Origin: Natronobacterium texcoconense
GTDB taxonomy: Archaea > Halobacteriota > Halobacteria > Halobacteriales > Natrialbaceae
Length of the DNA: 64,000 nucleotides
Assembly (NCBI RefSeq): GCF_900104065.1
Contig: NZ_FNLC01000008.1
Location: 1 to 64,000, forward strand
Direction: 5' to 3'
The position numbers and the translations under genes were made by a program. Below the pieces are notes generated by a model, which saw nothing but the letters and a program-made list of their open reading frames with translations, was not told where the DNA came from and ran no database searches. Shown here piece by piece: positions 1-64,000 of the stretch. The first letter of the stretch is position 1. Each line of letters starts with the position of its first letter.

Positions 1-4
1 ACGC

Positions 5-99
5 GCTTCAACCCAACAAGGGTTCGTCTGAAACTCCATCTCCCGTGTCTCGCCGATTAGTTGTTCCATGCTTCAACCCAACAAGGGTTCGTCTGAAAC
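5..99 (-). CRISPR. Leader-proximal end of a CRISPR array
   Basis: Two identical 30-base repeats lie at 5-34 and 70-99 with one 35-base spacer between them (35-69). Bases 1-4 are the end of a further spacer, so the array continues off the left edge. Read on the minus strand the repeat begins GTTTCAGACG and ends GGGTTGAAGC, matching the layout of haloarchaeal type I-B repeats, whose last eight bases form the crRNA 5' handle. This orientation places the leader at 100-268 and makes 35-69 the most recently acquired spacer. No cas gene is present in the window. Confidence 0.93.
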
Positions 100-268
100 C
101 ATGTCGAATTTTCGGGCTATCGTCTCGCTATGGAGGGATTACGAAAAAGTGTTTCCGTCGACCCGCAATACCCGCAAACTCCCCTGGGGTCGATGGAACC
201 AACAAGAGAAAATACACGAACGTGCATATAGAAACCCATTTACCGGCCGACTTTCATCACCTAGATGA
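100..268 (-). promoter_or_regulatory. CRISPR leader and shared purL upstream region
   Basis: This gene-free stretch separates the first repeat from purL. On the minus strand it is the leader: the repeat orientation predicts transcription leftwards into the array. A TATA-like CATATA at 225-230 sits about 40 bases before the purL start and can also be read on the other strand, so one AT-rich core may serve both directions. Leader function is inferred from position only. Confidence 0.6.
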
Positions 269-2458
269 ATGAGTCTTGCCGATTCGGACCGCGAACTCGT
301 CGTCGAAGAGCTGGGCCGGGAGCCGACTCCGGCGGAGGCGGCGCTGTTCGAGAACCTCTGGAGCGAACACTGTGCGTACCGCTCCTCGAGACCCCTGCTG
401 TCGGCCTTCGAGAGCGAAGGAGAGCAGGTCGTCGTCGGGCCGGGCGACGACGCGGCGGTCGTCGCCTTGCCGTCGGCTGACGCCGACGGCGATCGCGCCA
501 GTGGGCACGCAGACGACGAGACCTACATCACGATGGGGATCGAGAGCCACAACCATCCCTCCTACGTCGACCCGTTCGACGGTGCCGCGACCGGCGTCGG
601 CGGCATCGTCCGCGACACCCTCTCGATGGGAGCCTACCCCATCGCGCTCGCGGACTCGCTTTACTTCGGCGGGTTCGACCGCGAACACTCCAAGTACCTG
701 TTCGAGGGCGTCGTCGAGGGAATCAGTCACTACGGGAACTGTATCGGCGTCCCCACCGTCGCGGGCAGCGTCGACTTCCACGAAGACTACGAGGGCAACC
801 CGCTCGTGAACGTCGCCTGTATCGGCCTCACCGACGAGGACCGACTCGTCACCGCCGAAGCACAGGAGCCAGGCAACAAACTCGTCCTCGTGGGCAATGC
901 GACCGGCCGCGACGGACTCGGTGGCGCCTCTTTCGCCAGCGAGGACCTCTCGGAGGACGCCGAGACCGAAGACCGGCCCGCGGTCCAGGTCGGCGACCCC
1001 TACGCCGAGAAGCTGCTGATCGAGGCCAACGAGCAACTGATCGAGGAGGACCTGATCGAGTCCGCCCGCGACCTCGGCGCTGCCGGACTGGGCGGTGCCT
1101 CGAGCGAAATGGTCGCCAAGGGCGGCCTGGGCGCACACATCGAACTCGAGCGGGTCCACCAGCGCGAGCCGAACATGAACGCCCTCGAGATCCTGCTCGC
1201 GGAGTCCCAGGAGCGGATGTGTTACGAGGTCGAACCGGAGAACGTCGACCGCGTCGAGGAGATCGCCGAACGGTTCGACCTGGGCTGTTCGGTCATCGGC
1301 GAGGTGACGGAAGGAAATTACACGTGCGAGTTTGAGCGCGAGACCGTCGTCGACGTCGACGCCTACTTCCTCGGCGAGGGCGCGCCGATGAACGACCTCG
1401 AGAGCGAAGAGCCGGAACAGCCCGACACCGATCTCCCCGAGGTCGACGTAGAGGACGCGTTCGAGACGGTCGTCTCGAGTCCGAACACGGCCTCGAAGCG
1501 GTGGGTCTACCGCCAGTACGACCACGAGGTCGGCGTCCGGACGAGCGTCGGACCGGGCGACGACGCAGCTATCGTTGCGATCCGAGAGGCCGAACAGGGA
1601 CTCGCCATCTCCTCGGGCGCTGCCCCCAACTGGACCTCGACGGCTCCCTACGAGGGCGCTCGGGCGGTTGCACTCGAGAACGCGACGAACGTCGCGGCCA
1701 AGGGCGCGACGCCGCTCGCGGCAGTCGACTGTCTCAACGGCGGCAACCCCGAGAAATCGGACGTCTACGGCGGCTTCCAGGGCATCGTCGACGGCCTCGC
1801 GGACATGTGCGCGACGCTCGACGCGCCCGTGGTCGGCGGCAACGTCTCGCTGTACAACGACTCCGTCTCCGGTCCGATTCCGCCGACGCCGACGCTCGCG
1901 CTGGTCGGGACGAAAGACGGCTACGACGCGCCGCCGCTGTCGGTCACCGCCGACGAGGACGCCGAGACGCTGCTGCTGGTCGGCGACCTCGCTCTCGAGG
2001 CCGACGACTTCGCTCTCGGCGGGTCGGAGTACCTCGCCCGGTTCGACGGCAGCGACGCCTTCCCTGCACTCCCAGAAGATCCCGCTGCACTCGTCGAGAC
2101 GATCGCCGACGTTGCCGACGACGAGGCGACGCGTGCCGTCCACGACGTCAGCCACGGCGGACTCGCCGTCTCACTCGTCGAGATGGTGACCGACGAGGCC
2201 GGCCTCGAGATCGACCTCTCCGTCGCCGACGCCGACCTCGCTGCTGCCCTGTTCCACGAACAGCCGGGTCGCGTCCTGATCCAGACCGAGTCGCCAGATG
2301 CCGTCGAAGAAGCTTTCGATGGCGTCGCTCCCGTCGTCGAGGTCGGCTCGGTGACCGACGACGGTCGACTCGAGGTCACGGCAGACGAACGAACGGTCGC
2401 GACCGACGCGGCGACGATCCGAGAACTGCGGGCGACGATCGAAGACGAACTCGCGTAG
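269..2458 (+). CDS. purL: Phosphoribosylformylglycinamidine synthase subunit PurL
   Basis: The product is 729 residues, the size of the small, multi-subunit PurL, which makes formylglycinamidine ribonucleotide from FGAR, ATP and ammonia in cytoplasmic purine synthesis and works with PurQ and PurS. The catalytic-histidine motif [10 protein letters not shown] is at residues 31-40. Two AIRS-type halves are visible, each with a GPGDDAA phosphate-binding motif (near residues 57 and 425). The ATG at 269 gives the expected short N-terminus; a nearby ATG at 265 is in another frame. purQ and purS are not adjacent. The gene ends directly against the convergent sensor gene, with no gap. Confidence 0.96.
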
Positions 2459-4387
2459 CTATCTGACTTCCCACGTCGGTTCGGGACTGGATTCGGACTC
2501 GTTCTCCGATTCCTGGGGCTCGAGCGTCGTTACGTCCCTGACCTCGATCCGCGTCCGGCCGTTTGCCTCCGCGTCGATCGACAGTTTCCAGTCGTGAGCT
2601 TCGGCGATCGCACGAACGAGCGCGAGTCCGAGCCCCTCGACCGTGCTCTCGTCGCTCGCGGTAGGGTCCAGCAACCGTTCCTGTGCGTTCGCCGGCGGGT
2701 CGCCGGCGTCGTCGAGCAGGTAGAAGCCGCGCAACCGTGGTGATCCCTCGACGCCGAGGACGCCGATCTGAACCGTGACGTCACCGTAGCTGTTCTGCTC
2801 GACGCCCGCACGAGCGGCAGCGTCGTCGAACGCCGTCTCGAAGAGGTAGACGAGCCGGTCCGAATCCGCACGCAGTGCCGCATCCTGTTCGACGACCACG
2901 TCTCCCTCGTCGAGTCGTGACTCCGCGAGGGCCTCCTCGACCGCGTGCTCGAGCGTGACGCGGCTCCGGGTCCTGACAGCGGAGGCGTTGCGGGCGAACT
3001 CCCGAACGTCGTCGACGAGCCGTTCGGCCCGATCGAGCGTCTGCTCGACGGACTCCTCCGCGAGCGGGAACTCCCACTCGAGTTCGGCGTCGTCCTCGAG
3101 TGCGTCGGCGACGGTCTCGAGCTGGCGTTTCAGGTCGTTCGAGAGGACGTTCGCAACCCCCTCGAGCCGTTCGGTCTGGCGCTCGAGTTCCTCGGTCCGA
3201 TCCCGGAGAACCCGCTCCCGGTCGGCGCGGTCGAGCGCAGCACGCGTGTTCTCGGCCAGCGTCGAGAGCAACTCGACGTCGGTCTCGTCGAACCGGTTCG
3301 GCTCGAGCGAGCCGGTCATGAGCACGCCGTGGGTGCCGATCGGTGCGATGATCTCGGACCGCAACGGCGTCGAGGGGTTGTAGAGGTCCTCGTCTTCGGC
3401 CAGATCGTCGAACCGTTCGACCTCGCCGGCCTCGAAGACGTTCCAGACGAGCCCATCGCCGGGGTTGAACCGTGGCAGACCACCGAACTCCTCGTACGCG
3501 CCGGCGGTGCCAGCGACTGGTTCGAGATAACCGTGTTCCTCCTCGAGCAGCCAGATGCCGCTGATCGGCAGGTCGAGCAGGTCGCTCCCCGAGTGGACGG
3601 CGATCGCACAGATCTCCTCGGGGTCGTCGGACTCGAGCAGCCACCGGGTGACTTCGTGCAGCGACGCGGCGACGCGTTCGTACTCGTGCTGGTCGGTGAT
3701 ATCCCGGATGATCGCGGCGATCGTCGCTTCGTTGTCTTCGATCGGGACGATCCGAATTTCGGCCATCCGATCGTCGCCGTCGGCGTCGGTTATCGAGGCC
3801 TCGAGCTGGCGTTTCGCGGTGTTGCCGACGTCGACGTCGGCGATCGCACGCCCCATCTCGACGGCGTCTTCGTCGTCGATGCCGGCCCGCGCGGGGACGA
3901 CTTCGACGTGTTCGCCGACGAGGTCGTCGCGATCCCGGCCGAGGAGTCGTTCCATCGCGTCGTTGACCGAGACGATCTCTCGGGTCGGGTCGAGCGTGAC
4001 GACGGCGTCGTCGATGGCCTCGATGACGGCGGCGTGCTGTGCGATGGTGGTTTCCTGCTCTTTCCGCTCGGTGACGTCACGCATGTACACCGACAGCCCC
4101 GTCTCGGAGGGGTAGGCTCGTGCTTCGAACCAGGTCTCGAGGTGGGTGTGATACACCTCGAAGGAGACGGGGACCTGTTCGTCCATCGCCCGATGGAAGC
4201 CGTCGGGGAACTGCGTCTCGACGGTCTGGGGGAACTCGTCCCACATGACTCGGCCGATCAGGTCCGACCGGGAGCGTTTCAGTAGCGTCTCGGCGCGTTC
4301 GTTGAGGTAGGTAAACCGGAAGTCGGTGTCGAGCGCGAAGAACGCGTCCGTAACGCGGTCGACGACGGGAACGGATCGCGACGTCAC
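2459..4387 (-). CDS. PAS-PAS-GAF histidine kinase-like sensor with degenerate catalytic boxes
   Basis: A 642-residue soluble protein. Two PAS domains (about 1-110 and 118-235) are followed by a GAF domain (250-385), a dimerisation helix (405-470) and a GHKL ATPase-like domain (500-620). The layout is that of haloarchaeal cytoplasmic sensor kinases. The H-box reads VLSNDLKRQLE with Asn417 where the phospho-acceptor histidine should be. The N-box is LFETAFDDAAARA with no Asn, and the G1 box reads LLDDAGDPP. The G2 motif GLGLALVRAIAEAH is intact. It is probably not an active autokinase and may be a pseudokinase or adaptor. No response regulator is nearby. Confidence 0.85.
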   Translation of the reverse strand: MTSRSVPVVDRVTDAFFALDTDFRFTYLNERAETLLKRSRSDLIGRVMWDEFPQTVETQFPDGFHRAMDEQVPVSFEVYHTHLETWFEARAYPSETGLSVYMRDVTERKEQETTIAQHAAVIEAIDDAVVTLDPTREIVSVNDAMERLLGRDRDDLVGEHVEVVPARAGIDDEDAVEMGRAIADVDVGNTAKRQLEASITDADGDDRMAEIRIVPIEDNEATIAAIIRDITDQHEYERVAASLHEVTRWLLESDDPEEICAIAVHSGSDLLDLPISGIWLLEEEHGYLEPVAGTAGAYEEFGGLPRFNPGDGLVWNVFEAGEVERFDDLAEDEDLYNPSTPLRSEIIAPIGTHGVLMTGSLEPNRFDETDVELLSTLAENTRAALDRADRERVLRDRTEELERQTERLEGVANVLSNDLKRQLETVADALEDDAELEWEFPLAEESVEQTLDRAERLVDDVREFARNASAVRTRSRVTLEHAVEEALAESRLDEGDVVVEQDAALRADSDRLVYLFETAFDDAAARAGVEQNSYGDVTVQIGVLGVEGSPRLRGFYLLDDAGDPPANAQERLLDPTASDESTVEGLGLALVRAIAEAHDWKLSIDAEANGRTRIEVRDVTTLEPQESENESESSPEPTWEVR

Positions 4388-4557
4388 GGTTTTTCACCCG
4401 AAGGTGTCCCGTCCCAGTGGTGGCCGTTTCGAACGCGATCAGTTCTCGTCGTAACCATCTACGGACAGTCTAGTTCTACTTGGTGGAGCCAATATTTCAG
4501 TGTCGTGGCTTTCCAGCGTGCTGTCCTGTTACTTTTCATACAGAGGCAGCGCGGAAA

Positions 4558-4577
4558 CCCACGGCTTTAGCCGTGGG
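4558..4577. repeat. Left-end hairpin of the tnpB element
   Basis: A 20-base palindrome with 9-base arms and a TT centre. It differs from the right-end hairpin only by exchange of one G-C pair for C-G, so both fold identically. Confidence 0.8.
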
Positions 4578-4677
4578 AGAAAGCGCGCCACTTGTGAATC
4601 CAACCACGCATCCAGACACGGCTGACTCCCCAGTGCAAAACTCACTCTTTAAATAATATTGTTCCAATATTTGAACT

Positions 4678-5940
4678 ATGACGGTCGTCAGGAACCTCGA
4701 AATCAAGCTCGACGTTGCCGACGAGGACTACCCTGTCCTCGATGAGACGTTCGAGCAATTCCAGCAAGCCGCACAACACGCCGCGGACTACGGCTGGTCT
4801 GACGACCCAACCCAGATAATCGACAGCAAAAACAAACTCCACGACGCCACATACTCCGACGTACGCGAGCAAACAGAGCTCACTGCAAACCACGTCCAAG
4901 CGGCTCGCAGCCTCGCTGCGAACGCACTTAGTAACTGCAAAGACCGTCTCCTTGAAGACGAAAAGAACGCCAGCAAACCCGAGTTCCGCGGCACTGTCGT
5001 CGTCTACGACGGTCGGACTATCACGTACAACGACGACCACTGCACGCTGTCTACCGTGGATAGTCGTGTCTCCGCTGAATACATCATTCCAGATGACACG
5101 CGTGGTACTCCGTTCGAGGAATACTGGGGGCATTCAAAGTGGGGATGCGGTGAGGCCACGCTACACAAGCGTGACGGCACGTACTACTTGCACGTGTCGA
5201 TGAAAAAGGAACGCGAGAAAGACGAGGCGTCTGCGACCGAGTACGGAGCGGTACTCGGCGTAGACCTCAACGTTGACGGCTACCTCGCTGTCACCTCAAC
5301 AGGCGCGTTCCTCGGCAACACAGACTACCTCAACCACAAGCGCAAGGAGTACGAACGTCGTCGTGGAAAATTGCAACAGACAGGTACTCGAAGTGCCCAC
5401 TTGACGCTGAAATCCATCGGCGACCGCTTCTCGAATTGGAGCGAGGACTACTTGCATCGCGTCGCACTTGCACTGGTTCTTGAAGCCCGGCGGCACGAGT
5501 GTGACGCGATAGCGTTCGAGAACTTGAAACATATTCGGGAGCGTATCTCGAGCGCGTCCAAGTTCCAGCAGTGGGCGTTCAACAAGCTCCAATCTCTCGT
5601 CGAGTACAAGGCCGAAGAGTACGGTATCCTCGTAGACGACGTGAAGCCACAATACACGTCGCAGCGATGCAGTCACTCAGAGTGTGGCTTTACGCACGAG
5701 GATAACCGTGATGGAGACGAGTTCGAGTGTTTGAATTGTGGGAAGGAACTCCACGCGGATTACAATGCTGCTCGGAATATTGCGTGGCGGCTTGTCCAGC
5801 ATTGGCTCAAGTCTGGTGCTGGACGGGCGGACTGTCAGGTCGCCCTGAAGTCAGGGACGGTGAACGCGAACGGCGAGTTTTCGCCTACCACGGGTTCTAG
5901 TGGTCAGAGCGGGAGTCCACTGACAAGCCCACCGCTTTAG
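4678..5940 (+). CDS. tnpB: RNA-guided endonuclease TnpB (IS1341-type OrfB)
   Basis: 420 residues. The RuvC-like catalytic triad is intact: Asp196 (LGVDLN), Glu281 (AFENLK) and Asp361 (HADYNAARN). A zinc finger lies between the second and third motifs, with Cys331, Cys336, Cys351 and Cys354. TnpB proteins are ancestors of Cas12 and cleave DNA guided by an RNA made from the element's right end. The stop codon lies inside the right-end hairpin, so coding sequence and the predicted guide-RNA scaffold overlap. An AT-rich promoter-like stretch (TTTAAATAATA) precedes the ATG. The frame is intact, so the protein is probably made. Confidence 0.93.
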   Translation: MTVVRNLEIKLDVADEDYPVLDETFEQFQQAAQHAADYGWSDDPTQIIDSKNKLHDATYSDVREQTELTANHVQAARSLAANALSNCKDRLLEDEKNASKPEFRGTVVVYDGRTITYNDDHCTLSTVDSRVSAEYIIPDDTRGTPFEEYWGHSKWGCGEATLHKRDGTYYLHVSMKKEREKDEASATEYGAVLGVDLNVDGYLAVTSTGAFLGNTDYLNHKRKEYERRRGKLQQTGTRSAHLTLKSIGDRFSNWSEDYLHRVALALVLEARRHECDAIAFENLKHIRERISSASKFQQWAFNKLQSLVEYKAEEYGILVDDVKPQYTSQRCSHSECGFTHEDNRDGDEFECLNCGKELHADYNAARNIAWRLVQHWLKSGAGRADCQVALKSGTVNANGEFSPTTGSSGQSGSPLTSPPL

Positions 5941-5965
5941 CGGTGGGTACCTGACATGAGAGGAT
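5820..5965 (+). ncRNA. Predicted omega/reRNA of TnpB (right-end RNA)
   Basis: The last ~120 bases of tnpB contain two consecutive stem-loops: AGTGG/CCACT around 5899-5920 and the 5928-5947 palindrome, followed by flanking DNA that would be the guide. Sense-overlapping transcripts at the 3' end of tnpB genes have been reported in haloarchaea, and TnpB guide RNAs come from this position. The ends given are estimates; no transcript data are available here. Confidence 0.4.
5928..5947. repeat. Right-end hairpin of the tnpB element
   Basis: A 20-base palindrome containing the tnpB stop codon (5938-5940). It pairs with the left-end hairpin as the second structural end of the element and is the expected last stem of the guide RNA scaffold. 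Confidence 0.8.
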
Positions 5966-5992
5966 TATGGTAGTGGCCGACATCGTTATCGT

Positions 5993-6223
5993 ATGGAGAC
6001 CGACACGATCTACAACGGCCTGCTGGTGGGACAGGTACTCGGGGCAGTGATCCTCGTCACCGGCCTCTTTCAGGGTGGGCTCACGCCCGTGACGATCGCT
6101 GGCGGTGTGATACTCTTTCTCGCAATCATGGGTGTGGCAGCGATGGCGATCGCAGTCGACACCGACGAACGCGCGTCGGACGGTGGAATACCCCGCTCCG
6201 GTTCGAGCCAGCGGAACCGATGA
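5993..6223 (+). CDS. Small membrane protein, two predicted helices
   Basis: A 76-residue protein with two hydrophobic segments (about residues 8-26 and 30-53) and a short charged, hydrophilic tail ending in RSGSSQRNR. No family is recognised. It begins 45 bases after the tnpB right-end hairpin. Coding is supported by the clean alternation of hydrophobic segments and an acidic loop; function is unknown. Confidence 0.6.
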   Translation: METDTIYNGLLVGQVLGAVILVTGLFQGGLTPVTIAGGVILFLAIMGVAAMAIAVDTDERASDGGIPRSGSSQRNR

Positions 6224-6332
6224 ACGAAAACGAACGATCCAGTAACGCTTGGTAATCCTTTCATGAACGTTTATAGAGCCGATAGAAACGGTCCGCAACG
6301 ATTCTTTTGTTCATCGAGATACAGTATGAGCT

Positions 6333-6342
6333 ATTTATATAT
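6333..6342 (+). promoter_or_regulatory. TATA box of the pilin gene
   Basis: ATTTATATAT is the strongest TATA element in this part of the window. Transcription should start near 6365, about 100 bases before the chosen pilin start, giving an unusually long 5' leader for a haloarchaeal gene. Confidence 0.5.
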
Positions 6343-6466
6343 ACTTTGAATTTAGACGTTGTATCAGCACCAAAACGAGCGGTCGGAAGGGGCCAAATGG
6401 TCGGCAGTGCGTACGATGGGTGCACTGGTGCAGTCAGCCCTCGACCGTTCAGGGGTGTCAAAAACA

Positions 6467-6925
6467 ATGTTCGGTACATCAAATCGACGACAGTTCGGAA
6501 CTGGAGAAGAGCGCGCAGTATCGCCCGTCATCGGAGTCATCCTGATGGTCGCGATTACCGTGATTCTGGCAGCCGTCATCGCAACCTTCGTCCTCGGCGT
6601 CGGCGACGACATTCAGCAGAGTCCGCAGGCCGGCGTCTCGATCGACGACAGCAACCAGAGTGCGGTCGACGTCTCCGTGACGTCGCTCGGAAACGCTGAC
6701 GGCGTCGTCGTCGTCGAGGCGAGTACGGGTGAGTACGAGAACGAGGACCATATCCTCAATTCGACTGGAATGTCCTACACGTTCGACAGCGACAAGAGCG
6801 AAGTCAGCGGCGGAAGCTACACCGTTATAGCGTATTTCGGTGACGACCCCGACGATCCCGATACGCCAGTCGACGATCAGGTTACCGGGGCAGCCTCGAT
6901 CGATAGCTTCGAAGTCGAAGAGTAA
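6467..6925 (+). CDS. Type IV pilin (archaeal pilin N-terminal domain)
   Basis: 152 residues from the ATG at 6467. The N-terminus carries the class III prepilin signal: a short basic leader ending in [10 protein letters not shown] followed by a hydrophobic helix ([20 protein letters not shown]). PibD-type peptidase would cut before AVSPVIG, and the helix would pack in the fibre core. The rest is a small acidic, Ser/Thr-rich beta-type domain typical of exported adhesion pilins. Upstream in-frame starts (TTG 6359, ATG 6416) would give an improbably long leader, so 6467 is preferred. No assembly ATPase (pilB/pilC) is nearby, so it depends on machinery encoded elsewhere. Confidence 0.88.
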
Positions 6926-7170
6926 TCCGGCTCCGTTCCTGCCGTTCTCCAATTCGTTATTCTTGGCAGTCGTTCGAACTCGAGACACGAACATGTACGC
7001 ACCGCTACCAGGTCTGCATCCGAATCGGTCAGTATCGTTTAGTAGTTCCGTCGGAAACAGTCGCCCGCTTCCGATACGGAAGCGGCGTGTGGGGAGGTAA
7101 CTCGAGCGGTAGGTGGTGGTTGCTCCCCACCGCACCTTACGGTGCAGTTCTCGTTAGGGAGACCCCTCAC

Positions 7171-7183
7171 TTAGACCTAGTTA
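7171..7183. repeat. 13-base motif, copy 1
   Basis: TTAGACCTAGTTA occurs here and again at 12218-12230. Bases just before it are also alike (ACCCCTCAC here, ACCCTTCCAA there). It lies in the 300-base gap between the pilin and the regulator gene, next to a GCACC/GGTGC stem at about 7132-7145. Function unknown. Confidence 0.5.
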
Positions 7184-7228
7184 ATTTTTCGTAGATTTGA
7201 GTGATAAGTTTCCGGTCGGTGTCCTCGA

Positions 7229-7594
7229 CTAAAACGTCCGCCGCGTCTCGGACCAGATATCGGCGGACCGGCTACTCGAGCGGCCGACGTCGACGTCGAA
7301 CGATCGGTCGTCGTCGAGCGCGATCGAGATATCGTCGAAGTCGGCGATATACCGGGATTTGTGGTGGCTGCCCTGTCGAACGCCGACGGTCTCAGTGACG
7401 AGGTTCGCCTCCGTCAGTCGGTCGAGTTTCCGGTAGGTCGTCGACAGCGGGAGGCCCGTCCGGTCGGCGAGTTCGTCGACCGTCAGCGGTTCCTCGAGGA
7501 CGCCGACGATTTTTCGGCAGGCGTCGTCGTCCAGTGCCCCGACGACCGCGGCGATATCGGGGGATTCGTCGGACGACGAGAAACCCAGTGACAT
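7229..7594 (-). CDS. Winged-helix (ArsR-like) transcription regulator
   Basis: 121 residues starting at the ATG at 7594; a longer reading frame continues upstream but is only the antisense of cobA. The core (LEEPLTVDELADRTGLPLST and on to the second helix TTYRKLDRLTEANLV) is a classic winged helix-turn-helix: a helix, a turn with Gly, a recognition helix with TTYRKLDRL, then a wing. This fits the small DNA-binding repressors common in haloarchaea. It is divergent from cobA, 123 bases away, and might regulate it; that is inference. Confidence 0.85.
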   Translation of the reverse strand: MSLGFSSSDESPDIAAVVGALDDDACRKIVGVLEEPLTVDELADRTGLPLSTTYRKLDRLTEANLVTETVGVRQGSHHKSRYIADFDDISIALDDDRSFDVDVGRSSSRSADIWSETRRTF

Positions 7595-7690
7595 GCCGTG
7601 GTGTTGGGCGTGGATCCTAAAGACACGTTTGGTCGAAGAAGCCGCGAACGTGTTCGGGTTCCGAACGGTGCTTCGGCTGTCGGTGTCTAC

Positions 7691-7696
7691 ATATAT
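7691..7696 (+). promoter_or_regulatory. TATA box of cobA
   Basis: ATATAT, 27 bases before the ATG at 7718, the spacing expected for a leaderless haloarchaeal transcript. This supports 7718 over the upstream GTG at 7598 as the start. Confidence 0.6.
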
Positions 7697-7717
7697 CGTC
7701 GGGTCGACGGCCCGACT

Positions 7718-8407
7718 ATGAGCGACGAGCGTACGTCCGACGGGACGGTCGAGAACACGCCAGGACAGGGACGAACACCCGAATCCGAACCGATCGAGCC
7801 GAAAGCACCCGAGGAGTTCGGCCTCGTTCAGGTCTGGTGGGGCGACGGCAAGGGGAAGACGACCGCCACGCTCGGGATGGGGATGCGCGCGGCTGGGCAC
7901 GGCCACCGCGTCCACGTCCTCCAGTTCATGAAAGGCGGAGCCTCGAGCGTCGAGGCCGTCCGCGGCGAGTACAACGCTATCGCCGCCTTGCCGGGGATGA
8001 GCTACGAGAACCTCGGGCACTACGGCTGGCACGGGATGGCCGACGGTAGCGAGGACGAAAGCCACGAAGAACAGGCCCAGGCCGGTCTCGAGCGCGCCCG
8101 CGAGTTGCTCGCGGCCGCCTCGGAAGCCGACCTCGAGTCGGCGCTTCCGCTCGACGGGGTGCCCGAGGACGGCGTCCACATGCTGATCCTCGACGAGGTG
8201 CTCTACGCCGCGGATCGGGACCTGATCAGCGAGGACGACGTCCTCGAGTTGATCGATTCGAAACCCGACGGCCTCGAACTCGTGTTGTCGGGAAGTCACG
8301 CGGAGCCGACGTACCTGCAGGAGCACGCGGACCTGATCACGAACGTTCGCAAGCAAAAGCATCCGATCGAGGACGGCCAGCGCGCGCGACGCGGGACCGA
8401 GTTTTAG
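7718..8407 (+). CDS. cobA: Cob(I)yrinic acid a,c-diamide adenosyltransferase
   Basis: 229 residues. CobA/CobO/BtuR enzymes transfer the adenosyl group of ATP to reduced corrinoid, forming adenosylcobalamin precursors in the cytoplasm. The P-loop GDGKGKTTA is at residues 42-50, and MLILDEVLYA near residue 150 is the Walker B-like motif of this family. The N-terminal ~35 residues are a variable acidic tail. The start at 7718 is set by the TATA box at 7691. cbiP for the same pathway lies 1.4 kb downstream on the same strand, separated by two unrelated genes. Confidence 0.92.
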   Translation: MSDERTSDGTVENTPGQGRTPESEPIEPKAPEEFGLVQVWWGDGKGKTTATLGMGMRAAGHGHRVHVLQFMKGGASSVEAVRGEYNAIAALPGMSYENLGHYGWHGMADGSEDESHEEQAQAGLERARELLAAASEADLESALPLDGVPEDGVHMLILDEVLYAADRDLISEDDVLELIDSKPDGLELVLSGSHAEPTYLQEHADLITNVRKQKHPIEDGQRARRGTEF

Positions 8408-8445
8408 CTGCACCTGCAGTCCACACGTCTACTGGCGTCGTCGCC

Positions 8446-8988
8446 GTGAACTGCAGCGTGCGCCGACGGACCCTCCTTACGACTCTCGGAAGCGCAGCGG
8501 TCGGCGTCACCTCGGGCTGTCTCGAGGCGCTCGATCGCGAGGACGAGGGACGTGAAGCGGGCGAGGCCCTCGAGCCGATGGAGATGGTGACGGGGATCGC
8601 GTCCGAGACGAAAGCGGACGGCGTGGAGTGGATCGGCGCTGCCGAGACTCGAGACGTCGTCGCTCCGGTGGGCCTCGTGGAGGGGTTCGGCGACGTCACC
8701 GACGGACCCTACCTCGTGGTCTCGCCGCGAACCCTACACAACGACTACTGTCTCCCGTTCGCGTCCGTCTCGAGCGCGTGCACTCGAGCAGGAAAAACCG
8801 TCTTCGACGGCCGTCTCACCGAGACGATCGATCCGACGCTGGGCCATCACTACGGAGCGCCACTCGAACCGATCGAGGACGGCGACGAGCTGACGGTCGG
8901 ACTCGAGTCGCCGCCGCAGTTCGCCCGCCACGAGGGGTACGAAACGGCGTTTCTCGAGTCGGGGTTCTCGGTCGCTGTCGACCGATGA
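8446..8988 (+). CDS. Tat-exported lipoprotein of unknown function
   Basis: 180 residues with a GTG start. The N-terminus RRRTLLTTLGSAAVGVTSGC combines a twin-arginine signal with a lipobox whose Cys25 would be lipid-anchored after export. The mature part is acidic, with no recognised domain. GTG at 8446 is the only start that keeps the whole signal. It lies 38 bases after cobA and may be co-transcribed with it; a role in corrinoid metabolism cannot be claimed. Confidence 0.75.
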   Translation: MNCSVRRRTLLTTLGSAAVGVTSGCLEALDREDEGREAGEALEPMEMVTGIASETKADGVEWIGAAETRDVVAPVGLVEGFGDVTDGPYLVVSPRTLHNDYCLPFASVSSACTRAGKTVFDGRLTETIDPTLGHHYGAPLEPIEDGDELTVGLESPPQFARHEGYETAFLESGFSVAVDR

Positions 8989-8994
8989 GCCGGC

Positions 8995-9480
8995 TTACGG
9001 CTCCACGCGGTAGCCGTCCGCGGACCGGAGCAGGAGCCAGCCGACGACGAGCAAGAGACCGCTCACGACGAGCCAGTGTGGGTTCCAGGCCTCGGTACTG
9101 TGGGCGACGTTGTGCAGGTCGAGGACGTAGTGGCTGACGACGCCGTCGATGACGTTGAACGTGCCCATGCCGACGACGACTGCACCGAGGAGAAACCGCG
9201 TCGAGAACAGTTCGTCGGCACCGTTGACGAGTCGCCAGAGGAGTCCGAGACCCACGAGCATCACGGCGAGCATCGCACCCGTGAACAGCCCGTCGAACAT
9301 GACGTTCGTGCGCAGACCGTCGATGCTGTAGGGGTCGTAGATACCCGACAGGAGGTGATGTGTCTGGAAGACCAGATGGAAGATCACGACGTCGAGGACG
9401 GCTCCGAGGCCGAAGCCGACGGTCGCACCCGAGAGGAGCAACGTCCGTCGGTGGCGCGGTTGGCTCCGCTGGCTCGTCAT
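8995..9480 (-). CDS. DUF2243 membrane protein
   Basis: 161 residues with four predicted membrane helices (about 14-36, 62-82, 95-115 and 135-153). The motif GAVLDVVIFHLVFQTHHLLS and the later TFNVIDGVVSHYVLDLHNV are hallmarks of the DUF2243 family, whose conserved histidines in the membrane suggest metal or haem binding. Function is unknown. It is convergent with the lipoprotein gene, six bases away. Confidence 0.85.
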   Translation of the reverse strand: MTSQRSQPRHRRTLLLSGATVGFGLGAVLDVVIFHLVFQTHHLLSGIYDPYSIDGLRTNVMFDGLFTGAMLAVMLVGLGLLWRLVNGADELFSTRFLLGAVVVGMGTFNVIDGVVSHYVLDLHNVAHSTEAWNPHWLVVSGLLLVVGWLLLRSADGYRVEP

Positions 9481-9606
9481 GGCGGTGGTTCGCTAACGAT
9501 GGCCAAAAGGTGACGCCCGACGACTGCCACGACAGTCGTCGTCTCGTGCGACTCGACGGCCTTCGTAACCGACGTTCGGCTGCGAGCAGCCGTCAGGGAC
9601 GGACAG

Positions 9607-9692
9607 CTATAGTAACAACTGAAACTGTTTGCACACCGATCGCACCGCTGTCGTGCGATCGGGTGCGCACTGACTTTCAGTGGCTACTATAT
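9607..9692. repeat. 86-base palindromic dispersed element, copy A
   Basis: An imperfect inverted repeat over its full length. The outer arms are ATAGTAACAACTGAAA and the reverse of CAGTGGCTACTAT; the inner arms CGATCGCAC/GTGCGATCG flank a small loop. The reverse complement of a second copy at 60245-60330 matches at roughly four positions in five, with equal length. It sits between the DUF2243 gene and cbiP. It resembles a small MITE or hairpin-forming repeat; no transposase relative is visible. Confidence 0.75.
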
Positions 9693-9786
9693 CGAAGGCG
9701 TGTTCGACGGGGCGTCGCGTCTGAACCTCGGGCGAGTCGGTCCACGGAATCGATAAGTGAGTGCGGCGACGGCTGTAACGTAGCGG

Positions 9787-11340
9787 ATGAGCCGAACGCT
9801 CCTCGTCGCCGGAACTGCGAGTCACGTCGGCAAGTCGACAGTCGCGGCCGGGCTCTGCCGACTGCTCGCGGACCGTGGCGTCGCCGTCGCGCCGTTCAAG
9901 GCACAGAACATGAGCAACAACGCTCGCGTGGTCGCGCGCGTGAGCGCCGAGACCGACGACGAGTGGGGCGAGATCGGCGTCTCACAGTTCGTTCAGGCTC
10001 GAGCGGCCCGGACGACGCCGACGACGGACTCCAACCCCGTCCTGCTCAAGCCCCGCGGCGACGGGGAGAGTCAGCTAGTTCTCCAGGGGAAGCCCCAGGA
10101 TCACGTGCCTGCCGGCGAGTACTACGAGGAGTACTGGGAGCGCGCTCGCGAGGCAGCCGAGGAGTCGTATCGCCGACTGGCCACAGAGTACGACGTGATC
10201 GTCGCCGAGGGTGCCGGCAGTATTGCCGAGATCAACCTCCACGACCGCGACCTGGCGAACGTCGAGACGGCCCAGTTCGCCGACGCCGAAATCCTCCTGC
10301 TGGTCGACATCGAACGCGGCGGGGCCTTCGCCAGCCTCTACGGGACTCTCGAGTTGCTGCCCGACGCCATCCGCGAGCGCGTCGTCGGTGCGGTCATCAC
10401 CAAGTTCCGCGGCGATCCGTCCCTGCTCGAGTCGGGGATCGAGGAGATCGAGTCCCGGACCGGCGTGCCGATCCTCGGTGTCCTCCCGTACGACGATCCC
10501 GGACTGCCGGAGGAAGACAGCGTCTCGCTTCCCGGCGAGGGCGAGCGTGGCGTACTCGGCGACGACGACGGCGTCCCCGACGAACGCCGCGTTCGGATCG
10601 CCGTCCCTCGGCTCCCGCGACTCTCGAACGCGACCGACCTCGAGTCGCTCGCGGCCGAACCCGGCGTCTCGGTGGTGTTCGTCCCGCTCGAGAACGTCGA
10701 CGAGAGTGACCCGCTCGCCGATATCGACGCGGACGCAGTCGTTCTTCCGGGCACGAAGAACACGGTCGACGACCTGCTCACGCTTCGCGAGTCGGGATTC
10801 GGGGACGCCCTCGAGTCGTTTGCCGGTCCCATCGTCGGCATCTGTGGCGGCTACCAGCAACTCGGCGAACGGCTCACGAACGCCTCGCTCGAGGGAACGG
10901 GGTCGGACGACGTCGTCGAAGGCCTGGGACTGCTCCCGGTCGAGACGCGGTTCGAGTCCGAGAAGCGACTCGAGCCAGCGACAGTTACTGTCGACGAATC
11001 TGCGACGTCACTGTTTGCGGGTGCGGGGGGAACCGCTTCGGGATACGAGATTCATGCCGGAAGAACGAGACTGCTCGAGTCGACGACGGACGTGGCTCGG
11101 CCACTCGGCGAGACGAGCGTCGCGCAGGGAACCGTCGTCGGGACGTATCTCCACGGACTCTTCGACAACGAGAACGTTCGCAGGGCGTTCCTGGATCACG
11201 TTGCAGCGTCGGCAGGCGTGGATCGACCCACTCGAGACGGGGTCGAGAAGAGAGATTCCTACGACCGGGCGGCGACGCTCGTTCGAGACCACGTCGATCT
11301 CGAGGCGCTAGGACTGGCGGAGACGGATACGAAGAACTAG
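9787..11340 (+). CDS. cbiP: Cobyric acid synthase
   Basis: 517 residues, normal for CbiP/CobQ, which amidates four carboxyl side chains of adenosylcobyrinic a,c-diamide using glutamine and ATP. The N-terminal dethiobiotin synthetase-like ATPase starts with the P-loop [10 protein letters not shown] (9-18) and includes [10 protein letters not shown]. The C-terminal class I glutamine amidotransferase has the nucleophile in [11 protein letters not shown] and the catalytic histidine in [10 protein letters not shown]. The start at 9787 puts the P-loop at the usual position. With cobA upstream it belongs to corrinoid synthesis or salvage. Confidence 0.95.
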
Positions 11341-11726
11341 GTCGACCGATCGCGGTACGTTCCGAGCAGTTCCTCCAGGATGATACACTCCTGGTCGGTC
11401 GGATCGTAGTGGGTGTCGATGTAGCGTTCGGCGGCCTCGTAATCTCCGCGGAGTCCGTGTTTCCGGACCGTGATCACGGAATCGAGGAAGAATGTGCCGC
11501 CGTCGGTACCGAGTGCCTTGGCGTGGTCCTCCTCGGAGATGTCGATCTCGGATTTGATTTCGTCGAAGTTGAACGTCTCCACCTCGTGGTCGGGATTGAT
11601 CAGGGTGAGAACGTACTCCGCGGAGAAGCGATAGAACTCGGATTTGCTCTCGAACATACCGTCGTCGACGAGTTCGTCGATCTGCTCGACGATTTCGTCC
11701 GGATATCTGACGGTATCTTTCGCCAT
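11337..11726 (-). CDS. Ribbon-helix-helix (CopG-type) DNA-binding protein
   Basis: 129 residues. The N-terminal 45 residues show a ribbon-helix-helix: strand DTVRYPDEI, then helices [11 protein letters not shown] and [16 protein letters not shown]. The remaining acidic domain ([20 protein letters not shown] onward, then [11 protein letters not shown]) looks like that of the haloarchaeal CdrL-type cell-division regulators, but I recall this rather than having tested it, and no ftsZ is adjacent. It overlaps cbiP by four bases tail to tail. Confidence 0.8.
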
Positions 11727-11845
11727 ACTGGCTCTCTCCTCGTTGCTAATTCATTACTGTTTCGCCGATTTATAAGTAAGGGTTCAGTTCCCGTCGGCGA
11801 TCAATAGACCGACCGCAGTCCCAGTGGTCGCAACTACCTACAAAT

Positions 11846-11855
11846 TTATTATTTA
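11846..11855 (+). promoter_or_regulatory. TATA box of the MTH865-like gene
   Basis: TTTATTATTT, about 27 bases before the ATG at 11878. This supports a leaderless transcript and the shorter start. Confidence 0.5.
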
Positions 11856-11877
11856 TCACGCTCAATTGTGGGCTGCA

Positions 11878-12129
11878 ATGGCAGACGAATCCGAAATCCG
11901 CGACCAGATGATCGACGCGTTCGAAGAAGCCGACTACCCGATCTCGAGTCCGATGGACCTCGTTCCGGCGCTGCCGAACGGTCCCGGCACGAAGTTCGAG
12001 GACGGCGACTTCTCGATGACTGCGATGGAGCTGAACACGAAGACGTCCGGCGGCGACTTCCCGTACGACGACGTCGAAACGTTCGTCGACGACGTCATCG
12101 AGGACCTCAAAGACCAGGGCGAGCTGTAA
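11878..12129 (+). CDS. MTH865-like small protein
   Basis: 83 residues. The sequence (MADESEIRDQMIDAFEEADY, PISSPMDLVPALPNGPGTKF, DFSMTAMELNT, DDVETFVDDVIEDLK) follows the pattern of the MTH865 family, a small helical EF-hand-like archaeal fold of unknown role. The upstream TTG start at 11824 lies before the TATA box and is rejected. Confidence 0.85.
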   Translation: MADESEIRDQMIDAFEEADYPISSPMDLVPALPNGPGTKFEDGDFSMTAMELNTKTSGGDFPYDDVETFVDDVIEDLKDQGEL

Positions 12130-12328
12130 CGGGCGAACAGCCGCTGACGTCTTCTAAAATCGTTTCGTTTCTGGCAGGATCTACCACAGGCTGCTAGGAC
12201 GGTACCCACCCTTCCAATTAGACCTAGTTATCGTCTGTGTAGGCACCCTCCTACCGGCGTGGCACTAGTTCCCGTGGTCGTACACGGGCTACGTAGACCA
12301 TCAGACTCTTGGTTCAAGACGTAATCGG
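12130..12328. other. Intergenic region holding the second 13-base motif
   Basis: No gene seen. TTAGACCTAGTTA at 12218-12230 repeats the motif at 7171. Several short GC-rich inverted segments (GTGTAGGCACC, ACTAGTTCCCGTGG) follow. No convincing TATA box precedes the Bat-type gene. Confidence 0.5.
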
Positions 12329-14428
12329 ATGAAGAAAGGGCGCGTCCGGGTACGCCAGCTAGAGATGACCCAGAAGGAAAACGGAAGTGGCGCCGATACG
12401 GTCGTCGTCGTAACGGCAGACTCCGGGACGGATCGGAGCCTCTGTGAGCAGTTGCGAGAGGCGACCGATCTCACAGTCCGTGCCGTCGAAGCCGCTGCTG
12501 TCGAGATGGCTGCCGAAGAGGGCAGTGATCATCCCGAACCGGCTGCCGATACCGACGCAACGCTCGGCGGGGTAGCGCCACGGGAGCTAACCGCTCTCGT
12601 GCTCGAACTCGAGCACTCACGTCCGGATACGATCGAGCAATTCTTCGAGTCTATCGACACCGAGTTCGTCGAAGACGTTCCGACGGTCGTCGCTCCCTGG
12701 GAGGGTAGCGAGGAACTCGCTGCGACCGCCGTTCGAACGGCTGCCGACGATTACGTGCCGATCCAGCGTGACGATGCCGTCGATCGGATCCTCGAGTCGA
12801 TCGAATCCGGGACGGATCGAGCGCCGTCGAACGCCGAATACCATCGAATTATCGCCGACGAGCTTCCGGACGAGGCGTTCGTCATCGACGAAGACGGCGT
12901 CTACCTCGAGGCGAAGATGAGTCCTGACTCCGTCTCACTCTATACGGTGTCAGCCGAGGAGTTGGTCGGAAGCCGACTGACGGACGCGTTTCCGGCCGAG
13001 GTTGCCGACCGGCTTCAGCGATGTATCGGTCGAGCGATCGAGACGGACGAGGTCCAGACGATCGAGTACAGCGGTTCGACGGTCGAGGGGTCGCGGCGGT
13101 TCGAGGGTCGCGTCGTCCCGATCGACGAACGAATCGACGGCAAGCGAGCGGTCGTCTGGCTAGCCCGGGACATCACCGAGCGCGCACGGCGCGAACAGCA
13201 GTTGCGTTCCCAGCGAGCCGAACTCGAGACGCTAAACCGGATCAACGCCGTCGTCAGGCAGGTAATCGAGACACTCGTCGAAGCCTCGACGCGAAAGACG
13301 ATCGAACGGGCGGTCTGTGAGCAACTCGTCGACTCGGAGCTGTACTGCTGTTCCTGGATCGTCGAGCGAACCGGAGAAGACGACTTCACCTACCGTATCG
13401 GTGCTGGCGAGGCCGACACCTACCTCGAGCGAGTACGCGAGATCGATGTCGATCGCGAACGGCCGGTCGAGCGGGCCGCGAGAACGGGCGAGGTCCAGGC
13501 GACGAACCACGTTCTCGAGAGCAACGATCTCCCCGAACCGCTCGCGGAGGCGGCTCACGAAGACGAGATCCGGGCGGGAATCTCCGTGCCGATCGTCTAC
13601 GAAGACGTCACCTACGGCGTTCTCTCGGTCCTTGCGGGGCGAGAAGACGCGTTCAGCGATAGCGAACAGGCCGGCTTCGAACTGCTCGGGGAGACGATGG
13701 GCTTTGCGATCATGGCCGTCAGGAACCGACAGCTGCTGTTTTCCGACTCCGTCGTCGAACTCGAGTTTCAGATCGACGGCGGCGATTCGTTCTCGTTCGA
13801 TCTCTCGAACGAATACGACTGTACGACCTCGCTCGAGTGGGCGGGAACGGGCACGGATGGCCGAACCTACCAGTTCGTGACCGTCGAGGGGCTCGACGGC
13901 GAGACGGCACTCGCGGAGGCAAAGCGCCACGACTCCATCGAGGAGTGTCGACTCATCTACAGCGGGAACGGGTCGTGTACGCTCGAGTTCCGGCTGACGG
14001 AATCCGGCGTTCGGACGCTCGCGAACCACGGGGCGACGATCCGGGACGTCACCGTCACCGACGGGGTCGGTACCTGTCTCGTCGAGGTCCCCCGGAACGC
14101 GGACGTCCGTGAGATCGCGGAGGCGCTCTCGATCGTCTATGAAAACACGGAACTGGTCGCCCGACGGGAGATCGACCGCCCCGTCCGGACCGCGGCCGAG
14201 CGACGCGACCGCATCCTGGACGAACTCACGCAACGCCAGTTGACGACGCTTCGACTCGCCTACTACGGCGGCTTCTTCGACTGGCCTCGCGAGAGTACCG
14301 GCGAGGATATCGCCGAGATGATGGAGGTCTCCCCGCCGACGATGCACCAGCACCTCCGGAAGGCGCTCAAGACCGTCCTCGGGGAGTTCTTCGAGGAACG
14401 CGGCCGCTCCCCCGGTGAATCCGAGTGA
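12329..14428 (+). CDS. Bat-type transcription regulator: receiver-like, PAS, GAF, HTH_10
   Basis: 699 residues (687 if the second ATG at 12365 is used; it lies just before the first strand TVVVVTADSG and is equally likely). In order: a response-regulator-like domain (about 20-160), PAS (170-290), a helical linker, GAF (305-465), the bacterio-opsin-activator domain (470-630) and a C-terminal HTH_10 helix-turn-helix (ELTQRQLTTLRLAYYGGFFD, then SPPTMHQHLRKALKTVL). This is the architecture of haloarchaeal Bat relatives. PAS and GAF suggest sensing of redox, light or a small ligand; the target genes are unknown. The neighbouring hut genes point away from it. Confidence 0.9.
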   Translation: MKKGRVRVRQLEMTQKENGSGADTVVVVTADSGTDRSLCEQLREATDLTVRAVEAAAVEMAAEEGSDHPEPAADTDATLGGVAPRELTALVLELEHSRPDTIEQFFESIDTEFVEDVPTVVAPWEGSEELAATAVRTAADDYVPIQRDDAVDRILESIESGTDRAPSNAEYHRIIADELPDEAFVIDEDGVYLEAKMSPDSVSLYTVSAEELVGSRLTDAFPAEVADRLQRCIGRAIETDEVQTIEYSGSTVEGSRRFEGRVVPIDERIDGKRAVVWLARDITERARREQQLRSQRAELETLNRINAVVRQVIETLVEASTRKTIERAVCEQLVDSELYCCSWIVERTGEDDFTYRIGAGEADTYLERVREIDVDRERPVERAARTGEVQATNHVLESNDLPEPLAEAAHEDEIRAGISVPIVYEDVTYGVLSVLAGREDAFSDSEQAGFELLGETMGFAIMAVRNRQLLFSDSVVELEFQIDGGDSFSFDLSNEYDCTTSLEWAGTGTDGRTYQFVTVEGLDGETALAEAKRHDSIEECRLIYSGNGSCTLEFRLTESGVRTLANHGATIRDVTVTDGVGTCLVEVPRNADVREIAEALSIVYENTELVARREIDRPVRTAAERRDRILDELTQRQLTTLRLAYYGGFFDWPRESTGEDIAEMMEVSPPTMHQHLRKALKTVLGEFFEERGRSPGESE

Positions 14429-14687
14429 GAACTGACTGGGCTCGAGACAGCCCCTAACCGCTTATCCTGTAACTTTGTAGACTCTCTACCGAAGGGTAGC
14501 GGTGCTGTTCGAGATATAGAAACGTCGTTCCGGTCGCGAGGGCGGTAGGTGGTGGGTTTCGAATGGTATCCCTCGCACCGGTCGGCCTTCCATCTGGAAG
14601 GCAACGGGCGTATGCTCTCGAGACTGATAACCTTATCCGAACGAGAATTTTCCGTAAAATATGGTGTGGCATGGAGTTGGCCGGTGA

Positions 14688-16298
14688 TTACGCCGTATCG
14701 ACCGATTCGAGTGACGAGGCGATCGCGTCCTCGAGTAGGCCCTCCTCGAGCAGGTCGACGACGCGTTCGACGTCGTCGTGGAGCGGCCGATCGCCGGTCT
14801 CGGAAAGCGGCGGTGCGACTTCCCGGACGAGGTCACGAACGGCACCTGTCCCCGTCCCGAGCGAGAGATCGTCGGGTTCGACGTCGAACGCGTCGTCGAC
14901 GTACTCGGCGGCTTCGGCACCACAGAGGAGTTCGGCGGCGACGACCCACGTCGCGTTCTCGAGGGCGGTTCGGACCTGCAGTGCGGACTGGGCGCTCATG
15001 CTGACGTGGTCTTCCTGCCCACCGCTGACGGGGGTGTTGTCGCTCGAGGCCGCCCCGAGCGACCGAATCTCGTTGACCAGCGAGGCGGCGGTGTACTGGG
15101 CGATCATGTAACCCGACTCGACGCCACTGTTGGCCGCGAGAAACGGCGGCAGATGTGGCTCCTGGAGGTTCGGGTTCAGCATGCGATCGATCCGCCGTTC
15201 CGAGATCGCAGTGAGGTCCGCAAGTGCGAGGCGAACGTACTCGAGTCGCAAGGCGAGTGGCGCACCGTGGAAGTTGCCCCCCGAGAGCACGGAGGCATTG
15301 TCGGTGCCGGACGCGCGTTCGTCGACGCGGTCGGAAGCGAACACGAGCGGGTTGTCGGTCGCGCTGTTGAGTTCGATCTCGACGCCGTCCCGGAGATGCT
15401 CGAGGGCGTCACGCACAGCACCGTGGACCTGCGGAAGACACCGCAGCGAGTAGGCGTCCTGGACCCGATCGCAGTTGCGGTGGGCCTCGACGACTTCGCT
15501 GTCGGCCGTAAGTCGGCGGACGAAAGCGGCGCTCTCCTGCTGGCCCGCGTGTGGTCGGACGTCCTGGATCGCCGGATCGGACGTCGCGGTCGTGGCCAGC
15601 GTCGTCTCGGTCGTCAGCGCACCCGCTGCATCGGCAGCGCGGACGAGTCGCTCGCCGTCGACGACCGCGAGCGAGGCCAGTCCGACCGTCAACTGGGTGC
15701 CGTTGATGAGCGCCAGTCCCTCCTTCGGCGCGAGAGAAAGTGGCTCGAGACCGATCGCTGCGAGGGCGTCGTCACCGGGTAGTCGTCGTTCGCTCCCATC
15801 GACCTCGACGACGGCCTCGCCTTCGCCGACCAGGACGAGCGCCATGTGTGCAAGCGGTGCGAGGTCGCCGCTGGCACCGAGGCTCCCTCTCGACCTGACG
15901 ACGGGATGGACGCCCTCGTTACAGCACTCGAGGAGGTGATCGATCACGACCTCGCGGATTCCCGAGTAGCCCTTGACCAGGGCGTTGATCCGGGCGACCA
16001 TCATCGCACGGACCTCCTCACGGGAGAGTTCCCGGCCTGCGCCGGTCGCGTGGCTGCGCAGGAGGTTGTGCTGGAGACGCTCCAGGTCCTCGGGCGGAAT
16101 CCGCTCGTCGACGAGTTCGCCGAACCCGGTGTTGAGTCCGTAGACGGCCTCGTCGCTCTCGAGGACGCTCTCGACGCGTCGGCGGGAGTCCCGAACCTGT
16201 TCGCGAGCCGATTCCGGGACGACGACCGGAGCGTTTTCTCGAGCGACCGCGACGACGTCTTCGGGAGTCAGCGACTCGCCGTCGAGGGCGACGGTCAC
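14688..16298 (-). CDS. hutH: Histidine ammonia-lyase
   Basis: 536 residues from the GTG at 16298. HutH deaminates histidine to urocanate, the first step of histidine breakdown. The Ala142-Ser143-Gly144 triad in RGSLGASGDLAPLAH forms the MIO cofactor. Further family motifs are YGLNTGFGEL (near 53), NGTQLTVGLASL and ENATWVVAAELLCG. A reading frame 26 residues longer has an Arg-rich, unrelated start. It lies downstream of hutUGI on the same strand but is separated by an oppositely oriented DsrE-like gene, so it needs its own promoter. Confidence 0.96.
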   Translation of the reverse strand: MTVALDGESLTPEDVVAVARENAPVVVPESAREQVRDSRRRVESVLESDEAVYGLNTGFGELVDERIPPEDLERLQHNLLRSHATGAGRELSREEVRAMMVARINALVKGYSGIREVVIDHLLECCNEGVHPVVRSRGSLGASGDLAPLAHMALVLVGEGEAVVEVDGSERRLPGDDALAAIGLEPLSLAPKEGLALINGTQLTVGLASLAVVDGERLVRAADAAGALTTETTLATTATSDPAIQDVRPHAGQQESAAFVRRLTADSEVVEAHRNCDRVQDAYSLRCLPQVHGAVRDALEHLRDGVEIELNSATDNPLVFASDRVDERASGTDNASVLSGGNFHGAPLALRLEYVRLALADLTAISERRIDRMLNPNLQEPHLPPFLAANSGVESGYMIAQYTAASLVNEIRSLGAASSDNTPVSGGQEDHVSMSAQSALQVRTALENATWVVAAELLCGAEAAEYVDDAFDVEPDDLSLGTGTGAVRDLVREVAPPLSETGDRPLHDDVERVVDLLEEGLLEDAIASSLESVDTA

Positions 16299-16420
16299 GC
16301 GAGCCCACCTCGTTTGCCGCCTTGAGCGCCAGGACCTGCCGACGGACGCGGTGACGGTCGTGTCTCGCCTGCGCACGACCGCACAACGGCATTATATGCG
16401 CTCTCCCAACCTGCGAACCC

Positions 16421-16774
16421 ATGACAGACGCAGCAATTCTCGTTCTCGCAGGGACCGAATCGCCAGCAGACCTCGGCCGCGTCGTCAACGCCTTGCAGAC
16501 GACCAGGGAGTTCGACGAGGAGGGTGACGACGTCGAACTGATCTTCGACGGTGCCGGCACCCAGTGGGTCGGCAAACTCGAGGACGAGGGCCACGACTAC
16601 CACGCGCTGTACGACTCGGTCTCGCACCTCGTCTCCGCCTGTGACTACTGTGTCAGCGCCTACGACGTCGACGACTCGGTCGCCGAGAGTGCCGCCGAAC
16701 GAGTCGACGAGTACGAAGGCCATCCCAGCGTGCGCTCGCTCGTCGCCGAGGGAGCCGAAGTCGTCACGTTCTGA
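16421..16774 (+). CDS. DsrE/DsrF-like small protein
   Basis: 117 residues. It opens with a beta strand AAILVLAGTES, a short loop and a helix ADLGRVVNALQTTREF, then DDVELIFDGAGTQWVGKL, as in DsrE-fold proteins. CDYC near residue 77 could be redox-active or bind metal. A TATA-like ATTATATG at 16391 lies about 27 bases upstream. The gene sits inside the hut locus on the opposite strand. A role in histidine breakdown is not supported by any domain; the fold assignment is moderately sure. Confidence 0.75.
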   Translation: MTDAAILVLAGTESPADLGRVVNALQTTREFDEEGDDVELIFDGAGTQWVGKLEDEGHDYHALYDSVSHLVSACDYCVSAYDVDDSVAESAAERVDEYEGHPSVRSLVAEGAEVVTF

Positions 16775-16797
16775 TCGGCCCTGAACAGCAAGAGTCG

Positions 16798-18024
16798 TCA
16801 CGAAACCACCACCTCGCCGTTCTTCAGCACTTTGTCGACGGCAGACGTATCGAATCGATAGGCGAGGTGTGCGGACGACGGCGCCTCGAGTACGACGGCG
16901 TCGGCCGGCGCGCCGACTTCCAGCCGCCCTGTGCCGTCCTCGCGCTCGAGCGCACGCGCCGCACCGCTCGTGGCCGCCCGGAGCGCCTCCCCGGGCGTGA
17001 GCCCCATCTCGACGCAGGACAGCGTCTGGACGAACTCCATGCTCCGGGCGTGGCAGTTGGGGTTGAAGTCGGTCGCGACCGCGAGCGGGCCGCCAGCCTC
17101 GAGGATTGCACGCGCGTCGGCGTACTCCTCGCCGAGGCCGAACGCCGTTCCGGGCAACAGGACGGGAACGACGTCGGCTGCGAGCAGGGCCTCGACGTCC
17201 TCGTCGGTCGCACAGAGGAGGTGGTCGGCACTCGCTGCCTCGAGATCAGCCGCCAGCTGTGAGCCACCCAGTCGCGTGAACTCCTCGGCGTGGACCTTCG
17301 GGGTCAGTCCGGCCTCGCGACCAGCCTCGAGGACGCGACGGGATTGTTCGACCGAGAAGACACCCTCCTCGCAGAAGACGTCGCAGAACTCGGCGATTCC
17401 CTGTGACTCGACGGCCGGGATCTGGTCGTCGACGACCTGGTCGACGTAGTCGTCGGTCGAGACGCCCTCGGGGACCGCATGAGCGCCCAGGAACGTCGGT
17501 ACGAGGTCGACTGGGTGGGTTTCGTCCGCTCGTTCGATGACCTCGAGCAACTGCAACTCGGTCTCGATGTCGAGTCCGTACCCCGACTTGACCTCGACGG
17601 TCGTCGTCCCGCCTGCGAGCATGACGTCGAGGTGGTCGAGCAGGTTCTCGAGGAGCCGATCGGCGCTCGCCTCGCGCGTCGCCCCGACGGTTCGGAGGAT
17701 GCCGCCGCCCTCCTCCAAGATCTCCTGATAGCTTTTCCCTCGGAGTTTGGCTTCGAACTCGTCGGAGCGGTCGCCTGCGAAAACCGCGTGGGTGTGCGGG
17801 TCGACGAAGCCGGGGACGACAGCGTTCCCGTCGGCGTCGATCGCTACATCGGCGTTTTCGGGCGGGTACTCGCGGGTAACCTCGTCCGTGTCGCCGACCG
17901 CGACGACCTCGCCGTCGACCGCGGCGAAGGCGGCGTCTTCGCACATCTCGAGCGGTTCGTCGTCTCCGGGGCCGACGACGAGTTCGCTCGCGCCGTAGAC
18001 GACGCAGGTGTGCTCCGTCGTCAT
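16798..18024 (-). CDS. hutI: Imidazolonepropionase
   Basis: 408 residues. HutI opens the imidazolone ring to formiminoglutamate, the third step of histidine breakdown. It is an amidohydrolase: [16 protein letters not shown] supplies the two first metal ligands, later VKSGYGL and [11 protein letters not shown] complete the site, and ATDFNPNC carries the final Asp. The ATG at 18024 overlaps the hutG stop as ATGA, which implies translational coupling and overrides a longer Arg-rich upstream extension. Confidence 0.96.
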
Positions 18025-19067
18025 CGTCTCCCCTCCAGATAGCCCGCGAGGAAGTGTGCGACGGCTCTCGCAGCGGCGTCGACGGTCAGATTCTCGCGAT
18101 CGAGCGGCGGTGCGCACTCGACGACCTCGAAGCCGGCGATCCGGTCGTCGCCCGCGAGGAATCGCAGGAGTCGGTACAGTTCACGGGTGGTGATCCCGCC
18201 CGGCGTCGGCGCGCTCACGCCTGGTGCGGCGGCTGCGTCGAGGACGTCGCAGTCGACGCTGACGTAGACGGAGTCAACGTCGTCCATCGCCTCGAGTGCG
18301 CGGGCGGCCGCCGCAATAGTGTCCTCGCCGACTTCCTCCGCGGTGACGACCTCGCCGCGACGCTTCCGGACGAAGTCGTGGTAGGTCGAGGAGGTCTCGA
18401 AGTGACGTGCCCCGAGGCAGGCGTAGCGGTCGAGGCCGTCCTCGAACAGTTGTCGGTACGGCGTCCCGCTCGAGGGGCCGTCGACGGGGTCGCGGACGTC
18501 GAGGTGAGCGTCGACGTTGATGACGCCGACCGACTCCTCGCGGGCGAGCGGCCCGACGTTCGGGTAGGAAAGCGAGTTGTCGCCGCCGAGAAAGATCGGG
18601 AGCGCCCCGAGGTCGTGGACGAGCGCGGTCGTCTCCTCGAGAGTGGACTGAACGCTTTCGACGGACACGTCGTCCGCTTCTCCGTCCTTGAGTTCGTCCA
18701 CGAGCACCCGAACGTCGCCCAGGTCGGCTACCGAGCCGACGGGTCCGCCGTCGAAGTGGTGGGTCTTGACGCGTGCGAGCGAGCGCCTGATCTCAGTCGG
18801 TCCCTTGCGTGCGCCGGAACGACCGATCACGGCACCGTCGTACGGTTCGCCGACGAGGACGACCGCGGCATCGGACTCGAGTTCGAAGCCGTCTTCGTCG
18901 GCCGAGCCGACGATTTCCGTCGACTCGACGACGTGACCGAACAGTTCGTCGTTCGGGTCGTCGACCGTCGCGACGTCCCCCCACCCACCGGCCGACTCCC
19001 ACTCGGGATGGACGGCGAACGCTGCGTTCGGCTCGTCGATATCGCTGTCGGGTTCCTCCTCGCTCAT
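18021..19067 (-). CDS. hutG: Formimidoylglutamase (arginase family)
   Basis: 348 residues. HutG hydrolyses formiminoglutamate to glutamate and formamide, the last step. The ureohydrolase manganese motifs are present: [21 protein letters not shown] and [15 protein letters not shown]. An acidic N-terminal tail of about 40 residues precedes the fold. The ATG at 19067 shares one base with the hutU stop (TGATG); a GTG three bases earlier is possible. Its place between hutU and hutI makes the substrate clear within a family that also includes arginase and agmatinase. Confidence 0.94.
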
Positions 19068-20815
19068 CACTCGAGATCCTCCATCGGTACGTGGACGTTC
19101 GACTCCCGGGCTTCTGAAAGTGCGTCTTCGTAGCCTGCGTCGGCGTGACGAATCACACCGGTGCCGGGGTCGGTGGTGAACACCCGTCTGGCTTTCTCGG
19201 CGGCGAGGTCGGTGCCGTCGAGGACGACGTGGTTGTTCGCGTGGAGGGCGTTGCCGATGCCGACGCCGCCGCCGTCGTGGACGCTGACGATGTCCGCACC
19301 GGCAGCGCAGTTCAGGAGGGCGTTCAGGATCGGCCAGTCGGCGACCGCGTCCGTCCCGTCTTTCATGGCCTCGGTTTCACGGTTCGGGCTCGCGACCGAT
19401 CCCGCGTCGAGGTGGTCGCGCGTGACGACGACCGGGGCCGAAATCTCGCCCTCGGCGACCATCTCGTTGATCCGCAGGGCGAAGCGGGCGCGTTCGGTTA
19501 GCTCTTCGTCGCCCTCGCCCTCAGTACTGTAGCCGAGCCAGCAGACTCGACTCGGGAGCCCCTGGAACTGGATCTCCTCCTGGGCGAGTTCGATCCACCG
19601 ACGGAGGTGGTCCTTCTCGGGGAACAACTCGAGGACGGCCTCGTCGGTCCGGTGGATGTCCTCGGGGTCGCCCGACAGCGCGAGCCAGCGGAAGGGACCC
19701 TTCCCGCGACAGAACTGCGGGCGGATGTAGGCGGGGACGAAACCGGGGAAATCGAATGCATCCTCCCGGTCGAAATGGTCCTGCACCTGTCCCCGGATAT
19801 TGTTCCCGTACTCGAAGGCGATCGCACCTCGATCCTGTAACTCGAGGATGGCGTCGACGTGGCGTTCCATCGTCTCGAGGCTTTCTTCCTGATACGTCTC
19901 GGGATCTTCCTCGCGAAGGTCGTCTGCCTCTTCGACCGTGTAGCCAGCGGGATAGTACCCCTCGAGGGCGTCGTGGGCGCTGGTCTGGTCGGTGACGACG
20001 TCGGGGACGAACCCGCGCTCTATGAACCGTTCGTGTAACTCGGCGGCGTTCGCGTGGACGCCGACGCTGTAGGGGTCGCCGGCCTCAGCCGCGTCTTCGG
20101 CGCGCGCGATCGCCTCGTCGATGTCGTCGACTTTCTCCATGCAGTAACCCGTCTCGAGGCGTCGGTCGATCCGGTCCTCGTCGACCTCCGCTGCGATGCA
20201 GACGCCTTCGTTCATCGTGACCGCGAGCGGCTGTGCGCCGCCCATTCCGCCAAGGCCGGCCGTCGCGACGATCTTCCCCGAGAGATCGCTATCGAAGTGC
20301 TGCCGTGCTAACTCGGCGAGCGTCTCGAACGTCCCCTGGATGATCCCCTGCGTGCCGATGTAGGCCCACGATCCCGCCGTCATCTGGCCGTACATGATCT
20401 TTCCCTCGGCCTCGAGTTCGTGGAAGTGCTCCCAGTCGTCCCACTTCCCGACGAGGTTCGAGTTCGCGATCAGCACGCGCGGCGCGTGCTCGTGGGTCCG
20501 AAACCGGCCGACTGGTTTCCCCGACTGTACGAGGAGGGTCTCGTCGTCCTCGAGGGTCCGTAGCTCCTCGAGAATCGCGTCGTAGGCGTCCCACGAGCGG
20601 GCCGCCCGACCGGTGCCGCCGTAGACGACCAGTTCCTCGGGTTTCTCGGCAACCTCCGGATCGAGGTTGTTGTTGAGCAGCCGGAAGGCAGCTTCCTGAC
20701 GCCATCCTTCACACTCGAGGTCCGTCCCGGTCGGCGCGCCCCGGTACTCGCGCCACTGGTCGCTCGGCTCTCCTCGTCGGTGTCGTTTCTCGGCCGAAGA
20801 TTCCTGATCCGCCAT
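19067..20815 (-). CDS. hutU: Urocanate hydratase
   Basis: 582 residues, the second step of histidine breakdown: urocanate plus water to imidazolonepropionate, using NAD+ as an electrophile. The NAD-binding glycine motif [14 protein letters not shown] and the conserved blocks [17 protein letters not shown] and [17 protein letters not shown] are visible. The ATG at 20815 is chosen because the preceding ~118 residues are antisense to the divergent regulator. It is first in the hutU-hutG-hutI unit, with overlapping starts throughout. Confidence 0.96.
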
Positions 20816-20867
20816 GCCTCTCTCTACCACACGCCGAACCAATACGAGTCCCGTTCCGTACGGAGAA

Positions 20868-20878
20868 GATTTTATAAG
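20868..20878. promoter_or_regulatory. Shared TATA-like core between hutU and its regulator
   Basis: GATTTTATAAG lies 25-35 bases before the GTG at 20903 (leaderless spacing for the HTH_10 gene) and about 55 bases before hutU, where it reads CTTATAAAATC. A regulator binding here would affect both directions. Confidence 0.5.
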
Positions 20879-20902
20879 AAACGGGGTGGGTGTCGAAACC
20901 AC

Positions 20903-21553
20903 GTGTACGAAGCCACCTTCGTCATCGCCGACTCGAGCGTCTACACCGACCCCACCGAGGACGCCGACTGTCGCGTCGAACTCTGGTGTAACGAGCATTC
21001 GGATCTGCTGTACGCGACGGGGTCGCGACTCGATCCCCTGCTCTCGCGGATCCGGGACACCGTCGGCGTCGAGGAACAGGTCCGGGGCGACGGCGAGGCC
21101 GTCGTCATCACGCAGTCGTGTTTCAAGGCGTTCGACGAGACTCACGTCGACCGTTACCTCGCGGCCCACAACTGCCTGCTCGTGCCGCCGTTACGGTACG
21201 AGGACGGACAGAAACAGTGTCGGATTCTCGCGCTCGACCCCGCCAGTCTGACCGACCTCTACGTCGACCTGCTCGAGGACGACTTCGAGATCGACGTTCG
21301 GAGCAAACGCGAGATCACGATGCCATCACACTCTTCGCCGCTGCTGACGCTCGACGACGCGTTGCCGGAACTGACGGACCGACAGCGAGAGGTGCTGTCG
21401 CTAGCAGTCGAACGTGGCTACTACGAACTCCCACGGGAGACGACGACGAAGGAACTGGCGGTGGACCTCGAGGTCAGTCGGCGAACAGTCGACGACCATC
21501 TGCGACGCGCGGAACGAAAGTTGCTCACGACGCTGGTGTCGTACCTGTACTGA
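20903..21553 (+). CDS. HTH_10 regulator, probably of the hut genes
   Basis: 216 residues from the GTG at 20903. The N-terminal ~150 residues form an acidic sensor-like domain of the bacterio-opsin-activator type, and the C-terminus is an HTH_10 helix-turn-helix ([20 protein letters not shown], then [22 protein letters not shown]). It is divergent from hutU with a shared 87-base control region. Local control of histidine breakdown is a reasonable inference from that arrangement; the ligand might be histidine or urocanate. A longer frame from 20780 overlaps hutU and is unlikely. Confidence 0.88.
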
Positions 21554-21555
21554 TC

Positions 21556-22740
21556 TCAGGGTTCGACGAGTTCGGCTTGTTTTGCGGCTTCCTCGGCCCG
21601 CTCGAGCAGGTCGTCGGGTTCGCTCTCGAGCAGTGGCTCGAAGCGGGCGTTGGTCTCCGCGCGGTCGGGCGCGACGCGGTTACAGCCGGCGTCGATCGTC
21701 GAGTCGGTGAACGTGTCGATCTCCCGTGCCTGGGCGACGATGTCGTGTTTGTCTCGAGTCAGTAGCGGCCGGTGGATCGGCAGCGAGGTAGCACGGCTGG
21801 TGACGCCGAGGTTCTGGAGCGTCTGGCTCGACTTCTGGCCGACCGCCTCGCCGGTGACGATTCCGTGGGCGTCGACGCGCTCGGCGAGTACCTCCGCAGC
21901 CCGGTAGAAGAACCGCCGCAGCGAGAGCATCCGCCCCTGTTCCATCTCGGAGACGAGCAGGTCGACCGTCTCGCCGCCGGGGACCTTGTACACCTGCATG
22001 TCGAAGTTCGGCGCGTACGCCGCGAGCGTCCGGACCGTCTCCATCGCACGGGCCTCGTGATCGATCCCGCCGTAATCGCCGAGATCCACGTAGACAGGGA
22101 CGATCGGGCTACCGCGGCGCATCATTTCGTAGGCCGCAACCGGCGAGTCGATCCCGCCGCTGATCATCGCGATCGTCTTCTCCTGGGCGCCCAGCGGGAG
22201 TCCGCCCGGCCCGGCGACCGACTCGAGGTAGACGAAAGTGGCGTCCTCCCGGACTTCGACGCCGAAGGTGACGTCGGGATCGTCGAGGTCGACCTCGGGG
22301 GCGAACTCGTCCTCGACGGCCTCCCAGACGGCCGTCCCGCCCTCTCGTGCCAGGTCCTCGCTGTCGTAGGGGAGCGTCTTGTCCGCTCGCCGGGCGTCGA
22401 TCGCGAACGTCCCGCCGTCGTAGCACGCGCGTGCGATTTCCTCGAGCGCCTCGAGAATCTGCTCTTTCTCCGTACTGACGGTGACGGCTGGGCTCGCCGA
22501 GACGACGCCGAAGGTGTCGGTCGCGGCCGCGGTCGCCTCGCCGATCGCGTCCTCGTCGGTGTGGATCAGCGGTCGGTTCCAGCGGCGTTCGACCTCGCCG
22601 GGAATCGACCGGTTGGAGAGAAGCGCCTCGAGATTCTCGACGAGTTTTCCCTCCATGTACCGCTTGACGGTGTTGCTCTTCGTGTTGAGGTCGCCGTGTC
22701 GGACGAGGACAGTGTCGGCTCCCGGCAGATGCATGGCCAT
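21556..22740 (-). CDS. thiI: tRNA 4-thiouridine sulfurtransferase
   Basis: 394 residues. ThiI activates U8 of tRNA with ATP and inserts sulfur; in some organisms it also feeds thiazole synthesis. An N-terminal ferredoxin-like/THUMP region (about 1-175) precedes the PP-loop ATPase with ISGGIDSPVAAYEM. It has no C-terminal rhodanese domain, as usual for archaeal forms. MAMHLPG offers a second ATG two codons later. The gene is convergent with the hut regulator, two bases away. Confidence 0.94.
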   Translation of the reverse strand: MAMHLPGADTVLVRHGDLNTKSNTVKRYMEGKLVENLEALLSNRSIPGEVERRWNRPLIHTDEDAIGEATAAATDTFGVVSASPAVTVSTEKEQILEALEEIARACYDGGTFAIDARRADKTLPYDSEDLAREGGTAVWEAVEDEFAPEVDLDDPDVTFGVEVREDATFVYLESVAGPGGLPLGAQEKTIAMISGGIDSPVAAYEMMRRGSPIVPVYVDLGDYGGIDHEARAMETVRTLAAYAPNFDMQVYKVPGGETVDLLVSEMEQGRMLSLRRFFYRAAEVLAERVDAHGIVTGEAVGQKSSQTLQNLGVTSRATSLPIHRPLLTRDKHDIVAQAREIDTFTDSTIDAGCNRVAPDRAETNARFEPLLESEPDDLLERAEEAAKQAELVEP

Positions 22741-22786
22741 GGATAGACGGTCGTGGCTATAAGGGGATTACGAGGGGCGGGCGGCG

Positions 22787-24001
22787 TCAACTGGCCGATT
22801 CTCCGATGGTGGGATTCATCTGGCCCGTGTGGGCGTAGATGCCGGCGACGAGCACGATTCCGGCGAGTACGGGTAAAGCCGCGCTGAGCCCGTAGACGAA
22901 CTCGAAGTTGACGACCTCGACCAGCGGCAACGAGACCAGCGGTCCGAGCCCACCACCGACGTCGCCGAGGACGTTGTTGGTCCCCATCGCGCGGCCGACG
23001 CGCTCGTCGGGCGTGAGATCCGCGAGCAGTGCCGTCAGTGGGCCGCCGACGCCGCCCTGTCCGGCACCGATCAGGATACAGGCAAGCACCAGCACCTCGA
23101 AACTCCGGCCGAACGCGAGCACGAGAAAGCCCACGAACGAGGTGAGCAGAAAGCCCAGGAGGACGGGAACTCGAGCGCCCACCGAGTCGCTCAGGATGCC
23201 GCCGCCGAGCGTGAACACGGCGCCAGTGAGTACCGTCACGGCCATCAGCATGCCCGACGAGCCCTGTGCGTCGAGACCGAAGATCGTGATGCTGCGCTCG
23301 CCGAGCAAGAGAACGAGCGTCGAGAACAGCACGCCGATGTACGCGAAGTAGAGCCCGAAGTTGACGAGACCGACGGTCACCGCTGGAATCGATATCTCGA
23401 GGTCCCAGGGTTTGACCGACTTCTGTTCGCCCTCGACGTGGGTTTCGGGGACGATGAAGTATGCGATGACGCTCGCGAGACCGGCGAAACTGGCCGCGAG
23501 GATGAACGCGGCACCGTTGCTCCAGACGTCGCTGACGACGCCACCGAGCACGAGGCCTGCGGGAAAGCCGAACGTGATGCCGGCCCGAACGATCCCCATA
23601 CTCGTTCCGCGGGAGTCGGCCTCGCTGACGTCGGCCGTGATCGTGTACGCCGTCGCGAAGACCAGGGCGCTGCCGAGTCCCCACAGCACGCGTGCGAGCA
23701 TGAACCAGAACTCCGGCGGCGGGACGAGCAGGGCGACGACGTACATCGTGGTCGCGACGCCCTCGATCGCCAGTCCTGCGATGAACGGTTTTCGCGTCCC
23801 GATGCGGTCGACGAGGACGCCCGCGGGCGCGTTCGCCACCAGCCGCGTAAAGCGGTTCGCGCTCAGGATGAGGCCGACCATGAACGCCGAGATGCCAAGC
23901 ACTTCGCCGAGGTTCGGCAGAATCGGGAAGATGACGCCGCCACCGAACCCGACGAAGAAGGTACTGGCGACGACGGCGAGGACGACTCGGTTGGACTCCA
24001 T
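22787..24001 (-). CDS. Major facilitator superfamily transporter
   Basis: 404 residues from the ATG at 24001 (a GTG at 24016 adds five). Twelve hydrophobic segments are visible. The loop 2-3 motif is ANAPAGVLVDRIGTRKPFIAG, matching the MFS signature G-x-x-x-D-R-x-G-x-R. The second half repeats the pattern at GGGILSDSVGARVP. It resembles drug/proton antiporter-type carriers, but the substrate cannot be told. It stands alone, divergent from the DUF4336 gene. Confidence 0.88.
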   Translation of the reverse strand: MESNRVVLAVVASTFFVGFGGGVIFPILPNLGEVLGISAFMVGLILSANRFTRLVANAPAGVLVDRIGTRKPFIAGLAIEGVATTMYVVALLVPPPEFWFMLARVLWGLGSALVFATAYTITADVSEADSRGTSMGIVRAGITFGFPAGLVLGGVVSDVWSNGAAFILAASFAGLASVIAYFIVPETHVEGEQKSVKPWDLEISIPAVTVGLVNFGLYFAYIGVLFSTLVLLLGERSITIFGLDAQGSSGMLMAVTVLTGAVFTLGGGILSDSVGARVPVLLGFLLTSFVGFLVLAFGRSFEVLVLACILIGAGQGGVGGPLTALLADLTPDERVGRAMGTNNVLGDVGGGLGPLVSLPLVEVVNFEFVYGLSAALPVLAGIVLVAGIYAHTGQMNPTIGESAS

Positions 24002-24185
24002 CGATGGTAACTTCACTGTCGATCGCTCTCCCGGTGTTTCGATTCGTAACCCGTTACGAAGGCAAATACGTCCGTGGGTAATGGCTCTATCGAAACCGGA
24101 ACGCCAGCCAGCCCTCTCTTTCGAGGAGATCGGCCAGGAGGCGGCTTCTGTGGCCGACCGAGAGCCAGACTTATCGGTACGTTCG

Positions 24186-24890
24186 ATGACGAGTCCATCG
24201 CCGATGCTCGAACGATTAGGCGACCGCTTCTGGACGCACGAGGAACCGCTCGAGTTCTACGGCGTCGAACTCGGACGTATCATGTCGGTCATGCGGCTCT
24301 CGAGTGGCGGGTTGTTCGTCCAGTCGCCGGCCGAACTGACCCCGGAACTGAAAGCCGCGCTAGACGACCTCGGCGAGGTCCGGTTCGTCGCTCCGGCGAG
24401 CAAACTTCACGGCCACCTGTACATGGAACAGTACCGAGCGGCCTACCCCGACGTGGAGCTACTCGCAGCGCCAGGACTCGCGCCACGGCGACCGGACCTG
24501 CGGTTCGACGGACTCCTGGGAGACGTGCCAGATCCACGGTGGGCAGCCGACCTCGATCAGGTCGTGATCGACGGTCACCGGTGGCTCTCCGAAATCGCGT
24601 TCTTCCACCGGCCGAGCAAAACGGTCGTTCTGGGCGACGTCGGCTTTCACATCGACCGAACCAGTCCGCTGAAAACGCGTCTCGTGGCACGGCTCCTTCG
24701 AATCTACGAGCGAGTCGGACCGCCGATCGAGTTTCGGCTCACGATCGCCAACGAGGAAACCTTTCGTCGGTCGATCCAGGACGTCCTCGCGTGGGATTTC
24801 GACCGGCTCGTCCCGGGACACGGTCGAATCGTCGAATCGAACGCGAAACGGGCCGTACTCGAGGGGTACGACTGGCTTCTCGAAGATTAG
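24186..24890 (+). CDS. DUF4336 protein
   Basis: 234 residues. The order of motifs (DRFWTHEEPLEFYG, SVMRLSSGGLFVQSPAEL, FVAPASKLHGHLYMEQYRAA, VLGDVGFHI, FDRLVPGHGRIVES) follows the DUF4336 family, which has the outline of a metallo-beta-lactamase fold with a reduced metal site: HGHLY and PGHGR contain the remaining histidines. The ATG at 24186 fits the family N-terminus; an ATG at 24081 would add 35 weakly conserved residues. The last four bases overlap the SAM synthetase stop on the other strand. Confidence 0.85.
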   Translation: MTSPSPMLERLGDRFWTHEEPLEFYGVELGRIMSVMRLSSGGLFVQSPAELTPELKAALDDLGEVRFVAPASKLHGHLYMEQYRAAYPDVELLAAPGLAPRRPDLRFDGLLGDVPDPRWAADLDQVVIDGHRWLSEIAFFHRPSKTVVLGDVGFHIDRTSPLKTRLVARLLRIYERVGPPIEFRLTIANEETFRRSIQDVLAWDFDRLVPGHGRIVESNAKRAVLEGYDWLLED

Positions 24891-26092
24891 AACGTCGAGA
24901 GTTCGCCGTCGATCACGCGCCGGGTGATCTCCGTGACGTCGGCGAGTTCGCGATCGACGATCGCTTCGACCTCGTCCTGGACGTCCTCGAGGGTGACGCC
25001 GTCGTCGGTGACGACGTGAACGTCGGCGACGTGTGGCTCGTCGATCGGGCGGCCGATCTGGGAGAGCAGACGCACGCGCAGGTCGCGGATGCCGTCGACC
25101 TCGTCGACGACGGACTCGGCGATTTCGGTCGAGAGGAGGTTGTAGATCTTCCCGATGTGGTTGACCGGGTTCTTGCCGCTGGTCGCCTCCATCGACATCG
25201 ATCGGTTCGGCGTGATGAGTCCGTTCGCACGGTTGCCCCGGCCGACGGAGCCGTCGTCACCCTGCTCGGCGGAAGTGCCGGTGACGGTGAGATAGATCGA
25301 ACCCTCGTCGTAGTCGTCGGCAGTGTTGACGTGGACGGTCACGTCGCGGTCGGTGTGTTCGTTCGCGACCTCCTCGACGAACTCGCGGACCGACTCGACG
25401 GCGTCCTCGTAGGCGTCCATGTCCGGGACGTACTCGTCGATCATCGCCGCCGCGACGGTGACGTCGATCTCGTCGCCCTCGCGTTTGCCCATGATCTTCA
25501 CGTCAGGGCCGAGGTACGGGTTCTCGTCGGCAAACTCGCCGTTGAGCCGCGACTCAGCCTCGGAGACGATCTGTTCGGTCTCGGTCAGGGGCGCGTGGCC
25601 GACGCCGAAACTCGTGTCGTTCGCCATCGGGACCGAGACCTCGTCCTCGCCGAAGACCTCCTGCAGGTCGCCGCTTCCCTCGCCGAGTTTCACGTCGACG
25701 ATGATGTCCTCGCCGACCTCGAGTTGCGGGATCGTCTCCTCGAGATACTCGCGCGCGGCGGTGAGGGCGATGCGTTCGGTCGGAATCGTCTGGCCCTCGT
25801 AGTGTTTGGTCGCACGGCCGACGATCAGCAGGTAGATCGGGTCGACGACTTCGCCGCCGCCGAACGCGGGTGCAGCCTCGCCTGCGACCAGCTGGGTCTC
25901 GTCGGTGTTGAAGTGAAGGACCTTCCCGACCCGGTCGAGGTACGCCTGTGCCAGTGCGCTGGCGACGCTCTCGGCGACGCCGTCACAGATCGAGTCGGGA
26001 TGACCGATCCCCTTTCGCTCGACGATTTCTACTTCTTGATCTTCGACTGCCTGCCGGTCGATCGGCTCGACTCGGATGTTCCGCTCGCTCAT
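24887..26092 (-). CDS. mat: Archaeal-type S-adenosylmethionine synthetase
   Basis: 401 residues, the length of the archaeal MAT family, which is distinct from bacterial MetK. It makes SAM from methionine and ATP. Conserved archaeal blocks are [53 protein letters not shown] and [13 protein letters not shown]. It stands alone with a 96-base gap to the CYTH gene, which points the same way. Confidence 0.96.
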
Positions 26093-26188
26093 TACCGGGT
26101 CTTCGAACAGCGTGGTTCTATAACTTGCGGATATGATTCAAACGCTATCTCATAACTGGTGTGAGTTACCTCACGCCGCCGTTCGACG

Positions 26189-26755
26189 TTACGATTCGAG
26201 CAACAAGCCGAGATACGAGGTCCGAATCTGCTCGTCGGGGTCGAGATCGAGTTCCTCGAGGACCGTGGCGGCAGCGTTCCGTGCGGACTCGAGGTCGCGC
26301 TCGCGTTCGACCTCGGTTTCGACTTCGACGTACTCGCCGACGTCGTCGACGCTGTCGAGCGTGACGGTTAGTTCGTAGCCGTTCGCACCGTCGATCGTGA
26401 ACCGCTCGCGGACCTTCCGGACCGTCGCCGCCGGCTCGAATCCCAGGTTCGTCAACACGGCGTCCATCTTCTCCTCGTCGCCGACCGCGGTCTCGACTTC
26501 CTCGCGAGTCTTGGACTCGTCGTCGACGAGCGGTCCCTTGTACGTGATCCGAGTCTGGGCGTCGTCGCTTTCGTCGGTATCCGGCCGTTCCGACCGAATC
26601 CGTAATGCCTCGTCGGTCTCCGGGAACGACCGGTGGGGTGCGTCGTAATACGTATCGACCTGGACGACCCCACCCTGTGGCGTCGCCTCGAGCGTCTCCA
26701 GACGGTCGCGGACGCGCTCGAGGTCCGCAGATACCTTCAGTTCGACCTCGTACAT
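26189..26755 (-). CDS. CYTH-domain protein (CyaB/class IV cyclase-like)
   Basis: 188 residues from the ATG at 26755. It opens with MYEVELKVSAD, the ExExK motif of CYTH enzymes, which process triphosphates in a tunnel of charged residues. Later motifs are QVDTYYDAP, ALRIRSERPD, RITYKGP and ERFTIDGANGYELTVTLDSVDDVGEYVEVE. The family includes class IV adenylate cyclase, thiamine triphosphatase and inorganic triphosphatase; the specific reaction cannot be chosen from sequence. The upstream Ser-rich extension is antisense to the FKBP gene and is rejected. Confidence 0.88.
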   Translation of the reverse strand: MYEVELKVSADLERVRDRLETLEATPQGGVVQVDTYYDAPHRSFPETDEALRIRSERPDTDESDDAQTRITYKGPLVDDESKTREEVETAVGDEEKMDAVLTNLGFEPAATVRKVRERFTIDGANGYELTVTLDSVDDVGEYVEVETEVERERDLESARNAAATVLEELDLDPDEQIRTSYLGLLLES

Positions 26756-26843
26756 GCTCGAGGCGACGGGAAGCGCGCGTAAGTATCGGTCGCTCTCGCG
26801 GAAAAACGTCGTTCTTAAATGTAGACGGCGGGACGTACAAGGT

Positions 26844-27791
26844 ATGACCGAGGAAGAAGAGGCCGAACTCGATGAGCAGGCCGAAGACGCCGACGAAGCC
26901 GCCACGGACGGGCTTCAGGAAGGCGACTTCGTGGAGATAGAGTACACCGCCTACACCGCGGACGGCGACCAGCTGGTCGACACGACCGACCCCGACGTCG
27001 CCGAAGAGGAAGGCGTCGACGACCAGGGCCAGGAGTTCAAGCCCCGCACGATCGTTCTCGGAGAGGGCCACATCTTCGAGGACGTCGAGGACGAACTCGT
27101 CGGCGGCGAAGCCGGCGACGAGGGCACCGTCACCGTCCCCGCCGAGGAAGCCTTCGGCGAGTACGACCCCGAGAACGTCGAGACCGTCAGCGCAGAGAAA
27201 ATCGACGAAGACGACCGCTACCCCGGCGCGAACGTCCAGGTCGACGGTCGGCAGGGCTACATCAGCACGATCATCGGCGGCCGCGCACGCGTCGACTTCA
27301 ACCACCCGCTGGCCGGTGAAGACGTCGAGTACGAGTACGAGATCGTCGACGCCGTCGACGACCGCGAAAAGCAGGCTGCCGGCCTGTTCGAGATGATGCT
27401 CGGCATGGAGCCAGAACTCTGGATCGAGACCGACGAGGTCGAAGAGGAGGTCCCCGTCGAACCCGACGACGAAGACGACGAGGACGCCGAACCCGAGTTC
27501 GAGACCGAAGTCGTCGAGAAGGAGACGCTCTACCTCGAGGCCACGCCTCAGATGACGATGAACCAGCAGTGGATGATGGGCAAACAGCAGATCGGCCAGC
27601 AGGTCATCGACCAGGTTGGCGTCGACCGCGTCATCGTCCAGGAAGTCATCGACGGCATGGGCGGCATGGGCATGCCCGGCATGATGGGCGGTATGGGCGG
27701 CGCTGGCGGCGGCGACATCGAGGACGCTCTCGAGGACGCCGACGTCGACGCCGACGAGATCGTCGAAGAACTCGAAGGCGCCGAAGAGTAA
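26844..27791 (+). CDS. FKBP-type peptidyl-prolyl isomerase, SlyD-like
   Basis: 315 residues from the ATG at 26844. The N-terminal half is an FKBP domain with an inserted flap: GDFVEIEYTAYTADGDQLVD, then VLGEGHIFEDVEDELVGGE and the IF-loop region EAFGEYDPENVETV. After an acidic linker (near 210-225) a C-terminal domain follows. It contains a Met/Gly-rich stretch (GGMGMPGMMGGMGGAGGG) and ends in an acidic tail. The long form resembles archaeal FKBP26-type foldase-chaperones. Confidence 0.9.
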   Translation: MTEEEEAELDEQAEDADEAATDGLQEGDFVEIEYTAYTADGDQLVDTTDPDVAEEEGVDDQGQEFKPRTIVLGEGHIFEDVEDELVGGEAGDEGTVTVPAEEAFGEYDPENVETVSAEKIDEDDRYPGANVQVDGRQGYISTIIGGRARVDFNHPLAGEDVEYEYEIVDAVDDREKQAAGLFEMMLGMEPELWIETDEVEEEVPVEPDDEDDEDAEPEFETEVVEKETLYLEATPQMTMNQQWMMGKQQIGQQVIDQVGVDRVIVQEVIDGMGGMGMPGMMGGMGGAGGGDIEDALEDADVDADEIVEELEGAEE

Positions 27792-28001
27792 CGACTCCCA
27801 GTCATTCGCGTTTTCGTGCCGGTCAGTCGACGAGAGCCGTCGCTCCGGACGCAGTAACCGTCACGACCGACGATAGTAACTCCACTCCCACACAGCTATC
27901 GCGGTATCGGGCGCATCGACGCCCAGTAGCCACTATCCGTACAGTAGGAGAGACGGTGAACGAAGAGAGAAGAACCGAAGGAGTTCGCGTCTACGACCGA
28001 A

Positions 28002-28262
28002 TTACTGGATCGAGTATCCTGCCGCGACGGTAAGCAGGAACACCATGAACAGCGCGACCCCCATCATGTAGGAGACCGCTCTCGGTTCTTCGATCAGGTG
28101 CTGGTAGTAACCGGCGATCAGTCCCGCCTTGGCGATCGCCAGCAGTATGGTTGCACCCATCGCGGTGGCGTACGCGAAGTCGAACGTGAAAAACACGAAC
28201 TTGCCCGTACCCAGTACCAGCAGTACGACGTAGATCAGGGCGTAGGTTCGAACGTCAGCCAT
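28002..28262 (-). CDS. Cytochrome oxidase subunit IV-like membrane protein
   Basis: 86 residues, three predicted helices (about 6-25, 32-52 and 62-82). The sequence MADVRTYALIYVVLLVLGTG, KAGLIAGYYQHLIEEPRA fits the prokaryotic cytochrome c oxidase subunit IV family, which has the YYMHL-type motif at the end of helix 2. It is on the same strand as the other oxidase genes but separated from them by the subtilase gene. Confidence 0.8.
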   Translation of the reverse strand: MADVRTYALIYVVLLVLGTGKFVFFTFDFAYATAMGATILLAIAKAGLIAGYYQHLIEEPRAVSYMMGVALFMVFLLTVAAGYSIQ

Positions 28263-28402
28263 TGGTATCCATTCTGAGTGACGGCCACTTATACCTTCCT
28301 CATATGACCGGAGCGTCCGGTATCGACCGGGTTCCGCCGCTTCCGCTCGAACCATCGAATAGGCGGAACCTCTTTATTCCGTGACTGTACAGAACTCTAT
28401 CC

Positions 28403-30088
28403 ATGACCGGTTCTTCTGGAGCCTCGTCAACGTTCGTAACGCTCTCTCTGTGTCTCCTTCTCGTCTGCTCGTCCGTCGCGGTCGGTCTCGGTGCTTCGTC
28501 CGCCGGTGCGGTTGCTGGCGATCGCTCCGATACCGTCGACGACGCGACCCTCGAAATCGACGACGAACTCGAGGAAGCGAGCGGGTCGGTCGAAATCGTC
28601 GTCCGCCTCGAGGAACCACCTCTCGCGGACGCGACGGTCAGTGACGAGACCGAAGCATACCTCGAGGGCCACGCGGCAGAGACCCAGGAACCGCTACTCG
28701 AGTACGTCGACGAAACTCCCGGCGCAAGTGTTCACGAGGAGTTCTGGGTGACAAACGCCGTGGTACTCGAGGTCGATCTCGGCCGGGTCGACCTCGAGGC
28801 CTTCGCACAGTTCGACGACGTCGAGGCCGTTCACGAGAACTTCGAGGTGCCGCTCCCGGAGGTGCCGGACGAACAGGTGACGACGCTCTCGGCCGACGCG
28901 CTGAACCACTCGAGCGAGCCGACGGCCGACGAGTCCGTGAAACCAACTACGGGAATAGACACACTGAACGCCCCGTTCGTCTGGGACGACTACGACGTTC
29001 GAGGCGAGGGCGTCCGGGTCGCAGTACTCGACACCGGCATCGATCCGACGCATCCGGACCTCGACCTGTATACGGAGGACCCCTCGGATCCGACGTATCC
29101 GGGCGGCTGGGCGGAGTTCGACGGGAGCGGCGAACGGGTCGAGGGATCGACGCCACACGACGTCGAGGGGCACGGAACACACGTCAGCGGCACCGTCGCC
29201 GGCGGCAACGACTCCGGTATCGCCGTCGGCGTCGCCCCGGAAGCGGAGTTGCTACACGGGCAGGTCCTCGGCGAGAATGGCGGCTCGTTCGCCCAGATCG
29301 TCGCCGGACTCGAGTGGGCACTCGAGGCGGACGCGGACGTCATCAACCTGAGTCTCGGTGCCGACGGAGCGCATCCGGAACTCGTCGATCCCGTCCGCAA
29401 CGCCGCGGAAAGCGACACGGTCGTCGTCGGCGCCGTCGGCAACGACGGCCCCGGGACGTCGGGATCGCCCGGGAACGTCTACGAGACCCTCGGCGTCGGC
29501 GCTGTCGACGACGACGGGGCGGTCGCTTCCTTCTCCGGTGGAGAACGCCTCGAGCGGTCGAACTGGACCACCGACTGGGGAGGTGCGCCTGCGGACTGGC
29601 CGGATTCCTACGTCGTCCCCGACGTCGTCGCACCGGGCGTCGCCGTCGAAAGCACTGCTCCCGGCGGCGAGTACGCCCGGCTGCCCGGTACGTCGATGGC
29701 GACGCCCCACGTCAGCGGCACGGTCGCGCTGTTGCTCTCGCTCGAGCCGAATGCCACGTCCGAAGAGGTGACGACTGCGGTGACTGATACGACCTGGAAG
29801 CCCGACGGCGAGTCGGCCGAACGGGACGTCCGATACGGTGACGGAATCGTCGACGCCGAGGCAGCGGTCGACCACCTGCTCGAGGAAGTCGATTCGGGCG
29901 ACTCGAGTGCGGTGATGACCGAATCCGACGGGACAGCAACGAACGGAACGGCGATCGAGGCCGGCAATGAGAGCGTCGAGGAGGCGGCAGTGGACGCGAC
30001 GCCCGGGTTCGGTTCGCTCGGGGCGGCGGTCGCGTTCGTTTCGGTGCTCTGTTTCGGACGGTTCCTGACGAGCGATGGAAGCCGCTGA
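28403..30088 (+). CDS. Secreted subtilisin-like serine protease with C-terminal anchor
   Basis: 561 residues. A signal peptide (about 1-38) is followed by an inhibitor-like propeptide (60-150) and an S8 peptidase domain. The catalytic triad is Asp210 (VLDTGID), His257 (EGHGTHVSG) and Ser431 (GTSMATPH), with oxyanion Asn347. The tail contains a Thr/Glu-rich linker, then TPGFGSLGAAVAFVSVLCFG and a basic end, a PGF-CTERM-like signal for archaeosortase A processing. It is therefore probably held at the cell surface rather than free. A TATA-like CTTTATT is about 28 bases before the ATG. Confidence 0.93.
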   Translation: MTGSSGASSTFVTLSLCLLLVCSSVAVGLGASSAGAVAGDRSDTVDDATLEIDDELEEASGSVEIVVRLEEPPLADATVSDETEAYLEGHAAETQEPLLEYVDETPGASVHEEFWVTNAVVLEVDLGRVDLEAFAQFDDVEAVHENFEVPLPEVPDEQVTTLSADALNHSSEPTADESVKPTTGIDTLNAPFVWDDYDVRGEGVRVAVLDTGIDPTHPDLDLYTEDPSDPTYPGGWAEFDGSGERVEGSTPHDVEGHGTHVSGTVAGGNDSGIAVGVAPEAELLHGQVLGENGGSFAQIVAGLEWALEADADVINLSLGADGAHPELVDPVRNAAESDTVVVGAVGNDGPGTSGSPGNVYETLGVGAVDDDGAVASFSGGERLERSNWTTDWGGAPADWPDSYVVPDVVAPGVAVESTAPGGEYARLPGTSMATPHVSGTVALLLSLEPNATSEEVTTAVTDTTWKPDGESAERDVRYGDGIVDAEAAVDHLLEEVDSGDSSAVMTESDGTATNGTAIEAGNESVEEAAVDATPGFGSLGAAVAFVSVLCFGRFLTSDGSR

Positions 30089-30118
30089 ACGGCAGCGTTT
30101 ATCCGGTCACGAGATCAG

Positions 30119-30265
30119 AGATCTCACGAACCGTGCGAACGGGCACGGATGCCCGTGAGCAGACGGGGAGAAACGACACATGATCTGTACGGTCGACGTG
30201 CAAACGGGTTCAGTGTGAACCGCCTCGGGGTCAAGCCCCGAGGCACTCGCCTTGCTTATCTGTAG
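30119..30265 (+). other. Possible tnpB 3'-end remnant with tandem hairpins
   Basis: Two stem-loops abut: GGTTC/GAACC at 30207-30221 and GCCTCGGGG/CCCCGAGGC at 30222-30244. A reading frame without internal stops runs through both and ends at TAG 30263-30265, encoding a C-terminus ending KPRGTRLAYL. The tnpB gene at 4678 shows the same design: two adjacent hairpins with the stop in or near the last. I read this as a solo right end of another IS200/IS605 element; no remaining catalytic motif is visible. A rho-independent-like terminator is less likely because no T-run follows. Confidence 0.4.
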
Positions 30266-30364
30266 ATCGATCAACTGAACCAAGAACGAGCAATACTGTT
30301 ACGATCGAAACGAGCAAAACGAAATCGAGTCAGTCGAAACGTCGAATCCCGTCGACCCGCCGTC

Positions 30365-32818
30365 CTACATCAGGTAGAACAGCGGGAACAGGAACACCCA
30401 CACGATGTCGACGAAGTGCCAGTAGAGTCCGAAGAACTCGACTGGTCGGTGGTCCTCGAGGTATGCATCGACGCTCACGATCCGGTAGATCATGAACACG
30501 GCGATGAGGACGCCGAGGATCACGTGCAGGGCGTGCAGACCGGTGGTCACGAAGTAGACCGAGTGTTCGATACTGGTCCACCAGTACTCGCCGATCGAGA
30601 ACTTGTACCAGTACTCGTAGGCCTTGACGCCCATGAACGTCAGCGCGAGCAGCAGCGTCGCGAGCATCGCTCCGAGCATTCCTCGCTTGTTCTTGCGCTC
30701 GGCAAACACCAGCGCCAGGATGACCGTGAAGCTCGAGGTCAGCAGGACGTAGGTGTTGAGCAGCCCGGGCCAGGAGGCGAACGGAATCGTCTCCCAGTTA
30801 CCCCAGCCCATGTGCAGGCGCAGGAAGATGAAGCCGCCGATGATGGCACCGAAGACGACGACGTCAGAGGCGAGGAACACCCAGACGCCGAGTTTCGTGT
30901 TGCCGACGCCGTCGAACGGCCAGCTCTCGGCGACAGTAGGCTGTGGGACGTTGAACTCCTCGACGCCGAACTTGAACAGCGTGTACCCGAGGATCGCTAC
31001 CCCGAGGACGGTCACCACTGGATAGATGATGTTCGGCTCGGCAGCAGTCCCGACCAGCGAGTGGCCGCGTGCTTCGGCGAACGACTCCATGTACGGCGTA
31101 ATGCCGGACAGTCCGAGGAAGAACACGAACATGCCGACACCGATGCCGAACGGCCAGATGCTCGCGTGATCGGCGTGTTCCTCCTCGTGGACGTCCGTCG
31201 CCTGTGCGACGCCACCGTCGGTCGCAGCCTGCGTGTCGTCGACGAACTCGAGGCGACCGCTGGCGTAGCTTGGCCGACCGCTCCAGTTCTCGAGCGGCGG
31301 GGGCGACGGAATCGCCCATTCGGCCGTGCGGGAGTACTCCCACGGGTTGTCCGGTGCGTCAGGACCGGAGACCCAGCTCTTGGCGAACGTGTAGAACATG
31401 ATCAGGAACGACGCCCCGAAGATGAAGGCGCCGACCGTCGAAAGCCGGTGGTAGAACGTCATTTCGCCGGCGAAGTGGAAGACGCGGCGTGGCGTCTCCC
31501 AGGCGAGGAACTGTGGGAAGTACAGCAGGTTGAAGCCGATGAAGTAGACGGCGAAGTTGAGCTTTCCGAGCGTCTCGGAGTACATCTTGCCGCTGATCTT
31601 GGGCCACCAGTAGTAGAGGCCGCCGACCAGGGCAGTGACGCCCGAGACCATCACGTAGTGGAAGTGAGCGACGACCCAGTAGGTGCCACGGAACTCGTAG
31701 TCGAGCACGACGGCACCGAGGAAGACCCCGGTGATGCCGCCGAGGATGAACAGCACGAGCGCACCCAGTGCGAACAGGAACGGCGTCGTAAACCGGACCC
31801 GTCCCTTGACCATCGTGTAGATCAGCGCGAAGACCATCAGGTCGAATGGTAACGAAATCCCGATGGTTGTCGCCATCATCAGCGTCTTGATCTCCAAGTT
31901 GATCGTCGTCAGGAACATGTGGTGCATCCAGACGAGGAACGACTGGAGCGCCACCAGAACCATCGCGATGATGACCCACTTTCGGCCGACCAGTCGCCGA
32001 CCGGTGAACGTCTGGAACACCTCGAACATGATCCCCAGCGCGGGGAAGAAGACGATGTACACCTCGGGGTGACCGAAGAACCAGAACAGGTGTGCCCACA
32101 GCAGGCCCGACCCCTGGTCCGTCGCGAAGTACTGCGTCAGGAACAGTCGGTCGGACAGCAACAGCAGTCCTGCCGCAAGCAGCGCCGCGAACGCGAACAG
32201 CATCATCCAGACGGTGAGCAGCCACGACCAGGTGAAAAGCGGCATGTTCCAGAGGCCGAGGCCCTCGGCTCGAGACCGGTGGATGGTCACGAGGAAGTTC
32301 ACCGTCCCGATCGTAACCGAGATGACGAACAGCGCAAGCGCGAGAATTGTCGTATTACCGCCAGTCGTCGCCTGCATCGCGGGTGTATAGGTCGGTACGT
32401 TCAGCGGTGCGTACATCGTCCACCCGCCGGCGAAGGCGCCACCCTGGAAGAACGAAAGGGCGATCAGGATCCCCGAAGCCAGGTAGAACCAGTAGCTCAG
32501 GGCGTTCAGCCGGGGGAACGCGAGGTCGTCCGCTCCGATCTGGAGCGGAACGAGGTAGTTCGCGAACCCGGTTGCGATCGGCGAGAGGAACCAGAACACC
32601 ATCAACAGCCCGTGTGTCGTGACGGCTTGGTTGAACTGAGTCCCGTCGAGCAGGCCGGCTCCACCCGTTTCCCACAGATGAGCGCGGAACGCAAGCGCCA
32701 TGACGCCCCCGAGCAGCAGGAAGAACAGCGACGTCACCATATACAGGATGCCGACGTCCTTGTGGTTGGTCGTGACGAGCCAGCGCTTGACCGAGGTCAT
32801 CGGTGGAAGATCACTCAT
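30365..32818 (-). CDS. coxAC: Cytochrome c oxidase subunit I/III fusion
   Basis: 817 residues. The first ~600 form subunit I: haem-ligand His69 in TTHGLLMVFW, the CuB/Tyr motif FFGHPEVYIVFFP, the HHMF pair and HFHYVM with the haem ligands. GHPEV marks an A-type proton-pumping oxidase. After a hydrophilic linker and extra helices, residues from about 620 match subunit III (KLGVWVFLASDVVVFGA, HALHVILG, YWHFVDIVWVFLFPLFYL). Fused I+III proteins are known in haloarchaea. The start overlaps the coxB stop by four bases, so coxB and coxAC form an operon. Confidence 0.95.
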   Translation of the reverse strand: MSDLPPMTSVKRWLVTTNHKDVGILYMVTSLFFLLLGGVMALAFRAHLWETGGAGLLDGTQFNQAVTTHGLLMVFWFLSPIATGFANYLVPLQIGADDLAFPRLNALSYWFYLASGILIALSFFQGGAFAGGWTMYAPLNVPTYTPAMQATTGGNTTILALALFVISVTIGTVNFLVTIHRSRAEGLGLWNMPLFTWSWLLTVWMMLFAFAALLAAGLLLLSDRLFLTQYFATDQGSGLLWAHLFWFFGHPEVYIVFFPALGIMFEVFQTFTGRRLVGRKWVIIAMVLVALQSFLVWMHHMFLTTINLEIKTLMMATTIGISLPFDLMVFALIYTMVKGRVRFTTPFLFALGALVLFILGGITGVFLGAVVLDYEFRGTYWVVAHFHYVMVSGVTALVGGLYYWWPKISGKMYSETLGKLNFAVYFIGFNLLYFPQFLAWETPRRVFHFAGEMTFYHRLSTVGAFIFGASFLIMFYTFAKSWVSGPDAPDNPWEYSRTAEWAIPSPPPLENWSGRPSYASGRLEFVDDTQAATDGGVAQATDVHEEEHADHASIWPFGIGVGMFVFFLGLSGITPYMESFAEARGHSLVGTAAEPNIIYPVVTVLGVAILGYTLFKFGVEEFNVPQPTVAESWPFDGVGNTKLGVWVFLASDVVVFGAIIGGFIFLRLHMGWGNWETIPFASWPGLLNTYVLLTSSFTVILALVFAERKNKRGMLGAMLATLLLALTFMGVKAYEYWYKFSIGEYWWTSIEHSVYFVTTGLHALHVILGVLIAVFMIYRIVSVDAYLEDHRPVEFFGLYWHFVDIVWVFLFPLFYLM

Positions 32819-33897
32819 TCGTCGTCACCTCCGTCCTCGTCGGTCGTATCGTCGTTCGTTTCTTCGTCATCGTCGGTATCGTTGTTTTCGTCGTCAGCTT
32901 CCTCGTCTTCGTCGTCATCCTCCGGTCCCTCGACGGTGTAGGTCTCGTCGACCGGTTCGGTGAAGCTGATCGTGTCCTCGATGTCTTCGTACTCGTCGTC
33001 CTCGAACGTAATCGCTACGTCGTACGGACCACCCTGCTCGATCTCGTCGATCGTGATCGAGCCGTTTTCGAACTCGTCGTCCGAGTAGGTGAAGCTGTAG
33101 TCCTCGTCGAACTCGTCGTTGTCCTGGTGTTCGAGTGCGAGTTCGAAGCCGTCCGTGATCCGCTCTTCGCCTTCGTCCTCGAGCGTGATCGTCATCGTCA
33201 GCTGGTCGTCGACCCACTGATCGTACTCGTCCTGTGACATTACCTCAACGGGTGACTCCATGTCGCTGTGTCCGGGGCCACACAGTTCGAAACACTCGGC
33301 CGTGTACGTGCCGGGCTCTTCGGCGACGAACCAGGTTTCGTCGCTTTCACCGGGTATAGCGTCCGCTTTCACCCTGAGTTCCGATATCCCGAACGTGTGC
33401 CAGACGTCCGTCGAGGTTACGTCTATCATGATCGGTGTGTCGGCCGGAATGACCATTCCATCACCGCTGCCGACGGACGACGTCTCGAGGCCGTTGTCGT
33501 AGTAGTAGTTCCAGTCGAACGCAAATCCTTCTACGTCGACCTCGAGTGCCTCCTCGCTTGGGTTGTCGAGACCCGGATCCTCGACGTACAACAGCATCGA
33601 GTACGTCCAGATAACCAGCGAGATGACGATGATAGCACTCAGGCCAAACGACAGGAACAGTTTCTTTCCACCCTTTCCGCCAGTCGGTAGTTCCCCGACA
33701 GATGGGAGGTCCTCGCCGTCGTCACGTTCCTCCGTATCGCGATACTTGTACGCGTTGTACAGAGTATACGCGACAACGACGATTCCGACGAGCGTACCGA
33801 GTCCGAGAAATACGAGGAAAATGTTCTCGAACACGTCTACGCGCGTCCTCGGAAGCACCTCCATCGGGGTCGTTAGTGCGCTGTAAATTGTATTCAC
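32815..33897 (-). CDS. coxB: Cytochrome c oxidase subunit II with acidic C-terminal extension
   Basis: 360 residues. Two membrane helices (about 25-47 and 80-105) are followed by the CuA cupredoxin domain: VWHTFGI gives the first His ligand and AECFELCGPGHSDM the two Cys, the second His and Met. Subunit II would normally end near residue 235. Here about 125 more residues follow: a beta-rich segment (TMTITLEDEG to YTVEGPEDD) and a tail of almost only Asp, Glu, Asn and Thr. The extra part faces outside the cell. Confidence 0.95.
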   Translation of the reverse strand: MNTIYSALTTPMEVLPRTRVDVFENIFLVFLGLGTLVGIVVVAYTLYNAYKYRDTEERDDGEDLPSVGELPTGGKGGKKLFLSFGLSAIIVISLVIWTYSMLLYVEDPGLDNPSEEALEVDVEGFAFDWNYYYDNGLETSSVGSGDGMVIPADTPIMIDVTSTDVWHTFGISELRVKADAIPGESDETWFVAEEPGTYTAECFELCGPGHSDMESPVEVMSQDEYDQWVDDQLTMTITLEDEGEERITDGFELALEHQDNDEFDEDYSFTYSDDEFENGSITIDEIEQGGPYDVAITFEDDEYEDIEDTISFTEPVDETYTVEGPEDDDEDEEADDENNDTDDDEETNDDTTDEDGGDDE

Positions 33898-34185
33898 CTC
33901 TTTTGAAGACCGCCTATATGTCGGACGATGGTTCCCCGGGGCACTTATCTATTTGGAAACGGCTCAGACCACCCATCACCGACTGCCGCCCGCGATCGGT
34001 GCTCGAGTTAGCCATCGTCTTCTCCTCACTATTTCGTCGGAGTCCGTCCCCTTCTTTCTGTCGCTGTTTCGTGCCTAACATGTATGCACAAAACCTCTAT
34101 CGGTAGAAATTGGCAAAAACACCGAACCAGTTCGGTCCGGTTCGAGTTGGGGGTTCGGACCGACCGGGAGCCAGACGAAACTCCG
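33898..34185. other. Intergenic region upstream of coxB
   Basis: No gene is supported. A TATA-like CATATAGGC (minus strand, near 33913-33921) would serve coxB. The rest holds no repeat or clear structure. Confidence 0.4.
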
Positions 34186-34599
34186 TCAGATGTCGACGAC
34201 CCAGACGCGAAACTCCTCGGGAAGGTCGTAGACCCGTCGAAACACAGCGTCGACGAACTGGGCGATTCGGTCGGTATCTACGTTCGCGCTCACCTGCAGG
34301 TTAGTCTTCCCGGCGTCCTCGAGACTGGTCCGCTCGTCGATCCTGAACGCCGGAAACTCCTCGAGGACCGACTCGAGCTCCTCGAGTTCGGACGGCGTAC
34401 AGTCGAGGTTGACGGTTCCGTCACAGAACTGGATCCAGGGAATGTCGAGTTCGGGATCCAGTTGGTCGTCCGGTCCGGTGACGTGGCCGGTGTCAACCTG
34501 GAGCGTCAGGAAGCCACTGTCTCGCGTTTGATGCGCCGCAATCGCGTCGACGTACAACTCCCGTCGCTTCGCGGGGTCAGATGCGTCGAATCGTGTCAC
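34186..34599 (-). CDS. Hypothetical protein, haloarchaeal-type
   Basis: 137 residues with no recognised family. It is soluble and acidic, alternates strand-like and helix-like segments ([77 protein letters not shown]) and ends in FRVWVVDI. This looks like a compact alpha/beta domain. It is divergent from adk, 60 bases away. Base use matches neighbouring genes, supporting coding. Confidence 0.7.
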
Positions 34600-34659
34600 T
34601 ACCCGAACGAACGCGCTCGTTTCTTTAAGCCTTTATGTGGCGCCGATGAACGCAGACAC

Positions 34660-35295
34660 ATGGCACAGCCACACATCCTGATCCTCGGGGCACCCGGGGC
34701 AGGAAAGGGGACCCAGAGCGCGAAGATCACCGAGGAGTTCGACGTCGACCACGTCACGACCGGTGACGCGCTCCGTGCGAACAAGGACATGGACATCTCC
34801 GACATGGACACGGAGTACGACACGCCACGGGAGTACATGGACCAGGGCGAACTCGTCCCCGACGAGGTCGTCAACGCCATCGTCGACGAGGCACTCTCTC
34901 AGGCCGACGGCTACGTGCTCGATGGCTATCCGCGGAACCTGGAGCAGGCCGAAGAACTCGAGGACATGACCGACCTCGACGTCGTCCTCTATCTCGACGT
35001 CAGCGAGGAAGAACTCGTTCACCGGCTGACCGGCCGCCGACTCGACCCCGAGACCGACGAGATCTACCACCTCGAGTACAACCCACCGGAGGATCCCGAG
35101 GTCGAGGAACGACTCGTCCAGCGCGACGACGACACCGAAGAGACCGTCAAGGAACGGCTGCGCGTCTTCCGGGAGAACACCGAACCGGTCATCGAGTACT
35201 ACGAAGAACAGGGCGACCTCGAGCGTGTCGACGGCGAACAGGCGCCCGACGAGGTCTGGGAGGACGTGACGGCGACGATTCAGGACGCCCTCTAA
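34660..35295 (+). CDS. adk: Adenylate kinase
   Basis: 211 residues. It equilibrates AMP, ADP and ATP. The P-loop GAPGAGKGT is at 10-18, the NMP-binding part includes TTGDALR, and [11 protein letters not shown] and the lid entry [21 protein letters not shown] follow. The lid has no zinc cysteines. The chosen ATG follows a TTTAAG/TTTATG promoter-like stretch. In many haloarchaea adk sits with DUF106, cmk and cbf5; here that order holds but 4.5 kb of opposite-strand genes intervenes. Confidence 0.96.
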
Positions 35296-35303
35296 CTCCG
35301 ATC

Positions 35304-36755
35304 CTATCGACTGCTGTTTTCGACGTCGACTTCGTAATGGGCGACGTTGAGATACGTTAGCTGCGGGGGCAGAGAGTAGGTATCCGGATAGAGCTGAATA
35401 TCGTTGTCCTCGAGCGAGGAATCGTACTCGAAGGTCACGGACGCCGAGTGGATGTTGGCCGACGACGTCGCGACAGCGCCGGTGAAGTCGACGCTCGCTT
35501 GCATACAGACCTGCTCCGTACAGCCGGGATCGAAGACCTCGTTTTCGGTGTCACCCCACGGCTCGTCGCGTGGCGCATAGATCGTTCCCTCGTAGCTGGA
35601 CGACTGGATGCCGACGTGTGTTTCGGACGTTCCGTACAGCTGTAACTGCGACGCGTTGCCGTCCGTCACGGAGACGTTGCCGTCGTGAAGGTCGAAGTTG
35701 CCAGTCGTGTAGATCTTCAGTTCGTGGTCCGACCCGCCCGCATCGGCGACGAGGTCGTCCTCGACGACGATGTCGTCGTCGACGATCAGCGTCGTATTTC
35801 CGCTCGAGATGTCGAACGTCAGTTCGTCCTCGATTCGTAGCTCGTCGGACCGCCAGTACGTTCCACTTTCGGATATCGGATCATCTTCGGTCGACAGCGG
35901 TGTGTGCTCTTTCTCGCCGTCCTCGATATCGTCGACCATCTCCTGGATTACCGAATCGAGTTCAGGAGCGGATCCGCCTTCGATATCGCCGTCGTCGACG
36001 TCCGCGTTGTCGAATCCGTCGACGTATTCGGAGACGAGGATGCCGTCTTCGAACGTCTCTTCGGCGTCGATGTAGCCGACACGAACGTCGATCGTCCGGT
36101 TCGCGTGGTCGACGTTTCGAACCGAGCTATCGCCCGCCTGATTCTCGAAGAACGACTCCCAGCCGCGATAGTAGTCGCTCTCGATGGTGATGGTGACGCT
36201 CTCGTTTTCGACGACTGCAGCCTCCTGAAAGGACTCCGTCCGTACGTGGGAAAACTGTACGTTACCCGCGTTGAGCCGCTCTTCGCCGGTCGCGGTCACG
36301 ACCGGCAGCGTGAGCGTGTCGGTGACCGCGTCGTAATGTATCGACGGCGCCGAGATAACCTGCGTTTCGTTGCCCGTTTCCCGAAACACCGCGCCCGCCT
36401 CGTAAGCGATTTTCGTCCCGTCGTCGTTCTCGTACTCCACCGTTCCGATCGTCAGATCGTCGATCGCATCGTCGTCGAGCGCCTCCGAGGACACCGATAT
36501 GACGCCGGATTCCTCCCGGACGACCGCACCGTCCTGTCCGATCTCGAGATCCAGTCCTCTCGAGACGTCAGTCGTCGACGACGCGGTCTGCATCTGCTGG
36601 CCCAGTTCGACGAACGCACTCTCGACGCGTTCCTGTTCGGCCTCCTGCTGAATACTGGTGACAGTATCACCGGCGACGAGAAAGATACTCACGCTAACAA
36701 GTGAAACCATACCGATCAAAATGACCACGCCGATGATAGCGGACTGGGCTCGCAT
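35304..36755 (-). CDS. Pilin-like exported protein (DUF7289-type)
   Basis: 483 residues from the ATG at 36755. The N-terminus MRAQSAIIGVVILIGMVSLVSVSIFLVAG is a pilin-type hydrophobic helix; the rest is a Ser/Thr- and Asp-rich exported domain with many strand-like segments and one Cys pair (GCTEQVCM, near residue 415). The order helix, then QQEAEQERVESAFVELGQQMQTASS, then a beta-rich domain matches the large haloarchaeal DUF7289 proteins. It lies head to tail with the related 928-residue gene and probably shares its transcript or function. Confidence 0.8.
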   Translation of the reverse strand: MRAQSAIIGVVILIGMVSLVSVSIFLVAGDTVTSIQQEAEQERVESAFVELGQQMQTASSTTDVSRGLDLEIGQDGAVVREESGVISVSSEALDDDAIDDLTIGTVEYENDDGTKIAYEAGAVFRETGNETQVISAPSIHYDAVTDTLTLPVVTATGEERLNAGNVQFSHVRTESFQEAAVVENESVTITIESDYYRGWESFFENQAGDSSVRNVDHANRTIDVRVGYIDAEETFEDGILVSEYVDGFDNADVDDGDIEGGSAPELDSVIQEMVDDIEDGEKEHTPLSTEDDPISESGTYWRSDELRIEDELTFDISSGNTTLIVDDDIVVEDDLVADAGGSDHELKIYTTGNFDLHDGNVSVTDGNASQLQLYGTSETHVGIQSSSYEGTIYAPRDEPWGDTENEVFDPGCTEQVCMQASVDFTGAVATSSANIHSASVTFEYDSSLEDNDIQLYPDTYSLPPQLTYLNVAHYEVDVENSSR

Positions 36756-37022
36756 CGTCGTCTCCCCTCGAGGTCGGAAACCCATATCATCTCGTGGAGG
36801 AAACGGTTAGAATAAGGGAGGAGACGGGTCAATTATTTCAACACCGTTCGTCGTCGTTCACGCCCGCCGTTCGTCTGATTGCCGTTTTCATAGAACGGCT
36901 AGTAAGACTCTCGAAAACGCTAGTTGAACGGTTTGAACGATCGAAGTGGAAAACAGGACGGCCGGACGGTTCCGAATTGTAGTGAACGAAAGTGTTCGAT
37001 CGTCGAGACAAATGGTAGTTGT

Positions 37023-39809
37023 TCACCCGATGATTATTTCGTCCGATCGAACGTCGACCTGATCGGGATCGTACCCGGACTGATCTGGACTAGACCCGTC
37101 ACCGGTATCTATCGGCTCTATCGATCCTGTTTCGTCACCAATGTCGATGACGTCGAGTTCCGGATCTTCGCCGGCGGTCCCACTACCGGGTGTGATCTCG
37201 ACGTGTGCGATCATATCGTTGAAGTTTGGATCGCCTGCTTGAGAGTGTGCTATGTCCCAGTACTCGTCCGGTGTAATCGATTCTCCGCCCGGAAGGTGTG
37301 GATTTTCGTTGTTCTGTTCTGGATGATGTGTGAGCGTAAACGCGAAGATGAACTCGTTTTCTTCGAGATTCAGTTCGCCGTTTTCGTCGACTGGAACGTC
37401 GACACCAGGCCGCTCGAGCAGATCGTCGACCGCTTCCTGCCTGTCGACGCCCGGATCGAGTTCGGGGATCGCCGTGTCCTCTTCGCCTAACACACGAACA
37501 TTGGTTTCGTTCGTTTCAGTGTCGGCGGTGAGGTCGACCAACTCGTTTCCGCCGCTTACAGCTTCGTCGGTACACTCGATGTGGTCGTAGATGGCTCCGT
37601 TGTAGGTGTCCGTCACCGTCTGTTCGCCGTACCCGCCACAGAACGGGTGACTGTACGACGCTGCATCGATCATGAGACTCACCCGTTCGTCGGTCGTAAA
37701 ACTGTGACTGTAGATGGGCCTCGGTTCGTCGAACCGGTTGAGATTCGTATCACTCCACTCGGTTTCGATCGTTTCCGGTTCCCCGGCAGGATCGTTTTTC
37801 TCGTCGACGGGTTGCAATACGATGTCGGCCCGTGCCGGTAGCCACTCGATCTCGTACCCGTCGACGAGCAGTTCGATCTCGTCGCTCGGTGCTGATCCGC
37901 GTTCTATCGGACCGTCCCACTGCCAGTTCCCGGGCGAACTACCGATTCCACCGGAGTCGCCCTCCCAGGTCAGTTCATATCCCGAACCCTCGTTCCAGAC
38001 GAGTTCGTTGGTATCCCACGACCAGACGTAATCGTGCTCGTTACAACCGCCGAACCAGCCCGGATCGACACACTCCCACGACGGTTCCGGTTCGGTCCCA
38101 TCCGGCGAAACCCATCCACCCTCGTCCGATTTCTCGAGTTCGTCGTCGGAACCATCCGGCGAAGATGCGTCGAAACTGTACGTCATTCCGTCCCCGTCTG
38201 TCGTGAAGTTCCCGTCCGTTTTGTCGGGCACGTATGCGTTGCGACAGTTACGACAGTCCAATGGATTACTGTTCGACATTTCGACGCCGACGATCGAGAC
38301 GTTCACCTCGGTGTTCGACGGGAGATTCACTTCGTCGGAGTCGGGATCGATCCCGTCATCGATACTGAGATAGCCACTCACCTCGTTTCCGTCGTCGATC
38401 ACATCGACCGTTGCAGTGAGATCGCCCTGCGGAAGCAGGCTGCGATTGAACGTCCAGCTTGCAGTCGCGTTCTCACCGTACGTCCGATCGATCGTCGACG
38501 CGTTGGTCCCGGACCAGTCGGCACTGTCGGACTCGAGTTCGAGCTCGAGTTCCGACTCCGATGCGTTGTGTGCGCCCAGGTTGTGTACGTCGACCTCGAC
38601 CGTCACGTGCTCGCCGGTTGCGTTGACGGGGTCGTTCGGATCCTCTGCTAGTTCCCCATCTACTCTTGGGTTAGAAACGTTGAGGTACGGATCTTCCTGT
38701 TTTGCGTAGTAGAAACTACCCGGTTTGTCGAGCTCGTCGTCTTCGGTCGCGACGGTGTATTCGTGTCGTTCGCCGTACGTTAGATTGTCGTGTCTTTCTG
38801 GTGGGATAGACAGGTTCGCCGCCGTCTCTTCGCCACCACCACGGGTGACGTTTTTCGGATCCGATTCGACAGAGTCAACGTCTAGAACCGTGAACGTAAC
38901 GTTCTGTGAATCGCTCTCGTCGCCGTTGTTTCTGATGTCGGCACTGACGTTCAACGCTGTATCGGCTCGGTCGACGAAGCGGTTCGTCCCAGGCAGGTCG
39001 TCGTTCGTAAGTCCGTGATCGTCGGTCACGAGAAACTTCGGTGGCTCCGTCTCGGTGGCGTTCTCGATTGTGACTTCGACGACGCCGTCCGCTCCGTCGA
39101 TAAACGGCGTATCGGCGTTCGACGTTACGTTGTCCGCACCGAACGCCGACTCGAGATGTGTCTGCCAGCCGTCGTGGTAGTCGCTTTCGACGACCAGCGT
39201 CAGATCGTTGTATCCCTCGCTGGTCGCGTTGTCGGCGGCGATCGCTATCTCGTCGGAAAGCGTACTATCGGGGTTCGGCTCGACGACCGCTTCGGTCCCG
39301 CTTACGGCGTCCTGGCTGAGAGTAGTAAAGTGAAGCTGGAGGATATCGTCGTCGTATCCGATATTCGGAGACGAGACGACGCGGGTCTCGCCGTCGGCTA
39401 CTTCCCAGCTCGCGCCGCTCTGGTAGGCGATCGTTCGGTCCGAGAGTTCGTACTCGATCGCACCGATCGTCTCGATGGTAACAGTCTCGTTGGAGCCAGT
39501 AACTGATCCATTGTGCCAGACGATGTAGGCCTCTCCGTCGTCCCTATAGTTTGCATCCTCCCACGGGATCGTCTGCATCTGTCCGCTCGATGCCGCAGTC
39601 GCGATCCCGTGATCGGTCACCTCGATAGTCGACCGCGTCAGTTCCGCCTGACTTTCGGACTCGAGGGAGTCCAGCAGGACCCAGCCGGTGACTGCGAGCA
39701 ACGTCGCGCCCACGATTACCATTCCAACCAGCAACACGAAGCCGATCTGTGGGGAGACACCCCGGTCGTCCGGTGCGTTGCCGGGTACGCTACTGGCTCC
39801 GCCAATCAT
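37023..39809 (-). CDS. Large pilin-like surface protein (DUF7289-type)
   Basis: 928 residues from the ATG at 39809; a longer frame has no convincing signal. DDRGVSPQIGFVLLVGMVIVGATLL is an archaeal pilin-type start with processing before VSPQIG-like sequence. The first ~260 residues match the architecture of the 483-residue neighbour (helix, LTRSTIEVTDHGIATAASSGQMQ, then strand-rich). The middle holds Ig-like segments (LNVSADIRNNGDESDSQNVTFT, VTVEVDVHNLGAHNASESEL). A Trp-rich part near 560-610 and Cys pairs (DCRNCRN, CNEH) follow. Probably a surface adhesin or minor pilin. An AT-rich promoter lies just upstream (TTTAATATCTATAATT). Confidence 0.8.
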   Translation of the reverse strand: MIGGASSVPGNAPDDRGVSPQIGFVLLVGMVIVGATLLAVTGWVLLDSLESESQAELTRSTIEVTDHGIATAASSGQMQTIPWEDANYRDDGEAYIVWHNGSVTGSNETVTIETIGAIEYELSDRTIAYQSGASWEVADGETRVVSSPNIGYDDDILQLHFTTLSQDAVSGTEAVVEPNPDSTLSDEIAIAADNATSEGYNDLTLVVESDYHDGWQTHLESAFGADNVTSNADTPFIDGADGVVEVTIENATETEPPKFLVTDDHGLTNDDLPGTNRFVDRADTALNVSADIRNNGDESDSQNVTFTVLDVDSVESDPKNVTRGGGEETAANLSIPPERHDNLTYGERHEYTVATEDDELDKPGSFYYAKQEDPYLNVSNPRVDGELAEDPNDPVNATGEHVTVEVDVHNLGAHNASESELELELESDSADWSGTNASTIDRTYGENATASWTFNRSLLPQGDLTATVDVIDDGNEVSGYLSIDDGIDPDSDEVNLPSNTEVNVSIVGVEMSNSNPLDCRNCRNAYVPDKTDGNFTTDGDGMTYSFDASSPDGSDDELEKSDEGGWVSPDGTEPEPSWECVDPGWFGGCNEHDYVWSWDTNELVWNEGSGYELTWEGDSGGIGSSPGNWQWDGPIERGSAPSDEIELLVDGYEIEWLPARADIVLQPVDEKNDPAGEPETIETEWSDTNLNRFDEPRPIYSHSFTTDERVSLMIDAASYSHPFCGGYGEQTVTDTYNGAIYDHIECTDEAVSGGNELVDLTADTETNETNVRVLGEEDTAIPELDPGVDRQEAVDDLLERPGVDVPVDENGELNLEENEFIFAFTLTHHPEQNNENPHLPGGESITPDEYWDIAHSQAGDPNFNDMIAHVEITPGSGTAGEDPELDVIDIGDETGSIEPIDTGDGSSPDQSGYDPDQVDVRSDEIIIG

Positions 39810-39989
39810 TATTTCATAGAATTCCTGAATTATAGATATTAAATGTTGGGATGGATAGACGTCGAAGTAACGACCGACAGCACGAACGCGTGGTCGAACC
39901 GAAGAGGAGATTGGCTCCTCGGTCACAGTGACCACGACCGCCGACCAAAGATAAACACTTGTATACCGTACGTGCGCTAGCCCAATCAG

Positions 39990-40934
39990 ATGACGCGTAC
40001 AGCCGAGAAGATCAACGTCCTCGTTCGCGAGGATTCCTCGATGACCGACGCTCTCGAGGCCGTCCGCGAGGCAGCCGACGAGAACGGTGGCGAGATCCAG
40101 TGGGGAGACGTCAACGACGACCTGTCGAGCGGTCAGTGGGGTCGGTTGATCGAAAAAGGAGTGTTGGTCGACGGCGACGAGGGGTTCGAGATTGCCGATC
40201 GGGAGGCCTACGACGAGGCACTCGACGGTGACGCCGACGAGATTTCGGTTCCCGACGTCGACATCGACGACGAGGAGTCGAAATGGTCACAGTGGGACAA
40301 GATGGCGGCCGTCGGTTCCGTCCTGCTGATGATCGGATACTGGTTCGACTCGGTTCGCGGGACGGTCGGCGGTACGATCGACCTCGTCGTCGGTCCGCTC
40401 GATACCTTCCTGCCGTTCTACGCCGTGATTCTTTCGGTCGCGCTGTTGACTGGTCTGTACTCGACGCTGCTACAGGCGAACCTGATGAACCCCGAAATCA
40501 TCGGGAAGTATCAGGAGCGGATGAAGGCCATGCAGGAGAAACAGAAAGACGTCCGCGAGCGCAAGCAGGAGGCCGAGGAACGCGACGCGAGCGAGGCCGA
40601 GATCGAACGTCTCGAGGACGAACTCGAGGAAGTTCGCGAAGAGCAGATGGAGGCAATGGCCGAGAACCTCGGGATGTTCAAAGAGCAGTTCCGACCGATG
40701 GTCTGGATCATGCTGTTTACCATCCCGCTGTTCCTGTGGATGTACTGGAAGATCCTCGACGGCGGCGTCAGTGACGCCGAGTTACAGATGATCATGCCGA
40801 TCGCTGGCGACGTGTCGCTCGATCAGGGGCTGGTCGGACCGATGTGGGCCTGGATCGTCTGGTACTTCGTCTGTTCGATGGGCTTTACGCAGTTGCTGCG
40901 CAAGTCGCTGAACATCGATATGACGCCGAGCTAA
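39990..40934 (+). CDS. DUF106 membrane insertase-like protein
   Basis: 314 residues. An N-terminal cytoplasmic region (1-95) precedes membrane helices at about 103-122, 140-160, 232-252 and 280-302, with a long charged coiled coil (170-220, KQKDVRERKQEAEERD) between the second and third. This is the layout of archaeal DUF106, a distant YidC/Oxa1/EMC3 relative that inserts membrane proteins. The position ahead of cmk and cbf5 is the usual haloarchaeal neighbourhood. Confidence 0.93.
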   Translation: MTRTAEKINVLVREDSSMTDALEAVREAADENGGEIQWGDVNDDLSSGQWGRLIEKGVLVDGDEGFEIADREAYDEALDGDADEISVPDVDIDDEESKWSQWDKMAAVGSVLLMIGYWFDSVRGTVGGTIDLVVGPLDTFLPFYAVILSVALLTGLYSTLLQANLMNPEIIGKYQERMKAMQEKQKDVRERKQEAEERDASEAEIERLEDELEEVREEQMEAMAENLGMFKEQFRPMVWIMLFTIPLFLWMYWKILDGGVSDAELQMIMPIAGDVSLDQGLVGPMWAWIVWYFVCSMGFTQLLRKSLNIDMTPS

Positions 40935-41031
40935 ACCTGCTCGTCGCCGGCAAAAATCCGATCTCCCGACTCGTCGTACCCTTTCCCGACCGATTCAAAA
41001 CCCCTTTTAGCCGCCGCGTCGCAGTTCAGAT

Positions 41032-41607
41032 ATGTTACTTACCGTCTCCGGCCCGCCGGGAAGCGGGAAGAGCACGACTGCGGAGTTGCTCGCCGATGCG
41101 TTCGATCTCGACCACGTCAGCGGCGGCGACATCTTCCGCGAGTTGGCCGAGGAACGCGGCTATACGCCCCTCGAGTTCAACAAACTCGCGGAGGAGAACG
41201 ACCAAATCGACCGTGACCTCGATCGTCGCCTGCGCGAGATCGCCGTCGAGGAGGACGACCTCGTCCTCGAGTCACGACTCGCCGGCTGGCTAGCTGGCGA
41301 GCAGGCCGACTTTCGGTTCTGGCTCGACGCACCGGCCCGCGTCCGTGGCGAACGGATCGCCGAGCGAGAGGGGAAAGACCCCGAACGGGCGACCGAGGAG
41401 ACCCGTGCTCGCGAGGCCAGTGAAGCCCAGCGATACGAGGAGTACTACGGGATCGACATTCAGGATCTGGGAATCTACGATCTCTCGGTCAACACCGCTC
41501 GCTGGGAACCCGATGCGGTGCTCGACATGCTCGTCACCGCCGTCGGCGAGTACGACACCGACGGCGACGAAGGGAAGGCACAGGTCGACCTCGAGTACGA
41601 GTTCTGA
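41032..41607 (+). CDS. cmk: Cytidylate kinase
   Basis: 191 residues, the short archaeal form. It phosphorylates CMP and dCMP. The P-loop GPPGSGKST is at 7-15; [16 protein letters not shown] and ESRLAGWLA follow. It is three bases upstream of cbf5, which indicates one transcript. Confidence 0.95.
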
Positions 41608-41609
41608 TA

Positions 41610-42521
41610 ATGTCCGGACTTCGTGGCCCACCCGAGGACCGATCGCCTGCCGAACTCCTCGAGTTCGGCGTCGTCAACCTGGACAAACCGCCCGGCCCGT
41701 CCTCCCACCAGGTCAGCGGTTGGCTCCGGGACTCGGTCGCCGACGCACTCGCCGACGGTGAAGCGGACGCGACGATCGATCGGGCCGCCCACGCGGGGAC
41801 GCTCGACCCCAAGGTCACTGGCTGTCTGCCGATCATGTTCGGTGATGCGACGCGACTTGCGCAGGTCTTCCTCGAGGGTCCGAAGGAGTACGTCGCCGTC
41901 CTCGAGTGTCACGGCTCGGTGCCGGCCGACGCCGAATCGATCGTCGCGGAGTTCGAAGGACCGATCTACCAGAAGCCGCCCCGCAAGAGCGCGGTCGCGC
42001 GTCGGCTACGCGTGCGTGAAATTTACGATCTGGACGTCCTCGAGGCCGAAGACCGCCGACTCCTCGTCCGGATTCGGTGTGAGAGCGGAACCTACGTGCG
42101 AAAGCTCTGTCACGACCTCGGGCTGGCGCTCGGAACTGGTGGGCACATGGGTGACCTCCGGCGCACGATGACGTCGCCGTTCGACGATTCGACGCTGCAC
42201 TCTGCCCACGAGTTCCTCGACGCGCTCGCGTTCTGGGCCGAAGACGACGACCCCGACCTCCTGTACGAGGTTGTCGAACCTGCCGAACGAATCCTCGAGG
42301 GGATACCGAGCGTCGTGATCGCCGAAAGCGCAGCACGCGAGGTCGCGGAAGGTGCGCCCGTCTACGCGCCGGGCGTTCTCGATGTCGGCGACGAGGTGTC
42401 TCGAGGGAATCTCGTCGCCTGTTGTACGCCCGACGGCGCTGCCGTCGCACTCGGGGAGTTCGTCGGATCGGCCGACGCCGAGTCGGGTGTGGTCGTCGAC
42501 CTCGAGCGCGTGCTCGTCTAG
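41610..42521 (+). CDS. cbf5: H/ACA RNA-guided pseudouridine synthase Cbf5
   Basis: 303 residues. Cbf5 is the catalytic subunit of archaeal H/ACA ribonucleoproteins and makes pseudouridine in rRNA, and also acts on tRNA position 55. Catalytic Asp66 is in HAGTLDPKVTG. The C-terminal ~75 residues (SVVIAESAAREVAEGAPVYA, SRGNLVACCTPDGAAVALGE) form the PUA domain. The start two bases after the cmk stop gives a tight operon. Confidence 0.95.
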   Translation: MSGLRGPPEDRSPAELLEFGVVNLDKPPGPSSHQVSGWLRDSVADALADGEADATIDRAAHAGTLDPKVTGCLPIMFGDATRLAQVFLEGPKEYVAVLECHGSVPADAESIVAEFEGPIYQKPPRKSAVARRLRVREIYDLDVLEAEDRRLLVRIRCESGTYVRKLCHDLGLALGTGGHMGDLRRTMTSPFDDSTLHSAHEFLDALAFWAEDDDPDLLYEVVEPAERILEGIPSVVIAESAAREVAEGAPVYAPGVLDVGDEVSRGNLVACCTPDGAAVALGEFVGSADAESGVVVDLERVLV

Positions 42522-42801
42522 TCCTTCAGGGTCGGTCGCGGGTTGATACTCGAACGCCGGATTACTTTGTCCGTGATTATCATGTATACTGTATGCCAAC
42601 AGTAACCACTCGGGGGATTCCCGATCCGGAGGATGACGGCGCTTTCGATGACGGGCCAGCCGTTTTCGTCCCCGACAGTTCGACGCGGCACTGGCAGTGC
42701 GCTCTCCGTAACGGGCCGTGGATGGCTCGCTCGAACGGCTCGGGCGTTCTGCCGACATCGGATACGCTTCCGGCGCGATGGGCTGCAGGTGGCGATGGCG
42801 C
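42522..42801. other. Intergenic region upstream of the first CoA ligase
   Basis: GTATAC at about 42582 within a partly symmetric ATGTATACTGTATG is TATA-like. If used, transcription would start near 42608, leaving a leader of about 190 bases. A 70-codon frame (42593-42805) ends in an ATGA overlap with the ligase start, but its ATG precedes the predicted transcription start and it is not called as a gene. Confidence 0.35.
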
Positions 42802-44358
42802 ATGAACTGGGGAACGGACCCCTACGAGTGGGTCGGTGACTGGAGTGGACGGCGTGCGGCGCTCTCGCCGGATCGCACCGCCGTCGTTGACGAAACGGTC
42901 GGCGAAGCATACACGTACGGTGATCTGGAGAACCGTGCCAACGCGACGGCGCGGCTGCTCGAGTCCGTCGGCGTCGGCGAGGGCGACCGCGTCGCGGTCG
43001 TCTCCCGGAATCGGGTCGAGCCGTTCGACCTCTTCTTCGCGACGGGAAAGCTTGGAGCGATCCTCGCGCCGCTTTCCTACCGGCTGGCACCGCCGGAACT
43101 CGGGGAGTTGCTCGACCTCGTCCAACCCCGATTGCTGGTCATCGAGTCGCCGTTCGTCGAGCGCGTCGAGCACGCCCTGGCACGTGCCGATGTCGATCCA
43201 GTCGTCGTCGAGCTAGCTGGCGACGAGATCGCAGGTGGCTGGGAGTTGTTCGCGGAGAACGTCCCGGACGACGAGTCACCGGTCGAGACGGCCCGCACGT
43301 CGCTGTCGGATCCACACCTCCTGTTGCACACGGGTGGTTCGACGGGGACGCCCAAGGAGACCACGGTCACTCACGGCTCGATCTACTGGAACTCGTTCAA
43401 CACGATTACAGCGTGGGGGCTTCGCGACGACGACGTCGCGCCGATGGTGTTCCCGCTGTTCCACACCGGCGGCTGGAACGTGCTTACGCTCCCGTTTTTC
43501 AACATGGGTGGAACGCTGCTCGTCGACCGGGAGGTCGAGCCGGATCGCGTCTTGGAACAGATCGACCGCCACGGTGCGACCGTTCTGGTCGCAGTTCCGG
43601 CAGTCCTGCGGACGATGGCCCGCCACGACGCCTGGGAGGGGACGGATCTCTCGACGCTGCGATTCGTCAAGAGCGGCGGCGGCCCCTGTCGTGATGCCAT
43701 CGTGCGTGCGTGGCGCGAGCGCGGCGTCGAGTTCTCCCAGGGCTATGGCCTGACCGAGTGTGGGCCGAACAACTTCGCGATGCCGGACGAGTGGGAACCC
43801 GAGAAGGTCGCCAGCGTCGGCAAACCCGTCATGTGCGCGGACGTCCGCGTCGTCGACGACGAGGGGCGGCCGCTCGAGAGCGGCGAAATTGGCGAACTCG
43901 AACTCGCCGGCCCCCACGCTGCCACGGAGTACTGGGGCGACTCGGGAGCGGGCGAAGAGACGTTCGAGGACGGCTGGGTGTCGACGGGTGATCTTGCTCG
44001 CCGCGACGAGGACGGCTTCTACCACATCGAGGGCCGCAAGAAGAACATGTTCGTCAGCGGCGGTGAGAACGTCTACCCACCGGAGGTCGAGGACGAAATC
44101 GCGGATCATCCGGCCGTCTCCGAGGCGATCGTGATCGGCGTTCCAGACGACCAGTGGGGCACCGTCGGGAAGGCAGTAGTCGAACTCGCCGACGACGTCT
44201 CGTTCACGCTCGAGGACCTCGAGGTCCACCTCGATGGGCGTCTCGCCCGCTTCAAGATCCCGAAGTACCTCGCGTTCGTCGACGAGATGCCGACGAGTGG
44301 GCCGTCGAAACTCGACCGGACAGCCATCAAAGAACGGTTCGGCGAACAGTCGGAATAA
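42802..44358 (+). CDS. AMP-forming acyl-CoA ligase (first of two)
   Basis: 518 residues from the ATG at 42802. It activates a carboxylic acid through acyl-AMP to the CoA thioester. Core motifs: the P-loop-like HTGGSTGTPKETT, YGLTECGPNN, VSTGDLARRDEDGFYHIEGR and the adenylation lysine in SGPSKLDR. The acyl specificity is unknown. About a third to half of the positions align by eye with the ligase at 50663, including the sequence PLFHTGGWN, so the pair are paralogues from one locus. The HTH_10 gene follows 66 bases later. Confidence 0.92.
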   Translation: MNWGTDPYEWVGDWSGRRAALSPDRTAVVDETVGEAYTYGDLENRANATARLLESVGVGEGDRVAVVSRNRVEPFDLFFATGKLGAILAPLSYRLAPPELGELLDLVQPRLLVIESPFVERVEHALARADVDPVVVELAGDEIAGGWELFAENVPDDESPVETARTSLSDPHLLLHTGGSTGTPKETTVTHGSIYWNSFNTITAWGLRDDDVAPMVFPLFHTGGWNVLTLPFFNMGGTLLVDREVEPDRVLEQIDRHGATVLVAVPAVLRTMARHDAWEGTDLSTLRFVKSGGGPCRDAIVRAWRERGVEFSQGYGLTECGPNNFAMPDEWEPEKVASVGKPVMCADVRVVDDEGRPLESGEIGELELAGPHAATEYWGDSGAGEETFEDGWVSTGDLARRDEDGFYHIEGRKKNMFVSGGENVYPPEVEDEIADHPAVSEAIVIGVPDDQWGTVGKAVVELADDVSFTLEDLEVHLDGRLARFKIPKYLAFVDEMPTSGPSKLDRTAIKERFGEQSE

Positions 44359-44424
44359 TTGGATTACTGACCGACAAAGACAAGTGATGACATACCAAAT
44401 ACAGTACGAACAGTACGATCGTCC

Positions 44425-45126
44425 ATGATGGACATTACCCTGGATATGGAGCAGTACGACTGTCCGTTCATCGATACGACGGACGATCACGACGTGTCGT
44501 TTACTACGCTCCACTGGAAGTTCGACTCCCACCAGCGGGAACTCGAGACGCGGATGGTCGTCGAGGGGGAGAGTCGAGAGACACTCGAGTCGGGGCTGTC
44601 GGCAGTACAGGAACACCACAACATGTGCGAGTGTGCCCTGTTCAAGAAGCGCGACGATACCGCCGTCATCAGGACTGTTATCGGCGAGACGGATGCGATG
44701 GGCGTCATCCGGAACAATGGGGGGTACGTCACCGGTCCCTTCCACATCGAAGACGGTCGCGAACGCTGGGAGGTCGGGTTCGACGACGACGAGACGGCCG
44801 ACGACGCGCTGGCCGAACTCGAGGTCAACAACGAGTTCGACGTCGAATCGCGGACCTCAGTCGCGTTCGACGACGCCGCCGACGTGATCGAACACGTCGG
44901 AGCGGCGAGCGAACTGCTCGAGGGCTGTCGCTCGCTCTCGGCGGTCGAACGCGAGACGCTGACGGTGGCGGCACGGAAGGGCTACTTCGACCAGCCGCGT
45001 GGCGCGACCCTGCAGATGCTCGCCGAGGAGTTCGACGTCTCCGATACGGCGGTCTCGAAGAACGTCCGCCGGGCCGAACGGAAGGTGCTTCGACGGGTCG
45101 TAGAGGCACTCGAGTCGATCGAGTAG
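44425..45126 (+). CDS. HTH_10 regulator of the transport/ligase locus
   Basis: 233 residues, starting ATG-ATG. The N-terminal two thirds is a Bat-type sensor domain with two Cys near CECALFKKRD; the C-terminus is HTH_10 (SLSAVERETLTVAARKGYFDQPR, then MLAEEFDVSDTAVSKNVRRAERKVL). It lies between the first ligase and the transporter operon, so local control is likely. A clean inverted repeat at 45201-45218 in front of the transporter is a candidate operator. Confidence 0.9.
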   Translation: MMDITLDMEQYDCPFIDTTDDHDVSFTTLHWKFDSHQRELETRMVVEGESRETLESGLSAVQEHHNMCECALFKKRDDTAVIRTVIGETDAMGVIRNNGGYVTGPFHIEDGRERWEVGFDDDETADDALAELEVNNEFDVESRTSVAFDDAADVIEHVGAASELLEGCRSLSAVERETLTVAARKGYFDQPRGATLQMLAEEFDVSDTAVSKNVRRAERKVLRRVVEALESIE

Positions 45127-45200
45127 CCACGGGGAACGCGACGAAACGGGTCCGTAGCAACGGCTCGGCCGGGTTTGTATACCAACCCCTCTTCCCATGG

Positions 45201-45218
45201 TAGTATAACGACATACTA
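45201..45218. promoter_or_regulatory. Palindrome over the transporter promoter
   Basis: TAGTAT and ATACTA are perfect 6-base arms around AACGAC. The left arm includes the TATA-like AGTATAA, 17-26 bases before the ATG at 45227. An operator overlapping the TATA box would block transcription-factor binding; the binder is presumably the adjacent HTH_10 protein. Confidence 0.4.
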
Positions 45219-45226
45219 TTCCTAAT

Positions 45227-46591
45227 ATGGGATATGATACCACCCGGCGCGAGACGCTGAAAGGAACAGGGGCGCTAACCGCGGTCGGCATCGCTTCGCT
45301 GGCTGGCTGTCTCGACGACGGTGGAGTCGCTGGCGACGATCCGGCCGACGAGACGCTGACGATCGGTGCGATCCAGCCAGTGTCGGGGGAGCTCGAGTAC
45401 TACGGCCAGATCAGCCTGATGGGGTTCTATTCGGGGCTGGCCTACAAGTACGACCTCGATCCGGTCGAGGGAATGACGACGGGGACGTACGAACTCGACC
45501 CAGAGGACGGACCGACGTTCGAGATCATCGTCCAGGACACGGAGTTCGCCCCGGACACGGCACAGCGAGTCGCTGAAGACCTCGTCGTCGACGAGGAAAT
45601 CGACGTGCTGTTCGGCGCGTCGTCTTCCGACGCCGCCCGGCAGATCATCCCGAACGTCGTCGACGAGGCGGAGATCCCGTACATCGTCGGCCCGGCCGCC
45701 GACGGCGACATCACCGTCTCCGGCGATCACTGTCACGAACTGGCCTTCCGGGCGAGCGAACACACTGCGATGGACGCCCGCGCGGGCGGCCGGTACGTCG
45801 CCGAACAGGGCGACATCTCGACGGTCGCGATCTTTGCTGCGGAGGGAGCGTTCGGAGAGGGCGTCGCGAACAACTACCAGGAGGTACTCGAGGAGCACGA
45901 CGTCGAAGTGCTCGAGCCGCGGTTCGTCGAACAGGGGTACAGCGAGTTCGAAGGGATGTTCGACGAGGCGATCGAGCAGGGGGCCGACGGCGTCGTCGGC
46001 GGCTTCACGTTCGCGACGCTTCCCGAGTTCCTCCCGACGGCGATGAACTACGACGAAGTCCAGGCGTTCGGCGGCTTCGCCGAACTCGTCACGACCCAGA
46101 TTACGGGCCAGACTGTCGAGGCCGTCCTCGGCGAGGACTTCACGGCCGAAGACATCGAGGAGGCCGGACTCGGACCGTTCACGACGCGATACCACTGGAA
46201 TCAGTACGACAACCCGATCAACGACGAGTTCGTCGACCTCCACGTCGACGCCTACGACCAGGTACCGGACCTGTTCAGCGCCGGTACCTTCGTCGGCGCA
46301 TCGGCGCTCGTTCAGGCGATCGAGGAGACGGGATCGACGAACGGCGACGACATCGCCGATGCGATGCGCGGAATGACCGTCACGGACACCCCGAAAGGTG
46401 AGAACGCCTACACCTTCCAGGAGCACAACAACCAGGCCGCCTCCGAGATGACCGTCGCCTGGCCCGTCCCGACCAGCGAGGAGTACGAGGACACCTGGGA
46501 CGCCGCCGTGATGCCCGGCGAACCGGTCGAGACCTACGAACCCGAGGACGTGATGGTGCCGACCGACGAAGCGACCTGCGATCTGGGGTGA
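45227..46591 (+). CDS. Liv-type ABC transporter substrate-binding lipoprotein
   Basis: 454 residues. The N-terminus TTRRETLKGTGALTAVGIAS then LAGC is a Tat signal with lipobox, so it is exported folded and anchored on the outer face. The mature protein is a type I periplasmic-binding fold (TIGAIQPVSGELEYYGQISL, VDVLFGASSSDAARQI-like region, TVAIFAAEGAFGEGVANNYQ). Relatives bind branched-chain amino acids, amides, urea or aromatic acids; the neighbouring CoA ligases favour an organic acid, by inference. The stop overlaps the livG GTG. Confidence 0.92.
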   Translation: MGYDTTRRETLKGTGALTAVGIASLAGCLDDGGVAGDDPADETLTIGAIQPVSGELEYYGQISLMGFYSGLAYKYDLDPVEGMTTGTYELDPEDGPTFEIIVQDTEFAPDTAQRVAEDLVVDEEIDVLFGASSSDAARQIIPNVVDEAEIPYIVGPAADGDITVSGDHCHELAFRASEHTAMDARAGGRYVAEQGDISTVAIFAAEGAFGEGVANNYQEVLEEHDVEVLEPRFVEQGYSEFEGMFDEAIEQGADGVVGGFTFATLPEFLPTAMNYDEVQAFGGFAELVTTQITGQTVEAVLGEDFTAEDIEEAGLGPFTTRYHWNQYDNPINDEFVDLHVDAYDQVPDLFSAGTFVGASALVQAIEETGSTNGDDIADAMRGMTVTDTPKGENAYTFQEHNNQAASEMTVAWPVPTSEEYEDTWDAAVMPGEPVETYEPEDVMVPTDEATCDLG

Positions 46592-47550
46592 GTGATCGAA
46601 TGTTACTCTCGACACACGGACTCACGAAGGAGTTCGGCGGAATCACCGCCGTCGACGGCGTCGAGTTCACTCTCGAGGAAGAGGAACTCTGCTCGGTCAT
46701 CGGCCCCAACGGTGCGGGGAAAACGACCTTCTTCAACCTGCTGACGGGCGTCCTCGAGCCGACACGGGGACGGATCGAGTTCCTTCCTAAATCCGCACGG
46801 CGCGAGGCTATCGCCGATGCCCTGGCGGAAGACGAGGAACTGGCAAGCAGGTTCGAGACCGAGGCGGAACTCGCCGGAGCGATCGAAGCCGGTGACGTCT
46901 CGAGCGACGTCGTCGATCCCTGGCTCGAACCGGTAGACGTCACCGGCGCTTCGCCCCACGAGACGGCGTTGCTGGGGATCCACCGCTCGTACCAGGTGAC
47001 GAATATTTTTCCAACCGTTTCGGTTCTCGAGAACGTCCGCATCGCTGTCCAGGCCCACCAGGGGAACGACTCCTGGCGGTTCTGGCGAAACGTCAACGCC
47101 TTCGACGACCACATAGCGGAGGCCGAGTCGATCTTGGAGCGGATCGGACTCCTCGAGTACGCCGACGAACCCGCCGAGAACCTCAGTCACGGCGAGAAAC
47201 GCAACCTCGAGATCGGCATCGCGCTGGCCGGCGACCCCGACGTATTGCTGCTCGACGAACCGACGGCAGGCGTCTCGAGCGAAGACGTCGATCGCGTGAC
47301 TGACATCATCGAAGACGTCGCCAGCGATCACGCCGTCATGCTGATCGAGCACAACATGGACGTCGTCATGGGGATCAGCGACCGGGTCGCGGTGCTCAAC
47401 CAGGGCGAACTCATCGCCCAGGGCGAACCCGAAGAGATCCGCCAGAGCGAGGCGGTCCAGCGGGCCTACCTCGGCGGCTACGAGGGCGACGGCTCCTCGA
47501 CTGCGGCCGCGACCGACGGCGGATCCGATCGGGAGGTGTCCGCGGGATGA
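46588..47550 (+). CDS. Liv-type ABC transporter ATPase (LivG-like) with insertion
   Basis: 320 residues, GTG start at 46588 overlapping the previous stop (GTGA). Walker A is GPNGAGKTT (39-47), the Q-loop Gln is 136, the signature LSHGEKRNLEIG and Walker B LLLDEPTAG follow, and HNMDVVMG gives the switch His. Between Walker A and the Q-loop there are ~90 residues where LivG normally has ~40: an acidic helical insertion at about 67-116. It also has a Ser/Thr-rich tail. It pairs with the next gene. Confidence 0.92.
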   Translation: MSDRMLLSTHGLTKEFGGITAVDGVEFTLEEEELCSVIGPNGAGKTTFFNLLTGVLEPTRGRIEFLPKSARREAIADALAEDEELASRFETEAELAGAIEAGDVSSDVVDPWLEPVDVTGASPHETALLGIHRSYQVTNIFPTVSVLENVRIAVQAHQGNDSWRFWRNVNAFDDHIAEAESILERIGLLEYADEPAENLSHGEKRNLEIGIALAGDPDVLLLDEPTAGVSSEDVDRVTDIIEDVASDHAVMLIEHNMDVVMGISDRVAVLNQGELIAQGEPEEIRQSEAVQRAYLGGYEGDGSSTAAATDGGSDREVSAG

Positions 47551-48251
47551 GCGATCCGTTGCTCGAACTCGAGGGTGTTCACACCTACTACGGCGAGAGC
47601 CACGTCCTCCAGGGCGTCGACCTCACGGTCGAGGAGGGCGAGATCGTCGCTCTGATCGGGCGCAACGGCGTCGGGAAGACGACGACGCTGCGATCGATCC
47701 TGCAACTGACGCCGCCTCGAGAGGGAAGCGTCCGGTTCCGAGGCGAGGATGTCACCGGCGAGAGCACCCACGAGGTCGCCGATCGTGGCATCGGCTGGGT
47801 GCCCGAGGAACGGCGGATGTTCGGCTACCTCACCGTCGAGGAGAACGTCCGCGTCTCCGTCGGTCCCGACCAGGAGTACGAGGCACTGCGGGAGTACGTC
47901 TTCGACCTGTTCCCCGACCTCGAAAAGTTTCGGGAGAAAGAGGCCCGGAACCTGAGCGGCGGGCAACAGCAGATGCTCGCGATCGCACGCGGCATGGTCG
48001 GCGACAACGACCTGCTGCTGGTCGACGAACCCAGCGAGGGACTCGCACCGATGATCGTCGACCAGGTCGTCGAGGCGCTCCGTGAGGCATCGGAGGAGAC
48101 GACGATGATCCTCGTCGAACAGAACTTCCCGCTGGCGATGGACCTCGCCGACAGGTTCTACCTGCTCGATCACGGCACCGTCGTCGAGTCGGGAACGACC
48201 GACGGCGTCACCGCCGACGACGAACGAATCCGGAGGTATCTGTCAGCATGA
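47547..48251 (+). CDS. Liv-type ABC transporter ATPase (LivF-like)
   Basis: 234 residues, the standard LivF size. Walker A GRNGVGKTTT, signature NLSGGQQQMLAIARGM, Walker B LLLVDEPSEGLAP and the switch His replaced by Gln in VEQNFPLAM, as is normal in LivF. Both its start and stop overlap neighbouring genes by four bases. Confidence 0.94.
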   Translation: MSDPLLELEGVHTYYGESHVLQGVDLTVEEGEIVALIGRNGVGKTTTLRSILQLTPPREGSVRFRGEDVTGESTHEVADRGIGWVPEERRMFGYLTVEENVRVSVGPDQEYEALREYVFDLFPDLEKFREKEARNLSGGQQQMLAIARGMVGDNDLLLVDEPSEGLAPMIVDQVVEALREASEETTMILVEQNFPLAMDLADRFYLLDHGTVVESGTTDGVTADDERIRRYLSA

Positions 48252-49273
48252 CCGGAAGCGTACTCCTCTCGGAAACACCGCTTCTCGTCGACGCTATTGG
48301 GCGGTTCGTCCAGCCCGACACCATCGCACGCATCCTCATCGAAGGACTCGGAAAGGCGGCGATCTACTTCATCATCGCCGTCGGCCTGACGCTCGTGTTC
48401 GGACTCATGGGCGTGCTCAACTTCGCCCACGGCGCGTTCGCGATGCTCGGCGCGTACGTCGGCGGCGTCCTGATGGTGCTCGCCGTCTCGAGCGGTACCG
48501 GTCCGTTCGCGCGGGTCGCGTTCTTCGTCGTCGTCGCAGCCGTCGTCTTCGCGCTCGTGACGGTCGTCGGCAGCGCGCTCGAGATCGGGCTCGTCCGGCC
48601 GATCTACGACCGGACGCCGATGTACCAGATCCTGCTGACGTTCGGCGTCGGACTCATTCTGGAGGAGGGTGCACGGATCGTCACCTCCGCCCAGGGTATC
48701 CAGCCCGAACCGACCTGGACGGGTGCGGCGGCGACGATCCCGAGCGCACTCGAGTCGTTTTACTCGATTCTGGGTGCGAGCATCCGTGGATTCTACATGT
48801 TCGCGATCGTCGCCGGCGTCGTCGTCGCGACGGCGGTCTGGCTGTTCCTCAACCGGACGCTGTACGGCCTCTACATCCGGGCCGGCAGCGAGGACTCCGA
48901 GATGGTCGAGGCGCTCGGGATCGACGTCCGGAAGGCGTTCACCGTCGTCTTCGGGCTCGGAACCGGGCTCGCGGCCGTCGGCGGCGTCTTCCTCATGTGG
49001 GACCCTACGTGGGGGCCGAGCGTCCTGCTGAACATCGACGTGTTGCTGTACGCGTTCGTCGTGGTCGTCATCGGCGGCCTCGGCTCGTTCAAGGGGACCC
49101 TCGCTGCCGCAGTGATCGTCGGCATCGCCGACTCGTTCACGACGTGGCTGTTCAACACGGGCATCGTCGCCTTCCCGGGCTTGCCCGAAGTGACCGTCTT
49201 CGCCCTGCTGGTGATCGCACTGATCGTGCGTCCACAGGGACTGTACGGCGTCGAGGAGGTGGGTGGCCATTAG
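48248..49273 (+). CDS. Liv-type ABC transporter permease (LivH-like)
   Basis: 341 residues, about eight helices. Family markers: YFIIAVGLTLVFGLMGVLNFAHGAF and, near the end, EALGIDVRKAFTVVFGLGTGLAAVGG, the EAA-like coupling loop. The start overlaps livF (ATGA). Confidence 0.93.
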   Translation: MTGSVLLSETPLLVDAIGRFVQPDTIARILIEGLGKAAIYFIIAVGLTLVFGLMGVLNFAHGAFAMLGAYVGGVLMVLAVSSGTGPFARVAFFVVVAAVVFALVTVVGSALEIGLVRPIYDRTPMYQILLTFGVGLILEEGARIVTSAQGIQPEPTWTGAAATIPSALESFYSILGASIRGFYMFAIVAGVVVATAVWLFLNRTLYGLYIRAGSEDSEMVEALGIDVRKAFTVVFGLGTGLAAVGGVFLMWDPTWGPSVLLNIDVLLYAFVVVVIGGLGSFKGTLAAAVIVGIADSFTTWLFNTGIVAFPGLPEVTVFALLVIALIVRPQGLYGVEEVGGH

Positions 49274-50666
49274 CCCGAATCGTGACGAACGCGGGCGGGA
49301 CGCCGTCTCGCCCGCGAGCGACGGCGGCACCGAATCCGCCTCGGCGAGCACCGACGGCGAGGAGGTCGCCGAAGGGTCGGCGTTCGCGAACCTGCTCGAG
49401 GACGGAAGCTGGGTTCGTCAGTATCTGCGCGACCACACGGCCCACGCGCTCGTCGTCGCGTTCTTCGTGATCTACCCGCCGCTGTACGGTGTCCTGTTGC
49501 GGCTCCCGGGGATCGACCTCGGGGTCGTTTCGTTCGCTCCGGCTGCCTTCTTCGACGCCTTCCTCCCGGGGACGACGTTCCTGATCGCAATGTTGTTCCT
49601 CGGACTGTTCGCGATGAGTTTCGACTTCATCAGCGGCTACACGGGCTACCTCTCGTTCGGCCACGCCGCGTTCTACGGTATCGGGGCGTATTTCATCGTC
49701 CTCGCGGCGAACGGACAGATTCCGGGAATCCCGGGGGGAACGCCCTTCATGATCACGATGATCATCGGTGGGATTCTCGCCGCCATCGCTGCGCTCGCGA
49801 TCGGTGCGGTCTCCTTCCGGCTGACCGGCGTCTACTTCGCGATGATCACGCTCGGGTTCGCCCAGGTGCTGTACGAACTCATCCGCAACTGGGGCTACGT
49901 CGCGTCGAACCCACAGGAGGGGCCGAACATCGGCGGACCGACGCCCGAAATCGGCGTCCCGTTCGTCGACTCGCTGTCCGTGGCGCTCGGTCGGCTCGCC
50001 GGCGACAGCTTCGAGAACGTCCTCGGACTGGGGATCGATGTCTCGGCGACGCTGACCTCCTACTACGCGATCGGGCTGATCGTCCTCCTCTGTTACTTCG
50101 CGATGCAGCGGATCATCCACTCGCCGTTCGGCCGGGTGATGATCGCCATCCGCGAGAACGAGGAACGCGCCAGAGCCGTCGGCTACAACGTATTCTGGTA
50201 CAAGATGGGTGCCTTCGCCTTCAGCGCCTTCTTCGCCGCGATTGCCGGCGCACTGTTCGCCGCCTTCCGCGGTTCGGCGTCGCCCGACAACACGTTCTAC
50301 TTCCTCGTCACCGCAGACGCCCTGATCGTCGCGATCATCGGCGGTCTCGGGACGCTTGCCGGACCGTTCTTCGGCTCGGCGTTCTTCGAGTGGCTCGAGG
50401 ACGTCCTCTCCTCGGAACAGGGCGGGCTCGCCCCGTACCTCCGGGAGGGACTCCCCGAGAGCGTGTTACAGGCCGACGTCGGCGGCATCACCTTCCTCGA
50501 GGTAATCAACGCCGTCGTCGACGGGCGTAGCCAGCTGTACCTGGGTATCGTCTTCGTGTTGTTCGTGCTGTTCGTCCCCAACGGGCTGCTCGGGTCGATC
50601 CGCGATCGGCTCGGCGGCACCGTTGCGAAACGATTCCCCGACTACCTCGATCGATACCGACGATGA
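49263..50666 (+). CDS. Liv-type ABC transporter permease (LivM-like)
   Basis: 467 residues, GTG start inside the livH end. A hydrophilic N-terminal tail of ~60 residues, rich in Asp, Glu and Ser, precedes the helices; LivM proteins often have extra N-terminal sequence. Markers: GYTGYLSFGHAAFYGIGAY and RENEERARAVGYNVFWYKMGAFAFSAFFAAIAGAL. It completes the transporter. Confidence 0.92.
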   Translation: MAISPNRDERGRDAVSPASDGGTESASASTDGEEVAEGSAFANLLEDGSWVRQYLRDHTAHALVVAFFVIYPPLYGVLLRLPGIDLGVVSFAPAAFFDAFLPGTTFLIAMLFLGLFAMSFDFISGYTGYLSFGHAAFYGIGAYFIVLAANGQIPGIPGGTPFMITMIIGGILAAIAALAIGAVSFRLTGVYFAMITLGFAQVLYELIRNWGYVASNPQEGPNIGGPTPEIGVPFVDSLSVALGRLAGDSFENVLGLGIDVSATLTSYYAIGLIVLLCYFAMQRIIHSPFGRVMIAIRENEERARAVGYNVFWYKMGAFAFSAFFAAIAGALFAAFRGSASPDNTFYFLVTADALIVAIIGGLGTLAGPFFGSAFFEWLEDVLSSEQGGLAPYLREGLPESVLQADVGGITFLEVINAVVDGRSQLYLGIVFVLFVLFVPNGLLGSIRDRLGGTVAKRFPDYLDRYRR

Positions 50667-52132
50667 CGCTCTCGATTCACCGACGCGCAAACCACTACGG
50701 GTCGCGTCTCGCCGTCGCCGACTACGACGGCGACGAGCGACGGGAGTACGACTACGACGACCTCGCGGCGATGGCCGACGAGTACGCACGCCGGCTGGCC
50801 GACCACGGCGTCGGTCCCGGCGACCCGGTCTGTGTACTCTCGCGGAACCGGCCCGAACTGCTCGGGCTGTTCTTCGCCGCCGTCGAAACGGGGGCGATCC
50901 TCGCGCCGATCTCCCAGCGGCTCCCCGCCGAGACCGTCGAAACCCTGCGCGAACGGATCGATCCGGCACTCACGCTGTGCGAAGAGCGGTTCGAGGAACT
51001 GGCACCCGACGCGACGACCCTCGAGTCGTTCACCGCGGGCGAACCGGAGACGACCGAGGTCGAGCGAAACCCGCCGGAGCGCGACGACGACCGGCCCGTA
51101 CTCTACCTGCACACCGGTGGAACGACCGGCGTCCCAAAGGTGGTCGTCCTCCCGGCACGCCAGCTCGAGTGGAACTGCATCACCGAAGTGTCGGCCTGGG
51201 GACTGGGCAAGGAGGACGTCTCGGCGACCCTGCTGCCGCTCTTTCACACCGGCGGCTGGAACCTGCTGACGCTGCCGACGCTGTACGCCGGCGGCCGTAT
51301 CGTCCTCCACCGGGAGTTCGATCCCGTCTCGGCTCTCGAGTCGATCGAAGCGGAGGGCGTGACGCGAGTGTTCGCCGTCGCCGCTATCTTCCAGGCGATG
51401 GCAGCGGCCGATCGGTTCGACGAGACCGACTTCTCGACCGTCGAGTGGTTCATGAGTGGCGGCGGCCCCACGCCGACCGCCGTGATGGAAGCGTACCGGG
51501 AGCGCGGCCAGCGGTTCACCCAGGGGTACGGGCTGACCGAAGGCGGCCCGAACAACCTCTACTTCGACCCCTCACGGTCAGACACCGAAAAGGCCGCCGA
51601 GAGCGTCGGCAGGCCGTTCCCCGACTGCTCGGCTCGCGTCGTCGACGAGGACGGCAACCCGCTTCCCGACGGCGAGACCGGCGAACTCGAGCTCTCGGGA
51701 CCGGTGACGGCCGCGGGCTACCTCGGGACGGAGGACGGCACCTTCGAGGGGCAGTGGGTCTCGACCGGCGACCTCGCGAGACGTGACGAGGACGGTGACT
51801 ACTACATCACCGGCCGGACGGACAACATGTTCGTCAGCGGCGGCGAGAACGTCTACCCCGAGGAAATCGAATCGGCGCTCGACCGCCGGGACGACGTCGA
51901 CGCCGTCGGCGTCGTCGGGATTCCCCACGACCGGTGGGGAACCGTCCCGAAGGCCGTCGTCGAAGGAGATGATCTCGAGGCCGACGACCTCGAGGCCTAC
52001 TGCCGGGAACACCTCGCCGGCTACGAGGTGCCCGAGGCGTTCGAATTCGTCGACGAACTCCCGCGGAGCGGCCCCGGGAAGATCGACCGCGAGGCGCTCG
52101 AGACGGAGTTCGGTGCGGGTGAGAACGCGTGA
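50663..52132 (+). CDS. AMP-forming acyl-CoA ligase (second of two)
   Basis: 489 residues, ATG overlapping the livM stop (ATGA). Motifs: HTGGTTGVPKVVV, YGLTEGGPNN, STGDLARRDEDGDYYITGR and the catalytic Lys in SGPGKIDREAL. Tight coupling to the transporter suggests it traps the imported acid as a CoA thioester. Confidence 0.93.
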   Translation: MTLSIHRRANHYGSRLAVADYDGDERREYDYDDLAAMADEYARRLADHGVGPGDPVCVLSRNRPELLGLFFAAVETGAILAPISQRLPAETVETLRERIDPALTLCEERFEELAPDATTLESFTAGEPETTEVERNPPERDDDRPVLYLHTGGTTGVPKVVVLPARQLEWNCITEVSAWGLGKEDVSATLLPLFHTGGWNLLTLPTLYAGGRIVLHREFDPVSALESIEAEGVTRVFAVAAIFQAMAAADRFDETDFSTVEWFMSGGGPTPTAVMEAYRERGQRFTQGYGLTEGGPNNLYFDPSRSDTEKAAESVGRPFPDCSARVVDEDGNPLPDGETGELELSGPVTAAGYLGTEDGTFEGQWVSTGDLARRDEDGDYYITGRTDNMFVSGGENVYPEEIESALDRRDDVDAVGVVGIPHDRWGTVPKAVVEGDDLEADDLEAYCREHLAGYEVPEAFEFVDELPRSGPGKIDREALETEFGAGENA

Positions 52133-52148
52133 TTGCGGGGTGGTTCCG

Positions 52149-53171
52149 ATGACGACCGTCGGACTCACCGGCTACGGACGGTACTTCCCCGACGAGACGA
52201 TAACGGGGGAAGAGATCGCCGAGGAGAACGGCATTCCCGAGGAGGTGGTCCGCGAGAAGATGGGGATCACGGAGAAGCACGTCTGTCCGCCGGACGAAGA
52301 CCACGTCACGGATATGTGCGTCGCAGCCGCCGAAGACGCGCTCGCGGATGCCGAAATCGGGGCCGAGGAACTCGATCTCGTACTCTACCACGGTAGCGAG
52401 TACAAGGACTACGTCGTCTGGTCGGCCGCCGCGAACGTCGTCGAGCGACTCGGGGCCGAGACCGCCTACGCCACGGAGAGCCACACGCTCTGTGCGAGCG
52501 CGCCGATCGCCGTCCGCCAGGCCAAAGCACAGTTACAGGTCGACCACGTCGACGCCGCCCTGCTCGTCGCCGCGAGCCGCGAAGAAGACCTGATCGACTA
52601 CGGGAACGACCGCTCTTCCTTCATGTTCAACTTCGGCTCCGGTGCCAGCGCGATGGTGCTCGAGTCCGATCCGGGCGAGCGTTGTCGGGCGACCGTCCAC
52701 GAGAGCGCCGCCGTCACCGACGGCTCGTTCTCCGAGGACGTGATCATGCCCGCCGGCGGCTCGCTCGAGCCCCCGAGCGAGGAGACGGTTGCCGAGCGCC
52801 GCCACTACCTCGACGTCCCCGATCCGGACGGGATGAAAGAACGGCTCGAGCCCGTCTCCCTGCCGAACTACCTCGAGGTGGTCGATACGGCGCTCGAGCG
52901 ATCGGGACGGACCCGGGCGGACGTCGACTTCGTCTCGATCACCCACATGAAGCGGTCGTTCCACGACCTCGTCTTCGAGGAACTCGGGCTCGATCCCGCG
53001 ACCGACGGCTACTACCTGGACGAGTACGGCCACGTACAAAGCGCCGACCAGATCATCGCGCTCGAAAAGGGCCGACAGGCCGGCCTGCTCGAGGCTGGCG
53101 ATCTGGTCTGTTTCCTGGCGGCCGGGACCGGATACACCTGGTCGGCGACGGTGCTAACCTGGCAGGGCTAA
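52149..53171 (+). CDS. KAS III/HMG-CoA-synthase-like condensing enzyme
   Basis: 340 residues. Thiolase-fold enzymes of this kind condense acyl-CoA or acyl-ACP units. The nucleophile is probably Cys115 (SHTLCASAPIAV). His266 (SITHMKRSFHD) sits where KAS III has the HQAN His, and His295 (DEYGHVQSAD) sits where KAS III has the Asn of YGNTS. It therefore has a Cys-His-His set instead of Cys-His-Asn. It could be a ketoacyl synthase, a thioester transferase or a diverged HMG-CoA-synthase-type protein. It starts 16 bases after the ligase and should be in the same operon. Confidence 0.85.
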   Translation: MTTVGLTGYGRYFPDETITGEEIAEENGIPEEVVREKMGITEKHVCPPDEDHVTDMCVAAAEDALADAEIGAEELDLVLYHGSEYKDYVVWSAAANVVERLGAETAYATESHTLCASAPIAVRQAKAQLQVDHVDAALLVAASREEDLIDYGNDRSSFMFNFGSGASAMVLESDPGERCRATVHESAAVTDGSFSEDVIMPAGGSLEPPSEETVAERRHYLDVPDPDGMKERLEPVSLPNYLEVVDTALERSGRTRADVDFVSITHMKRSFHDLVFEELGLDPATDGYYLDEYGHVQSADQIIALEKGRQAGLLEAGDLVCFLAAGTGYTWSATVLTWQG

Positions 53172-53419
53172 TCCCGGCAGTCCTCGAAGTGGTCCACGCA
53201 GAGGACCTCGAACACCGTCCCGTCCGATTCGACGTCGCCACGGGCCGTTTTCTTGAGCAGCGTGATGCCGTACTCGACCTGCTCGTCACACTCGATGCAG
53301 TCGCTGGGCTCGCCCTCAGTTCCCTTCGTCTTCGAACCCTCGGATCGAATCTCGGCACAGTCCCGACAGAGCCACCACTTGTTGTCGGTGTTCTCGAGTT
53401 CGAAGAGTCGATAGGCCAT
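53168..53419 (-). CDS. Small zinc-ribbon protein
   Basis: 83 residues with CRDC (near 18-21) and CIEC (near 40-43), a rubredoxin-like zinc knuckle pair. The stop overlaps the condensing-enzyme stop by four bases tail to tail. The start is 9 bases from a large palindrome (53429-53509), which occupies the place where its promoter would be. Function unknown. Confidence 0.7.
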   Translation of the reverse strand: MAYRLFELENTDNKWWLCRDCAEIRSEGSKTKGTEGEPSDCIECDEQVEYGITLLKKTARGDVESDGTVFEVLCVDHFEDCRD

Positions 53420-53428
53420 TTTCGGCTG

Positions 53429-53509
53429 ATACGGTCTGCTGTAACGATTACCGGCGCAACCGCACGATGATTCGCGGTTGCGCCGTCAATGACTTACAGC
53501 AGTCCGTAT
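53429..53509. repeat. 81-base near-perfect palindrome
   Basis: The left arm begins ATACGGTCTGCTGTAA and ends GGCGCAACCGC; the right arm is its reverse complement with a few changes (ending in CAGCAGTCCGTAT). The loop is about ten bases (ACGATGATTC). It is different in sequence from the 86-base element at 9607 and 60245 but has the same all-hairpin design. Confidence 0.75.
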
Positions 53510-53628
53510 GACTGAACTCGACCGGCGTCGAACAGAAGACGCAGTTCATACTAGCATCGGGCACGAGCGGGCTTGTCAGCATCTGGCACGAGAGTGCATG
53601 GCGCTCGAGGTGGGTGTGAAACGACACG

Positions 53629-53635
53629 CTTAAAC
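53629..53635 (+). promoter_or_regulatory. Promoter of tRNA-Pro
   Basis: CTTAAAC lies 26-32 bases before the tRNA, fitting a TATA box. Confidence 0.45.
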
Positions 53636-53660
53636 GGCAGACGGCCATCGTATCACGTGC

Positions 53661-53731
53661 GGGACCGTGGGGTAGTGGTATCCTCTGCGGATGGGGTCCG
53701 TAGGACCCGAGTTCAATTCTCGGCGGTCCCA
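53661..53731 (+). tRNA. tRNA-Pro(GGG)
   Basis: A complete cloverleaf without intron. The acceptor stem GGGACCG pairs with CGGTCCC before discriminator A53731. The T stem is CCGAG/CTCGG around TTCAATT. The anticodon stem TGCGG/CCGTA encloses ATGGGGT, giving anticodon GGG (codon CCC). No CCA is encoded. Its 3' end is repeated just downstream, as is common for integration targets. Confidence 0.93.
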
Positions 53732-54030
53732 TTTTCTGTCGCGAACGAACTCGTGAGCGACAGAAACGTGAAGAGCCGAGATTGAACATGCAAGACGCAG
53801 CCCTCGAGCGATCGAAGGGAGCGAGTCGGAACGTCTTGCACCTGTTCAATTCTCGGCGGTCCCACTTCTTCGACGTTGTGAGCGAGGGAGCGACGCGACC
53901 GTAGCGACGCGAGGAGAAGACGTGGGACCACGAGGTATCTCCTTGTGATACCTCGACGGTCCCACTTTTACGAAGTAAAATGGGACGAGGGAGCAGCTTT
54001 GCTGCGACCGTGGTCCCACTTTTTGTGAAG
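53711..54030. repeat. Tandem tRNA-derived palindromes (decayed att sites)
   Basis: The last 21 bases of the tRNA (53711-53731) recur exactly at 53844-53864. An inverted copy with one base missing (GCCGAGATTGAAC, 53774-53786) pairs with it, making a stem of about 24 bases. Further palindromes follow: GGGACC-CGAGGTATC...GATACCTCG-GGTCCC (53924-53964), TCCCACTTTTAC/GTAAAATGGGA (53960-53985) and a last TCCCACTTTTTGTGAA (54014-54029). All look like variants of the tRNA 3' end with its downstream T-run, left by repeated insertion events. Confidence 0.7.
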
Positions 54031-54712
54031 CAACAATGAGATCTATATCGCCGACCATCGCTTCGACACCGTTGCTCGAGACGAGCCCGTAGAACGCTAC
54101 GAGGATCCAACGCCTCGGCTCGAGGCGGAGACCGACCACCTGTTGATGACGACGCTGCGGGACATGGGCGAGACCGCCCGCGGCGTGACGGAGACGGTTG
54201 CGACCAATGGCGGTGCAACAGTGGACGGCCTTGCCGACGAGCTAGGGAAGCATCCCGCGACGATCTACCGGGCGATCAAAGACCTGGACGAGATCCTCGA
54301 GCTGGACCAGGGCGAGATCTCGTTCCGCGCCCGGAAGTACCAGGAGGAACTTCGTGCGCTCGTCGAGTCGGCCGAGTACGCCATCGAGAGTTACGCCGAC
54401 CGAATCCAGCACGTGATGGGGTTAGCGGACCATATCGCCGAATCGTCACCGTTCCAGAAGTGGCTGGCTGAGAACGGGGCCGAGGTCATCTACGACGAAA
54501 ACGGCGAACCCCGACGGGTGCGAATCGACGTGATCCTATCCGAGCTGAAGTCGAGTAGCTTCGAGAACGTCCAGACGGTCGCGGCCGAAGCCCTCGAGAA
54601 GTGGCGGAAGTCGGGCAACGATCCGGCGGTACTCCGGCGGGCCGAGCTGTCTTGGAAGACTCCCGGCGGCGGGACTGAAGTCGGATTCGTTGGCGCGGTC
54701 GCGGACCGCTGA
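54029..54712 (+). pseudogene. 5'-truncated DNA-binding protein gene
   Basis: The reading frame is open from 54029, immediately after a TGA and the last tRNA-derived repeat, without any ATG until TTG 54143/ATG 54146. The protein continues smoothly upstream of that ATG (IYIADHRFDTVARDEPVERY), so its real start seems lost at the junction. It contains a helix-turn-helix (ATVDGLADELGKHPATIYRA, then IKDLDEILEL) and a helical C-terminus. Relatives in haloarchaeal plasmids and proviruses are larger. A shortened protein of 188 residues from 54146 may still be made. Confidence 0.65.
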
Positions 54713-55030
54713 ACTGAACTGGATAGTGGCAACACTATCCCGCACCCTCTTTTCTGCAACCCTGATTGTACTCTTCGGGTGATTGTTCAACTCTGGTTGT
54801 AGTCTCGCCCGTGCCGGGCGGGTTGACGGCGCGATCACGCCGCGACGGCTGCGGGTCGGTTTCGCGCTTCGCGCGAAACGCCCCTTGCCGGGTGTCGCCA
54901 AGGCGACAGCGCCAAAAAATTACAGCGCCCCACCCCCGCCTTCGCAGATCTCCAGTTGAAGCACATGAAACAGAGGTGGTTTATATATTTCCACCAGCGG
55001 TTCTTTTAGCGATCATGCTGAAAATCAGGT
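54713..55030. other. Gene-free stretch with a strong hairpin
   Basis: A perfect 9-base stem GTTTCGCGC/GCGCGAAAC with a TTC loop is at 54859-54879, followed by a GTGTCGCC/GGCGACAGC stem. GC content then falls sharply, and TTTATATATTT near 54978 looks like a promoter for the next gene. Confidence 0.5.
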
Positions 55031-55252
55031 ATGGCTACTACTGTTCGTTGGGTGTGGATCGGGCTAGGATTCATCTGTGCCGTTATTCTTGGTAACATAA
55101 TATTCAATGAGTTCACAGCTTTGATGGAACCATCGGGTTTATCCGGAATTGTATTGTTTCTGGTTGATTATTTCTGGATATTCGCTATTTTTCTGGCTAT
55201 ATGTGGCCTGTTATTCCAGTATTACTTTGGTTGGAGTTTTGATGCCAGATAA
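55031..55252 (+). CDS. Small membrane protein, two helices
   Basis: 73 residues with hydrophobic segments at about 6-27 and 37-64. AT-rich compared with the chromosome, as is the neighbourhood. A TATA-like TTTATATATTT lies ~50 bases upstream. No family is recognised; small membrane proteins of this kind are usual in integrated elements. Confidence 0.55.
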   Translation: MATTVRWVWIGLGFICAVILGNIIFNEFTALMEPSGLSGIVLFLVDYFWIFAIFLAICGLLFQYYFGWSFDAR

Positions 55253-55448
55253 AGCCCTTAAGGGGACAGGGCAATTGCGGTGCGTGCAGAGCGCGCCGCT
55301 CTAGCACAAAGACGAACCGGCCGATTCGGGAGCGTATACCGGCGCTGCTCCGCTGATAGGATGGGATACGACCTCGGTAAGCCGTCTTGCCGGATCTGCC
55401 TAGAAGCGGCCCGCACGTTTAAACAGTAAAATGGGTCCAACCACGGTG

Positions 55449-55637
55449 ATGCGCCACCCACAAGATGCCCTACTGATCATATTCGCACTGATCGAACTTG
55501 CTCGTGACCACAAAGGTACACCGACCAAAGACCATGCGACGGAACTCGCAAATCAACACGGACTTGAGCCAATCGAGATTCACCACCAGCTCGAGGACCG
55601 CAGCGAGGCTCAATGTTGGGACGAAGATTGTGGCTAA
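55449..55637 (+). CDS. Hypothetical small protein
   Basis: 62 residues from the ATG at 55449, about 27 bases after TTTAAA (55418-55423). That spacing fits a leaderless start and is the reason for preferring it to the ATG at 55431. It begins as a helix (PQDALLIIFALIELARDHKG) and ends in an acidic CWDEDCG. Unknown. Confidence 0.45.
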   Translation: MRHPQDALLIIFALIELARDHKGTPTKDHATELANQHGLEPIEIHHQLEDRSEAQCWDEDCG

Positions 55638-55752
55638 GGCCAAAGGTCCAAATCAACCGCCCAACCTTCTCGGGGTCTCCAATTGGTCCATACGAAACGA
55701 TAGGTTGTGAGATCCACGGAAGTATTTCGTTGTGGTGGAACGAATACTGGTG

Positions 55753-56583
55753 TTATCTTCCACCACTATTATTGTCATAAAAGCTGGATGGCTGGCGAAG
55801 GTTTTGAGGTTGAATAGTTTCCCTTGGGTCCTCGTCACGTACGTTCTCTGCTTTCACAATGTCCATGAGTGAATCAACTTCGCGTATGTTAAATTTCTGC
55901 GACCAGACTAGCTTTTCTTCGACCACATCAGATAAGTTATTGGAATATCTGAATAAAACTTGGAATTTGAACAGGTCATTCCCAGTATTAACATAGTAAT
56001 CCTCTTCCTCATCCAAATTCGTTTCTTTGAAACTGTTGAATCCATTATAGAATATGTGGTCGTTTAATTCAGGATTCCAACATGCTATTACAGTTGAATA
56101 TGGAACGAATACAGTGACTCCAGTTTCCCCAGCACGCAGTGCCCCTCTTCCTATAATCTGGTGGCTAACTTCTGTTCCATACTCAGCCATGTATTCTTGC
56201 TCTTGTATCTGATTAACTTCGTTCCAAATTATTTCTTCAGGATTTATTGTTCGATCTAAGTGTGTGTCTGTGTTTTCAGGAAGTGGTGCAATCGAAATTG
56301 CCAATTCGATATCTCTAGTCGCCCCAGAACCTATGTTTGACAGTTCGAAAAAAAGCGCATCATCTTTGACGTACCATTTGTCAATTGTGATAAGAGGCTG
56401 GTGGGAAAGTTTAGTCTGCTCTTCCAGTATCTCTCGCTGTTTTTCCATACTTCTGTACTGTGCAATGTACGCGATAACAAGAAGAAAGGATAATAATACA
56501 GAAAGAGCACCTTGGTTTTGGTTTAGAACGTTCAATATTTCCTGTAATAGTTGAACTCCTCTTTCAAAGAATATTGTAGTCAT
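55753..56583 (-). CDS. AT-rich orphan membrane-anchored protein
   Basis: 276 residues with a single N-terminal helix (about 24-42) followed by a coiled coil (SMEKQREILEEQTKL) and a large soluble, mixed domain. Base and codon use are clearly AT-rich and the protein is much less acidic than its neighbours, so it is foreign. A TATA-like TTTATCC on the minus strand precedes the ATG. No recognised family; comparable proteins with one N-terminal helix occur among accessory genes, but a defence function would be a guess. Confidence 0.7.
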   Translation of the reverse strand: MTTIFFERGVQLLQEILNVLNQNQGALSVLLSFLLVIAYIAQYRSMEKQREILEEQTKLSHQPLITIDKWYVKDDALFFELSNIGSGATRDIELAISIAPLPENTDTHLDRTINPEEIIWNEVNQIQEQEYMAEYGTEVSHQIIGRGALRAGETGVTVFVPYSTVIACWNPELNDHIFYNGFNSFKETNLDEEEDYYVNTGNDLFKFQVLFRYSNNLSDVVEEKLVWSQKFNIREVDSLMDIVKAENVRDEDPRETIQPQNLRQPSSFYDNNSGGR

Positions 56584-56893
56584 GTTTTCTAGGTATTTTG
56601 CTTACAATGGATAAACATTATTGGTGTAATCTGATCACCTAATCATAACTGTCCCAGCGGATAGTATAGTAGAATATGAACTAAGCTGTCTCCCCCAGGG
56701 GTCGCACGTCGACAGAATCCGTTTCCCGAATATGCACACGAGCGCGAGTCGGCCGTGTGCATATTGGCCGGTGATCTACTCGAAGGAAGCAGCAACTACT
56801 CTGGGAGTCTGATAGAAAACCGCCGATTGCATCCGATTTACCCCCATTGAGTGAGGCGAAAAAACTAGGATTTGCGGGGTCGTGTGTACGAGT
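56584..56893. other. AT-rich gap
   Basis: No gene, RNA or repeat recognised. It holds the promoter of the AT-rich orphan at its left end and of the next small gene at its right. Confidence 0.4.
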
Positions 56894-57148
56894 ATGCGAA
56901 TTCGAACTGACGGTGACTACGCTTATCGCGAAGACGCTATCCAACGAGCAGCGGACTTCTACGACTGTAATAAGACCAAAGCCGTCGTCTCGGCCTGCGA
57001 AGACGTCCCCCGACTCGTCGCAGCTGCTCGGCAAATTCTCGAGCGGGACGACCTCACCTACGAACAGCGCCGGGAGATCGCGGAGACGCTATCGACTCGA
57101 GTAACGAACTTTGGGGTTGAACAAACGGTAACTGTCGATCGAGATTAG
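56894..57148 (+). CDS. Small helical protein (DUF7692-like)
   Basis: 84 residues from the ATG at 56894. The sequence MRIRTDGDYAYREDAIQRAA, DFYDCNKTKAVVSACEDVPR, AARQILERDDLTYEQRREIA reads as a helical DNA-associated small protein. Proteins of this pattern are frequent in haloarchaeal mobile regions; the family name is from memory. High GC here, unlike the orphan before it. Confidence 0.65.
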   Translation: MRIRTDGDYAYREDAIQRAADFYDCNKTKAVVSACEDVPRLVAAARQILERDDLTYEQRREIAETLSTRVTNFGVEQTVTVDRD

Positions 57149-57192
57149 TACAGCGACTCTGTGCGGATTGTTGTACTACAACTGTTCACTCA

Positions 57193-57405
57193 TCAATTAT
57201 TCTCGGCAGTCGCTTCGATCTCTTCTTCGTAGTTCCAACCAAGATCATCGTGTTTCTCGTCTTTTGAGCCAGAGATATGCCCCTTAACACTCCGGACGGA
57301 GTCTGCTGAAAAGTCGTTGCAGATTGGACACGAGTATTTTCCGCTGCTAACAGTCACGTCACTGATGATCTCGTCGAAATCCGGTCGTGAATCTTTGTCG
57401 GTCAC
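57193..57405 (-). CDS. Small C2H2-type zinc-finger protein
   Basis: 70 residues from the GTG at 57405; TTTTTAGTAATAAC about 28 bases upstream supports this start (a longer frame starts at 57474). YSCPICNDFSADSVRSVKGHI with a later KDEKH gives Cys-x2-Cys and two His, a single C2H2-like finger. It could bind DNA or act as a protein adaptor. Confidence 0.6.
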   Translation of the reverse strand: MTDKDSRPDFDEIISDVTVSSGKYSCPICNDFSADSVRSVKGHISGSKDEKHDDLGWNYEEEIEATAENN

Positions 57406-57475
57406 ACACAACCATGTTGGGGGAGTTATTACTAAAAACCCGCTGCTCGCTCCGTAGAGCGCCTCTAGGCGCATA

Positions 57476-57769
57476 TTACCTAGATCTCTCTCCTAGACAG
57501 TTTCCTAGATCTATTGACGGACAACATACACGTTTTCGCTCCAGCCGGTCTTCGATGTCCTGCTCGGCAGCGTCAGTCGTTCGCTCGTGTATGCGTTTCT
57601 GCTGTTCCTCGCGCGCGACCAGCCGGGCGCCGTATCGGAGGGCCTCAGACCGTGATCCGAACTTCCCCTCTTCGACGAGTTCGTATCTGATTTCGATCTC
57701 ACGAATTTCATTGGCTAATCGGTTGCAGTTATCTATCGGTAAAATTCCGAGATATATCCGTAGAAACAA
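57476..57769 (-). pseudogene. Ribbon-helix-helix protein, probably 5'-truncated
   Basis: The core ELVEEGKFGSRSEALRYGAR is a typical ribbon-helix-helix second half, followed by a charged helix (REEQQKRIHERTTDAAEQDI). The usual N-terminal strand is unrecognisable and no ATG begins it: the only in-frame option near the expected place is TTG 57769. The frame then runs into the palindrome at 57787. I read it as cut by the same kind of junction as the gene at 54029. Confidence 0.5.
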
Positions 57770-57786
57770 ATCGTCGCGCTCGGCAC

Positions 57787-57838
57787 TCCCACTTTTTGCG
57801 AACAAAAATGGGAGCACGAGATATCGCAATACCTCGAG
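57787..57838. repeat. Palindrome block closing the accessory segment
   Basis: TCCCACTTTTT...AAAAATGGGA (57787-57813) is followed by CGAGATATCGCAATACCTCG. Both resemble the palindromes at 53924-53985 but in reverse order. The first 16 bases differ by one base from 54014-54029. It is the likely right boundary of the inserted segment. Confidence 0.6.
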
Positions 57839-57855
57839 GGGTCTACTCGAGCGGG

Positions 57856-59055
57856 TTAGTGTTTCTTGGCGTCCGGTTCGTCGAGGCGACGCTTCAGGAG
57901 GTAGCCCGTGGCAACGAGTCCGGCGAGTGCGCCAAGCAGACCGAAGCCGGGTGTCCCGTCGATGCTGAAGTCGACGGCGTACAGGTGGCCGTTAGTGCTT
58001 CCGAAGAAGACGGTGCCGTCGACTACCGTCGGCGAGGAGGCGACAGCATCGTCGGGCTCGAAGAACCCGCTCTCGGGTTCGAAACGCCACTTTCCGTTGC
58101 CCGATCCGGCGTCCACTGCATACAGGTTGCCGTCCATACGCCTGGTTCCGAAGAAGACGGTGTCGCCGGCTACCGCTGGTGACGAGTCGACTCGGTCGTC
58201 GGTTTCGAAGCGCCACTGGCCGGTACCTGTCTCGGCGTCTATGGAGTACAGATTGCTGTCATTACTCCCGACGAAGACGGTGCCGTCGGCTATCGCCGGG
58301 GACGAGTCGACTCGATCACCGGTTTCGAAAGACCACTGTTCAGTTCCCGTCTCGGCGTCGACTGCGTACAGGTTGCCGTCCCAGCTCCCGACGAAAGCGG
58401 TATCGTCGACTACTGCCGGCGACGACTGGATGCGGTCGTCGGTTTCGAAACGCCACTGCTCGCTGCCCGTTTCGGCGTCGACTGCGTACAGGTTGTTGTC
58501 ATCGCTCCCGACGAAAACGGTACCGTCGGCTACCGCCGGCGACGACTGGATGCGGTCGTCGGTTTCGAAACGCCACTGCTCGCTGCCCGTTTCGGCGTCG
58601 ACTGCGTACAAGTTGTTGTCATCGCTCCCGACGAAAACGGTACCGTCGACCTCTGTCGGTGACGACTGAATTGGGTTATCGGTTTCGAAAGACCACTGTT
58701 CAGTTCCCGTCTCGGCGTCGACTGCGTACAGATTGTTGTCATTACTCCCCACAAAGATTGTGCCATCGACGACCGTCGGTGACGAGTCGACTCGGTCGCC
58801 GGTCTCGAAGCGCCACCGTTCGGTTCCCGTCTCAACCTCGACTGCATACAGGTTGCTGTCCCAGCTCCCGAAGAAGACGGTGTCGTCGACTACTGCCGGT
58901 GTCGACTGGATCGGATCATCGGTTTCGAAGCGTCTCTGTTCCTCGCCGCCAACTGTGTCATCTCCAGCTACTGGGGTCGAGAGGCCGACAATCCAGACGA
59001 TCCCCGCACCTGCCACCGTCAGGATCGTCCGCCGATCGAGCCCACGTGCACACAT
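57856..59055 (-). CDS. Surface PQQ-like beta-propeller protein
   Basis: 399 residues. The N-terminus DRRTILTVAGAGIVWIVGLS is a Tat-type signal. Eight repeats of about 40 residues follow, each with the pattern W-x-F-E-T-x-D-x-x-x-S-S-P, DGTVFVGS-x-D-x-NLYAVDAETG, so one eight-bladed propeller is expected. The C-terminus TPGFGLLGALAGLVATGYLL plus KRR is a PGF-CTERM anchor signal. No catalytic residues were identified, so it may be a binding or scaffold protein at the cell surface. Several repeats are almost identical in DNA. Confidence 0.9.
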   Translation of the reverse strand: MCARGLDRRTILTVAGAGIVWIVGLSTPVAGDDTVGGEEQRRFETDDPIQSTPAVVDDTVFFGSWDSNLYAVEVETGTERWRFETGDRVDSSPTVVDGTIFVGSNDNNLYAVDAETGTEQWSFETDNPIQSSPTEVDGTVFVGSDDNNLYAVDAETGSEQWRFETDDRIQSSPAVADGTVFVGSDDNNLYAVDAETGSEQWRFETDDRIQSSPAVVDDTAFVGSWDGNLYAVDAETGTEQWSFETGDRVDSSPAIADGTVFVGSNDSNLYSIDAETGTGQWRFETDDRVDSSPAVAGDTVFFGTRRMDGNLYAVDAGSGNGKWRFEPESGFFEPDDAVASSPTVVDGTVFFGSTNGHLYAVDFSIDGTPGFGLLGALAGLVATGYLLKRRLDEPDAKKH

Positions 59056-59305
59056 ACTGTATGGGTATTAGCCAATTTAGAATAACGTTCTGGCCCGGTA
59101 ACAATTCGGGAACTGGTCTACTGATCGGAGTTCAAGCACTCTGCTTCGAATCAAACACCGTACGGGAAGGTCCCATCGAGACCGACACGACGACCGCTCG
59201 CGGAGATACGACTGAAACAACAGGACGAGACGACCGAGACAACGAGACGAGGACACCGGATTCGTCGGCGGGATCACTGCCCCAATCCACTCGAGTAACT
59301 CCTCC

Positions 59306-59479
59306 CTACACGACCTGAAGGTGTTGCTCCCGAAGTTCGTCATCCGTCAGGTCTTGCTCGTGGACCTCTCGCATGTGGTTCTTGGCCAGTTCGATCGCTT
59401 CGTCTTCGTTTTCCGATTGAATGATAAACCGACACTCGTCGGAGACGGCCTCGCAGTCGAGTTTGTGTGCGTTTGTCAT
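59306..59479 (-). CDS. DUF1059 small protein
   Basis: 57 residues. HKLDCEAVSDECRFIIQSEN, then AIELAKNHMREVHEQDLTDDEL matches the DUF1059 family, a compact alpha/beta fold with conserved Cys and His. The start at 59479 matches the family; a longer frame upstream does not. Unknown function. Confidence 0.85.
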   Translation of the reverse strand: MTNAHKLDCEAVSDECRFIIQSENEDEAIELAKNHMREVHEQDLTDDELREQHLQVV

Positions 59480-59615
59480 GGTGGTGCACTCGTTCCCTAT
59501 GAGTCGCGGTATCATAGCATCACCGCGTGCAAACTCGTCATTCCCTGACCATCGAGCACGACGTGATTCCCTCGAGAGACGATACCCAGAACGAGAATAG
59601 ATTCTCGAGTGTCCG

Positions 59616-59801
59616 TTACGTCGGCGCTCCGTTCGATTCCTCGTCGACATCGTCCACGAGAACGAAGTCGGTAGACCCACACTCACACCCGTCGCTACCG
59701 ATCGGCTGAATTTCGCCGGTGGGCCACTCTCTGGCCGCGTAGATCGAACCACAGTCCACACATTCGGCTAGCCCCCTGTCGACGTCGTCCCTGTTCGCCA
59801 T
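59616..59801 (-). CDS. Small zinc-ribbon protein (paralogue 1)
   Basis: 61 residues with CVDC (residues 14-17) and CECG (39-42), separated by REWPTGEIQPIGSDG. The protein at 60360 has the same plan: C-x2-C, a PxGxxxPIG stretch, then C-x-C. They are close paralogues, 560 bases apart. A single four-Cys zinc site is expected. Function unknown. Confidence 0.7.
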   Translation of the reverse strand: MANRDDVDRGLAECVDCGSIYAAREWPTGEIQPIGSDGCECGSTDFVLVDDVDEESNGAPT

Positions 59802-60244
59802 CTCTCAGGAAAGTAGACGTACTAATCAGTGGATTAGTCTTTCTATTTGTTATTTATCACTATTCAGCCATTTTCAGCGGAGAGTGTGATAAAAGACTCC
59901 GCTTGCATCGACTTTTCATTCACAAATTATAGTATTACATAGAATAAATCAGCATCTGAACACAATAATATTTCCGAGAGGGTGCCGCTCGGATGACGAT
60001 GCTCCGTGGAGATGCGACAGCCGACGGAAAAACTGGGTCTCGAGAGGTCATCTCGAGCAACCGATCTGGGGTGATGGTTTCCTGAAGGTGGGTCCTCGAG
60101 GTGGTGGTCCTCGAGGAGTCGAGTGGTCCGAGTTCACGGCGGGACTCGCAGCAGGGTGCTGGTAACCACGAGTCCAGTTCGAACGAGGGACTGCCCGCTG
60201 ATAAACCTATAGCACGTTCCCAGTCGTTGATATTTGTCCGACCC
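59802..60244. other. Gene-poor, AT-rich gap
   Basis: The left 150 bases are AT-rich and hold the promoter of the zinc-ribbon gene. No convincing coding, RNA or repeat is visible in 59960-60244. It ends at the 86-base palindromic element. Confidence 0.4.
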
Positions 60245-60330
60245 CTATAGTAGCCACTGCAAGTCAATGCACACCTGATCGCACGAGGGTTGTGCGATCA
60301 GTGTGTAAATAGTTGCAGTTGTTACTATAT
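60245..60330. repeat. 86-base palindromic dispersed element, copy B
   Basis: The reverse complement matches copy A at 9607-9692 over the full length at about four positions in five. It keeps the ends CTATAGTA.../...TACTATAT and the inner GATCGCAC/GTGCGATC stem. It lies just after the second zinc-ribbon gene. Confidence 0.75.
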
Positions 60331-60359
60331 TGTTACAGCCGCGACGGGGGTCCCGCGTC

Positions 60360-60557
60360 TCATGCTTCGTGGCGGCTACGTTTCTCGTCGCCGTCGGGAA
60401 AGCCGCTGCTCTCGAGTACCTGGAACGCGTCACTGCCACAGGAACAGTTCGTACCGGTTCCGATCGGACGAACCGATCCGTCGGGACAGACCTGTACCGC
60501 GAGGGCGTTTCCACACTCCATGCAGATAGCGGCGGCCCGCCGGCGGTTCTCACTCAT
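60360..60557 (-). CDS. Small zinc-ribbon protein (paralogue 2)
   Basis: 65 residues from the ATG at 60557. CMEC (12-15) and CSCG (about 38-41) with CPDGSVRPIGTGTN between them. Compare with the gene at 59616: the shared pattern shows a local duplication. It is divergent from the Nmad3-like gene. Confidence 0.7.
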   Translation of the reverse strand: MSENRRRAAAICMECGNALAVQVCPDGSVRPIGTGTNCSCGSDAFQVLESSGFPDGDEKRSRHEA

Positions 60558-60691
60558 CGGTCGGCCTATGCCGTCTCGCGGTATCAAGGTTTTTCAGGAG
60601 TCGTGACCGGTCAGTGACGACGACAGTTGGTGAAGCAGACGCTACTGCGGTAATCGAGACCTTTATTCGGCGGCCGTCGAATCCCGATCAC

Positions 60692-61513
60692 ATGACGGTC
60701 GTCCTCGCAGGAGTCGGTGCCGACAGCACCAACCTCGGTACGCTGGGGCCGCTGTACGACGACGGACGGTTCGAGTACGTCCCGATCCCCGAAAAGACCC
60801 GAGAGACGACCGAATCCGAAACCCTCGGTTCCTGGGACCTCCAGCACGACGACCGCACCGCGGCCGATCTCACGACGCGGATCGAACCGCAGCCAGTGCA
60901 GGACGCCGGAGAGACCGTCACCGGCGAGACCCTCGAGTCGTGGCCGCTTCATCGCGATCCGAACTTTGAGGCGCTGACCTACGGTGAACACCGGACGAGC
61001 GGCTACGTCTCCAGACTGCGGGCGCTCGAGCCCGGTGACGTCGTCGGCTTCTACGCCGGTCTTCGCCGCCCTGAAGGTGATCGCGCCCACCGATACCTGA
61101 TCGGCTACTTCACGGTCGACCGCGTCGACGTCGTAACGCCCGAACTGCCGTCCGACGAGCGACGGGCTATCCTCGAGTCCCACCCGGACAACGCCCACGC
61201 GAAACGCGCACGCGATGGCGACCTCTACCTCGAGAAGCCGGTCGTGATCGTCGCCGGTCGCGAACCGGGCGGGCTCTTCGACCGACATCCGGTTCGGCTC
61301 AGTGACTACTACGTGAAGTCGGGGAACGAACGGCCGCAGTACTACCTTCGCGAAGAGATCGGTGACGGCTGGAACGTCACCGCTGGCGGCGAGAACATGA
61401 TGTTCAAGCCGGCTTACCGCTGTGACCTGTCGGGAACCGAGTTCGTCGACCGCGTCGGGGTGCCGGGCGAGCGATTGCAGGAGGATGTGGCGACCGTCGT
61501 GGCCGACGAGTGA
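60692..61513 (+). CDS. Nmad3-like protein (nucleotide modification associated)
   Basis: 273 residues from the ATG at 60692, with CTTTATT about 28 bases upstream. The start VVLAGVGADSTNLGTLGPLY, DGRFEYVPIPEKTRE has the pattern of Nmad3 (VGxDSTxxG...FxYVPIPE), a domain linked by comparative genomics to modified nucleotides in phage and bacterial DNA. Later blocks include VGFYAGLRRPEGDRAHRYLI, ARDGDLYLEKPVVIVAGREP and SDYYVKSGN. The activity is unknown. The stop overlaps the acyltransferase GTG. Confidence 0.7.
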   Translation: MTVVLAGVGADSTNLGTLGPLYDDGRFEYVPIPEKTRETTESETLGSWDLQHDDRTAADLTTRIEPQPVQDAGETVTGETLESWPLHRDPNFEALTYGEHRTSGYVSRLRALEPGDVVGFYAGLRRPEGDRAHRYLIGYFTVDRVDVVTPELPSDERRAILESHPDNAHAKRARDGDLYLEKPVVIVAGREPGGLFDRHPVRLSDYYVKSGNERPQYYLREEIGDGWNVTAGGENMMFKPAYRCDLSGTEFVDRVGVPGERLQEDVATVVADE

Positions 61514-62124
61514 CCGCGGCGAGCCAGTCAGTTTCTTGTAGTGATAGGTCCAAGCTTCGGGAAGTGACAGCCGACCCTCACCGCTCCAGACACGATCGCG
61601 TGGATCGCCATCCGACGCCCGGTGCCCGGAACTCGCTTGCCTACTGGACGGACGCGAAGAATCCGTTACTGATCGCGTACAACTACATCCTGGTCTGGCT
61701 CGCCAGAATCTCGCCGAGCCTTCGGCTCCGACGGTGGGCGCTGCGACGGATCGGCGTCACCGTCGGGCCGGGCGTCTCCTGGGGACTCGAGGCGACGCCG
61801 GACGTCTTCTGGCCGGAACTGATCACCCTGGAGGACCACGCCATCGTCGGCTACGATGCGACCTTGCTCTGTCACGAGTTCCTCCAGGACGAATACCGGA
61901 CGGGTGAGATCGTCGTCGGCGAGCGAGCGATGATCGGCGCCGGAGCGATCGTTCTGCCGGGCGTCGAGATCGGTGCGGACGCGAGCGTGGCGGCGAACTC
62001 GCTCGTTACGCGGGACGTAGAACCGGGGACTACCGTCGCGGGTGTACCCGCACGGCCGATGGGCAGCGGGACCGACGAATCTGACGGCGACGCTACAGGG
62101 ACGGAAGACGGCGAAAAACCGTAG
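61510..62124 (+). CDS. Hexapeptide-repeat acyltransferase
   Basis: 204 residues, GTG start overlapping the Nmad3-like gene (GTGA). A short membrane-associated helix (NPLLIAYNYILVWLARISPS) precedes a left-handed beta-helix with hexapeptide turns: ITLEDHAIVGYDATLLCHEF, VVGERAMIGAGAIVLPGVEI, GADASVAANSLVTRDVEPGT. Acyl-CoA-dependent acyltransferases of this kind act on sugars or small molecules. A partnership with the upstream gene is suggested only by the overlap. Confidence 0.85.
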   Translation: MTAASQSVSCSDRSKLREVTADPHRSRHDRVDRHPTPGARNSLAYWTDAKNPLLIAYNYILVWLARISPSLRLRRWALRRIGVTVGPGVSWGLEATPDVFWPELITLEDHAIVGYDATLLCHEFLQDEYRTGEIVVGERAMIGAGAIVLPGVEIGADASVAANSLVTRDVEPGTTVAGVPARPMGSGTDESDGDATGTEDGEKP

Positions 62125-62133
62125 TCGGCTCGC

Positions 62134-63291
62134 TTACAGCGACGGCCAGGCTTTGCGTGCGTCGTTCCAGGAGGAGACGCTGGCGATCCAGCGGCCGGCG
62201 ATGAGCTTTTTCAGCTGTTTGGCCGGGAGACCGCCGAACGTATCGAACAGCGGGAGCGCCTTCACGTCGTGAGCGACGGCCTTGTCGCCGACGGAGACGA
62301 CGGTTCCCTTGTCGTCGTACTCCCAGGTCTTGAGCGGGCGGTTCTCGATCGCGCGGGCGATGTTCTCGCCGGCGACGTCGGCTGCTTGCCAGGCGGCCTG
62401 TGCCGTCGGCGGTGCGGGCTGGTCGCCCTGATCGACGATCGCGGAGTCGCCGACGGCGAAGACGCGCTCGTCGGAGGTCTGGAAGTTCGCCTCGGTCGTG
62501 ACGCGGTTGTGTTCGTTCTCGAGGTCGACGCCGTCGAGTGCGTCGCGGCCCGTAATGCCGCCGGTCCAGACGAGCACGTCGTGCTCGAGCGGGTCGCCCT
62601 CGTCGAACTCGATGTGGTCCTCGGTCGCTTCCGTGATCGGGTCGTCCGTGTGGATTCGGACGCCGGCGTCCTCGAGCAGGTCACGCAGGGCCTGCTGGAT
62701 TTCGGGATCGTTACCGGGGAAGATCTCATCGAGTGCCTCGACGAGGTGGATCTCGATCGGTGCGCGGTGGTTGTCACGGAACTCCGCGATTTCGCCGGCG
62801 GTCTGGATACCCGAGAGACCGGCGCCGCCGATGACGACCTGTGCGGGTTCGCCGCGGGTGGCCTCCTGGCTGGCTTCCGTAACGGCCTCGTGGATCTCGA
62901 GGGCGTCGTCCAGACTCTTGAGCGTCAACGAGTGGTCCTCGAGGCCGGGGATACCGTAGTAGGCGGTCTGGGTCCCGAGTGCGACGAGGACGTAGTCGTA
63001 GTCGACGTCTTCGCCGTCGTCGAGTTCGACGACCTGTTCGTCGGTATCGAGGCCGGTGACCTCGTCCTGGATGAACCGGGTCGAGGGGTCGGCGATCCGA
63101 TCGACTGGGATCGTGATGTCGGATCGGACGTCGGGATCACGGATCACGCGGTGTGATTCGTGCAAAACGAGGTGGTAGTCCACGTCCGCGATCCACGTTA
63201 GACGAGCGTTGCCACCGAGTTCCGACTGGAGTTTGGAAATCGCGCCTGTACCGGCGTACCCTGCGCCGAGTACGACGACGTTCTCAGTCAT
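62134..63291 (-). CDS. NDH-2-like FAD/NAD(P)-dependent oxidoreductase
   Basis: 385 residues from the ATG at 63291. FAD site VVLGAGYAGTGAI, NAD(P) site VVIGGAGLSGIQTAGEIA and second FAD motif RVFAVGDSAIVD are in the order of type II NADH dehydrogenases. The C-terminus (LPAKQLKKLIAGRWI) is amphipathic and could sit on the membrane. It might feed electrons to quinone; sulfide-quinone reductase is an alternative, but its characteristic Cys pair is not seen. Confidence 0.88.
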   Translation of the reverse strand: MTENVVVLGAGYAGTGAISKLQSELGGNARLTWIADVDYHLVLHESHRVIRDPDVRSDITIPVDRIADPSTRFIQDEVTGLDTDEQVVELDDGEDVDYDYVLVALGTQTAYYGIPGLEDHSLTLKSLDDALEIHEAVTEASQEATRGEPAQVVIGGAGLSGIQTAGEIAEFRDNHRAPIEIHLVEALDEIFPGNDPEIQQALRDLLEDAGVRIHTDDPITEATEDHIEFDEGDPLEHDVLVWTGGITGRDALDGVDLENEHNRVTTEANFQTSDERVFAVGDSAIVDQGDQPAPPTAQAAWQAADVAGENIARAIENRPLKTWEYDDKGTVVSVGDKAVAHDVKALPLFDTFGGLPAKQLKKLIAGRWIASVSSWNDARKAWPSL

Positions 63292-63384
63292 ACGGAACAC
63301 TCCGAAATACTACGATACAAAGGTGTTGGAACCGCTGTCGGAATGTTATGCGTTCCCACGACATCGTGAGCGCTCGCTAAACGG

Positions 63385-64000
63385 TTACAGGATTCGCTTG
63401 CCGAACGCACTCGCCGTAAGTTCGGCCGCGAGCATCGCCGTCTCGTTGCGGTCGTCGAGAATCGGGTTCACCTCGACGACGTCCATCGACCGGAGGATGT
63501 CGTCGCGTTTGTGGCGTTCGGAAACCGTCTCGAGTGCGGCGTGGGCTTCGCGGTAGGTGACACCGCCACGGACGGGGGTACCGACGCCTGGTGCGGCCTT
63601 CGGATCGACCATGTCCAGATCGAGACTGACGTGAATACCGTCGGTGCCGTCGGTCGCGACCTCGAGTGCGTCCTCGACGACGGCCGTCATCCCGCGCTCG
63701 TCCACGTCGGACATCGTGAACGCGGTCATCTCGCTGTTTCGGACCAGTTCCCGTTCGCTCTCGTCGATGCTCCGGAGGCCGACGTAGGCGATCGACTCCT
63801 CCCGAATGCGGGGCGCGTGGGCCCACTCCATCTCCCCGAACGAGCCGCGACCGAGCACCGCGCCGAGTGGCATCCCGTGGACGTTACCGCTGGGGGAGGT
63901 CTCCGGGGTGTTGAGGTCGGCGTGGGCGTCGAACCAGATCGCACCGAGATCTGCCTCGCGTGCCGAGCCGTGCATCGATCCGATCGCGATAGAGTGATCG
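63385..64000 (-). CDS. rocF: Arginase (start beyond the window)
   Basis: The C-terminal ~205 residues of an arginase; the frame is open to the right edge, whose last codons read DHSIAIGS, the GGDHS manganese motif region. Visible sites: WFDAHADLNTPETSPSGNVHGMP, VSLDLDMVDPKAAPG and DVVEVNP. ETSPSGN-HGMPL is arginase-like rather than agmatinase-like. It hydrolyses arginine to ornithine and urea. It stands alone in the window. Confidence 0.9.
   Translation of the reverse strand, partial: DHSIAIGSMHGSAREADLGAIWFDAHADLNTPETSPSGNVHGMPLGAVLGRGSFGEMEWAHAPRIREESIAYVGLRSIDESERELVRNSEMTAFTMSDVDERGMTAVVEDALEVATDGTDGIHVSLDLDMVDPKAAPGVGTPVRGGVTYREAHAALETVSERHKRDDILRSMDVVEVNPILDDRNETAMLAAELTASAFGKRIL

Follow-up and report, generated by a model that had tools for sequence, protein, structure and literature searches.

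Probable structured RNA units behind haloarchaeal tRNA genes, each carrying copies of the 3' end of its own tRNA

What has built the ladder of nested palindromes which grows out of the 3' end of a tRNA-Pro gene in Natronobacterium texcoconense? The window, that is, the whole stretch of 64,000 nucleotides which was analysed, contains this gene at 53661..53731. From the letters alone, an exact 21-base repeat, an inverted copy, a GGGACC...GGTCCC hairpin and repeated units had been listed behind it, and all of them are present. The tRNA-Pro 3' end GTTCAATTCTCGGCGGTCCCA (53711-53731) is repeated exactly at 53844-53864, and when the 299 nt which follow the gene were shuffled 5000 times, the longest chance copy had 12 nt. 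An inverted copy of the 3' segment, GAGCCGAGATTGAAC, is found at 53773-53787, a hairpin GTGGGACC...GGTCCCAC at 53922-53965, a hairpin TGGGAC...GTCCCA at 53981-54018, and the motif TCCCACTT at 53860, 53960 and 54014. The 370-nt region folds with z = -9.0 against dinucleotide shuffles, none of 100 shuffles being as good. The parts are the following.

53661..53731, plus strand: tRNA-Pro(GGG), host gene of the ladder (ARAGORN and the Rfam tRNA model)
53711..53731, plus strand: segment A, the tRNA-Pro 3' end from T-loop to discriminator (has an exact 21-nt repeat partner)
53732..53864, plus strand: unit 1, canonical, 133 nt (matched at 53776-53855 with 54.6 bits, E 8e-9, by the covariance model R1, which was built from 26 units including this one)
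53732..53766, plus strand: hairpin 1 of unit 1, TTTTCTGTCGC-GAACGAACTCGTGA-GCGACAGAAA (inverted repeat and RNA fold; this hairpin type recurs behind other tRNAs)
53773..53787, plus strand: A', inverted copy of the tRNA-Pro T-loop and T-stem, with one bulged base (complementary to the first bases of the direct copy, from 53844 on)
53788..53843, plus strand: conserved core hairpin of unit 1, ATGCAAGACGCAGC...AACGTCTTGCACCT (alignment A1, covarying inner stem)
53844..53864, plus strand: closing part of unit 1, which copies the tRNA 3' end in direct orientation (21/21 identity to 53711-53731)
53865..53965, plus strand: unit 2, short-arm type (fold and repeats; a similar GGTCCCA-closed hairpin stands immediately behind the tRNA-Pro of a relative, G035, locus L020)
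53866-53917, plus strand: hairpin 1 of unit 2 (fold and repeats)
53922-53929, plus strand: inverted acceptor strand of unit 2, GTGGGACC (fold and repeats)
Between the inverted acceptor strand and the direct copy, plus strand: hairpin of unit 2, ACGAGGTATC...GATACCTCGAC (fold and repeats)
53958-53965, plus strand: direct copy of unit 2, GGTCCCAC (fold and repeats)
53966..54018, plus strand: unit 3, short-arm type, a small hairpin TTTTACGAAGTAAAA and then TGGGAC-GAGGGAGCAGCTTTGCTGCGACCGTG-GTCCCA (fold)
54019..54024, plus strand: CTTTTT run after the last unit, a possible transcription end (read from the letters only)

Units 2 and 3 keep the order of unit 1, but their arms consist of the acceptor strand only (GTGGGACC/GGTCCCAC in the one, TGGGAC/GTCCCA in the other). 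The core GAGCAGCTTTGCTGCGACCG of unit 3 is present twice behind tRNA-Thr(TGT) of the same genome, at C1:1410299 and 1410397. The ladder of the window is one canonical and two short-arm units of a haloarchaeal family which stands behind tRNA genes.

Whether other tRNA genes of this genome have similar ladders had been named as a check, and most of them do. The genome (G000) has 4.0 Mb; the Rfam tRNA model gives 41 matches in it, and 42 tRNAs entered the copy count. Downstream of 31 of these 42, within 350 bp, we found a repeat of about 21 nt which copies the 3' end of that very tRNA from the T-loop as far as the discriminator. By one and the same criterion such a copy lies behind 18/48 and 13/43 tRNAs of two congeners and behind 15 of the 27 tRNAs sampled from a genome of another family; among the 160 tRNAs of the four genomes, not one has it upstream. 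The R1 model has 37 matches in the genome of the window; those which were checked stand behind tRNA genes, with a single exception at C1:1003157, for which no tRNA is predicted.

Read in the sense of the tRNA, the unit has a fixed order: hairpin 1 (often TCGCGAACAAATTCGTGAGCGA in this genome), the inverted T-loop and T-stem (for example GGGATTTGAAC), the core hairpin AGTCGCAGC...GACCGTCT (for example AGACGAGTCGCAGC-hairpin-GACCGTCTCGGCGT) with its conserved internal loop GUCGCAGC/GACCGUC, and the direct 3'-end copy, which opens with GTTCAAATCCC... and continues with the acceptor strand of the tRNA concerned. The unit interval is about 95-180 bp in most cases, and tandem arrays of units are seen. 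In 158 units from many haloarchaea, identity to the tRNA rises sharply at the T-loop: it is 0.25 at position -2, 0.96 at +1 (the first T-loop base), at least 0.89 up to position 20 and 0.80 at +21, figures somewhat favoured by the fact that units were detected through the direct copy, so that poorly preserved ones are under-counted. The alignment of the 26 units of this genome has 19 consensus pairs, 13 of them with double changes.

The arms of the units are copies of the host tRNA and vary between loci. The inverted copy follows the T-loop variants of its own tRNA (38/40 and 18/22 variant bases matched), and its match reaches about 3 bases into the T-stem, above the level found for other tRNAs. 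The cores are shared in another manner. In one genome (G003) the units of Pro-TGG and Ser-CGA have identical 42-nt cores and unlike outer arms; core identity exceeds 90% in several pairs from different genomes; and orthologous tRNAs within one genus can have different cores (His, Arg-CCT, Ser-TGA).

These facts bear on two ways in which a ladder could arise without any family of units. According to the first, ordinary integrative elements integrated one after another and decayed, an att repeat being left each time. Archaeal tRNA 3' ends are standard attB sites (PMC8371274), and direct repeats of the tRNA 3' end are indeed present. However, what lies between the repeats is a single conserved unit with covariation, found behind some 30 tRNAs, each inverted copy fits its tRNA, and the att repeat of a true element in this genome is of another kind. 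This element, of 63.6 kb, is integrated at tRNA-Glu(CTC) (G000:C2:633080-696726) with its integrase near the tRNA end; its att repeat, roughly 44 bp long, already begins before the T-loop, and no unit accompanies it. We consider serial integration very unlikely indeed. The original prediction was borne out in denying ordinary integration, and its proposal that many insertions had decayed at this place is not supported, as the internal parts belong to one conserved unit and the att repeat of the true element is different. According to the second, snap-back DNA synthesis at tRNA genes, with two template switches, produced segment A, inverted A and A again, and hairpin-templated repair keeps the copies complementary. 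The direct-inverted-direct order is that expected from two template switches, and some 19 nt of the flank at Asn-GTT are similar to the repeated flank which adjoins the tRNA end. Yet this process leaves unexplained the shared core with its covarying stem, the identical cores behind different tRNAs and the strand asymmetry described below, which makes it a highly improbable account.

Alignment of orthologous loci gave clean empty and filled sites at Asn-GTT, Leu-CAG, Ser-CGA and Gly-GCC. In the first of these, the empty flank begins with what is base 158 in the filled one; at Leu-CAG, the corresponding base is 127. Among 30 genomes, the Leu-CAG site is filled in 10, a genome from another family among them, and empty in 20; all the filled sites contain a single diverged type of unit. 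Since the filled sites have one unit type across genera, loss accounts for part of the patchiness of the units. Between genera, unit similarity at the filled Leu-CAG sites is 0.75, against 0.76 in the 60 nt upstream of the tRNA; the spacer beyond the unit falls to 0.38, close to what shuffling gives, and identity in the direct copy is 0.98. This means that the unit is constrained while it is present. Behind tRNA-Pro, a conserved flank CTCGAAAT (CTCGAAATTATCTAAG) adjoins the tRNA in several genera, and in G035 one short-arm unit stands between the tRNA and this flank. Two relatives (G029 and G026) have integrase-bearing or decayed elements with tRNA 3' sequence and a unit at both ends, which shows that units are also carried by larger elements. 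One of these is a 3-kb tyrosine-integrase element at tRNA-Gly(TCC) (locus L113, G029:C1:3344600-3348300), with the tRNA 3' half and a unit at both of its ends.

Does the pairing matter in DNA or in RNA? The inner stem of the core is independent of the tRNA sequence. Its two highly variable pairs are Watson-Crick in 91/97 and 94/97 units, against about 38 in shuffled ones; hence the pairing is selected. The arms allow the strands to be told apart: where the direct copy has G or T, a transition at the facing base of the inverted copy still permits a G.U pair in the sense RNA, and where it has A or C, such a transition breaks the pair. Transitions leaving G.U were found at 103 of 769 sites and pair-breaking ones at 28 of 969 (odds ratio 5.2); for T-loop positions 2-9 alone the counts are 52/534 and 13/730 (odds ratio 5.9). 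The sense strand folds better than the antisense strand in 138 of the 158 units and worse in 19, compared with 80 against 13 for tRNA genes and 97 against 100 for tiles of the window taken as controls; for hairpin 1 alone the counts are 105 and 45. Related units were counted separately in these comparisons, so that their P values are inflated. From the G.U asymmetry and the bias of the fold towards the sense strand we conclude that it is as RNA, read in the tRNA direction, that the structure of the unit is constrained. Covariation and a strand-specific fold, as expected of a structured non-coding RNA, are both found in the unit. Because of the strand asymmetry the unit is likely to be transcribed, and read-through from the tRNA promoter would be the simplest source of the transcript. 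One sign fits the RNA reading poorly: G.U occurs in only 2 of 187 paired cells of the inner stem, fewer than one might expect if RNA alone were concerned. Where direct copy and tRNA differ, the inverted copy sides clearly with neither.

The inner stem is also an argument for folded single-stranded mobile DNA, a reading in which a tyrosine recombinase or a similar enzyme inserts an attC-like or CTX-like hairpin at the T-loop of the tRNA and the pairing is kept as a recombination site. An inner stem nearly without G.U would suit it, as would the fixed insertion point with a 21-nt repeat, the tandem arrays, the cores common to different tRNAs and the 3-kb integrase element of G029 with its two terminal units. 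The G.U asymmetry and the better fold of the sense strand are unexpected for DNA, however; the number of units is unrelated to the number of integrases (rho -0.04 over 49 near-complete genomes, counted with the general Pfam integrase family); and the unit has no match in phage records. A recombinase could still be what moves the units, but as the explanation of their structure we hold folded DNA to be unlikely, and the hairpin-using recombinase which had been offered as the other main explanation loses this place on account of the asymmetry and of the missing relation between units and tyrosine recombinases.

The hairpins might also mark independent terminators, or small genes, downstream of the tRNA, and short T runs do follow some of them. 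But T runs of at least 4 within 15 nt occur behind 21/77 unit-bearing tRNAs and 21/83 others, and behind the direct copy in 14/77, and a terminator has no need for a copy of the tRNA 3' end. Hairpin 1 was considered as a terminator and rejected, T runs not being enriched. Palindromes which relatives would show to be mere terminators of small genes, named beforehand as the observation which would undo the ladder, were not seen: no gene lies between the units, and relatives have units behind other tRNAs. This explanation is extremely improbable.

How far does the family extend? R1 matches occur in 57 of 61 near relatives, with up to 44 per genome, and, in a phylum-wide sample at E <= 1e-5, they are seen in 22 of the 24 Halobacteriales and are absent from the 124 remaining genomes. 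When 84,980 species genomes were scanned with the core pattern, 53 stretches were obtained, and every named organism among them is haloarchaeal. In Rfam only tRNA reaches the gathering score in the locus. Phage records, as stated, contain no match to the unit, and in plasmid records the only match is the tRNA-Pro itself. A pattern scan of IMG/VR for the 3' border of the unit gave two matches, which were discarded as chance ones without a tRNA. In the open-access papers searched for tRNA-linked haloarchaeal repeats we met with no description of the unit, which does not by itself prove it to be new. The units look like a previously undescribed, movable RNA family in haloarchaea.

The core hairpin GGAAGTCGCAGC...GACCGTCTTCC also occurs inside longer intergenic repeats away from tRNAs, for example GACGAGGCTGGGGAGGCGTGAGG. 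We found such repeats in Halorubrum (L124, L125, L135, L137, L140, L153, L154, L157, L158, L166, L167, L169, L171), in Natrinema and Natronorubrum (L132, L143, L146, L168, L172) and in Halobacterium (L139); in L132 and L146, from two genera, the repeat is flanked by the same two genes. A TnpB gene or omega RNA near these relatives of the core was looked for: none was recognised when their flanking reading frames were inspected by eye, and Rfam gave no match.

Among described things, the nearest are SMR and att repeats. SMR-A of Haloquadratum walsbyi is an enigmatic geneless repeat of about 110 bp in tens of copies, with inverted repeats and a strong preference for palindromic targets; it inserts into IS605-type transposons and PATEs without target duplication, and its copies are highly similar (PMC3119063). 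Like it, our units are haloarchaeal, short, geneless, present in many copies and provided with inverted repeats; unlike it, each of them adjoins a tRNA 3' end, closes with 21 nt copied from its target, is fitted to its tRNA and shows constraint at the RNA level. They share with SMRs and MITEs the nature of a short non-coding repeat in many copies whose presence is strain-specific, but constant terminal inverted repeats of their own are lacking, the arms being copies of the host tRNA. With the attL and attR sites of tRNA-integrating elements (PMC8371274) they have in common the duplicated tRNA 3' end, which flanks the insert as a direct repeat, the precise insertion behind the tRNA and the tandem accretion. 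They differ in having neither integrase nor cargo, in their conserved RNA-like core, in the inverted third copy and in the sharp start at the T-loop; integrase or element genes, or their decayed remains, are absent from the interval except in G029 and G026, where extra DNA lies between two units. The units lack a defining property of SMRs and one of att repeats.

Integron attC sites and other folded single-strand attachment sites are tandem imperfect palindromes whose pairing matters. The units resemble them in both respects and differ in that no cassettes lie between units, the arms are specific to the host tRNA, and the pairing shows the strand-specific G.U excess of RNA, which pairing at the DNA level would lack. 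Small RNAs with tRNA sequence are reported from another haloarchaeon, Haloferax volcanii (PMC3544259), as products of tRNA processing, whereas the units are genomic copies of the 3' end in a separate downstream unit.

We therefore favour, as the probable explanation of the ladder, a haloarchaeal family of structured RNA units which stand behind tRNA genes, are probably co-transcribed with them and spread between tRNA loci. Each unit would likely be transcribed with its tRNA as a long 3' trailer. The inverted segment may then capture that half of the spare 3' end which contains the T-loop, since a spare end left free would rival the real one in the folding of the tRNA; the spare 3' end itself may be the unit's own site for 3' processing of the tRNA type. 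Spread would take place by insertion or recombination with the tRNA 3' end as a homologous, duplicated border, the T-loop sequence on either side of the core forming a natural limit of recombination, and recombination between the two 3'-end copies would cause the clean losses. The units may either serve the host, for instance by tuning tRNA maturation, or be selfish RNA-bearing repeats.

Nothing inside the unit pairs with the acceptor half of the direct copy, and the inverted copy does not account for why this half is kept; in the transcript it is complementary to the 5' acceptor strand of the tRNA alone. In minimum-energy folds this strand and the distal copy are paired in 98 of 107 cases, as against 105 of 107 with shuffled units. 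The folds thus give no support to a designed switch between the two 3' ends, shuffled units having the same preferred fold. A bolder version of the RNA reading, and in our opinion a doubtful one, is that of a mobile element which lives at the RNA level as a 3' extension of tRNA transcripts, whose spare 3' end permits a longer tRNA-like RNA or an on/off switch of maturation, and which passes to other tRNA genes by taking up the 3' end of whichever tRNA becomes its host.

Should the units be transcribed, a structured RNA tailored to each tRNA, of which we found no annotation, would come from a large fraction of haloarchaeal tRNA genes, and new questions would be raised about archaeal tRNA maturation. 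The units would also explain short fragments of tRNA 3' ends which mislead annotation and the finding of element boundaries. They would, moreover, furnish a short repeat with ends fitted to the respective host tRNA, which ordinary transposons and integrative elements lack.

Finally we must note what surrounds the ladder. No further copy of the tRNA end, as a far att site of a larger element would be, exists on the 88-kb contig of the window, and the tRNA-Pro flank conserved in relatives is absent from it. Adjoining the ladder, at 54030-54712, there is a helix-turn-helix-like reading frame, apparently without a natural start. As the frame seems to have no start and the flank of the relatives is missing, the region behind the ladder has probably been replaced. 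Upstream of the tRNA-Pro, at 53429-53509, lies a palindromic repeat ATACGGTCTGCTGTAACGATTACCGG...TTACAGCAGTCCGTAT, which is also found elsewhere in the genome (L107, G000:C1 about 1002880) and in a relative (L114, G023). At the left edge of the window, positions 5-99 of the minus strand contain two CRISPR direct repeats (Rfam CRISPR-DR24).
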